A stretch of DNA of 36,016 nucleotides, from NCBI GenBank assembly GCA_018830945.1, contig JAHJRD010000064.1:1-36016 (forward strand), read 5' to 3'. The DNA is from Nanobdellota archaeon (GTDB taxonomy: Archaea; Nanobdellota; Nanobdellia; SCGC-AAA011-G17; GW2011-AR17). The position numbers and the translations under genes were made by a program. This document shows, in pieces, positions 1 to 36,016 of this stretch (position 1 is the stretch's first letter; each line of letters opens with the position of its first letter). The notes beneath the pieces were generated by a model, which worked only from the letters and a program-made list of their open reading frames with translations, was not told the origin of the DNA and made no database searches.

Positions 1-108
1 AAGTGCTTGGGCTTGAAGAATTTTGCTAATATTGGTATCTACTTTTCGTTTAAACGAATGCTTAACAAAGCGGTTTTGACGACGAGAAATCCCATCTACC
101 CTATTTAG
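1..108 (+). CDS. Possible 3' end of a truncated reading frame
   Basis: The frame is open from the window edge to a TAG and encodes about 35 residues, including a basic stretch FKRMLNKAV. No family is recognised. It could be the tail of a gene lying outside the window or chance. The 60 bases after it, up to the T-tract terminator of the thioredoxin gene on the other strand, hold nothing I can name. Confidence 0.2.
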   Translation, partial: KCLGLKNFANIGIYFSFKRMLNKAVLTTRNPIYPI

Positions 109-145
109 GTGCTCAGATTAATTGCTAAACTCGAGTATTAAAGCA

Positions 146-164
146 GAAAAAAAAATAAAAAATA
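146..164 (-). terminator. T-rich transcription terminator
   Basis: Read on the minus strand, just beyond the stop of the thioredoxin-like gene, there are two runs of T broken by one A. T-tracts without a strong hairpin are the usual archaeal intrinsic terminator. Confidence 0.5.
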
Positions 165-168
165 ACCC

Positions 169-705
169 TTAGAGGCTTCTTAAAACGCCATTAAGCCAGC
201 CCCTGAATAGATCTATTGCGAAATACCCTTCGTGCCTGGCTACTTCAGCCCCATCGTTAAACATTATCTGAATTGGGATCCCTCTTATGGCATACCTTTC
301 CCAGACGCCTTCATCAAGGTCTGTATTGTATGTGACAAAGTTTACCCTGTCCTTGTATTCTCCGCAAGCCTGGTCAAACGCCGGCTTGAACCTTGTGCAC
401 CAGCCGCACCACGGAGCCCAGAAGTCAACAACAACAGGCAAAGAGCTTTCAAGCACAAGGCTGTTGAATGTCTCAGGAGTTGCCGCTTTCACGCAATGCT
501 CGACAGGGATTCTCACTCTTGGAGCCCTTAAATCCCTAAACCTGTCTGCAAAAAGTTTTTTTCCGATATCAAGTGTCACAGGCTTTAATCCTGGAAGCCC
601 GAGTGACGCCGCGTCTGCTTTTGGCGTTCTTGTGAAGCTCAATGCTGAAACAGAGATAGAGCATATCAAAACCGCCAATAATACTATAGCTATTGTCTTT
701 CTCAT
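169..705 (-). CDS. Secreted thioredoxin-fold protein (CGWC)
   Basis: This 178-residue protein starts with a signal peptide or N-terminal anchor (about residues 1-21: basic MRK, hydrophobic core, ALS). After a linker comes a thioredoxin fold from about residue 70. The redox motif WAPWCGWC is present, and so is the cis-proline loop (RGIPI). It should catalyse disulfide exchange outside the membrane, perhaps on the Cys-rich secreted protein further along the window (inference). A second thioredoxin-like gene lies 80 nt upstream in the same direction, and both starts are preceded by a similar TTTAAAC-A(n) leader. Fold assignment is firm; the substrate is unknown. Confidence 0.85.
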   Translation of the reverse strand: MRKTIAIVLLAVLICSISVSALSFTRTPKADAASLGLPGLKPVTLDIGKKLFADRFRDLRAPRVRIPVEHCVKAATPETFNSLVLESSLPVVVDFWAPWCGWCTRFKPAFDQACGEYKDRVNFVTYNTDLDEGVWERYAIRGIPIQIMFNDGAEVARHEGYFAIDLFRGWLNGVLRSL

Positions 706-784
706 TTTGGTTTAAACCCCCATGTTTAGCCTTTGTTAAGGCAAAGCTGTTATTCTCTAAACCTATATAAAGCTTGCGCATATC

Positions 785-1279
785 TCAGATGCCTGCAAGA
801 AAATCATCAATTTCATCCCTTAAAAATTCAATGTCAGGGGTTATATTAGCCACCCTCTCAATCTCCCTGCCCTCATTGTAAAAGAGCAATGCAGGAACAT
901 GGTGCAGGCCGAATGTGTAATAAAAATCCAAATCCTGAAAAATATCCAATGCATAGAAATCAGCCCTGTCCTTGTATTCCCAGCAGGCTTGCTCATAATA
1001 AGGTGCCATTCTCTTGCATGGCTCGCACAGCTGAGAATAGAACTTTACTATTACCGGCTTTTCGCTGGTTCTTATGGTGTTCCAGTAGTTTTCAGGCGTC
1101 AGCTCCTTAATGCATGTTGGAATCCTTATCCTTGGCTGGAACTTGGCAGCAGGGTAAATATTAGCCTTAAGCATTATATTTTTCTGGGTTAAAGGATTTA
1201 TTACAGGCAATTTTAATGCAAACGCGGAAAAAGAGCATAATACCAAAAAAGCCAATGCCAGTGCGATTATCTTTTTCAT
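785..1279 (-). CDS. Secreted thioredoxin-fold protein (CEPC)
   Basis: This 164-residue paralogue of the neighbouring thioredoxin has an N-terminal hydrophobic signal (about residues 1-22, ending AFA) and a thioredoxin fold with the redox pair in LCEPCKRM. The cis-proline is in HHVPALLFY. The aromatic usually found just before the first Cys is replaced (SQLCEPC rather than WAPWCGPC), which should alter redox potential. The two proteins share the segment YEQACWEYKDR / FDQACGEYKDR, so they are a diverged tandem duplication. Extracytoplasmic thiol-disulfide exchange is the likely role. Confidence 0.82.
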   Translation of the reverse strand: MKKIIALALAFLVLCSFSAFALKLPVINPLTQKNIMLKANIYPAAKFQPRIRIPTCIKELTPENYWNTIRTSEKPVIVKFYSQLCEPCKRMAPYYEQACWEYKDRADFYALDIFQDLDFYYTFGLHHVPALLFYNEGREIERVANITPDIEFLRDEIDDFLAGI

Positions 1280-1386
1280 TTTTGTTTAAAGCCTGATAAT
1301 GGCTGAAAAAAGCTGTGTGCTTATAAAGCTTATGTAAAAATGCATGAATAAGCAGGCTTTTAAACATTCACGCCATATAAGATATC

Positions 1387-1782
1387 ATGTACAGGCTTCC
1401 AAAAGAGGTTTTTAACACGCTGCTGAACAACAGCATTGACCCGCTTACAGGAGAAAGGATAATTGGATATCTTTGCGGCAAAGACCAGGAAGTATGTGAA
1501 GGCATGGAATATATTCTTGAATTCTTTCCGGCAGGAGTGCAGGGTCCTGAGCCTGAGTAATGGCTATATAAGATGGAAGAGCTTTTTGCAGGCGATGATA
1601 ATGAGGTTGTATTCCAGCCGGAAGGGAGCAGCGAGGAAATTGAAAGCAGGCAAACGCCTGAAGAAAGGGGGCTTGAAACTATTATAGTTGAATCCCTCCC
1701 AGAGCTGCTTGTGAAAGAGCCCGGATTAGGCAGGTATCTAAATAATAAAAAGTATGGATTATTCAGGCGGCTTATAAAGTAA
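1387..1782 (+). pseudogene. Small frame split by an in-frame TAA (57 + 69 codons)
   Basis: A 57-codon frame starting ATG TAC at 1387 ends in TAA at 1558-1560. The same frame then continues TGG CTA TAT AAG ATG and stays open to 1782. Read through, the joint reads PEPE-stop-WLYKMEELF, and one C-to-T change in a CAA codon would create the stop. A TATA-like TTTTAAA (1358-1364) sits about 25 nt upstream of the first ATG, so the whole unit looks like one gene of about 131 residues that is now interrupted. The alternative is two small genes, but the second ATG (1573) has no clear Shine-Dalgarno site. No family is recognised. The end overlaps the convergent gene by 24 nt. A long frame on the opposite strand here is Ser/Leu-rich and looks like a shadow. 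Confidence 0.5.
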
Positions 1783-2025
1783 TTCTCCGTTCTCGTCAAC
1801 AGTGCCGCATTTTGTTATAGCCATTGCCATATTGTGCTCAACGCAAACTTTGTAAATCTTTGCAGCCACAGGGCATGACTCATAAGGCTTTGGTTCGTCT
1901 TTTCTTTCGCAGTTTATGCAAAGGCATTCCTTCCTTCTTAATGCGTCCAGTTCAGTGTTTGCCCATACTTCAGCCGGGTCTGCGCCTGTTCTTCTGTATT
2001 TGTTTACAACCTTTTCAATTCCCAT
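1759..2025 (-). CDS. Small Cys-rich protein, possible metal-binding
   Basis: This 88-residue protein has a CLCINC cluster at about residues 35-40 and further Cys at about 51, 61 and 73, a pattern that suggests a zinc- or iron-binding fold. No family is recognised. The start is fixed by AAGGAGG (2032-2038 on the other strand) six bases before the ATG. The upstream leader is one of the hairpin leaders described separately. Its 3' end overlaps the convergent split frame. Confidence 0.65.
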   Translation of the reverse strand: MGIEKVVNKYRRTGADPAEVWANTELDALRRKECLCINCERKDEPKPYESCPVAAKIYKVCVEHNMAMAITKCGTVDENGELLYKPPE

Positions 2026-2031
2026 TTTTAG

Positions 2032-2080
2032 CCTCCTTCTTTTGAAGGATGGTCCGAAACGAAGTTTCGATACCCCCTTT
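2032..2080 (-). promoter_or_regulatory. Hairpin leader that can mask the Shine-Dalgarno site
   Basis: In minus-strand order: a G-rich segment (2071-2080), a CGAAAC-TTC-GTTTCG hairpin (2055-2069), then ATCCTTC, a short loop and GAAGGAGG before the ATG. TCCTTC-AAAA-GAAGGA (2034-2049) is a perfect 6-bp hairpin covering the ribosome-binding site. The same architecture occurs before metK and the 135-residue gene. Confidence 0.5.
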
Positions 2081-2130
2081 AATAATATATCAGTGTATAT
2101 TAAGGTAGTTTATAAGCTTATTCCTTAGAA

Positions 2131-3771
2131 TCACTTGTACAGCCTTATCAACTGCTCTGCAAGTTCTTTTGTAATGTGTATTGTCTTTGAACTATCGGCA
2201 AATTGCGCAGGGTCAAAAAGAATCTCAAGGAACAAATCGCTGCAGATTGCATTAAGGGACCTTGCGCCTGTTTTTACAGGGCATCTCTGCGCTATCAGCT
2301 CTATGGCTTCCATGTCAACATCTGCCTTATAGCCTTTAATCTCAAGAAGGTTCCTGTATCTTTCAAGAGCCGAGCCTTTTGCGCTTGTAAGAATTTGGAT
2401 TTTGTCTTCCAGAGTAAGGGTATTAAATACAGCCATCGTCGTCAGCCTTCCGACAAGTTCTGATTTCAGGCCGTAACTAATCAAATCTTCGGGCCTTACC
2501 TTGTGAAGGACAGAGTAATCAGCCTCTTTCGGCTTGCGCCTGCTCTCTGCGCCAAATCCGACAACATTCTCAGTCCTGCCAAGCCTTTTCTCAACAAAAT
2601 CAGCAAGAGACTGCTTTTTCCCATTATCATGGAATGCGCCTGCGCAAATAAAGAGAAGGTTGCTTGTATCAATTACAGCATCACCTTCCTGAAGACCTCT
2701 TTCTATATGCACCAAAGTGCCTCCAAGCCATGCTATAAGCTCATCATTATGCATCGGACCGAATGAATTATCTTCGCCGCCTGCCGAGACAATTTTATCG
2801 ATTTCATCAATTAACACAGCGCCGTAAGGAGTATTAGTTTTTGTCTGTTCCCATATGCTTCTGAAAACAGTAGATAAAGAGTCCCCTTTAAATCCCTCTC
2901 CTGACCTGGCTGAGGCAGTAGTATTGGCAAACGGGAGCTTTGCTTTTTTTGCCAGCAAAGAAGCGATAAGGGTCTTGCCAACACCTGTTGAGCCGAGCAA
3001 CAAAAGATGCTCCACGGGCAGATCATCCCTTCCTGAATTCATCCTTGCCATATAATTGGAAAAGGAAACTGCGACAACCTTCTTTGCATAGTGCTGGCCA
3101 ATTACGTATTCATCAAGGTAATGGACAATACTTTTCGGCTCATTCCAGTCTATCTCTTCATCACTATTATCAGGCTTGCAGGCTACAGCTTCGACAATTC
3201 TTCTGTTTAAACTGCCTGAATTGCGAAGAAAGCGGGAGACAACAGCTTCAGGGGATGACGGCCCTGAAAACTGCCTGCATTCAAATGAGTCCATGCCTCT
3301 TTTGCCCTGGCAGAGCCCTTTATAGAACATGCCATCTTCTGTTTTTGATGCAAGCAAAAGAGGGAATATTCCGTTAAATCCTGGTATGCCGAGAACAGGA
3401 GATGAAGCCCTTCCTTTCCTTACCAAATGGCCCGTGGGAATAACAGGGATGTATAGCGTACTTTCGTCAAATTCAGTCTCATCAAGATGGCCTTTAGAAT
3501 TCGGGACAAAATAACTAACATCCGCAAAAACCTTTCTTCTCTGAAATCCAATCCTTATATTTTCAAGCTCCTTGTTTTTTGGAAGCGTTGCGTAAATAAT
3601 TTCATCAAATGAATCCACAGAAAGCATATAAAATGGCGAAGTCTGCCTGTCTTTTTCTCCATTCATGCGCCTTATTAAATCAATATGCGTATCCCCGCTG
3701 AAAGGAATTTCAATCATAATCTCCTCAAGCAAAGCCTGCCGTCCAGAATAATCACGGTAAGAATGCACCAT
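2131..3771 (-). CDS. ClpX-like AAA+ unfoldase
   Basis: The 546-residue protein has a ClpX/HslU-type AAA+ module from about residue 212. It opens with LDEYVIGQHYAKKVVA, matching the ClpX entry motif, followed by Walker A GSTGVGKT (260-267), a pore-loop-like GFKG (293-296), Walker B VLIDEID (319-325), FICAGAF, an arginine-finger region LVGR (439-442) and sensor 2 KTGARSL (500-506). The loop that in ClpX docks ClpP (IGF) is present as VGF (404-406). Residues 1-210 match neither the ClpX zinc domain nor anything I recognise and may be a substrate-recognition domain. ClpX is unusual in archaea, so bacterial transfer is likely. No clpP lies in the window. TATA-like TTTATATAAAC lies about 37 nt upstream of the ATG. 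Confidence 0.8.
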   Translation of the reverse strand: MVHSYRDYSGRQALLEEIMIEIPFSGDTHIDLIRRMNGEKDRQTSPFYMLSVDSFDEIIYATLPKNKELENIRIGFQRRKVFADVSYFVPNSKGHLDETEFDESTLYIPVIPTGHLVRKGRASSPVLGIPGFNGIFPLLLASKTEDGMFYKGLCQGKRGMDSFECRQFSGPSSPEAVVSRFLRNSGSLNRRIVEAVACKPDNSDEEIDWNEPKSIVHYLDEYVIGQHYAKKVVAVSFSNYMARMNSGRDDLPVEHLLLLGSTGVGKTLIASLLAKKAKLPFANTTASARSGEGFKGDSLSTVFRSIWEQTKTNTPYGAVLIDEIDKIVSAGGEDNSFGPMHNDELIAWLGGTLVHIERGLQEGDAVIDTSNLLFICAGAFHDNGKKQSLADFVEKRLGRTENVVGFGAESRRKPKEADYSVLHKVRPEDLISYGLKSELVGRLTTMAVFNTLTLEDKIQILTSAKGSALERYRNLLEIKGYKADVDMEAIELIAQRCPVKTGARSLNAICSDLFLEILFDPAQFADSSKTIHITKELAEQLIRLYK

Positions 3772-3822
3772 TTTAATAGTATAAACAGGCGCTGTTTATA
3801 TAAAGATTTCGCACAGAAAGAG

Positions 3823-4335
3823 TTAGTGCTTAACATATGCCAGCTTCACAGCCAACTCGCAGGCTGCTTTCAAGGAATCACAAACAAGAATATCAGGACA
3901 GTCCTGCATAAGCCTTCTTTTTATATATCGTGCGCCTGTAAAGCCTTCTTCAATCCCAACAACTAGGTTTGCTTTCAAAAGCTCGTGCCTCATCTTCCAT
4001 TCTGCAAGCTCAAACCTTGAAGTCTGCGCATAAGCCCTTGAACAGTCATGGACTGTTTCTTTTGCAAGCCAAAACAAGATACAGCCGTTTTCACCTGCCT
4101 TTCTCAAATGGAATGTCTCCCAGTCAACCTGCTCATTGTACATATCTGTTGTGAATTCGCCCTTTTTCTCAATCTCCCTTCTTGGATTTGCAATGATTAT
4201 CGTTGGATCCAGAGATTTAATTAAGTTTATTGCCTCTTTCTGCCATGGATGAACTCCTTGTATCGGCCCTGCAAGGAATATTATTGGCCCTTTAACTTTA
4301 TCAATGTATGTTGGCGCAGATATTATTATTGCTAT
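3823..4335 (-). CDS. Nucleoside 2-deoxyribosyltransferase-like protein, non-AUG start
   Basis: The frame encodes an N-terminal motif GPIIFLAGPIQG followed by HPWQKEA, then NPRRE, VDWETFHL and LFWLAKE. This is the layout of the nucleoside 2-deoxyribosyltransferase-like superfamily, with the Rossmann-type phosphate loop and an active-site-like acidic segment. The first ATG (4143) would remove the conserved first half. Between the upstream in-frame stop and that ATG there is no ATG, GTG or TTG. The best candidate start is ATA at 4333-4335, five bases after GTGAGG, giving about 170 residues beginning AIIISAPTY. The gene follows cysS by only a few bases and is probably co-transcribed with it. Substrate unknown. 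Confidence 0.6.
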   Translation of the reverse strand: MAIIISAPTYIDKVKGPIIFLAGPIQGVHPWQKEAINLIKSLDPTIIIANPRREIEKKGEFTTDMYNEQVDWETFHLRKAGENGCILFWLAKETVHDCSRAYAQTSRFELAEWKMRHELLKANLVVGIEEGFTGARYIKRRLMQDCPDILVCDSLKAACELAVKLAYVKH

Positions 4336-4342
4336 TTTTGCC

Positions 4343-5737
4343 TCACACCTTCTCCACTTTCTGCCCTTCTTTTGTATCTAAAACAGAAAAGCCGCTTGCT
4401 TTTATCCCATCCCTTATCTCATCTGAAAGCTTCCAGTCCTTTTTCTTTCTTGCCTCATCCCTTTTCTTTAATAATTCAAGAACATCCTTGGGGACCTTAA
4501 AATCCTCTTTTTTCATATCCTTCACACCTAATCCAAGAATCCTGTCAAACTCCAATAAAAGAGATAACTTGTTTCCAACATCCTCATCTTTTAGCATGTC
4601 CCACATAAGAGCCAAAGCTTGAGGGGTGTTCAAGTCATCATTAATTGCTTCCGCAAACCTTGACAGATAGCCCATATCATCAGAGCCGGCTTTCTCGCCT
4701 TTTTCTTTCAATTCAATTACTTTTGATGTTAATTTTTCATAAGCGTTTTTAGCAGCATCCAATGCTTCAAATGAAAATGTCAACTGCTGCCTGTAATGTG
4801 CGCCTAAACAAAAGTACCTGTAAACTAAAGGTCCGTAACCTTTGTCAATCAATGTCTTTAATGTAATAAATCCATCTCCTGACTTTGCCATCTTCTCTTT
4901 TCCAAAAATAAGGAACTCGCCGTGCAGCCAGTAGTTAACCCAAGGGTGCTTGCCAGTTGCAGCCTCTGACTGTGCTATCTCGTTTGTATGATGCACAGGA
5001 ATATGGTCAATGCCGCCGCAGTGTATGTCAAACTGCTCGCCAAGATATTTTATAGACATTGCAGAGCATTCAATGTGCCAGCCTGGAAATCCTTTCCCAA
5101 ATTCAGACTCCCACTGCATTAAATGGTTTGGCTGGTTTGTAATCCACAATGCAAAATCAGAAGGGTTTTTCTTCTCCTTGTCAAGCTTGATTCTTGCGCC
5201 TGCTTTCAAGTCTTTAAGCTTTAATTTCCCTAATTCAGCATAGTATTTGAATTTTGAAGTGTCAAACATTAATCCAGATGATGTTTTGTATGCATAGCCA
5301 TTCTTGTCAATCTTTTTAATTAATTCAATCATTTCCTTGATATGCTCTGTGGCCCTGCACCAGATTAAAGGATCAAGAATGTTCAATTGCTTAATATCCT
5401 TCTTAAAAGCACCCTCGTACATCCTTGCAAGCTCTTTCATTGCCTCAACAGAAGGCTTTTTTCCTTCCCTTGCAAGGGCTTTCATCAGCTTATCCTCTCC
5501 TTCATCAGCATCAGAAGCCAAATGCCCCACATCAGTGATGTTCATTACCTGCTTTACATCAAATGCATTAAAATCCAAGACTCTTCTCAGAATATCCTCA
5601 AAGATGTAAGCGCGAAGATTCCCAATATGCGCATAATTGTAAACAGTGGGGCCGCAGCAGTACATTCCCGCATGCCCTGGATTTATTGGCTTGAAATCCT
5701 CTTTCTTTCTTGATAGTGTATTATACAGCTTAAGCAT
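4343..5737 (-). CDS. cysS: Cysteinyl-tRNA synthetase
   Basis: This class I synthetase charges tRNA-Cys in the cytoplasm. The 464 residues fit the family. HIGN (37-40) is the HIGH signature and KMAKS (282-286) the KMSKS loop. Zinc ligands are visible at the Cys in MYCCGP (27/28), the Cys of WHIECSAM (224) and the HH of PVHHTNE (249-250). An upstream extension to 5926 is open but of low quality. The start at 5737 gives the correct family N-terminus (KLYNTLSRKKEDF), with a TATA box 23 nt before it, so the mRNA is likely leaderless. Confidence 0.95.
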   Translation of the reverse strand: MLKLYNTLSRKKEDFKPINPGHAGMYCCGPTVYNYAHIGNLRAYIFEDILRRVLDFNAFDVKQVMNITDVGHLASDADEGEDKLMKALAREGKKPSVEAMKELARMYEGAFKKDIKQLNILDPLIWCRATEHIKEMIELIKKIDKNGYAYKTSSGLMFDTSKFKYYAELGKLKLKDLKAGARIKLDKEKKNPSDFALWITNQPNHLMQWESEFGKGFPGWHIECSAMSIKYLGEQFDIHCGGIDHIPVHHTNEIAQSEAATGKHPWVNYWLHGEFLIFGKEKMAKSGDGFITLKTLIDKGYGPLVYRYFCLGAHYRQQLTFSFEALDAAKNAYEKLTSKVIELKEKGEKAGSDDMGYLSRFAEAINDDLNTPQALALMWDMLKDEDVGNKLSLLLEFDRILGLGVKDMKKEDFKVPKDVLELLKKRDEARKKKDWKLSDEIRDGIKASGFSVLDTKEGQKVEKV

Positions 5738-5759
5738 GGAAGAAGAGAATATTGCAGTA

Positions 5760-5767
5760 TATTTATA
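5760..5767 (-). promoter_or_regulatory. TATA box of cysS
   Basis: TATAAATA on the minus strand lies 23 nt upstream of the cysS ATG, the spacing for a leaderless archaeal transcript. The rest of the 250-nt gap to the next gene (5768-5990) is AT-rich, with a nested hairpin at 5913-5949 (GAATTTTT/AAAAATTC outside, TTTTCAA/TTGAAAA inside), and shows no coding signal. Confidence 0.6.
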
Positions 5768-5990
5768 GTTATCGTCAGGGAAAGCCAGCCTCCGGCATCT
5801 ATTTCTTGTTTCCAAACTGTTGGTGAAGGGAAACAACCCTGCACCAAAACAGGCTGCTGAAAAATTTTCCAAAAAATACCAAAAATAAGGCCTATTTTTC
5901 GGCATAACCAGCGAATTTTTCAACATTATTGAAAATCTTTCAAAAATTCAACCAAAAGGCATTTAAAGAATAAGAGCAATAATCTATTTT

Positions 5991-6095
5991 ATGAAATTTC
6001 CAAGAAACTTTGATGCAATATCTGTAGTGATGGCAATAATCCTTGTGCTTTTAATAATATGGTTCATAAAATTGATGATATGGGGAACAAAATGA
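5991..6095 (+). CDS. 34-residue single-pass membrane peptide
   Basis: ATG AAA TTT CCA AGA opens a 34-residue frame with one hydrophobic helix (about residues 10-29: ISVVMAIILVLLIIWFIK). TTTAAAG lies about 25 nt upstream as a TATA element. Its TGA overlaps the ATG of the next gene (ATGA), a classic translational coupling arrangement, which supports it as real. Function unknown. Confidence 0.5.
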   Translation: MKFPRNFDAISVVMAIILVLLIIWFIKLMIWGTK

Positions 6096-6316
6096 AGCGA
6101 GATTGGCTTAAGAAAATATTATACTGGCTATTTCTGTTATTTGCTATATACCTCATTTTTGAATTGATAAGAAAAATCTTTGGCGGAAGCATTAGCTTTG
6201 AAGGGGCTGTAATTGCGCTGCTTGTTATGAATATAGGATATTCTTTTCACATCAGCAGCAAGCTTTCAGAGCACATTGGCTGGCACAAGGGAATGAAGAA
6301 CGGGAAGAAGCGCTGA
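6092..6316 (+). CDS. Small two-helix membrane protein
   Basis: The 74-residue protein begins MKRDWLKKILYWLF and has two hydrophobic segments (about 8-28 and 35-52), then a basic tail ending GKKR. The start is chosen at the ATGA overlap with the previous gene. An earlier in-frame ATG (6059) lies inside the upstream gene. No family recognised; it probably acts together with the upstream membrane peptide. Confidence 0.55.
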   Translation: MKRDWLKKILYWLFLLFAIYLIFELIRKIFGGSISFEGAVIALLVMNIGYSFHISSKLSEHIGWHKGMKNGKKR

Positions 6317-6330
6317 ATTCTGAGCATATT

Positions 6331-6377
6331 CGAAAATCCGAGATTTTCGGATGTCCGGAAATCCTTCTGGATTTCCG
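6331..6377. repeat. Two tandem perfect hairpins
   Basis: CGAAAATC-CGA-GATTTTCG (6331-6349, 8 bp) is followed 6 nt later by CGGAAATCC-TTCT-GGATTTCCG (6356-6377, 9 bp). The stems resemble each other but differ in sequence with pairing kept. They lie between the small membrane gene and the TATA box TATAAATA (near 6394) of the lipoprotein gene. They could be terminators or REP-like elements. Confidence 0.65.
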
Positions 6378-6460
6378 AACAAAACTCCGAAACCTATAAA
6401 TACCCGCGCCACATTTCACTGCCTGAAGGGGCAAGAAGGTTTCTTGCAGGAGATAATACA

Positions 6461-6859
6461 ATGAAAACAATAACAAAAATCGCAATAGCAGGGCTGGCAG
6501 CCATCATCTCATCATGCGCAGCGCCTGAAATAAAGCCAAGGCCGTTTGAATACAAGATAGCCCCGGGCGTTACAAGAACAGACTATTTTGACGGCAGCTA
6601 TACATTAGTCAGCGAAGAGCCATCCATTGAATTCCGCCACAACAAGCCGGGAAACTATGATTATGCAAGAATTAAAAATCCGGAAATAAACATTAGCATA
6701 ACAGATAATGGGTGCGACGGTATTTCCGAGATGGTTGTAATCCAGAATGAGTTGGGAATGGATGACCTTTATTTCAGGTTCCAGCCTGGAAAGGAATGGC
6801 TTTTTGAAAAGGCAGACAAAATGCTTTCAGAAGCCAAGAAAGCGCTGGAAATTCAGTAA
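6461..6859 (+). CDS. Predicted lipoprotein of unknown function
   Basis: The 132-residue protein has a basic, hydrophobic N-terminus and a lipobox-like IISSC (Cys at about residue 19), so it is probably secreted and lipid-anchored. The mature part is hydrophilic with several aromatic residues and no recognised domain. TATAAATA about 65 nt upstream and an AGGAGATA ribosome-binding site support the start. It converges with the JAMM gene, overlapping by 7 nt. Confidence 0.6.
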   Translation: MKTITKIAIAGLAAIISSCAAPEIKPRPFEYKIAPGVTRTDYFDGSYTLVSEEPSIEFRHNKPGNYDYARIKNPEINISITDNGCDGISEMVVIQNELGMDDLYFRFQPGKEWLFEKADKMLSEAKKALEIQ

Positions 6860-7398
6860 AAATAAAACCTGCCTTTCTCGCACATGACTGCTGTAAATTC
6901 AGCATCTCCTGAAGAATGCAGCGCCTTGTAATCCTGCAATGAAGGAACACAGTGCAGTAAAGGATGAGTGTGCACTGAAACCATTGTTCCTGAAGGGCAT
7001 GATTTAGAAGTCACTGACTTGAAGTCCTGCGCAATTATCAATGGCTTGAATACAGATGTAATCAAAATATTATTTCCCTGCTTTTCTCCAAGCAAGCAGA
7101 ACTTTGTCTCAACACCCTCATTCTCAGCTGCATAAGAAACAATCTCATCATAAATGCCAGAAGAAAACATAAGAATAATATCATTTAATTCAATTCCAGA
7201 AGAATCCATCTGCCTGCTTTTAACCAGCCCTGGAATTGAATCCATTCCAAGAAAAGCAACTGAATAGCTGATAATCAAAAAGAATAGCATGAAAGCCATA
7301 ATAACCAAAGCCGCCTTTTTTAGCTTAGAAGGCTTTTCCTCCTCAATTGGCTTTGACAAGATTTCATCTTCATTAATATCAAATGGGATTTCATCCAT
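6853..7398 (-). CDS. Membrane-anchored JAMM/MPN-domain protein
   Basis: Residues 1-27 are acidic and cytoplasm-like, 28-50 form one transmembrane helix, and about 68-181 carry a JAB1/MPN fold. The JAMM metal motif is recognisable: Glu in VETKFCLLGE (97), then HTHP (143-146), Ser 153 and Asp 156, i.e. HxHP-x6-S-x2-D. Such domains are zinc isopeptidases or peptidases. The membrane anchor suggests a job at the envelope. Neighbours give no clear substrate. The family call is good; the activity is inferred from intact ligands. Confidence 0.7.
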   Translation of the reverse strand: MDEIPFDINEDEILSKPIEEEKPSKLKKAALVIMAFMLFFLIISYSVAFLGMDSIPGLVKSRQMDSSGIELNDIILMFSSGIYDEIVSYAAENEGVETKFCLLGEKQGNNILITSVFKPLIIAQDFKSVTSKSCPSGTMVSVHTHPLLHCVPSLQDYKALHSSGDAEFTAVMCEKGRFYFY

Positions 7399-7437
7399 AG
7401 CATATTAGCTGGATATAATTCTTTATAAGCAAAGCGG

Positions 7438-10400
7438 TTACTTCTCTTCAGCCGCAGGGGGGCCGCCTTCGCCAGCTATCTTGAACAGCTTCATCAGTGT
7501 CGGCACTGCTGACAGAGGCTCTACCTTAATGTCGCCTGTTGCAAACGCTGCAGTGACTTTTGCAAATTTAACCCCGTTGTCAACAGCATTCTTCATAATA
7601 TGCCTTACCCTTCTGCCGCTGTCCCATGGTGGGCTCTGTATTTCGCCGTGCTGGTCTTCCCGCCTTGCCATGTCATAGATAAAGTCAAGCTGCACAACCA
7701 CATTAACGTCAGGCTCAAAATCAACCGCCTTTACAGGCTGCGCCTTGAATATTACATCCGGATTCACTGTCGCCTTAATATAAAACACATCCTCCTCGCC
7801 ATCCTTTATTGTCAAAAGCCCTTCTGCTGAGCCGCCAAATTTGTTTGCAATATCCTCTATCTCTTTCAATGCTTTTGTATCCTTTCTTATTTCTTCCTTC
7901 TCCTGCAGGCTGGGCCCGACTTCCTGCAGCCTTTGCTCAGGCGGGCCGGGCATGTACCCGCCTTCCTTTGCCTTCAGAAACTGATGCTTAAATATTTCTT
8001 TTGAAGGGAAAATCCATATTTCCATATAAGGCGTAAGCACATTGATGTTTTCAAATTCCTTGACATTCTTCCATTCCTCCCAGATATGCACTTTTCCAAA
8101 GTCAGACTCATATTCAATATCAATCGGCGCATACTCAGGGAATTTTTCGCCAAGGCAGGCGGATGTCCTTGCAGTTTCCCTTGCATTGTCAACAATGCTC
8201 CAGTATGTGTCATATATCCCGCTAATCCTATTCTCCCATTTGTCAGGCTCTGCAACAAGGTATTCGTCAAAGAACCATGCCAAAAATTCAGGATTAAGCC
8301 CTTTTTCAATTTCTTTCCTCTGTTTCAGCAGGCCCTCTCGCTCAAATTTGCACCAGCCGCCAAACTGCTCTGTCTGCAGGCTTCTCCTCATTGTATCCAC
8401 ATCCTGGAATGCTTCGCCCCACGCATCAAAGTTAAGATCAGGATCCACCCTACCTGCGGGCCTAAACCTACAGGTGCCTGAAAATACTACAACACCATTT
8501 TCCTCTTTCCATGTCTCCCCTTCAGCACAGCCAAATTTGAGAACAACATTATCCCACGGCGCGCACACTGGCTGCGAGCACTCTTCGTCTGCAGCGCACT
8601 GCCCGCACATTGTTTCTGACTCACAGCCATTCATCCAGTTGCCGTCGCAGTCATTGAACCCTTCGTTGCATTCGCACCAGCCTTTTTCCTCATTGCAGTA
8701 CTGATTGTCATTGCAGCCGCCCTGGCATATTTCCCTTTGCCCGCCGCATGTTACATCTTCTGACTCGCAGCCGTCGCTGTCCTGGCCGTCTCCTCTGCCA
8801 TTGCAGTCAAACCACCTTTCCTTACAATGGCACCTTCCCATAAATTTATCGCATTGCTGGTTAGAATTGCATTCCTCGTCTGCTGAGCATTTCTCTTCTT
8901 TTGATGCAAATCCTGTAATCAATCTGAAGAAAGCGCCTGTAATTCCTTCCTGCTGCGCAGGCTCTGGCTGTTCCTGCGGTTCTGGAGCTGGCTCTTCTTT
9001 TTCAGATTTATCTTGCTGCTGCTCCTCTTTCCTTTCTTCCTTTTCTTCCTGCTTTTCTTTTTCTTCAGGCTCAGGCAGCCCTATCATGCCGCCTTCCTGC
9101 TCTTCTCCAGGAGGGATGATTATCTCCTCTTCGACAATTTCAGGGGATACAGCCTCTTCAATAACCTTCTCCCCATATTCCCTTTCGTAAATCTCTTCAG
9201 GAATTTCCTTGCAGAATCCGTTTGAGCATACCTCCCTTTCACTGCCGCAGTCCTCGGCAAGCATGCATGTCCTGCCTGTCTCTATTGGCCTTATTTCATT
9301 GCCTTCAAAGACATCCTTGCTTATGCACTTGCCTGCCTCCAAAACCTCGTTTTCAGCGCATTCTATTTTCTCGCCGACAAAAACACACTCATTCTCTTTC
9401 AGCTCATAGCCCTCGGGGCATGCCTGAGCTTCTGCAGGAATGCATTCGCCTTCTTTCAGCTCATATCCTGCCGGGCATTCAGCAATTACTGCAAGGCATT
9501 TCCCCTCTTTCATTTCATAGCCTTCTTCACACTCCGTGATATTTTCAGCAGGGGCAATCTCTTTTCTTATGCATCCTTCTTCAGCAAGCTCAAACCCTTC
9601 AGGGCATTCCTCAGGAACTGATACAGCAGGCATGCATTTGCCGTCTGCAAGGACAAAGCCCTCTTTACAGCTTATATTAACAGCCACAGGCACGCACTTA
9701 TCCTCCCATTTTGCATGGTTGGGCTTGCACTTGCACTTGCCATTCATATATTCCATGCCTTCAGGGCATTTAGCAGTCACATTCGCCTCTTCTTTCAATA
9801 CGCAGGAGCCGTCAAAGCATACCTTGCCCAAGCCGCATGGCATGCCTGTCTTGCAGTCCATCCTGTCATCGCAGTCAACAAGATAGTCATTGTCATTGTC
9901 TGTCTCGTCATCACAGACTTCGCGCTCCAAACCGCACGGCACTTCTGACTCGCAGCTTAAGCCATCCTTGTCACAGTCATAGAATCCTGCCCTGCATTTG
10001 CATTTCTCTTTATCGGCAACCTGGTTTTCGCCGCAGAATGCCTGCATGTCACAGCCTACTGTTTGTATTCTCTTAGTTCCATCCTCATTTATACAGGTAA
10101 ACAATTCGCAAGGTATGGGCTGCATATTGCCATTGCAAATGTAAGTTGTATCATCGCATGGAGAATACTGCTTTGCTCCGGAACAATAGAATATGACACC
10201 CTTGTTGCACATGTCCTCGCATACAGTAAGCATTCCCTGAAAGCCCTTGGTTATTTTTTTGCACTTATCCAAACATTCAGGGTTCATTGTGGGAGACTTG
10301 CATATTGCGCAGGGAGCGCATATTTCACCGCAGCTGACATCGCTTTTTGGCTCTCCCGCAGACTCCTTTGATGCAATGCACTCATTGCACGGACCGCAAT

Positions 10401-11985
10401 CCATATCGCATTCCCCTTCCTTAACTTCCCTGTTTGCATCTTCACAGGCTTTGCATTCACTGCATACAGGTGTATCCCTGCATTTTTCGTTCCTGCAGGA
10501 ATCACACTCATTTGAACAAATTTCATTGCACTGCTCTCCATCTCCCCCATTATTTCTGCAATCATCACATTCCTTGCAAACAGAATTACACTGCTGCATG
10601 CACGGCCAGCATTCATCTTCGCATACGCTTTTGCAGAACTTACCGCATGACTTGGCACAGTCAGGATCCCTGCAATCAATTAATGTGTCGCCGTCATCAT
10701 CAGCATTGTTCCTGCAGTCTTCATCACCGCCAATCGCAATCCTGCACTCTCCATCTATGCAGCCCTCATCAATCGCGCACTCCTCTTCCTGCACCTGCCT
10801 GCACTGCTTGTTTGTTTTGTCTATAAAATCCTCAACAAGCCTTCTTTCATACCTGAGCTCTTTCTGCATTAACTTTTCTGTCTTGTAATGGCTCATTATG
10901 CTGTCAATGGCAACGATATATTCCTCCTTTTTCTGCTCCTTCAAAGAAGGATTCTGGTTTGCAACTTCTGATATTGCCCTATTAAGCAGGCGAATGTTGG
11001 CTTCTATGTCTTCAATATGGAAGCCGCCTTCTTTCTCGGCGGAATCAGCTGCTTTTTTTGCCTTATCAAATTGGTCCCTTAAAAGTCCGAGCAGCTCCTC
11101 CATTGTTTTCTGCCTTAAGTCATCAAGCTTGTAATTTCCGGCTCCTGCTCCCCTTCTTACCTCAAATTTCTCAAACCAGGGCCCCTCATACCTTGGCTCA
11201 AACCATGTGTCGGCCCAAACCCATTCACAGCTGTCGCATAGTTTTGTCGAGGCAATTATTGTCAGCCTGTCCCCGCTGTATATTTCTGCTTCCCAGCTTA
11301 TGAACTCCTGCTCCATTGACCTGTCATCTGAGGAAAAGAATTTCTGCAGCATATCCCTGCAGTTTTCCTTGTTCTGCTGAATATAATGCTGCATGGTGGT
11401 GGAATATTCAACAAGCTTTCCTGCAAATTCTTTCAGCTCCCCTCTTTTTTCAAGGAAAGCCCTTCCAAGCCCTGCAATCTCTGACTGCATTGCAGTTATA
11501 TCAAAATTGAATTCATTCTTAAAGCGCACATTAAAGTCAACCCAATAGTAATATTTGTCCCCCGCATCTCCCTTGTAAACATTAGGCCATGCATTGAATG
11601 TTACCTGTATTTTCTTGCCGTCATAAACAATCTTTTCCCAGCGCGGCATTTTATTTTCTATCTTTACATCCTTTTCCTCTTTCGATGACCATACCCAACT
11701 TGTGTACTCAGTAGGCTCGCCAAAGAATTTTTTTGCAGCTTCCTCTGAAACACCTTCGTAATGCTCCCCAATTTCATCCCCAAATACCTGTTTGCTCATC
11801 AGCTCCCTAACATCTTCCCTTATTGCTCCTGAATATACCCTGAGCTCTGCATAAGAAATCTGCCCCATCTCATACTGCTCTGCATAATGGGTTATGGCAA
11901 AAACCTTGTCAGTTACCTGGTCTGCTGCAAAAGCAGAAGGAAGAATAGCGATTAAAAGCGTCAGCAGGATAAGCAAATTTTTCAT
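7438..11985 (-). CDS. Giant secreted Cys-rich protein (1515 residues)
   Basis: An N-terminal signal peptide (about 1-21, ending AFAAD) leads into a partly helical region (25-390). A very Cys-rich block follows (395-740) with Asp/Asn loops such as NADDDGDTLIDCRDPDC, resembling calcium-binding repeats. Residues 740-895 hold about seven copies of a C-x2-G-[FY]-x-L-x2-G-x-C unit (CPEGYELKEGEC type). A Glu/Lys/Gln/Pro linker (925-1015), a short hydrophobic ITGAFFRLITGF, a second Cys block (1033-1142) and a C-terminal domain (1143-1515) complete it. The start at 11985 follows GAGGTG by seven bases, better than the earlier ATG. It is probably a disulfide-rich surface or adhesion protein that may depend on the secreted thioredoxins. 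Not a recognised family. Confidence 0.75.
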   Translation of the reverse strand: MKNLLILLTLLIAILPSAFAADQVTDKVFAITHYAEQYEMGQISYAELRVYSGAIREDVRELMSKQVFGDEIGEHYEGVSEEAAKKFFGEPTEYTSWVWSSKEEKDVKIENKMPRWEKIVYDGKKIQVTFNAWPNVYKGDAGDKYYYWVDFNVRFKNEFNFDITAMQSEIAGLGRAFLEKRGELKEFAGKLVEYSTTMQHYIQQNKENCRDMLQKFFSSDDRSMEQEFISWEAEIYSGDRLTIIASTKLCDSCEWVWADTWFEPRYEGPWFEKFEVRRGAGAGNYKLDDLRQKTMEELLGLLRDQFDKAKKAADSAEKEGGFHIEDIEANIRLLNRAISEVANQNPSLKEQKKEEYIVAIDSIMSHYKTEKLMQKELRYERRLVEDFIDKTNKQCRQVQEEECAIDEGCIDGECRIAIGGDEDCRNNADDDGDTLIDCRDPDCAKSCGKFCKSVCEDECWPCMQQCNSVCKECDDCRNNGGDGEQCNEICSNECDSCRNEKCRDTPVCSECKACEDANREVKEGECDMDCGPCNECIASKESAGEPKSDVSCGEICAPCAICKSPTMNPECLDKCKKITKGFQGMLTVCEDMCNKGVIFYCSGAKQYSPCDDTTYICNGNMQPIPCELFTCINEDGTKRIQTVGCDMQAFCGENQVADKEKCKCRAGFYDCDKDGLSCESEVPCGLEREVCDDETDNDNDYLVDCDDRMDCKTGMPCGLGKVCFDGSCVLKEEANVTAKCPEGMEYMNGKCKCKPNHAKWEDKCVPVAVNISCKEGFVLADGKCMPAVSVPEECPEGFELAEEGCIRKEIAPAENITECEEGYEMKEGKCLAVIAECPAGYELKEGECIPAEAQACPEGYELKENECVFVGEKIECAENEVLEAGKCISKDVFEGNEIRPIETGRTCMLAEDCGSEREVCSNGFCKEIPEEIYEREYGEKVIEEAVSPEIVEEEIIIPPGEEQEGGMIGLPEPEEKEKQEEKEERKEEQQQDKSEKEEPAPEPQEQPEPAQQEGITGAFFRLITGFASKEEKCSADEECNSNQQCDKFMGRCHCKERWFDCNGRGDGQDSDGCESEDVTCGGQREICQGGCNDNQYCNEEKGWCECNEGFNDCDGNWMNGCESETMCGQCAADEECSQPVCAPWDNVVLKFGCAEGETWKEENGVVVFSGTCRFRPAGRVDPDLNFDAWGEAFQDVDTMRRSLQTEQFGGWCKFEREGLLKQRKEIEKGLNPEFLAWFFDEYLVAEPDKWENRISGIYDTYWSIVDNARETARTSACLGEKFPEYAPIDIEYESDFGKVHIWEEWKNVKEFENINVLTPYMEIWIFPSKEIFKHQFLKAKEGGYMPGPPEQRLQEVGPSLQEKEEIRKDTKALKEIEDIANKFGGSAEGLLTIKDGEEDVFYIKATVNPDVIFKAQPVKAVDFEPDVNVVVQLDFIYDMARREDQHGEIQSPPWDSGRRVRHIMKNAVDNGVKFAKVTAAFATGDIKVEPLSAVPTLMKLFKIAGEGGPPAAEEK

Positions 11986-12052
11986 TGAAATACACCTCAT
12001 TGTTTATAAGAATAAATAGGAACTAATCACTTATATTAGTTTCGGAAAAGAC

Positions 12053-12352
12053 TCAGTAGCCGATTTTCTTCCTTGCAAGCTTTTTCAGCACCTTCCTTCC
12101 TGTATCATACGCAGGTGAACCAACAGGGCCGTATTTTTCAGCAGCCACATCTATTATCTGCCGTATATACGGCTCTTTTATGCCTTTCTCCCCGTGGTGT
12201 TTTATTGCGATTATAACAGGCTTGCCAAGAACCATAAGCCTGTGGTCTCCGCTGCCTGTGGTTTCAATATCAGAAACAGTGATATGCTCTTCCTGCACAA
12301 GCGCATCAAGAAACGCTTTTACCTTCTTTTGAGGAAATGTCCTTGCTTCCAT
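12053..12352 (-). CDS. HicA-like small protein
   Basis: The 99-residue protein contains GSGDHRLMVLGKPVIIAI, KHHGEKGIKEPYI and RQIIDVA. That order (GS.H, beta-hairpin, HHG.K.I, I..I) recalls the HicA/YcfA dsRBD-like fold, though the catalytic GSH is spaced as GSGDH. There is no HicB antitoxin next to it. Instead it begins one base after the stop of the 490-residue gene and must be co-expressed with it. It may be an RNA-binding protein rather than a toxin. Confidence 0.45.
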   Translation of the reverse strand: MEARTFPQKKVKAFLDALVQEEHITVSDIETTGSGDHRLMVLGKPVIIAIKHHGEKGIKEPYIRQIIDVAAEKYGPVGSPAYDTGRKVLKKLARKKIGY

Positions 12353-12353
12353 T

Positions 12354-13826
12354 TTATATCGTGCTGTACATCCCGTTCACTTTCTTGAAAACATCATACA
12401 TGATCCAGCAAAGGTTCTGCGCCAATGCGTCTGCCTTTGCCTTTTCCTCTTCCTCTGCCCTTGCTTCTTTCACGCTCTTTGAGCTGAATAACCCGCTGCC
12501 TGGCTTTCCTGCTGGCTTGAAAGCGCCGAATATATCCTTAAAAGCGGAAAATATTGCAAGGAAAGGAGTAAATGCATTGTCGTGCTTTTTTTCTTCTTTG
12601 TTCTCGTCTTCAGCAAACTTTTCCCCTGCCTCTGTAAGGTATTTTTTCAAATCATCCTTTATTGACATCATTGTGGCGTCTATTGTTGACAATAATTCAA
12701 CATCCTCGACTTCCTGCTCGCCCTTGTAAGCCTCAATCTGCGCTGCTGTCACAACATACGGCGCAAGCTCAATTTTAATTTTACCGACATGCGACGGCTG
12801 CTTCTGCCCCTGGGGAGTGTAAGAAAGCTCAGGCCTTGTCACATATGTCATTTTTGCAAGTATGACAGGATGGTATCTCTTGAACCCTTCTTTTTTTGCA
12901 GCCAAAAGCTCAACAAATATCTTGCTTGTCTCAAACGCATTAACCAAGTCAGCGTCTGTGTAGCTGCCCTTCATCTGTAGCTGCCTTATGTTGCGCAGGT
13001 AAGGCCTTACCCAGTTCATGTAAAGCTTTACTGAATTATAGTGCTGCCTCAAGTATGTTATCCTGAATTTTCTTGTGTGCTGCATCTCCTGATAAGTCTT
13101 TTCCTTCCAGTCATAGTATGCATATAGCTTTTTTGCAAGCACATTTGCGACTTTCTCATTTGTCCCGTTGTTTTTTGCTGACTTGATTGCAGAGTCAACT
13201 CCTTTCAGCCCGTCCTTGGGATTAATGCTGAAGAACAGGTCAGGAAGGGACAAGAATCCTACTTTTGTCGCAAGCCCGTAAACTGAGTTTGGGCTTTCCA
13301 TGCCTTTCTCAACAACCTCAACCCATATTGATTTTAATGCAATCTCAGCACTTTCATTGCCTTTTAAGCTGTCCTCATAATACTGAAGCCTTTCATCCAT
13401 TATCCTGATTTCCCTTACAATCGGGAAAATTGTCTTGACAAGCTGGCCGATTAAGGCAAGGTACTGCTGCGCCTGCTGCTGCAATGCAGACATCTTTGTG
13501 CCGACATGCCCGTGAAAGCTGCTTGTGACAGATGCGTCAAACAAGTCCTTGATTTTTTCAATCTGGTCAAAGCCAATGCCTGAAGGAAACGGCTCCCTCA
13601 TGAACTTGAGAATCCAGAAATAATATTTTTCCATGCCAGCGCCCATGCTTTCAACAACAAGCTCATACTGGCCTTTTGTGTATTTCGCCTTAACATTGGG
13701 CTTGGCTTGTATCAAAGGATTGTCTTTCTTTGCTTTTTCCAGCTCTTCAGCCGCCTTCTTCTTTTTATCCTTTTCTATCTCTTCCTTTGACTTCTTCTTA
13801 AAAAGCCCGAAAAGCCCGTCTGCCAT
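12354..13826 (-). CDS. Unrecognised 490-residue cytoplasmic protein
   Basis: It starts MADGLFGLFKKK, followed by a Lys/Glu coiled-coil segment (about 10-36) and a long, mainly helical body with no transmembrane segments until a modestly hydrophobic stretch near 425-440 (NAFTPFLAIFSAFKDIFGAF). No domain is recognised. Upstream on the minus strand a TATA box (CTTTATATAG) lies about 25-30 nt before the start. It is the first gene of an operon with the HicA-like gene. Confidence 0.7.
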   Translation of the reverse strand: MADGLFGLFKKKSKEEIEKDKKKKAAEELEKAKKDNPLIQAKPNVKAKYTKGQYELVVESMGAGMEKYYFWILKFMREPFPSGIGFDQIEKIKDLFDASVTSSFHGHVGTKMSALQQQAQQYLALIGQLVKTIFPIVREIRIMDERLQYYEDSLKGNESAEIALKSIWVEVVEKGMESPNSVYGLATKVGFLSLPDLFFSINPKDGLKGVDSAIKSAKNNGTNEKVANVLAKKLYAYYDWKEKTYQEMQHTRKFRITYLRQHYNSVKLYMNWVRPYLRNIRQLQMKGSYTDADLVNAFETSKIFVELLAAKKEGFKRYHPVILAKMTYVTRPELSYTPQGQKQPSHVGKIKIELAPYVVTAAQIEAYKGEQEVEDVELLSTIDATMMSIKDDLKKYLTEAGEKFAEDENKEEKKHDNAFTPFLAIFSAFKDIFGAFKPAGKPGSGLFSSKSVKEARAEEEEKAKADALAQNLCWIMYDVFKKVNGMYSTI

Positions 13827-13888
13827 AAGAAAGTAGAATGATTATAGCTATATAAAGATTGTTAAAAGTGGGGAAAAAAGCCTGCCGG

Positions 13889-13954
13889 CCGGCAATACTT
13901 AATGCAATGCCTTAATTATGCACGCTTTAATTGCTTTCACTCAACCTGCCTTTG
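13889..13954. repeat. 66-bp direct repeat, copy 1
   Basis: Begins CCGGCAATACTTAATGCAAT and ends near CCTTTG. It matches 14310-14375 at about 58 of 66 positions by hand alignment without gaps. It lies just behind the stop of the 78-residue gene (minus sense) and before the promoter of the 490-residue gene. A GCCGGCCGGC palindrome followed by T residues marks its outer end. Confidence 0.75.
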
Positions 13955-13977
13955 GAAAAGCTTATACGCTTGAAGAA

Positions 13978-14214
13978 TTACTGCGAGAACATTTCAATCA
14001 ATGAACGGGCAGCATGGTTAGCTATTAAAATCGTTACTCCAACAGCACACCCCTGGTAAAGTGCATTCAATGTCATGTACAGTCCTATCTCATTATCAAA
14101 CAGGGAAGGCCTTCTGTGAAAAGCATCGTTAATAGACTTAATTGCCCCGTATACAGGAATCCATTCCTCATTGCCAGAAAAGGCTTCCTTTATCGTTTGC
14201 CCAAGATCGCTCAT
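13978..14214 (-). CDS. Small protein with one hydrophobic segment
   Basis: The 78-residue protein starting MSDLGQTIKEAF has one hydrophobic stretch near its C-terminus (about 50-68, YQGCAVGVTILIANHAA). An upstream extension to 14316 exists, but GGTTATAAGC, a TATA box, falls within it, so 14214 is preferred. No family recognised. It lies between two copies of the 66-bp repeat. Confidence 0.5.
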   Translation of the reverse strand: MSDLGQTIKEAFSGNEEWIPVYGAIKSINDAFHRRPSLFDNEIGLYMTLNALYQGCAVGVTILIANHAARSLIEMFSQ

Positions 14215-14309
14215 TTTATTGCCCCTGAAATTGCTCTTGTTAGTGGAATGTAACCCAAGCTTATAACCTTTTCGCAATGCCAGGGCGAACACATAAGAAA
14301 GCCAGCCTG

Positions 14310-14375
14310 CCGGCAATACTTAATGCAATTCTTTATCTATGCACGCTTTAATTGCTTTTATTCAAGCCGCCTTTG
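14310..14375. repeat. 66-bp direct repeat, copy 2
   Basis: Partner of 13889-13954. It lies 10 nt behind the stop of the archaeosortase-like gene and before the promoter of the 78-residue gene. Both copies therefore occupy the 3' untranslated position of a minus-strand gene. Confidence 0.75.
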
Positions 14376-14384
14376 TTTTTGAGT

Positions 14385-14912
14385 TTATCTTCTCTTCCTT
14401 ATCATCCCGATAATATATTTAATATCAGAATAAACAGGTATTGCCTTTACCTTGTATGTTCTGGCCAATACAAGCCATAATATTACAACAAATGCAGTTG
14501 ACATGAATTTCCATACAAACAAATGCACAGAGTCATAAGCAGATTCAAGCCTGAAATAAGTAAGCAAAAGAAGCTCTATCCTTATTATGTTAAAGGCAAG
14601 TATTGCAAGGCTTCCGAAAACAAACATCTGCAGCCTTTCATTCCAATTAATATCTTTTGTTAACAGTATGAGCATTGCAAGCAAAACATACGCTGATGTT
14701 GCAACACATGCGGGAATAAAGTTAAAGTTGTTTGTAAGTGTCTGTATTGAATTGCCTATCAAGGCTGAAGGCACAAAGATGCTGAAAAAGAAATAGCTCC
14801 AGTGAAGTGTAAGCGGGGCGATTATTGCGTACAATAAATTGTAGACAAGGCCAACTGCAAAAGCAGCTATTATTCTTAAGAGCAAATCCCTTGCATACCT
14901 CTCTTTTGCCAT
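14385..14912 (-). CDS. Archaeosortase/exosortase-family membrane protein
   Basis: A 175-residue protein with about five transmembrane helices. Three residues sit where the exosortase/archaeosortase family has its Cys-Arg-His triad: Cys 69 in FIPACVATSAY at the start of a helix, Arg 111 in AFNIIRIELL, and His 130 in DSVHLFVWKF. Family enzymes cut a C-terminal tripartite tag from secreted proteins and attach the product to the membrane or surface. No protein in the window shows a convincing C-terminal tag, so substrates must lie elsewhere. The call rests on motif order and topology only. Confidence 0.6.
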   Translation of the reverse strand: MAKERYARDLLLRIIAAFAVGLVYNLLYAIIAPLTLHWSYFFFSIFVPSALIGNSIQTLTNNFNFIPACVATSAYVLLAMLILLTKDINWNERLQMFVFGSLAILAFNIIRIELLLLTYFRLESAYDSVHLFVWKFMSTAFVVILWLVLARTYKVKAIPVYSDIKYIIGMIRKRR

Positions 14913-15098
14913 TAGATATATGCAGGGAGACAGCTTTATTACTCTTTCTCTTAGGGTTTATAATAAGAATGCATATTGCCAAGAATAATATCAAGGCTTT
15001 CCTGGTTGCGAAGCTTCTATTAAGTTAAGAACAAGAATAGTAATATCTTTATGTTCCATGCCAAGCAGGGCTAGATGCCTGCTTATTAAGCTTTATGG

Positions 15099-15218
15099 TT
15101 AGCGCCTTTTCTTTTTTGCAGCTTTCTTTTTAGCCGGCTTTTTCTTTGCAGGCTTTTCCATGCAAGATTCGTCGCCGCATCCGCATTCCTTCTTTTTAAA
15201 CCAGTCGAATAGTCCCAT
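15099..15218 (-). CDS. 39-residue Cys/Lys-rich peptide
   Basis: MGLFDWFKKK is followed by CGCGDESC and a tail of PAKKK/AAKKK repeats ending RR. GAGGTTGATTAA precedes the ATG. The Cys cluster suggests metal binding and the tail suggests nucleic-acid or membrane-surface binding. The amphipathic MGLFDWFKK start also occurs in similar form (MADGLFGLFKKK) on the 490-residue protein. Function unknown. Confidence 0.5.
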   Translation of the reverse strand: MGLFDWFKKKECGCGDESCMEKPAKKKPAKKKAAKKKRR

Positions 15219-15304
15219 TTAATCAACCTCCATTTTACTATAATATAATGGTTCTAAGAGTATATTAACCTTTTCCTATGAGAAAACAGTCAAAAAAAGA
15301 AATA

Positions 15305-15577
15305 TTAGCCGTCAAGCAGTGTTTTGCCTTCGCCACGGCATGTAAGCAAAAACTCAAGCTCCCTGACAACCCTTGTGGCAGGAAGGGCATCCCTTGATTC
15401 ATTGCGCGCAATCCTATTTACTGCAAGTTCAGCCGCTTTTGTATCATTGTTATAAATAGCTTGGAATTCCCGTAATACGTCTACCCTTTGAAGATCCTCA
15501 TCCATTGCCTTATAGTTCTGCAGCGCAGTAAGCGCAGCCGCCATATTAATATCCCCCAGGTTGCAATATTCACACAT
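15305..15577 (-). CDS. Small helical protein of unknown function
   Basis: The 90-residue protein starts MCEYCNLGDINMAAALTAL and is then helical and charged. CxxC is at residues 2-5. CGGAG lies about 10 nt before the chosen ATG; a GTG three codons earlier is possible. No family recognised. Confidence 0.5.
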   Translation of the reverse strand: MCEYCNLGDINMAAALTALQNYKAMDEDLQRVDVLREFQAIYNNDTKAAELAVNRIARNESRDALPATRVVRELEFLLTCRGEGKTLLDG

Positions 15578-15697
15578 TATTATCACGCTCCGTTAGTTAT
15601 GTAGAGTTCATACTTTATATTACTTTATAAATCTTGCGGATTTTCTATCCCAATACAGCAAGAAAGGCTTATAAAGAAAAACACAGTAAGGATTTGC

Positions 15698-15847
15698 ATG
15701 GGTTTAAAATGTGCAATATGCGGAAACAAGATTGAAAGCAATTTCCTTGAAAAGATATTCGGCACTTATGTAGGCAAAAAGAAAAAAGCAGTGTGCAACA
15801 ACTGCCAAAAGCAGCACGGCGATAAAGTCAAGGAAATGGTTAAGTAA
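15698..15847 (+). CDS. 49-residue zinc-ribbon protein
   Basis: CAIC at 5-8 and CNNC at 33-36 form two CxxC knuckles separated by 24 residues, a treble-clef or zinc-ribbon layout, with a Lys-rich segment KKKK between. TATAAAG lies about 23 nt before the ATG. The stop ends one base before the tRNA-Thr gene, so both are probably on one transcript. Confidence 0.65.
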   Translation: MGLKCAICGNKIESNFLEKIFGTYVGKKKKAVCNNCQKQHGDKVKEMVK

Positions 15848-15848
15848 T

Positions 15849-15920
15849 GCCTCCGTAGCTTAGCGGTATAGCGTCGCTCTCGTAAAGCGAAGGTCGGGGG
15901 TTCAATTCCCCTCGGAGGCT
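15849..15920 (+). tRNA. tRNA-Thr (anticodon CGU)
   Basis: 72 nt folding as a complete cloverleaf: acceptor GCCTCCG/CGGAGGC, D arm GCT...AGC, anticodon stem TCGCT/AGCGA with loop CTCGTAA (anticodon CGT), short variable region, T arm with loop TTCAATT, and discriminator T, as usual in archaeal tRNA-Thr. CCA is not encoded. It decodes ACG. Confidence 0.93.
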
Positions 15921-15954
15921 TTCAGCACCAAAAAGAATTATAAAAAAGAAAAAA

Positions 15955-17109
15955 TCAGGCAGCAGCCTTCTTAAGCTCTTCTGCCTTGTCTGTCTTTTCC
16001 CATGGAAAATTTGCCCTGCCAAAATGGCCAAAGGCTGCTGTTTCAGCATAACTCCATCCCTTGGGATGCTTCAAGTCCAAGTGCTTTATGATTTCAGCTG
16101 GCTTCAAGGGAAACACTTTTCTTACAGCTGCTTCAAGCTTCTGCTCCTGCTCTTCAGTCAAATCCGGCGCAACCACCCTTACAGAAGTCGGCTCTGCAAT
16201 TCCTATACAATAGCCAAGCTGGACTTCACACTGCGATGCAAGCCCTGCTGCAACTATATTTTTTGCAACGTACCTTGCCAGGTATGCAGCGCTCCTGTCA
16301 ACCTTGCTTGGGTCTTTTCCTGAGAAAGCGCCTCCGCCGTGCCTCCCTATTCCGCCATATGTGTCAACAATAATCTTCCTGCCTGTCAGCCCTGCATCTG
16401 CAAAAGGCCCGCAAAGCTCAAACCTTCCTGTGCCGTTGATGAAATACTCTGTTTCAGAAGAAAGCCACTCTCCGCAAACAGGCTTTATAACACTGTCTTT
16501 AATATCTGCCCTAAGTGTTTCCATCTCCACATCAGGGTTGTGCGAAGCTGCAACAACAACATTTTTTATGCAGGAAGGCTTGTTGTTTTCATATTCAACA
16601 GCAACCTGGCTCTTGCAGTCAGGCCTTAGATATTTTAAGCTCCCTGTCCTGCAGTTGTCAAGCTTTTCAACAAGCTTATGCGCAAGCACTATTGACAATG
16701 GCATTAATTCCTTTGTCTCATTTGTTGCATAGCCCCACATGATTCCCTGGTCTCCTGCGCCCTGCTCTTTTTGCTCAGACGAGTCAACGCCCTGCGCAAT
16801 GTCAGGGCTTTGCGTTGTAAGCTTCACAAGAACCTCGCAGTTATTGCCGTTAATGCCCCATTTTTCGTCTGTGTATCCTATGCCGCAGACTGCTTTTCTT
16901 GCAACCTGCTCATAATCAACTTTTGCCTTTGTTGTTATCTCGCCTGCGACAACAAGAAAGTTTCCTTTTGCAAGTGTCTCGCAAGCAACCCTTGAATCAG
17001 GGTCCTGCTGCAGGCACGCGTCAAGTATGCTGTCTGAAACAACATCGCAAACCTTGTCCGGATGCCCTTTTCCTACGGACTCCGAGCTCAAAACATATTT
17101 TTTTGCCAT
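15955..17109 (-). CDS. metK: S-adenosylmethionine synthetase, bacterial type
   Basis: Makes S-adenosylmethionine from methionine and ATP. The 384 residues match the bacterial/eukaryotic MetK family: GKGHPDK (14-19) with the catalytic His/Lys, GAGDQGIMWGYA (117-128), GGIGRHGGGAFSGKDPSKVDRSAAY with the metal and phosphate ligands, and a YAETAAFGHFGR C-terminus. Most archaea use a distinct archaeal MAT, so transfer is likely. Translation begins 7 nt after AAGGAGG and is preceded by the hairpin leader described next. Confidence 0.95.
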   Translation of the reverse strand: MAKKYVLSSESVGKGHPDKVCDVVSDSILDACLQQDPDSRVACETLAKGNFLVVAGEITTKAKVDYEQVARKAVCGIGYTDEKWGINGNNCEVLVKLTTQSPDIAQGVDSSEQKEQGAGDQGIMWGYATNETKELMPLSIVLAHKLVEKLDNCRTGSLKYLRPDCKSQVAVEYENNKPSCIKNVVVAASHNPDVEMETLRADIKDSVIKPVCGEWLSSETEYFINGTGRFELCGPFADAGLTGRKIIVDTYGGIGRHGGGAFSGKDPSKVDRSAAYLARYVAKNIVAAGLASQCEVQLGYCIGIAEPTSVRVVAPDLTEEQEQKLEAAVRKVFPLKPAEIIKHLDLKHPKGWSYAETAAFGHFGRANFPWEKTDKAEELKKAAA

Positions 17110-17116
17110 TTTAAAT

Positions 17117-17166
17117 CCTCCTTTGTTTTACTAAGGAGGTCCGAAACACTAGTTTCGGTTCCTCCT
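17117..17166 (-). promoter_or_regulatory. SD / anti-SD switch-like leader of metK
   Basis: In transcript order: AGGAGG (17161-17166), hairpin CCGAAAC-TAGT-GTTTCGG (17141-17158), CCTCCTT (17133-17139) and the true ribosome site AAGGAGG (17117-17123). The middle CCTCCTT can pair with either purine segment. One fold leaves the ribosome site free, the other hides it with 7 bp. It is too short for, and does not resemble, known SAM riboswitches. Confidence 0.6.
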
Positions 17167-17279
17167 CGATTTTTTTAAAAACATTTAAGAAGAAAAATTG
17201 AAATTTGCTTTTTAAGCATTGCGTATTAACTTATTCCAATAAGAATATTTTATTCCTTAATATAAAAAGGAGGCAAAAA

Positions 17280-19019
17280 TTACGGCTTTCTCGAGTGCTT
17301 TCTTGACAGCTGCTGGTAATAAAGCCGCTCAACATCAGAAATTGAATTAGAGTCATCAGCGCCTTTTTCATCGCGCATCCTTACAACCCTTGGGAACCTT
17401 AATGCATAGCCGGAAGAATAAGAAGGGCTTTTCTGGATTTCCTGATACAAGACTTCAACAACAATCTTTGGCTTCACAATCGCCTGCTTTCCTTTCTGGG
17501 ATATAATTAAAGGTTTTAGCAACTCAGTAAGCTGCTCAAATGAAACATCCCCGCCTGTTTTTTCCTTGACGCCAGTGCCGACTTTTCCTATCTCAAGCAT
17601 TTCTCCTTCGTCGCCTTTGCACGCCAGAGTAAAGCTGCTAAGCCATTTTGCCCTTTTTCCCTCGCCCCATTCTGCTTTTGTAATTACCAAATCAAGAGTT
17701 TCCATTGTTGGCTTTATCTTTACCCCATACCCCACTCTTGAGCCTGGCTTGTAAATGCCTGAAATGTTTTTCAGCATCACGCCTTCAACACCTTCTTTTA
17801 AAACAGATTGATAAAACTTTCTGAGCTCTGCCTCGGTTTTCACAAGCTTCTGCTCAACAAGCACTATCCTGCCGGGAATCTCCTTCACAATTCCTTTCAG
17901 GGATTTTCTTCTCTCATCAAAAGGGATAGAAAGCATGCTCTTGCCATGAAGCCCCATTACATCAAATATCTCAACAATGACAGGCAGCTCTTTTACCATT
18001 CCCTCAATGCCGTACTTCCTTTGTATTCTTTGGGAAATATCCTGGAAAGGCCTGAACTTTTTTGTCTTAGTGTCAATACCCACAACCTCGGCATCTATAA
18101 TAAATGACTTTGCTTTTACTGCATTTTTCACAAACTCCACAACATCAGGAAACTGTTTTGTCACATCATCAAGCCGCCTTGTGTAAAGCTTGATTAACTT
18201 GCCGTCCCCATGTATCTGCATCCTGAACCCGTCAAACTTTCTTTCAGCCAATGCAGGCTTTCCAACAATGTCAAACGCGTCTGCAAAATCCTGCGCTTTC
18301 ACGTAAAGCATTACTTTAACAGGATTTCCAGGCGCAATTTCAATTGCATTTAATCCTGAAATCCCTTTCTCTTTAAGAGTCATTGCAACTTTGCCCAAAT
18401 CATTTGAAAGGTCATACGCAGACTGCACTGCCTGCAATGCCTCATTATATTTCTCTTTATTCTCCGGGCTGAATCCTGAAAAAGCTAAAACAACTGCATC
18501 CCTTATTGTGCCGTCCCCAACTCCAGTCCTGAGGTTTTCAAGCACTAACCTTACAATATACCTTGCTTCAATGCCTGAGGCAGAATTCAAAAGCTGCGCA
18601 ACAAAACCCACCTTTGTGTCCACAGAGCCATGCCCTCCAATGTCAGGAAGTTTCCTTATTGTTAATACTACTTTTTTTACAGTCAGTTTTTGCGAGAACA
18701 GAGGCATCTGCTTTTTTTTCGCAAACAGCTTTTCAGCAACAATCCCAAGATCGCCTTCTTTCCCAAGAAGATCTTCCACCTTGTCCTGTGAAACGCCTGC
18801 GCAATTTGCCACTGCCTTGGCAGCAAGCTTTGAGCTTACTCCAATATGCTTTTCCTTTTCAGCAGGAGAAAAAACAGAGCCCTGCAAGAGGCATATGACA
18901 TCGGCAAGCTCGTCTTTTGATGCCTCCTTGAGAAGCTTTGCTATGATTGCAGTCTTTTCAAGCCGCTTTGAAGTATTTTCAAGCTGCTCGTAAGATTTTG
19001 CCAAGACAAGGTAATCCAT
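17280..19019 (-). CDS. lig: ATP-dependent DNA ligase
   Basis: Seals nicks in replication and repair. The 579 residues contain an N-terminal DNA-binding domain, then the adenylation motif ERKFDGFR with the nucleotide-accepting Lys near residue 261 (E-x-K-x-D-G-x-R), IIDAEVVG, EIFDVMGL, EGVMLKN and a motif V segment GYGVKIKP, followed by an OB domain ending in the RFPRVVRMR signature. This is the archaeal/eukaryotic ligase I type. The start at 19019 (MDYLVLAKSYE) gives the family N-terminus. The 113-nt gap to metK shows only the leader and a T-rich ligase terminator. Confidence 0.95.
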   Translation of the reverse strand: MDYLVLAKSYEQLENTSKRLEKTAIIAKLLKEASKDELADVICLLQGSVFSPAEKEKHIGVSSKLAAKAVANCAGVSQDKVEDLLGKEGDLGIVAEKLFAKKKQMPLFSQKLTVKKVVLTIRKLPDIGGHGSVDTKVGFVAQLLNSASGIEARYIVRLVLENLRTGVGDGTIRDAVVLAFSGFSPENKEKYNEALQAVQSAYDLSNDLGKVAMTLKEKGISGLNAIEIAPGNPVKVMLYVKAQDFADAFDIVGKPALAERKFDGFRMQIHGDGKLIKLYTRRLDDVTKQFPDVVEFVKNAVKAKSFIIDAEVVGIDTKTKKFRPFQDISQRIQRKYGIEGMVKELPVIVEIFDVMGLHGKSMLSIPFDERRKSLKGIVKEIPGRIVLVEQKLVKTEAELRKFYQSVLKEGVEGVMLKNISGIYKPGSRVGYGVKIKPTMETLDLVITKAEWGEGKRAKWLSSFTLACKGDEGEMLEIGKVGTGVKEKTGGDVSFEQLTELLKPLIISQKGKQAIVKPKIVVEVLYQEIQKSPSYSSGYALRFPRVVRMRDEKGADDSNSISDVERLYYQQLSRKHSRKP

Positions 19020-19093
19020 AGAAAAATATAAAAGCAAGCTTCTTTTTAAGGGTTATGTTAAGGCTTTTGAAACAAAGCTAAAAAGGAGCGAAA

Positions 19094-19699
19094 ATGGAAC
19101 TAAAAGAAGCAGTAATAAACAGGAGAAGCATACGGAAATACCAGCAGAAGGATGTTCCTCTGCAGGCAATAGCGGAGATTCTTGAAACAGCAAGGTTTGC
19201 GCCTTCAGCAGGGAATGCGCAGAACTGGCGGCTTGTCATAGTTACAGACAAGAAGAAAAAGAGCGAAATTTCAGAGTTTTGCCACAGCCAGCACTGGATG
19301 ACAGATGCGCCTGCTTTCATTGTCATGTGCAATGCAAGCAAAAAGCTAACAACGCTTTACAAGGAATCAGGCAAGATGTTCTCAACCCAAAACTGCGCCA
19401 TAATCGCATCCTATATACAGCTTCTTGCAGTTGAAAATGGATTAGGAACATGCTGGGTCGGCGCCTTTGAGCATGAAAAGGTCCACAGGCTTTTGAATAT
19501 TGATGATGATGTCAGTGTTGAGGCAATCATCACAATAGGGTATCCTGACGAGGAAAAGCACAGCCATGTGAGGAATGAATTTGTCAATTTCTGCTATTTT
19601 GACAAATGGGGAAACAAGCAGGGATCCGGGCATGGATTCTCAGTAAAGGAAAAGGCAAAATCAGGGCTGGCAGCATTCAAGGGCCTGTTCAGCAAGTAG
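19094..19699 (+). CDS. Nitroreductase-family flavoprotein
   Basis: An FMN-dependent oxidoreductase of 201 residues. The family opening RRSIRKYQ (FMN phosphate contact) is followed by ETARFAPSAGNAQNWRLVIV, then GLGTCWVGAF and ITIGYPDEE. Physiological substrate unknown. The last 40 residues are basic and family-atypical (GHGFSVKEKAKSGLAAFKG). AAAGGAG lies 8 nt before the ATG. It is divergent from the DNA ligase. Confidence 0.9.
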   Translation: MELKEAVINRRSIRKYQQKDVPLQAIAEILETARFAPSAGNAQNWRLVIVTDKKKKSEISEFCHSQHWMTDAPAFIVMCNASKKLTTLYKESGKMFSTQNCAIIASYIQLLAVENGLGTCWVGAFEHEKVHRLLNIDDDVSVEAIITIGYPDEEKHSHVRNEFVNFCYFDKWGNKQGSGHGFSVKEKAKSGLAAFKGLFSK

Positions 19700-19766
19700 C
19701 TCTTTTCATTCCGGAAACTTTTCAGGGAATATGCAAGATGTCCGGCTGAAAAAATTAACTTGACGA

Positions 19767-19788
19767 CGGAAAATTGAACACTTTTCCG
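19767..19788. terminator. Hairpin behind the nitroreductase gene
   Basis: CGGAAAA-TTGAACAC-TTTTCCG, a 7-bp stem, lies 67 nt after the nitroreductase stop. The TATA box TTTATATAAC of the next gene follows directly, so a terminator or operator role is possible. Confidence 0.4.
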
Positions 19789-19847
19789 GACAAAACTTTT
19801 TATATAACCTCTGCAACCAGACATAAGTCATGGCAGGAGGTGAGTTT

Positions 19848-20015
19848 ATGGCAAGACAATTAAGCGAAAAAAAGCTTGACGAGCTTAACAAGCAGCCGAT
19901 TATCAAGACTGCAGTAAGCAAAAGCAAGGACGGCAAGTGGATTCTGCACAGGACCACGATTGTCGACATAAAGCCAATGTCATACCTTGACAAGGTTTTA
20001 TGCGGAGGGCAGTAA
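19848..20015 (+). CDS. 55-residue protein of unknown function
   Basis: MARQLSEKKLDELNKQPIIK opens a basic protein that ends SYLDKVLCGGQ. A near-perfect ribosome site GGAGGTGA fixes the start; the ATG six codons earlier is too close to the TATA box (TATATAA near 19801). A strong terminator follows. The strong expression signals suggest an abundant small protein. No family recognised. Confidence 0.6.
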   Translation: MARQLSEKKLDELNKQPIIKTAVSKSKDGKWILHRTTIVDIKPMSYLDKVLCGGQ

Positions 20016-20026
20016 AGCCACAGAAG

Positions 20027-20054
20027 AAAGGGATCCCTTTTTTTTCTTTTTTTT
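20027..20054 (+). terminator. Palindrome plus T-tract terminator
   Basis: The perfect palindrome AAAGGGATCCCTTT is followed by an almost unbroken T run. It ends the 55-residue gene and meets the stop of the convergent GTPase gene. Confidence 0.75.
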
Positions 20055-20790
20055 ATGTTTTTATCTTTCCGCGCTGCCAGTCCTTCAGCAATGCCTGCGC
20101 AGCCGCCTTTATGTCAGGCACGCCGCCTTTTTTCAGCCTGTTTAACTTAAAAGCTATCTCTGCAAGCATTTCCTCTGTATCTGCTTTTTTCTTTACAAGA
20201 TAATGCGCAGACACTGCATCCTTGTTGCCTTCAATAATGAAAACAGCAGCTGCTTCAGGGTCTTTTATTTTTGTAAAGTCAACCGAAGCCCTTAAAGCAT
20301 GCTTTCCAATGCCTTTTTCCATGTAAGAAAAAACACCAGGCGTGTCAAGAAGATATATTTTGCCGGTGACCTTGATGAGCTGCATTGCCTTTGTAAATCC
20401 GCTTTGGGACGAGACAGGCGCGCTTGCCCTGCCTTTTAATGCGTTTATCACAGAGCTTTTCCCTGTGTTTGGATAGCCGACAATACCGACAACCACTTTT
20501 TCCTTGTTAGGAGAATTTTTCTGTATTTCATGAAGCAGCATTGTAATGCCATATCTTTTTGTTGCAGAAACAAACACAGCCGGCTTAAGCTTCTTTTTCT
20601 GCTTTTCAATAGCCTGTTTTTCAACAAGATCGCATTTGTTCAGCACAAAAATAAGCTTTTTGTTGCTTTGCCTTATCTTGTCCTCAAGCTCTATGTTTCT
20701 TGTTTCATCAACAAATCTTGCATCAAGCACCTCAAGCAGTATGTCTGAGATGCTTATTACATCATTCACTATTTTCCAAAAACTTTTCAT
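20053..20790 (-). CDS. Circularly permuted GTPase (YlqF/MJ1464-like)
   Basis: The GTP-binding motifs come in permuted order: G4 NKCD (51-54), G5 SAT (75-77), G1 GYPNTGKS (105-112), then G3 DTPG (149-152). That order defines the YlqF/YawG group, which assists assembly of the large ribosomal subunit. The C-terminal helical domain (about 190-245) is typical. Only 245 residues, close to the archaeal members. A ribosome-biogenesis role is inferred from the family. Confidence 0.88.
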   Translation of the reverse strand: MKSFWKIVNDVISISDILLEVLDARFVDETRNIELEDKIRQSNKKLIFVLNKCDLVEKQAIEKQKKKLKPAVFVSATKRYGITMLLHEIQKNSPNKEKVVVGIVGYPNTGKSSVINALKGRASAPVSSQSGFTKAMQLIKVTGKIYLLDTPGVFSYMEKGIGKHALRASVDFTKIKDPEAAAVFIIEGNKDAVSAHYLVKKKADTEEMLAEIAFKLNRLKKGGVPDIKAAAQALLKDWQRGKIKT

Positions 20791-20828
20791 GAAGATAAAT
20801 AAGAAAGAATAGAATAAAAACTTATGCC

Positions 20829-21236
20829 TTAATCAATATTTGCCTTAAGCCCGATAAGCTCATGATAATGAGTCATGTAGCCTTCAGAGCTTTTCATTGA
20901 GCGGAAGCTCCTTACCTTGTCCTTAAAGCGCCTTATTGCGTTTGCAATTTTGTCCTTTGTAACGCCAGGCTCTTTTTCTTCTATTAAAACATTTAGATGA
21001 TAGCTCAGGAAATCATCATCATCCACCATCACTGCATTGCCTTCATAGGCTTTTGTTTTTACCTCATGCATCATCCTGCTGACAAAGGTGTCAACATCAT
21101 CATCAATAGAATGATTTTTCCTGTATGATTTCTCAGCGCCGTTCTCATCATAATAGAACAGCATTTCAAGGACATTGTCCCTTGTATCAACTCTTGTAAC
21201 TTCTATGCGCTTGAACTTCAGTGTAAGTTTTTCCAT
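20829..21236 (-). CDS. Unrecognised 135-residue acidic protein
   Basis: Starts MEKLTLKFKRIEVTRVDTRD, with an acidic middle (DDDVD, VMVDDDDF) and a basic helical end. It reads as an alpha/beta domain with no identified family. Translation starts after GAAGGTAA inside a hairpin leader. It follows the 77-residue gene by 47 nt in the same direction. Confidence 0.6.
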   Translation of the reverse strand: MEKLTLKFKRIEVTRVDTRDNVLEMLFYYDENGAEKSYRKNHSIDDDVDTFVSRMMHEVKTKAYEGNAVMVDDDDFLSYHLNVLIEEKEPGVTKDKIANAIRRFKDKVRSFRSMKSSEGYMTHYHELIGLKANID

Positions 21237-21240
21237 ATTT

Positions 21241-21290
21241 TTACCTTCTTTTCCTAAAACGAGGCTTGAAACGATAGTTTCATTACCTTT
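21241..21290 (-). promoter_or_regulatory. Hairpin leader of the 135-residue gene
   Basis: Same layout as the metK leader but weaker: AAGGTAA (21283-21289), hairpin GAAAC-TATC-GTTTC (21268-21281), CCTC (21261-21264), then the ribosome site AAGGTAA (21241-21247). The first and last segments are identical 7-mers. The first overlaps the stop codon of the upstream gene. Confidence 0.45.
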
Positions 21291-21516
21291 GTTTCAGGAT
21301 TTTGTCTTTTCTAAGCTTGATTCTTTTCTTCACTGACTCTGAAAGCTCATAATTGCGTGTTTCCACATTATCAACAGCTTCCAGGAATTTTGTCTCCATG
21401 TCCTTAAGCTCGCTGTAAAGGCTGAGGTACTCTGCAGTATCCCCCATCTTTTTCTCAAGGATTTCCATCTTGTTCAGCAGCTGAAGAATGTTGTGTTCAG
21501 GAATATTATTGGCCAT
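21283..21516 (-). CDS. Small coiled-coil protein
   Basis: A 77-residue protein starting MANNIPEHNILQLLNKMEI; nearly all of it is predicted helix with heptad-like Leu/Ile spacing, ending in a basic KKRIKLRKDKILKQR. GAGGTGA precedes the ATG by four bases, and TTTATATAAAG lies about 35 nt further up. Function unknown. Confidence 0.55.
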   Translation of the reverse strand: MANNIPEHNILQLLNKMEILEKKMGDTAEYLSLYSELKDMETKFLEAVDNVETRNYELSESVKKRIKLRKDKILKQR

Positions 21517-21578
21517 AATCTCACCTCTCATGTTTAATAATGATTATCTTTATATAAAGGTTTCTGCCGGAAAGCCAA

Positions 21579-21651
21579 TGGCTGCATTGCAGCCATACTT
21601 TAGTGGCAAAGCCCCTGGCTTTGCTTGCCCTGAAAACCCTGGTGTGTTTTC
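21579..21651. repeat. Cluster of three hairpins at the island edge
   Basis: Three inverted repeats in 73 nt: TGGCTGCA-T-TGCAGCCA (21579-21595), GCAAAGCC-CCT-GGCTTTGC (21606-21624) and TGAAAAC...GTTTTCA (21631-21651). They lie directly behind the ArdC-like gene, before the promoter of the 77-residue gene. Confidence 0.6.
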
Positions 21652-22408
21652 AGAGTGGAATGGCTTTTATGATTAGCTTTGCGCAATCAGCTATGACTTT
21701 CAAATTATCCCTAATCTTTTCATAGTTTGCATCATACAATGCCAGATAATTGAAACTCTTTGTTTCTATGTTGAACTGCCTTGCTGCCACATAAGCAACA
21801 GCCTCTGCCTGTATCTCTTTTTGCTCTTTTGAAAGTGTTGAATTCTTATGCAGCAAGGCATGCGCTATTTCGTGCAACAAAGTGTTAATCTGCGTGTTAT
21901 TGCTTTTGCTGCTATTAATTGTGATATTGGTGTTTGCTGCATAGCCGTGCAAATCATCCCTTAAACCCCCAAAGCTCACGTTAAACCCCTGTTGCTGGCA
22001 GAAATCCAATAGCTTTTGCAGCAACCCTTCTGTTTCACCTTCTGCTTCAATGTCAATGTCAGGCAGAGGCTTGCCGTCTGTCTGCGATATGTCAAAAACG
22101 CTTACCGGCCTGAAATAAATTATTGCCTCTTCCTTGCCATCTTTAATCTTTTTGCTTTTTGCAGGCGCAAGAATCTTTATCGCCTTGCTTCCTTTAATGA
22201 CATTCCTTTCCAATCGCTTCCATTTATGGAATCCCGCCACCCTTGTTGCATTCGGCATCTGGAGATAGATTAGCAATTGGTTATAAGGCGAATAGTCCCA
22301 GAACCTTGACATTACATCAAGGTATTCTTTGAAGAAATCTGACTTCTTTGCTTCCTCTGTTTCATTTGCAAGCTGCTTTAATGCCTGCTCAACCTCTTTT
22401 GGGTTCAT
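21650..22408 (-). CDS. ArdC-like antirestriction/metallopeptidase protein
   Basis: 252 residues. Residues 1-105 resemble the ArdC N-terminal ssDNA-binding domain (FWDYSPYNQLLIYLQMP, then GFHKWKRLERNVIKGSKAIKIL in two shorter blocks). Residues about 150-250 form a zincin domain with HEIAH (179-183) and a third ligand in the AEAVAY helix (Glu 202). ArdC proteins are carried by mobile elements and protect incoming DNA from restriction. Its start overlaps the DUF1016 gene by 20 nt, so the two are translated together after an AGAGG site. Role in this island is inferred. Confidence 0.7.
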   Translation of the reverse strand: MNPKEVEQALKQLANETEEAKKSDFFKEYLDVMSRFWDYSPYNQLLIYLQMPNATRVAGFHKWKRLERNVIKGSKAIKILAPAKSKKIKDGKEEAIIYFRPVSVFDISQTDGKPLPDIDIEAEGETEGLLQKLLDFCQQQGFNVSFGGLRDDLHGYAANTNITINSSKSNNTQINTLLHEIAHALLHKNSTLSKEQKEIQAEAVAYVAARQFNIETKSFNYLALYDANYEKIRDNLKVIADCAKLIIKAIPL

Positions 22409-23435
22409 CTGAATCCTCTTTTGAAATTTCTATTGCCTTGCAGCAGATTTTTGCTTTCTCAACTAACAGCTTTAATTCATCAGGAGACGGCAAGCTGAGC
22501 ATGTATCTTGATGCAAATATCCTGCTGCTTACGCCTCCGAGAGCATACTTAACTTCAACATTTTCCTTATTACGGGATAAGATTATGCCTATTGGCTCAT
22601 TATCCTCTTCTGAATTAACTTTTGACTTGAAGTAATTGAGATAAAGGTTCATCTGCCCTATATTTGTATGGCTTGCCTCCCCTGCTTTTAGTTCTATCAA
22701 TACATAGCACCTCAGGATTTTGTTATAAAATACCAAATCAGCATAAAACTGCTTTCTGCCGATGCTCATCTTGAACTGCCTTGCCACAAAGCTGAACCCT
22801 TTTCCCAATTCCAGCAGGAACATCTGAAGGTTTTCGATTATTCTCTCTTCAAGCTCTTTCTCAGAATATGGCTCAGGCAGCTTGAGGAATTCAAGCACAT
22901 ACGGGTCTTTTATAATATCCTCTGCTTTCTTCACCTTATGCCCTTCTGAAGCCAATTGGAGGAAGCCGCATTTATTTTTTGCAGCCGGCAGCCTGTAAAA
23001 TAGCTTTGACGCAATTTGCCTTTTTAGCTCTTTCACGCCCCAGTTTTCTTCTTCGCATTGTTTTTCATAAAATCCCCTCTCTTCATTATTGCTTATGCTG
23101 ATTAATTCAGCATAATGGCTCCAACTCAATTTGCCAGACGTCTGGCAAATTGGATATCGCAAATAAAACAAACGCATATATTGCAGATTGCTCCTGCTGA
23201 CGCCACGGCCATAATCCTGCCCTAAATCAAAAGAAATACGCTTGAGCAGGGCTTGCCCATATTTTGCCCTCTTTTTTCCGCCCTGCTCGAATTCAACTAT
23301 CTTCTTGCCTATATTCCAATAGGTTTCAATAATTATAGAATTAAGCATTGAAAATGCCTGTCCTCTCCCTTTTTCCAGCAGCAGCCCTATGCCTGTTACC
23401 AGCAGACTATAGTTTTTTTCTTGCATTGCCTTCAT
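22389..23435 (-). CDS. DUF1016/YhcG-family PD-(D/E)xK nuclease, full length
   Basis: 348 residues, normal for the family. The N-terminal DUF1016_N domain (about 5-140) includes ETYWNIGKKIVEFEQGG, SRSNLQYMRLFY and LSWSHYAEL. The C-terminal nuclease domain has Asp 233 (FYADLVFY) and Glu 248/Lys 250 (LIELKAG), followed by a Gln in GQMNLYLNYF, the PD-(D/E)xK layout. Family members are linked to mobile elements and defence islands, but their biological role is not settled. GGAGGAGTAA precedes the ATG. A perfect palindrome sits inside the codons for residues 94-103. Confidence 0.85.
   Translation of the reverse strand: MKAMQEKNYSLLVTGIGLLLEKGRGQAFSMLNSIIIETYWNIGKKIVEFEQGGKKRAKYGQALLKRISFDLGQDYGRGVSRSNLQYMRLFYLRYPICQTSGKLSWSHYAELISISNNEERGFYEKQCEEENWGVKELKRQIASKLFYRLPAAKNKCGFLQLASEGHKVKKAEDIIKDPYVLEFLKLPEPYSEKELEERIIENLQMFLLELGKGFSFVARQFKMSIGRKQFYADLVFYNKILRCYVLIELKAGEASHTNIGQMNLYLNYFKSKVNSEEDNEPIGIILSRNKENVEVKYALGGVSSRIFASRYMLSLPSPDELKLLVEKAKICCKAIEISKEDSDEPKRG
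23127..23152. repeat. Perfect 26-nt palindrome inside the DUF1016 gene
   Basis: The core is TTGCCAGACGTCTGGCAA, extended by four paired bases on each side. It encodes the ICQTSGKL stretch between YP and SWSH, the same place where the truncated paralogue carries its palindrome array. It shares the CAGAC/GTCTG half-site with array units 1 and 7. Confidence 0.85.
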
Positions 23436-23484
23436 TTACTCCTCCTTTGAATTCATTCTTCTTCCAATTCTTTTCTTCTTGCAT

Positions 23485-24057
23485 TTACGTTAGTTCCATA
23501 ATCAAAATATGATTACTCCAGCTTAGGGAGAAAAGCAATTCTTCAGACACTGTCTGAAGTTTTTGACAGGTAAGCAATTCTACAGCCACCGGTTGTAGTT
23601 TTTGAGGCAAAGGCAATTCTGTAGACGCTGTCTGCAGTTTTAGGGATAATTCTCTAGATGGCATCTGGAGTTTTCTACCAGAAGGCAATTCTACAATCGC
23701 TGATTGTAGTTTTCTGCTTGAAGGCAATTCTCCAACCACTGGTTGGAGTTTTTGAGGTAAGGGCAATTCTACAGACAGTGTCTGTAGAATTGGATATGAT
23801 TCATAGAATTTTTTCATATACCATAGATTTGCCACAGAATACCCCTTAATCCCCGGAAATCTCTGCCTTAAGTCCCTTGATAGCCTTTCAACAACAGCCT
23901 TGCCGTATTCTGATGTTTTGCTTAACTCCTCTCCAATGTTCCAATACGCCTGCAATAGCGCCTTATTTACTTCTGAGAAAGCCCTGAGCTTTGACTGCTC
24001 TATCTGCTTTACCACGGATTCTAATATCTTTGTGTAATTATTCGCTTCTTTTTTCAT
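23485..24057 (-). pseudogene. Truncated DUF1016 gene with palindromic repeat expansion
   Basis: Residues 1-90 match the DUF1016_N domain of the neighbouring intact protein (QAYWNIGEELSKTSEYGKAV, then ANLWYMKKFYESYPI). Residues 91-172 are seven repeats of about 13 residues (KLQxxxxELPLPQ type). The protein then resumes the family sequence as LSWSNHILIMEL and stops. After the TAA the DNA still reads MQEEKNWKKNEF, resembling the intact copy's CEEENWGVKEL, so the end has decayed. The nuclease domain is absent. It may still be translated as a DNA-binding fragment; the start follows the family N-terminus. Confidence 0.75.
23541..23787. repeat. Array of seven covarying 19-nt palindromes
   Basis: Palindromes start at 23541, 23580, 23619, 23652, 23691, 23730 and 23769: period 39 nt, once 33, always a multiple of three. 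Each is an 8-bp stem with a 3-nt loop, e.g. CTTCAGAC-ACT-GTCTGAAG, CTCCAACC-ACT-GGTTGGAG, CTACAATC-GCT-GATTGTAG. Four stems are perfect and three have one G.T pair on the plus strand. The 20-nt linkers are similar (TTTTTGAGGCAAAGGCAATT type). The last unit extends to a 13-bp stem (23764-23792). Confidence 0.92.
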
Positions 24058-24209
24058 AACCGGCGTTTATAGCTTCCTGTTCATAAAGCTTTCTGTGAAA
24101 AAACGTGTTTTTTTTCATTGAAATTGGAAGAGCTGTTGTTGATTGTGAAGAATTTCCGGAAAATGGGGCTTTGATTAGGCATATTTCCGGGTTTGTTGGA
24201 AGGCAAAAA

Positions 24210-24347
24210 TTATTCCCCTCGCCAAGCTGGATTCGGGCAAAGCTTATAAAGGAGTAAGCTAAAATACACGTGATAAAAGATGGCTATAACAGGCGCAAAT
24301 CTCGGCTTTGAGGGATAGGCGAAGCCACTCTCACATGGGCATATCAT
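24210..24347 (-). CDS. Possible 45-residue peptide in the island
   Basis: AAAGGAGG lies a few bases before an ATG that opens MICPCESGFAYPSKPRF and runs to TAA at 24210; an in-frame ATG two codons earlier also exists. CPC and a hydrophobic middle are visible. The ribosome site overlaps a hairpin (24335-24353). Weak evidence: it may be a remnant. The rest of the gap 24058-24209 shows no gene. Confidence 0.25.
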   Translation of the reverse strand: MICPCESGFAYPSKPRFAPVIAIFYHVYFSLLLYKLCPNPAWRGE

Positions 24348-24353
24348 GCCCAT
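24335..24353. repeat. Hairpin next to a ribosome-binding site
   Basis: ATGGGCAT-ATC-ATGCCCAT, 8-bp stem with a 3-nt loop: the same size as the units of the DUF1016 array (8 + 3 + 8) but unrelated in sequence. In minus-strand sense it follows AAAGGAGG directly. Confidence 0.6.
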
Positions 24354-24384
24354 CCTCCTTTCCCGCTTAGCTCCCAGAAACACT

Positions 24385-24546
24385 TCAATAGTACTCATAC
24401 GCCTTCTTTATACTTTCAAGCTCCTCCAGCTTCTCCTCCAGCTTGTCTATCTGCTCTTTATAGAATTCAATGTTTCTCATGCAGTTTTCAATCTCAACAA
24501 ATATGTCTGCCTTCTCTTTTGTGTTAAGCTCTGCCTCAGGCTCCAT
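24385..24546 (-). CDS. 53-residue coiled-coil protein
   Basis: MEPEAELNTKEKADIF is followed by a continuous helix with Leu/Ile heptads (QIDKLEEKLEELE) and ends KKAYEYY. GGAGG lies six bases before the ATG; an ATG two codons upstream has no spacer and is less likely. The stop of the upstream low-confidence frame overlaps this ribosome site. Likely a dimerising small protein of unknown role. Confidence 0.55.
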   Translation of the reverse strand: MEPEAELNTKEKADIFVEIENCMRNIEFYKEQIDKLEEKLEELESIKKAYEYY

Positions 24547-24548
24547 AT

Positions 24549-24875
24549 TCATCCTCCAAGTATAAAAAAAGCCCCTCCCCCCTCATTGGACTTGAGGGCG
24601 GGATAAGCGTAAGGAGGCGGTAGAGACTTAGGTCTCTGGCCTCCCTGTTCAGGAGGCGGTAGAGACTTAGGTCTCTGGCCTCCCTGTTCAGGAGGGATGT
24701 AAAACCTCTGCCAGCATTGGGACTGCGTCCCGAACTTTCCTTCGCCTCTGCTCGGAAAGCATATAGCTGGCTGGATTTTGCGGCGATACCCCCGTAACGA
24801 TGCAAGTTCCTCTGCCTGGAATTGTGAACCGTGACCATATGTTTTTGGAAATCCAAACAATTCCTGACCAACCAC
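24549..24875 (-). CDS. Doubtful 108-codon frame with tandem repeat
   Basis: Starts at GTG (VVGQELFGFPKTYG) and is open upstream as far as the orphan leader near 24981 without an ATG. It contains a duplicated 13-residue unit (PPPEQGGQRPKSL) produced by DNA hairpins, and ends FFILGG at the next gene's ribosome site. The GC-rich hairpins in more than one open frame suggest structured non-coding DNA rather than a gene. Confidence 0.25.
   Translation of the reverse strand: MVGQELFGFPKTYGHGSQFQAEELASLRGYRRKIQPAICFPSRGEGKFGTQSQCWQRFYIPPEQGGQRPKSLPPPEQGGQRPKSLPPPYAYPALKSNEGGGAFFILGG
24612..24689. repeat. Two tandem 39-bp hairpin repeats
   Basis: Two identical 39-bp units (24612-24650, 24651-24689) with a partial third. 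Each folds as GGAGGC..AGAGAC-TTAG-GTCTCT.GCCTCC, two 6-bp stems around a small internal loop. The 39-nt period equals that of the DUF1016 array 820 nt away. Confidence 0.85.
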
Positions 24876-24980
24876 AATATTTATTAATGCAAAAGCATTT
24901 ACTTTGTCAGGAAATCCGTTTGATTTTTTGTTTTCCTCTGGGTGTGGAAGCTTTGAGGGAAACTTTTTTCCTTTTTTAAT

Positions 24981-25044
24981 TCACCTCCTTTGGTTTTTGC
25001 TATTCTTTCAACGAGGTTCGGAACGCAGTTCCGTTCACCTCCTG
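24981..25044 (-). promoter_or_regulatory. Orphan SD / anti-SD leader without a clear gene
   Basis: In transcript order: AGGAGGTGAA (25034-25043), hairpin CGGAAC-TGC-GTTCCG (25019-25033), ACCTC (25013-25017), then AGGAGGTGAA (24980-24989). The outer 10-mers are identical. No ATG/GTG/TTG frame of useful length follows the second one. The rest of the 24876-25272 gap holds a TATA-like TATTTATATAC near 25200 and short inverted repeats, with no gene I can support. Confidence 0.5.
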
Positions 25045-25272
25045 TTTTTTTGCGCATTGCATTGGTAATGCATATAACTCTCAATGCAAAACAGTAGAAC
25101 TCTGGAATCGACGTAATCAGCGCTGGGGATTGCTTGTCATCCCTGTAATCCGATACAATATTAATGTCAGAAGAGGTATTTAAAGATTATTGGATTGCAG
25201 TATATAAATAGTAATCATTGAATTGTGGTTATTTTAGCTTTAAAAGCCCAAATAAAGCCAGAATACGCGGTT

Positions 25273-25794
25273 TTAGCCTTTAATTACGTGGGTTTCAACA
25301 CGGCACCTGCATGGCAGCTTGTATGTCGCAGCTTTCATAACAGTGGTAACAGCATTTTTTTCAGCAGCAGCAACATATACTGAAAATATAGGGGCGCCTT
25401 TCTTGACCTGGGCTGCGCTTCCGATAATCCTTCCAAAGGAACGCTGCATGCCTGTCTGCATTCTGTCTGCTCCTGCTCCTGTAATCATCTTGTTTTCCCT
25501 GATTGCATGATGCGGATAAACCCTTACCTTTAGATGATAAGGCCTGTTCATTGCATCAAGCTTTCTTGAAAGCACCTGCCTTGCTGATTCAAGAGAATTA
25601 TGCCTTATCTGCAGATTTTCCATTGAAACCAGGTCGAGTTTTAAGTCATAATCCCTTTTAGAATCCCCAAGGTCAAAACGCGCAATCTTTATTGCAGGAA
25701 CTGCTTTTATGAATGCCTTTCTCTTGTATTTGGATTTTCTTGTATAGGCCCTTTCAATCTGCCTGTAGCATCTTCCTGGTCTTAATCCTGCCAT
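25273..25794 (-). CDS. rpl10e: Ribosomal protein L10e (uL16)
   Basis: The 173 residues match archaeal L10e: MAGLRPGRCYRQIERAYTRK start, then KVRVYPHHAIRENKM, GADRMQTGMQRSFGR and an internal GSAAQVKKGAPIFSV. This 50S protein sits near the peptidyl-transferase centre and the tRNA acceptor stems. It is third in an operon behind the nucleotidyltransferase-fold gene and L35Ae, 15 nt after the latter. Confidence 0.96.
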   Translation of the reverse strand: MAGLRPGRCYRQIERAYTRKSKYKRKAFIKAVPAIKIARFDLGDSKRDYDLKLDLVSMENLQIRHNSLESARQVLSRKLDAMNRPYHLKVRVYPHHAIRENKMITGAGADRMQTGMQRSFGRIIGSAAQVKKGAPIFSVYVAAAEKNAVTTVMKAATYKLPCRCRVETHVIKG

Positions 25795-25809
25795 ATTCTC
25801 ACTCCGTTT

Positions 25810-26070
25810 TTACTCCTCAACCTTTATCTTTGTGCCGACTGCCTGCCCTGGCAAGCCATGCTCGAATATTGCCCTTACAGCGCCATTGCAGCCATGCGCA
25901 GCCCTTATCTCTCCGTAAAGCTTTTTTCCTGCAGGAGATGTCCATACTACTTTCTTTCCAGCAAGCTTTGAAGCTTTTTCCTTTGAAGACACTCCTTTTA
26001 TCTCAATTACCATATGCCTGTTTTTCTGGGTATGCTTCCCCTGCCTGAAATTGCAAACAACGCCTTCCAT
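25810..26070 (-). CDS. rpl35ae: Ribosomal protein L35Ae (eL33)
   Basis: 86 residues with the family core: a basic QGKHTQKNRHMVIEI start, GKKVVWTSPAGKKLYGEI, RAAHGCNGAVRAIFEHGLPGQ in adjoining blocks, and GTKIKVEE at the end. It is an archaeal/eukaryotic 50S protein absent from bacteria. The gene lies 12 nt behind the nucleotidyltransferase-fold gene. Confidence 0.93.
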   Translation of the reverse strand: MEGVVCNFRQGKHTQKNRHMVIEIKGVSSKEKASKLAGKKVVWTSPAGKKLYGEIRAAHGCNGAVRAIFEHGLPGQAVGTKIKVEE

Positions 26071-26082
26071 TTTTTTTGTCTC

Positions 26083-27936
26083 CTAAAGCATGATTTCTAT
26101 GTCTTTGCCCACCAGTGTTCTGAGGTCCTCAAACAGCCTCTCCCTGATGAACATTCTCTTTGGGGATACTAACTTGCTTATATGCTTTTCTAATTCCTCA
26201 GGCGCAGCAGGCTTTATATTTTCAAGCCCCCCGTCCTTGTTAACATCCGCAATAAGCATATCATCCCGCTTTTCAGAATCTTTTATTATGAATGCCTTAT
26301 CATCAGGAATAATCATTTCCCCGACAATGTCTCCATACTTGAACCTTATCTTAACTCTTTCAATCTCAATGGATTTCTTTCTCTGCATGTGCTCCACCAT
26401 TGTTTTTATGAAAAGCCTTCCGTCTTTCTTGACTTTCTGGGCTTCCTGCCTTGATATTTTGCCTGCGAGGAAATCATCCTTGGCTTTTTCAACGTCTTTC
26501 AATACCCTTAGGAATTTTTCAGGCACTTTATCTTCAGCAACAAGCTTTGACTTGAATAATGAATAAATATCCTTGTCTTCGACTGCCTTAACGCCTTTCT
26601 CAGCAAGCAAGTCCCTTGTGACTGCGATGCAGCTGTCATAGACATCAAGAATGCCTTCCTTCTCTGCCTTTTCCTCAATCTGCTTGAAAAGCTTCTTTAT
26701 CCTCTTGAGGTAATCCTCTGCATCGTTAAGCAAATCATCTATTTCCTTGCCTGTCACAGACGTGACCTTGCCGTGCTCTATGTTTTTGTAAGCTGTCCTT
26801 ATCTTTTCAAGGATATCAATATACTTTTTCTCCAGCATTTTCTCTTTTTTTACAAAGATATCATCAAGAAGCTGGATTGTTTCCTTAGGTGTTGGAGGCG
26901 GAAGCCCGTAAAGCATTAAAGCTGCCTGTGTGGGATTTAATATTGAATAATACAAGTCCTCACCCAGAATGCTCAGGAGCTTGTGCTTTGCCCTCTGCAC
27001 TAATTTTTCTCCGATATCCATGCTCATGTCAATTGCCTCAGGGCTCGGCCTTATCCTGCCCATCTGCAATAAAAGCTTCCACGGCATGAAAACTCCCCTG
27101 TCGTACAAAGGAACGCCATCTCTTAGGAATGTGTATATTACCGGGTTTGCATCCTTTACAGAGTCCCAGAAGTCAGTCAGAATGTATGTCTGCACATGGA
27201 ACTGTTTTCTTACGCCTGTAATCCTTGCAGCGTCAAAGCCCATTCCAACTATGATTGCCCTGAGCTTGTCTTTTAATTCAGCCCTTGGCATTTTCTTGAC
27301 ATCTGTGTCATCTATGACAATGTAAATGTCAATGTCATTTGATTTCTCTCCCCTGAACAAAGAGCCTGCCGCAACATAGCTTACAATGTATTTCTCAAAT
27401 TTCTTTAAAACCATTGACTTGTGCACTTCTGAAATCTTGATAGCTGCAATCATGTCAGTAGGATCATAAACAGGGGCTGCCATTGCAATCATCTTAAGGA
27501 CTTCGTATTTTGCGTCAAAGCATGACTCCTTTAGCTCTGATGCTAAAAGGATTTCAGGAGAGATGTTTTCGTCAATCTCTTTTGCAATTGTATTTGTTAT
27601 CTGGTTAAGCTTGTTTGCAAGCTCCTGCTTTGGCATTTTCTTGCTGTCAGAATCATCAACAAGGACTAAAACGTTTATTTTGTTAGGATCATCTTTCTTT
27701 TCATCCCTTACTTCAGCTGGAAGCATCTTCTCAGGAGGCAATAAAGCAACGCCTGTTATGTATTTGTCAAACTTTTCAAGAATTTTCTTTGTAAAAAGGT
27801 CCATTTTGTCTTTCAGGGCCTTCATCTTTTCCTGCATTTCAGGAGGAAGTGAAGCTAAAAGCGCCTGCTCCTGCTCTTTTGCAGCCTTTTGTTCAGTGTT
27901 TGCCTGTTTCTTTTCCTGTTTTGGAGTTTTTGCCAT
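26083..27936 (-). CDS. Large protein with a duplicated nucleotidyltransferase fold
   Basis: 617 residues. A Lys/Glu/Gln-rich N-terminus (1-30) leads to two copies of one unit. Copy 2 (about 172-240) has AAGSLFRGEKSNDIDIYIV, the GS...DxD signature of pol-beta-type nucleotidyltransferases. Copy 1 (about 48-115) keeps the surrounding pattern (KILEKFDKYITGVALLP ... VLVDDSDSKKMPKQEL) but has lost GS and DxD. A long helical region (300-520) and a small C-terminal beta domain follow. It leads the operon with L35Ae and L10e, which hints at a role in RNA or ribosome biology (inference). Confidence 0.7.
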   Translation of the reverse strand: MAKTPKQEKKQANTEQKAAKEQEQALLASLPPEMQEKMKALKDKMDLFTKKILEKFDKYITGVALLPPEKMLPAEVRDEKKDDPNKINVLVLVDDSDSKKMPKQELANKLNQITNTIAKEIDENISPEILLASELKESCFDAKYEVLKMIAMAAPVYDPTDMIAAIKISEVHKSMVLKKFEKYIVSYVAAGSLFRGEKSNDIDIYIVIDDTDVKKMPRAELKDKLRAIIVGMGFDAARITGVRKQFHVQTYILTDFWDSVKDANPVIYTFLRDGVPLYDRGVFMPWKLLLQMGRIRPSPEAIDMSMDIGEKLVQRAKHKLLSILGEDLYYSILNPTQAALMLYGLPPPTPKETIQLLDDIFVKKEKMLEKKYIDILEKIRTAYKNIEHGKVTSVTGKEIDDLLNDAEDYLKRIKKLFKQIEEKAEKEGILDVYDSCIAVTRDLLAEKGVKAVEDKDIYSLFKSKLVAEDKVPEKFLRVLKDVEKAKDDFLAGKISRQEAQKVKKDGRLFIKTMVEHMQRKKSIEIERVKIRFKYGDIVGEMIIPDDKAFIIKDSEKRDDMLIADVNKDGGLENIKPAAPEELEKHISKLVSPKRMFIRERLFEDLRTLVGKDIEIML

Positions 27937-28006
27937 TTTAAAATGTCCTCTTAATGCGTATATTAGTGCCTAAAGGGGGTATTTAAATGTTTGCGTTCAG
28001 AATCAG

Positions 28007-28423
28007 CTATAATTGGATATAACCAAGCTGCCATGCCCTAACTGCACCATTATAATCATCCACATACTGCCTTAGAACATTCCTGACAATCCCTGCTTTC
28101 TCAGGAGCTACGTGCTCTCCATCCTTCAAAAGCCTTACAAGGCCAAAGAACTCCTCCTGCGAAGCTTCAGGCAAATGGCGGCCGCATCGTCTCACTGTAT
28201 ATTCCACGCCGCGGTATATCTTCCTCCTTTGTTTTGGCGGATTAAGATCTTCCCTTCTCTCAATCGACACTCTGCCTGCGCAGAATACAGTATCCATAAG
28301 AGCGCGCGCAAAAATCCCAGCATTACTGCCTAAATATGCAAGAACAGCCAGATTAATGTCATGCACCCTGCGGTTCTGCAGGTATCTATTGAGCTCATCT
28401 TTAATTGTGATAGGTTTTGGCAT
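28007..28423 (-). CDS. Unrecognised 138-residue protein
   Basis: Starts MPKPITIKDELNRYLQNRRV and is mainly helical and basic (KQRRKIYRGVEYTVRRCGR in the middle). The start is chosen because TATTTATA (28445-28452) lies about 25 nt upstream, giving a leaderless mRNA; ATGs a few codons earlier are possible. No family recognised. Confidence 0.55.
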   Translation of the reverse strand: MPKPITIKDELNRYLQNRRVHDINLAVLAYLGSNAGIFARALMDTVFCAGRVSIERREDLNPPKQRRKIYRGVEYTVRRCGRHLPEASQEEFFGLVRLLKDGEHVAPEKAGIVRNVLRQYVDDYNGAVRAWQLGYIQL

Positions 28424-28580
28424 GCAAATCATTATATTCAAAGAGTATAAATAGGTTTCTGTTGCAAAAAGAGAACATTAGAAATCTTTATAAAATCCCA
28501 ATACTATCAAAATACAAGCTTATTTAGCTAAAGGGGCAGGAACTTGTGTTTCACGCCTTAAAAAAAAGGAGGTAATTACT

Positions 28581-28751
28581 ATGGGAGAACTTGTTGTTGT
28601 AAGAAGCAAGGTAAAAGACTTTGCAGAAGGAATGAATGTTGCAGGCGACTTTGCAGACGCATTGAGCGAGAAAGTTGTTGCTTTAATCAAGGAAGCTGCA
28701 AAGAGGTCCAAGGAAAACGGCAGAAAGACATTAAAGCCGTGCGACTTGTAA
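28581..28751 (+). CDS. Archaeal histone-fold protein
   Basis: A 56-residue protein too short for many gene finders. VVVRSKVKDFAEGMNVAGDF, DALSEKVVALIKEAAKRSK and GRKTLKPCDL are the helix 1, helix 2 and strand-helix 3 elements of the histone fold, closest to the short DUF1931-like archaeal group. It should dimerise and bind DNA. TATA (CTTTATAAAA) lies about 90 nt upstream, AAGGAGGTAA precedes the ATG, and a T-tract terminator follows, as for a highly expressed gene. Confidence 0.85.
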   Translation: MGELVVVRSKVKDFAEGMNVAGDFADALSEKVVALIKEAAKRSKENGRKTLKPCDL

Positions 28752-28781
28752 AGAATTTTTCTTTTTTTTCTTTTGTTTTTT
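28752..28781 (+). terminator. T-tract terminator of the histone gene
   Basis: Three closely spaced runs of T begin right after the histone stop codon, without a hairpin, typical of archaeal termination. Confidence 0.65.
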
Positions 28782-28910
28782 AAATGTTTATTCTTAAAAA
28801 GTATAAGGTTCCACGAAAAAATAAAGCCGGCCCCCTGCATGAATTCTTGCTGTTTTCAGCCTTTTGCAACAAGAATAACAGTTTATCAGCAAGCGAAAGC
28901 CTTATATATT

Positions 28911-28930
28911 ATTACGTAATATTACGTAAT
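28911..28930. promoter_or_regulatory. Tandem palindromic operator ATTACGTAAT x2
   Basis: Two head-to-tail copies of the 10-nt palindrome ATTACGTAAT make a 20-nt perfect palindrome between the TATA box (TTATATAT, 28902-28909) and the ATG at 28931. It covers the transcription start, the place where an archaeal repressor would block polymerase. Confidence 0.75.
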
Positions 28931-29719
28931 ATGGCAAATGAGATAATAGCGAGAATCAGTATAGGAAGCAGGATGGACCAGGTTTACCTGCCGAAGAACA
29001 GGCCCATGGCTTTAAGCATTGGCTCATATGTGGTTGTTTCTCCGGCAATACAGCAGAAAGAGATTAAGCCGCATTATTACCATACAAGGCAGATAGAGCC
29101 GATAAAGGCGCAGATTGTACAGGAGATATTCAGGAACATAGATGCAGAAAACGTGATTATAGCGGGCTCTTTCCTTGAAAAAGGGTTTTGCTTTGAGGAT
29201 ATTGACATCATTGTTATCAATGGCAAGGCAGAAGGGCTTGAAGAATTTATAGAAGGCAATTTTGGGCTTAAAGCGCATGTCATAAGAATGAGCCAGGATG
29301 CGTTAAGGGCAGGATTAAATACAGACCCCTTGTTTCAGATGGCTTTAAGCAGGTTTGCTGCAAAAGAGAGGGTAATATTCAAAATCCAGCCTGAAATAAA
29401 ACACAAGCTGCTGGATATTCACTTATTGAAAAGCAAAACACTGCCTGAGCAGTTTGAGCATCTTGAAGGGAAAGATAAATACAAACTTACAAGGAATTTG
29501 TTTGCAATAAAGCTGTTTCTTGAGGAAAAAACAGCAACAAAAGAGAAAGTGAGCAAGGCAATAGATGCATGGTTTGGAAAAGGCACAGTAAAAATGCTTA
29601 GTGCAAACACATTAAGCAAAAATCCTTTCATAACTAAATATAAAAAAGCTTACAGAAAAGTATTTAATGCCATAATGGCAGGCATTAGCAATAATGACAA
29701 GCAGAAACAAGCTGGTTAG
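28931..29719 (+). CDS. Nucleotidyltransferase-fold protein of a possible toxin-antitoxin operon
   Basis: 262 residues. The central IIAGSFLEKGFCFEDIDIIVI is a pol-beta nucleotidyltransferase signature (GS then DxD). The N-terminal 35 residues (MANEIIARISIGSRMDQVYL) resemble an AbrB-like or beta-barrel DNA-binding segment, which would fit autoregulation at the operator (inference). The C-terminal half is helical. The start at 28931 follows the TATA-operator block directly; an upstream open extension crosses the promoter and is rejected. It overlaps the next gene by 26 nt. Confidence 0.7.
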   Translation: MANEIIARISIGSRMDQVYLPKNRPMALSIGSYVVVSPAIQQKEIKPHYYHTRQIEPIKAQIVQEIFRNIDAENVIIAGSFLEKGFCFEDIDIIVINGKAEGLEEFIEGNFGLKAHVIRMSQDALRAGLNTDPLFQMALSRFAAKERVIFKIQPEIKHKLLDIHLLKSKTLPEQFEHLEGKDKYKLTRNLFAIKLFLEEKTATKEKVSKAIDAWFGKGTVKMLSANTLSKNPFITKYKKAYRKVFNAIMAGISNNDKQKQAG

Positions 29720-30032
29720 GATATTCATAGGAAATGCTGCAAATGCCGTTGTCCATAAAGTTCTTGAAAAGGCAATAGAAGAGGAAAATCTAAGAAAATA
29801 TTATGAAAAAGAGGTTCATAACAGCTTTCTTATAGCAAAGAAATACAGGGAAATGATTAATCCCGTTGGCAGGGCTTTGCCTGAATCAGAAGATATAAAG
29901 GCAGATATTGTGAAAAAAGCAAAACAGGAATTAAATATCAGGATTAAGAAAGGCTATAAAAATATTGACATAGATTCTGTAAGTCCTGCAACTGAAAAGC
30001 TGCTGAAAAAACTTAAAGCAAATAAAGCGTAG
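29694..30032 (+). CDS. Helical partner protein, unknown
   Basis: 112 residues, mostly helix and Lys/Glu-rich, beginning MTSRNKLVRIFIGNAANAVV. Overlap of 26 nt with the nucleotidyltransferase gene implies coupled translation and a joint function. No HEPN R-x4-6-H motif is visible, so it is not an ordinary MNT partner. Confidence 0.6.
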   Translation: MTSRNKLVRIFIGNAANAVVHKVLEKAIEEENLRKYYEKEVHNSFLIAKKYREMINPVGRALPESEDIKADIVKKAKQELNIRIKKGYKNIDIDSVSPATEKLLKKLKANKA

Positions 30033-30039
30033 CCGCCTT

Positions 30040-30990
30040 TTAGATCCAATCCTTTCTCTTAAAATAGGCATAAGCAAGTATTACCAGAACAAGCATTAAT
30101 GATAAAGCAAACCAGTAGCCGTGCACCCAGGGGATTTCAGGCATATACTTGAAGTTCATGCCGTATATTCCTGATATTAAAGTCGGAAGAAGGATTATCG
30201 CGCCCCACGCAGTAAGCTTCTTGACAGTTACATTAAGGTTATTGGAAACAACTGACAAATACACCTCAATTGTTGTAGTAAGTATATCCCTGTAAGTAAC
30301 TGTAAGCTCCACAAGCTGGGTAAAGTCAGAGTACAAAAGCCTGAACTTTGAAAGCCCTTTCTTGTCAAGGAACTCGCCGTACTCCTTTTCAATGCCTGAA
30401 ACAACCTCCCTGTTTGCTATCAATGCCTTATAGAAATAAATAAGGCTTTTCTTGATTTTAAGGGAATCACCCATAAGGCGCTGGCTTTGCGGCAAATGAT
30501 ATATTCCTTCCTCAAGCTTGTCAATCCTCTCGTCAATTGCAGAAAGTATTAATGAGTATGTGGACGCAATCTCGTCAATTATGTTGTAAAGTATGAATGT
30601 TGTGCCTTTTTCAAAGATTCTTGCCTTTCTCTTGTCTTCCCATTCTTTCATGCGGTTAAGGGACGGCATCTCATGCATATGCATTGTTATGAGGTCATTG
30701 CTCTTTTTTGAGATAAAAGCAAGCAAAGGCATTGTTACATCCTCTCCCTTTTCCTGCGGTGACTGCAGCACAATAATAGAATATTTCTCAAGGTTGGCAA
30801 TCAGGGGGCGGCTGTTTGCATGCAGGAACTCCCTTATCTCAACTGCGGAAATGCCGACAAATTCCGCTATCTTCTCTATTTCTTCTTTTGAAGGCTTTTG
30901 AAAATCAGCCCAGACAACGCCCCTCTTTTTAATGTCTTCAAATTTTCCCTGAAGGACTTTGCCATTCTCAAGCTTCTGCACAGTAAGCAT
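30040..30990 (-). CDS. corA: CorA-type magnesium transporter
   Basis: 316 residues: a cytoplasmic alpha/beta and long-helix domain, then two C-terminal transmembrane helices. The first ends in the selectivity motif YGMNF, and the PEIPW loop follows. The protein ends with a basic RKDW tail. It forms pentameric Mg2+ (or Co2+) channels. The start at 30990 gives a normal N-terminus and lies about 22 nt after the TATA box; the longer frame would cross the promoter. Confidence 0.92.
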   Translation of the reverse strand: MLTVQKLENGKVLQGKFEDIKKRGVVWADFQKPSKEEIEKIAEFVGISAVEIREFLHANSRPLIANLEKYSIIVLQSPQEKGEDVTMPLLAFISKKSNDLITMHMHEMPSLNRMKEWEDKRKARIFEKGTTFILYNIIDEIASTYSLILSAIDERIDKLEEGIYHLPQSQRLMGDSLKIKKSLIYFYKALIANREVVSGIEKEYGEFLDKKGLSKFRLLYSDFTQLVELTVTYRDILTTTIEVYLSVVSNNLNVTVKKLTAWGAIILLPTLISGIYGMNFKYMPEIPWVHGYWFALSLMLVLVILAYAYFKRKDWI

Positions 30991-31011
30991 GAGATTATAG
31001 AGCCAGAAAAA

Positions 31012-31021
31012 GTTTATATAG
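31012..31021. promoter_or_regulatory. Shared bidirectional TATA box
   Basis: GTTTATATAG reads TTTATATA on the plus strand and TATATAAAC on the minus strand. It is centred about 27 nt from both the corA ATG (30990) and the isomerase-like ATG (31044), so one element could serve two leaderless divergent genes. Confidence 0.6.
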
Positions 31022-31043
31022 TTTCGCACAGAACATTATATCA

Positions 31044-31943
31044 ATGGATTTCAATTCAACATGCAGAAAAATAAAAGAGCTGAAGATTCAGGGCGCGACA
31101 AATGTTGCTGTTGCAGCTGTTGAAGCTTTAGCCTCTGCTGCTTTAAAATCAAAGGCAAAGAACAGCAAGAAGCTGCTCGAGGATATTGCTTCTGCAAGGA
31201 AAAAGCTGCTTGCCACACGGCCTACAGAGCCCATGATGAGGAATTTCCTTAATTTTATGTACGCAAGGGCTATGACTGGAAATGATGTAAAAGACATAAA
31301 AGCAGAGGCAAAAAGGGCTGCAAAAGAATCCCTTATGATGAAAGCAGCTGCAAAGCAGGCAATTGTGAGGATTGGCGCAGGGCTTATTGAAGACGGAAGC
31401 ATAGTGTATACCCACTGCCATTCAAGCACTGTAACAGGAATCCTGAAGGAAGCTGCAAAAACCAAAAAGTTTGAGGTTTACAACACAGAAACAAGGCCGC
31501 TGTTCCAGGGAAGGATAACTGCAAAAGAGCTTGCAAAGGCAAAAATCCCTGTCACTCATTTTATTGATTCTGCTGCAAAGCTTGCATTGAAAAAAGCGGA
31601 TGTAATGCTTATTGGCGCTGATGCAATAACCCCGATGGGAATCTATAACAAGATTGGCTCCGGATTATTTGCAGAGCTTGCAAGAAAGTATGACACCCCT
31701 GTTTATGTCTGCTCTGTTTCATGGAAATTCAACCCAAGCTCCATCTTTGGGCAGGATGAGGTTATTGAGGAGAGAAGCGGCAAAGAGGTGTGGAAGGACG
31801 CCCCTAAGAATGTTATTGTGAAGAATTATGCGTTTGAAAAAGTAGACCCTGACCTTGTTTCTGCAATTGTTTCAGAGCTTGGAGTGTACCAGCCTGAGTC
31901 ATTTGTTGAGGAAGTGAAGAAGAAGTATCCGTGGATGTTCTGA
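31044..31943 (+). CDS. Ribose-1,5-bisphosphate isomerase / eIF2B-family protein
   Basis: 299 residues with family motifs: an active-site Cys in YTHCHSSTV (Cys 125), TETRPLFQGR, an Asp in LIGADAI (193) and YNKIGSG. In archaea this family includes the isomerase that turns ribose 1,5-bisphosphate into ribulose 1,5-bisphosphate in the AMP-salvage route to form III RuBisCO. Related proteins are aIF2B-like or methylthioribose-phosphate isomerases. The Cys and Asp are kept, so an isomerase is likely; no RuBisCO or AMP phosphorylase is in the window. The stop codon abuts the next ATG. Confidence 0.8.
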   Translation: MDFNSTCRKIKELKIQGATNVAVAAVEALASAALKSKAKNSKKLLEDIASARKKLLATRPTEPMMRNFLNFMYARAMTGNDVKDIKAEAKRAAKESLMMKAAAKQAIVRIGAGLIEDGSIVYTHCHSSTVTGILKEAAKTKKFEVYNTETRPLFQGRITAKELAKAKIPVTHFIDSAAKLALKKADVMLIGADAITPMGIYNKIGSGLFAELARKYDTPVYVCSVSWKFNPSSIFGQDEVIEERSGKEVWKDAPKNVIVKNYAFEKVDPDLVSAIVSELGVYQPESFVEEVKKKYPWMF

Positions 31944-32978
31944 ATGAACAAAAGGAATAAATGGATTCTTGGGATAAGCGCTTTTATTATTTGCTTGGTT
32001 GTTGCAGCTGTTCCATTGCTTAATGCCGCTTTTAGCTGCAAAAAGGCTGAAGTGGGAGCTGTATCAGGGATTGCTGACAATGCTTATGAGTCATCTACCG
32101 AGGTAAAAGTGCTTTCATATAATATGGCTCATTGCAGGGGCTCTTATGATTTTTACGGGAAAACAACAGGCATGGATGATTTGGATATGGACCTAACAAT
32201 AGATTCTCCTGAACAGGTTTACAAGTGCCTTGATGACTTTGCAGAGTTTATTGTTAATGAGAAAGCTGATATTGTTTTATTGCAGGAAGTTGACAAGGAT
32301 GCTGTGTGGAGCTTTGGAATTGATTTCATGCCTTACCTTGCTGAGAAATCAGGGTTAGGCTATTATAGCTATGGCACAAAGCATGATTTAAGTGTTTTGC
32401 CTTATATGCGGAAGAAATCAAATGGCGATTGGATTTATTGGCTGTATTTTGACATTGGCAATGCTGTTTTAAGCAAGTATCCAATTGTTTCTGCTGAGAA
32501 CAAGGGTTTTGGGGAGAAAGGCTTTAAAAAATGGATTTCAGGAGAGGAGAAGTATGTTGATGCTGTGGTTGATGTTAAAGGCAAGATGGTAAGGGTTGTT
32601 TCAACACATTTTGGCTCTGGACTCAAAGAAAGCTTAAAGATGATTGAAGAAGCTGAAAAAAGCGAAATGCCTTTTGTGTTTGGAGGCACATTGCATATAT
32701 TATTGCCTGCTGCAAGGGAAACCTGCTCGTGGTGCAGTAATGAATACATGAACGCAATGCAGAACCTTATTGATTCAGGGCTTTTTAATATCTATATGAC
32801 TGGGGTTGATGCATTGGATACCCAATATTTCACAGCAGACACTGAAAATTTGTATTGGACAGCTGATTACATCATTCCAACAAAAGATGTGGAGATAAAA
32901 GACTATTATGTTATTGATGTTGAGCTTTCAGACCACAAGCCCGTGGCTGCAACGCTTGTGCTTAATGATTCTCAGTGA
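31944..32978 (+). CDS. Membrane-anchored EEP-fold protein, altered active site
   Basis: 344 residues: an N-terminal transmembrane anchor (about 8-30), then an endonuclease/exonuclease/phosphatase fold with LSYNMAH (Asn 60), LLQEVD (Glu 115), NAVLSKYPI, STHFGSG (His 222) and SDHKPV (330-331). The GDxN motif, which provides the catalytic Asp and Asn, is replaced by FGGTLH (247-251). Activity may be lost or changed. It starts directly after the isomerase stop and is likely co-transcribed. It converges with the YdjM-like gene, overlapping by 7 nt. Confidence 0.75.
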   Translation: MNKRNKWILGISAFIICLVVAAVPLLNAAFSCKKAEVGAVSGIADNAYESSTEVKVLSYNMAHCRGSYDFYGKTTGMDDLDMDLTIDSPEQVYKCLDDFAEFIVNEKADIVLLQEVDKDAVWSFGIDFMPYLAEKSGLGYYSYGTKHDLSVLPYMRKKSNGDWIYWLYFDIGNAVLSKYPIVSAENKGFGEKGFKKWISGEEKYVDAVVDVKGKMVRVVSTHFGSGLKESLKMIEEAEKSEMPFVFGGTLHILLPAARETCSWCSNEYMNAMQNLIDSGLFNIYMTGVDALDTQYFTADTENLYWTADYIIPTKDVEIKDYYVIDVELSDHKPVAATLVLNDSQ

Positions 32979-33439
32979 AAAATAGCCGCAGTAGTAATGC
33001 CCAAAGAAACACACACTATAAACAAGAAAGCATATTCTAATTTGCCGCCTGTTTTAATAAATCCCCTGAAATGGCGCTTCCACACTGGCTGGAAAAATGA
33101 AACACCCTCTGCTGTCATTGAGTCTGCGGCAATATGCGTAAGATAGCCTAATGCAAATGCAGAGCCGAGTATTGCATAGTCTGTTGTATAAGCTGATAAA
33201 AATACAATAAAAGGCACCCACACTGTATGCAAAAATCCCCTGTGCTTCACAAACAATGTGAGTATTGCTGAAAAAGGCCATAGCTGTCTTCCAATAACGC
33301 TTTTTGTAGTGTCAATGTCAGGCAGGACAGCTGCAAAAAGAAATACCAATGAAAAAAGAACAGCGTGGCCTGGCTGGAAATATTTTAAGAGTAAAATGCC
33401 TGCCAAGGCGCCCAGTGCAAGATGCGTTTTAAACATCAT
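32972..33439 (-). CDS. YdjM-like membrane metal-dependent hydrolase
   Basis: 155 residues with four hydrophobic segments and the family metal motifs: His near the start (FKTHLALG), LPDIDTTKS, HRGFLHT and YLTHIAADSMTAEGV. These belong to the DUF457/YdjM integral-membrane hydrolase family. Substrates are poorly known, with a lipid or phosphoester one suspected. It starts 3 nt behind the RPA gene. Confidence 0.82.
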   Translation of the reverse strand: MMFKTHLALGALAGILLLKYFQPGHAVLFSLVFLFAAVLPDIDTTKSVIGRQLWPFSAILTLFVKHRGFLHTVWVPFIVFLSAYTTDYAILGSAFALGYLTHIAADSMTAEGVSFFQPVWKRHFRGFIKTGGKLEYAFLFIVCVSLGITTAAIFH

Positions 33440-33442
33440 TTT

Positions 33443-34426
33443 TTACATAACAACGTCTTCATGCTTTACAACAGCAACAACCTCAGCAGGAGTCGCATCC
33501 TTCACATTCTGCGCAACCATCTCAAGCCTTGCAAACATCTCATTCATGTTTACCCTGCCTGTAACCTGCATCTGCTTTCCAAGGATGCTTTTCTTTACAT
33601 CTTCAAAGAATGCAGGGTCGCCTTTCTTGCCCACTAATTCTTCTGCTTTCATGCCCAGCGCTGTTTCAGCCAGGTCCCTGAAGCATACAACTCTTATATT
33701 GTCAGTTCCGTCATCCAGGATAATATTAAGTATGGGCACAATCCTTTTCTGCACCTTACCGTGCTGCGGGCATGAGCCGTCTTCCTGGACTTTTTTGTTG
33801 CATTCAGGGCATGCGTCATAAAACCTTGGCTCAAACACCTGCACAACAGTGCCTGCTATTGTCGCAAGGTCTTTTTCTTTTAATTCAGTGATTGCCTTGT
33901 TTGATGCTTGCTGCTTTGCAAACGCTACTTCCTCATTCTCAGGATTTAGCTCAATTGATGAGCCTGATCCCAAGTGCACTTCATTATAGCCGTTATTTTC
34001 CCTTATGTAAGCCCCTTTTATTAATACAATGTCATTGTCTTTTAGAGTTGCAAGTTTGTCAATAATAGGCTCGTCCCACACAGTAACCCTTACAACGCCC
34101 GTCTCATCGCCTGCAAGGAACGCTGCATTCCTTCCTTCCTTTTTTTCTGTCTTGAAATGCCTTATGCCATAATTTTTTACAATTCTTGCCACTAACTCAA
34201 CATTCCTCTGCATTGGCGCAATTTCCTTTATTTTTTCCCTTGCATGCTTTTGCTGGAATATTTTAACACCCAGGTCATTTGCAACTATATGCGCTGCGCC
34301 TTCCTTTGAAACCAAATCAGAAAGCTGTTTTAGCTTTTGGTCTACTTTTTCATCAATTGCCTGCTCAGAAAGCTGTGTCGTGTCTTTTATCCTTGCTCTT
34401 ATTTTTTCATATGATAATGCTGCCAT
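33443..34426 (-). CDS. RPA-like single-stranded DNA-binding protein
   Basis: 327 residues: a helical N-terminus, then OB folds (FLAGDETGVVRVTVWDEP and KDLATIAGTVVQVFEPRFYD), with a zinc finger between OB strands, CPECNKKVQEDGSCPQHGK. This is the layout of archaeal replication factor A, which coats ssDNA in replication and repair. The ATG at 34426 follows GGTGAGG by a few bases and is preferred over an upstream GTG. The 247-nt gap upstream shows no gene. Confidence 0.85.
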   Translation of the reverse strand: MAALSYEKIRARIKDTTQLSEQAIDEKVDQKLKQLSDLVSKEGAAHIVANDLGVKIFQQKHAREKIKEIAPMQRNVELVARIVKNYGIRHFKTEKKEGRNAAFLAGDETGVVRVTVWDEPIIDKLATLKDNDIVLIKGAYIRENNGYNEVHLGSGSSIELNPENEEVAFAKQQASNKAITELKEKDLATIAGTVVQVFEPRFYDACPECNKKVQEDGSCPQHGKVQKRIVPILNIILDDGTDNIRVVCFRDLAETALGMKAEELVGKKGDPAFFEDVKKSILGKQMQVTGRVNMNEMFARLEMVAQNVKDATPAEVVAVVKHEDVVM

Positions 34427-34673
34427 TTGCCTCACCCTCTTTTGTTATAAGCTTAAATAGCAGGAACTTGTTTTGCTTTATTAAGATTTCTGTGCTGGAG
34501 TGCTTGTATTGGAAAGTTTTCAGGATTTTTGGAAAAATTGTTATAAGATAGTGTAAAATGTTATGGATTTCTGGAAAAATGGAAAGGCGGGCCTCTGGCG
34601 TGGTTTTTAATGGGTTTTTGCTATTGGCATTAAGAATGTGGATTTTGCTGCAGCAGCCTTGTTTTTAAAAATC

Positions 34674-35234
34674 TTAAATCAGCCTGTTCCTGCTCAGCAC
34701 TTCCTGTATAGCTTCCAAAAATTTCTTTGCATTATCCAGAGATTCCCTTGCAGGCTCCATATTGTGCCTTGAAAGGCGGTGATACTGGAATAAGCCCCTC
34801 TTGCCTTTCTCCTCTTCAAAAATATCAAGCAATTCCCTTGCTTTTGCCTCGGAATCCTCATAGATAAGATAAAGCTCTTCAGCTAATTCATTGCTTATCA
34901 CAAAATGCCTTGCAAAGGCAACCATTGTCGCATAATGCCTCCTCCCCTCAATTTTTACCTTTTTCAGCCCCAATAATGCCTGCGTTGCATGGAATATGGA
35001 ATAATAAGCGCTTACAACAACCCAGTCAAAGAATGTTGCGTCTTCAGGAAATCCTAATGCCTTCTTCAGCTTTGACTCTGTTGAAATCCTGAACAGCCCT
35101 TCTGCAAGCAACAAGTCATTAACCGCTTTCTGCCATTTAAGATGCACTTGGATTATAGAGTTCTCTCTTACCGGCTTGCCTTTTGCATTAAGCAGCTTAT
35201 TATATTTTTCCTCAATTTGTTTGGCTTGGAGCAT
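34674..35234 (-). CDS. HEPN-domain protein (toxin-type)
   Basis: 186 residues, all helical. SAYYSIFHATQALLGLK is the HEPN core helix, and RGLFQYH near residue 146 fits the R-x4-6-H ribonuclease motif. HEPN proteins paired with minimal nucleotidyltransferases act as RNA-cutting toxins whose partner AMPylates and silences them. The gene overlaps its nucleotidyltransferase partner by 23 nt. Confidence 0.8.
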   Translation of the reverse strand: MLQAKQIEEKYNKLLNAKGKPVRENSIIQVHLKWQKAVNDLLLAEGLFRISTESKLKKALGFPEDATFFDWVVVSAYYSIFHATQALLGLKKVKIEGRRHYATMVAFARHFVISNELAEELYLIYEDSEAKARELLDIFEEEKGKRGLFQYHRLSRHNMEPARESLDNAKKFLEAIQEVLSRNRLI

Positions 35235-35835
35235 ATTTTATCCTCTCCCATTTTTGAATGAGGCTATAAAAGGGATGAGGGTTATAAACTATTCGCTTGT
35301 TTCTTATTATATGCTTTACAACTGTTTCTTCTGCTGACAAAAGGCTTTCCTCAAACTCGTCAATAGAAAATATCTGCATCTGGATATTCCTAACATGCGG
35401 GAATTTCTTCATTATTTTATTCATTCGGCTTATTCTGCTTTTTTGGGCTATTATAAAAACATCCCAGTCTGATGTTTTCACAGCTTTTCCTGAAACCCGG
35501 CTGCCGAAGACACCTATGCAGGCAAAGGGGTCTATTTGCATTGCTTCTTTTGCTATAATCCTTAATGCTGAATTTTGCAATTGGCTGCTTTCCTCAACAA
35601 AGCAAAGCATTTGTATGGCATCCATATTGCTTATGTTGAATGTTATTTCGTTTGCCTGCCCTCTTTTCTTTTCAGTCAGTATTTCCTGTTTTATCAGGAG
35701 CTTTATCCTCTTGAAAGCATGCGAATAGTTTATGTTCAGCTTTATGGTTATTTCCCTGATAGAGAAGGCTGCTGCATAATCTGTTATGTACATGCCGAGC
35801 ATATTCAGGTCCATTATAGTTATATCTTTAAGCAT
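35212..35835 (-). CDS. Nucleotidyltransferase with N-terminal winged helix (antitoxin-type)
   Basis: 207 residues. A winged helix-turn-helix (about 1-70: SIREITIKLNINYSHAFKRI) precedes a minimal nucleotidyltransferase domain, IGVFGSRVSGKAVKTSDWDV (GS...DxD). The protein likely represses its own operon through the wHTH and neutralises the HEPN partner. A palindrome and TATA box precede the ATG. First gene of the pair. Confidence 0.82.
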   Translation of the reverse strand: MLKDITIMDLNMLGMYITDYAAAFSIREITIKLNINYSHAFKRIKLLIKQEILTEKKRGQANEITFNISNMDAIQMLCFVEESSQLQNSALRIIAKEAMQIDPFACIGVFGSRVSGKAVKTSDWDVFIIAQKSRISRMNKIMKKFPHVRNIQMQIFSIDEFEESLLSAEETVVKHIIRNKRIVYNPHPFYSLIQKWERIKYAPSQTN

Positions 35836-35845
35836 ATTATATTGG

Positions 35846-35857
35846 ATGTTATAACAT
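35846..35857. promoter_or_regulatory. Palindromic operator of the HEPN/MNT operon
   Basis: The perfect palindrome ATGTTATAACAT overlaps the downstream edge of the TATA element (CTTATATATATG in minus sense), 11 nt before the start codon. It is a likely site for the winged-helix protein. Confidence 0.6.
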
Positions 35858-35889
35858 ATATATAAGGATTTTGGTGTATGTATTAAGCT

Positions 35890-36016
35890 TCAGAGGAGAG
35901 CCTTAAGTTGCTCATAGGGATTGGCCTTTCTTAAGTTCCATGTTTGAAACAGGCTCAACATTATCTCGGTTGTTTTCTGTCCTTGTTCTGTTCGTAAACA
36001 ACCTATAATTTTTTCC
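35890..36016 (-). mobile_element. C-terminus of a transposase (IS66-like), cut by the window edge
   Basis: The frame runs from the right edge to a TGA at 35890 and encodes KIIGCLRTEQGQKTTEIML followed by SLFQTW and NPYEQLKALL. The SLRTxxG...L...NPxExLK pattern matches the end of IS66-group transposases in my memory. No terminal inverted repeat could be identified. Confidence 0.45.

Follow-up and report, generated by a model that had tools for sequence, protein, structure and literature searches.

Binding sites inside coding regions are familiar from internal operators such as lac O2 and gal OI, and in B. subtilis a parS site lies inside spo0J. Short palindromes near a nuclease-like gene, tolerated in frame, typify the REP/RAYT and the Rickettsia palindromic elements. 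In ParB and Noc, specificity is set by residues 173 (outer base 1) and 201 (inner base 6) within a two-fold symmetric complex (Jalal et al. 2020, PMC7383237). The DUF1016/YhcG genes considered here resemble each of these systems in part: with ParB–parS and Noc–NBS they share a predicted DNA-binding fold, a two-fold symmetric site and candidate specificity residues at or near equivalent positions; with lac O2 and gal OI, a site in a coding region; and with the palindromic elements, their nuclease-like neighbour and in-frame tolerance. They differ from ParB–parS and Noc–NBS in that a PD-(D/E)XK nuclease follows, that the site lies within the gene in nearly all members and that site sequences diversify widely; from the internal operators in that, family-wide, the presumed reader's own gene contains the site; and from the REP/RAYT and Rickettsia elements in that the palindromes are not dispersed, hold a fixed codon position and have a predicted ParB-like reader.

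The uncharacterised YhcG/DUF1016 family, present in most genomes of E. coli and shared by many bacteria, archaea and phages, is listed as a candidate for phage defence; the freely accessible papers searched contained no report of a DNA site or palindrome for it. From a family-wide palindrome, the constraint on it at the DNA level, its co-change with protein residues and a fold match, all obtained computationally, we infer with a probability of about 80% that each DUF1016/YhcG protein has, as its cognate double-stranded DNA site, the palindrome around which it is encoded. Briefly, a ParB/Noc-type helix-turn-helix (HTH) domain would bind, as a symmetric dimer, a 17–19-bp site with A/T-rich flanks (AAWW...AATT), which lies within the protein's own frame, in the codons of the loop that joins the recognition helix to the LSWSH helix. 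As the DNA-reading residues change, both half-sites would change with them, so that covariation is seen in the arms and drift in the loop peptide. If this is true, the DNA target of each member could be read from its own gene, the family would supply a ready-made recognition code from residues to bases, and one stretch of DNA would be both the code for a protein and that protein's target, family-wide and in codon register, with their co-evolution apparent in the sequences themselves, an unusual case.

Palindromes in two neighbouring DUF1016 genes

The window (the whole 36,016-nucleotide stretch analysed, from a Nanobdellota archaeon) encodes a plain member of the DUF1016/YhcG family (PF17761 plus PF06250; PADLOC candidate PDC-S02) at 22389–23435 and, beside it, a member with the N-domain only, which hosts the array. 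Their features are:

23485–24057, minus strand: DUF1016_N-only gene, 190 aa, hosting the seven-palindrome array, without nuclease domain (open reading frame and PF17761 only)
23800–23838, minus strand: putative HTH recognition-helix codons of the array gene, SVANLWYMKKFYE (by alignment with the modelled helix 81–93 of the neighbour)
23769–23787, minus strand: palindrome 1 in coding order, CTACAGACA C TGTCTGTAG, perfect; extended arms 23764–23792
23730–23748, minus strand: palindrome 2, CTCCAACCA G TGGTTGGAG, perfect
23691–23709, minus strand: palindrome 3, CTACAATCA G CGATTGTAG, one mismatch, adjoining the centre
23652–23670, minus strand: palindrome 4, CTCCAGATG C CATCTAGAG, one mismatch, followed by the 33-nt step
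23619–23637, minus strand: palindrome 5, CTGCAGACA G CGTCTACAG, two mismatches
23580–23598, minus strand: palindrome 6, CTACAACCG G TGGCTGTAG, two mismatches
23541–23559, minus strand: palindrome 7, CTTCAGACA G TGTCTGAAG, perfect
22389–23435, minus strand: full-length DUF1016 (YhcG) gene with ParB/Noc-like DNA-binding and PD-(D/E)XK nuclease domains (Pfam and fold matches)
23157–23195, minus strand: predicted recognition-helix codons (residues 81–93) of the full-length gene, SRSNLQYMRLFYL (co-change tests and model)
23127–23152, minus strand: palindrome of the full-length gene, CAATTTGCCAGAC GTCTGGCAAATTG, 26 nt, perfect, without the usual 3-nt centre
23118–23120, minus strand: S106 codon (LSW-S-H; residue 111 in L007 numbering), co-changing with inner base k3 and aligning with ParB G201

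The array described in the sequence-only reading is confirmed as seven base-centred 19-nt palindromes with 9-nt arms, in frame within the minus-strand gene 23485–24057, centred at 23550, 23589, 23628, 23661, 23700, 23739 and 23778 (spacings of 39, 39, 33, 39, 39 and 39 nt). Three of them (23550, 23739 and 23778) are perfect over all 9 pairs, the perfect arms of the last reaching 14 nt, and the other four have one or two mismatches each, with 6 of 63 pairs mismatched overall. The sole domain of this gene is DUF1016_N (PF17761, 4.6e-26), and a stop codon comes after LSWSNH. We suggest that the array arose by tandem (39-bp) multiplication of the putative binding site in a copy that lost its nuclease domain. 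A perfect 39-nt tandem repeat of 2.2 copies (24612–24695; AGGAGGCGGTAGAGACTTAGGTCTCTGGCCTCCCTGTTC, a near-palindrome) upstream of the DUF1016 genes has the same period as the array.

The full-length neighbour has both DUF1016 domains (PF17761, 6.4e-40; PF06250, 5.7e-57), and its palindrome occupies a codon position matching that of the array gene's palindromes. By our reckoning, DUF1016 half-sites lie 3 bp further apart than those of parS except in this gene, where, without the central 3 nt, the spacing would equal that of parS. Its own archaeal genome (1.5 Mb in 109 contigs), to which Nanoarchaeota/Woesearchaeota assemblies came nearest in the contig search, has 8 YhcG_C matches. In the full-length paralogs inspected, a palindrome immediately precedes LSW[ST]H, and its stems are quite unlike one another in sequence. 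The end of the full-length gene is overlapped by an anti-restriction-type neighbour (21650–22408) with ArdC N-terminal and M78 peptidase-like domains.

A palindrome at a fixed codon position across the family

We assembled DUF1016 genes from bacterial and archaeal contigs (the archaeal part being denser than the bacterial), viral contigs, DPANN genomes and E. coli; searches of the viral set found no match with the E. coli YhcG query and, with the L131 query, only L131 itself. In 203 genes the W of LSW could be aligned, and the 170 below 85% identity were used. The palindrome is centred at a single offset, 18 nt ahead of the codon for the W in LSWSH, where on average 6.04 of 7 pairs form, with at least 6 in 84% of the genes and all 7 in 61%; other offsets in the same genes average 1.79 of 7, with at least 6 in 0.2%. 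Twenty genes are without a palindrome at this offset, mostly through displacement by linker insertions, and within 150 nt upstream at least 6 of 7 pairs are found in 96% and all 7 in 70% (32% and 0.6% in a control stretch). Synonymous shuffling with each gene's own codon use yields a mean of 3.03 of 7 pairs, and 7 of 7 in only 0.4% against the 61% observed, which bears out the earlier suggestion that the target of selection is the palindrome in the DNA rather than the peptide. Likewise, the palindrome persists over peptides as different as QTLS, NALR, QALP, SALL and QPLV.

The stems hold their pairing while varying in sequence: pairs k2 to k8 are Watson–Crick in 91–97%, with several pair types at every position (at k3, AT 112, GC 16, CG 15 and TA 3; at k6, GC 54, CG 72, TA 9 and AT 7). 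Thus the proposed covariation of the stems holds statistically for all stem pairs family-wide, and the possibility that they decay freely in relatives is contradicted by their retention across Bacteria and Archaea. Pairing drops past k8 and is poor over k9–11, with A–T pairs returning at k12–13 as the AATT flanks. The centre is nearly always of the form C-purine-N-pyrimidine-G, and in 141 of 141 cases the codon preceding it has A or G as its last base, as against about 50% for the same codon boxes elsewhere in the genes; such purine-ending codons produce flexible C–R steps, as in bent duplex DNA. Cognate palindromes also occur in non-coding DNA, downstream of the gene in L032, L096, L102 and E. 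coli, and upstream in L111, L114, L124 and the phage L134. Two degenerate DUF1016 fragments (L042 and L237) still have well-paired palindromes with AATT flanks.

A predicted ParB-like domain co-changing with its presumed site

The model of the N-domain, folded alone, has only ParB, Noc and Spo0J structures as its 22 best PDB matches in Foldseek, several of them DNA-bound, including Noc–NBS (6y93); the probability reaches 0.99 and the TM score (target) 0.58, with weak E-values, 0.18 at best. The full-length model matches through its nuclease part only. In sequence comparisons, 33 of 54 members match Pfam HTH_ParB (best 5.6e-6), with the window protein below the cut-off (E 0.18), and a sequence profile searched against the PDB gave sub-threshold matches only. 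On modest statistics, the DUF1016 N-domain is probably a ParB-like DNA-binding domain. Identity with the ParB partition proteins was rejected, since a ParB-type N-terminal CTP-binding domain had no Pfam match in the proteins scanned, the model having one long helix there.

For the relation between site and reader we used a branch-wise co-change test on a 143-gene tree built without the linker, stratified by branch length and leaving out the palindrome-encoded residues. The inner pair k3 changes together with residue 111, which is the S or T following LSW (z 9.0); the outer pairs k6–k8 do so with residues 86, 90 and 85 (z 5.0, 4.1 and 3.7); and k5 with residues 87 and 84. Residues 91–100 are not among the top columns except for L93 (z 2.7) even though they lie nearer the palindrome, making simple linkage an unlikely cause. 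Independently of this test, AlphaFold predicts a helix-turn-helix whose second helix begins with residues 84–90, and the residues that co-change with the outer stem bases are the first seven of the recognition helix (81–93 in the window's full-length protein). Beyond overall identity, the eight residues (84–90 and 111) correlate with half-site similarity at a partial r of 0.364, the best of 292 control windows reaching 0.276.

The resulting contingency tables read like a recognition code linking residues to bases. At k3, S111 goes with A in 104 of 105 genes, T111 with G, T or C, and G, V or A111 with C (13/13); at k7, R86 goes with G (25/25) and D86 with C (10/10); and D90 goes with G (10/10), N90 with C (24/26). 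Ferruginibacter-like genes with the same helix, GRRNILDM, have GGCAGACA if residue 111 is S and GGCAGGCA if it is T. The non-coding copies obey the same code: k3 is A in L096 (S111) and G in L102 (T111), both in the gene and downstream. In the alignment with Spo0J, ParB G201 is the counterpart of residue 111 and R173 that of residue 85 (the recognition-helix placement is our reading), and since residue 85 goes with k8 and residue 111 with k3, DUF1016 shares with ParB–parS and Noc–NBS a 5-bp spacing between the base of the recognition helix and that of the LSxGH residue. As an alternative for this one position, residue 111 might couple to loop residues 103 and 105 within the protein instead of to the DNA. 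The co-change with what appear to be the protein's own DNA-reading residues fits the earlier proposal that the array may be a binding site of the nuclease family in which it sits.

As for what such binding would accomplish, we tentatively place self-repression through binding inside the own gene at somewhat short of even odds. A possible role that we hold more loosely is that the PD-(D/E)XK domain anchors or cuts at the sites, so that DNA is deleted or inserted there, and some other role is rather unlikely. A broader speculation, doubtful but worth stating, is that these are self-addressed nucleases, in which the gene carries the target of its own nuclease and cutting there causes the gene, along with DNA next to it, to be gained, lost or excluded between cells; the sites flanking the gltF–yhcG segment of E. 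coli K-12 and the one site kept in an empty allele would accord with this.

Symmetric variation, rearrangements and alternative explanations

Same-genus array genes (those of the window, L008, L033, L208 and L213; n=20 units) share the constant bases CTnCAnnCANTGnnTGnAG with flanks AAAA/AATTG. Their variable pairs k3, k4 and k7 are Watson–Crick in 20, 19 and 16 of the 20 units, whereas shuffling the right arms among units leaves only 6.5, 12.1 and 6.2; the stem covariation is thus found within the arrays as well. Elsewhere in the genus arrays have 3–4 units (L033, L208 and L213). A paralog on contig 104 of the same genome (L014, 899–1417) has a four-unit array in which every palindrome is perfect and all stems differ. 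An in-frame TAG stands directly after it (VS*SNH), so that both array genes of this genome end right after their arrays. The greater mismatch of the window array would be expected of a decaying, nuclease-less gene.

The pairs k3, k4 and k7 differ among the units of one array and yet stay paired; with one dimer of one specificity, symmetry at positions not read by the protein should not persist. In E. coli, too, with one yhcG only, k7 varies, which counts against a single-specificity dimer. The symmetric variation in arrays may mean that the units serve different paralogs, that alleles have exchanged units, or that pairing is needed as well.

In E. coli, the K-12 yhcG has three in-gene palindromes, two imperfect and one with 15-nt arms, and further ones lie just downstream of yhcG and between gltD and gltF, such that sites flank the gltF–yhcG segment. 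About 947 of 5426 genomes match 80% or more of an empty gltD–nanQ allele, which retains a single palindrome; in about 715 E. coli genomes yhcG breaks off precisely with the final base of the third palindrome, other DNA following; and in other strains the second palindrome and the third are gone and the frame is shifted. The palindromes are thus frequent endpoints of rearrangement in E. coli. Between L148 and L153, a strain difference in an intergenic palindrome changes both arms. IS1-linked deletions at yhcG (L144 and L145) were set aside as candidates for palindrome-directed events, their endpoints being at various positions. In many E. coli strains a 101-aa 'transposase' (WP_000639208; L143:4497–4802) replaces the nuclease part of yhcG; it looks un-transposase-like by eye and may be misannotated.

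Among explanations other than a duplex site, recognition of a single-stranded DNA hairpin or cruciform, with every position needing to pair and a PD-(D/E)XK domain resembling those of junction resolvases and NucS, survives best, though we regard it as improbable. It would account for symmetry being held even at the variable array positions, and it accords with NucS (2vld) being nearest to the C-domain model, with the linking of YhcG to YraN-like resolvases (PMC1189080) and with several E. coli rearrangements ending at palindromes. However, the co-change matches the two-fold duplex mode of ParB/Noc, including its 5-bp spacing; conserved A/T flanks at k12–13, past the poorly paired k9–11, make no sense for a hairpin; and the k1 bases follow the purine rule rather than a pairing rule. 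In single-site genes, a two-fold symmetric dimer suffices for the arms to change together, and neither of the sources of symmetry in the sequence-only reading is needed, be it a hairpin or the writing of palindromes by a copying process. For arrays, whose copies vary symmetrically, both a DNA hairpin and palindrome-writing are possible.

Far less probable is that the nuclease spreads these palindromes as mobile, REP- or RPE-like elements, its gene offering a tolerant in-frame insertion site. Copies do flank some genes, tandem arrays exist, and the E. coli allele without yhcG keeps its one palindrome between gltD and nanQ. Against this, CAGACANTGTCTG occurs four times in the whole 1.5-Mb genome of the window, always inside DUF1016 genes, with no AATT-flanked copy outside such genes in about 0.55 Mb; a query from the E. 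coli locus matches at most 6 places per genome; and the palindrome keeps one place within the gene from phylum to phylum.

An mRNA hairpin, controlling translation or serving as a substrate that the protein cuts, deserves slightly less credence still, and here the RNA part of the earlier hairpin proposal is not supported. As part of a transcribed coding sequence the palindromes could fold as RNA, but cognate copies also lie upstream or downstream of genes, and the observed mismatches (6 G.U and 23 A.C, against synonymous opportunities of 250:420, the uncorrected count being misleading) do not favour G.U. Finally, generation of the palindromes by a plain protein repeat or codon bias, suggested by the fact that a near-palindrome is able to encode the peptide QTVS/QTLS, has next to no likelihood, being refuted by the synonymous-shuffling test and by the retention of the palindrome under different peptides.

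Apart from the palindromes of the DUF1016 genes, we observed a second kind, of the form ATG-n-CAT, often followed by CCTCCTT and mostly intergenic, in the window (21577–21597 and 24334–24354) and at L245:5900 and L267:1686 and 5160; their stems vary among copies with pairing kept. One of this kind, GGCTGCANTGCAGCC, has 3 copies in the genome of the window and is present in 2 of the 3 congeners searched.
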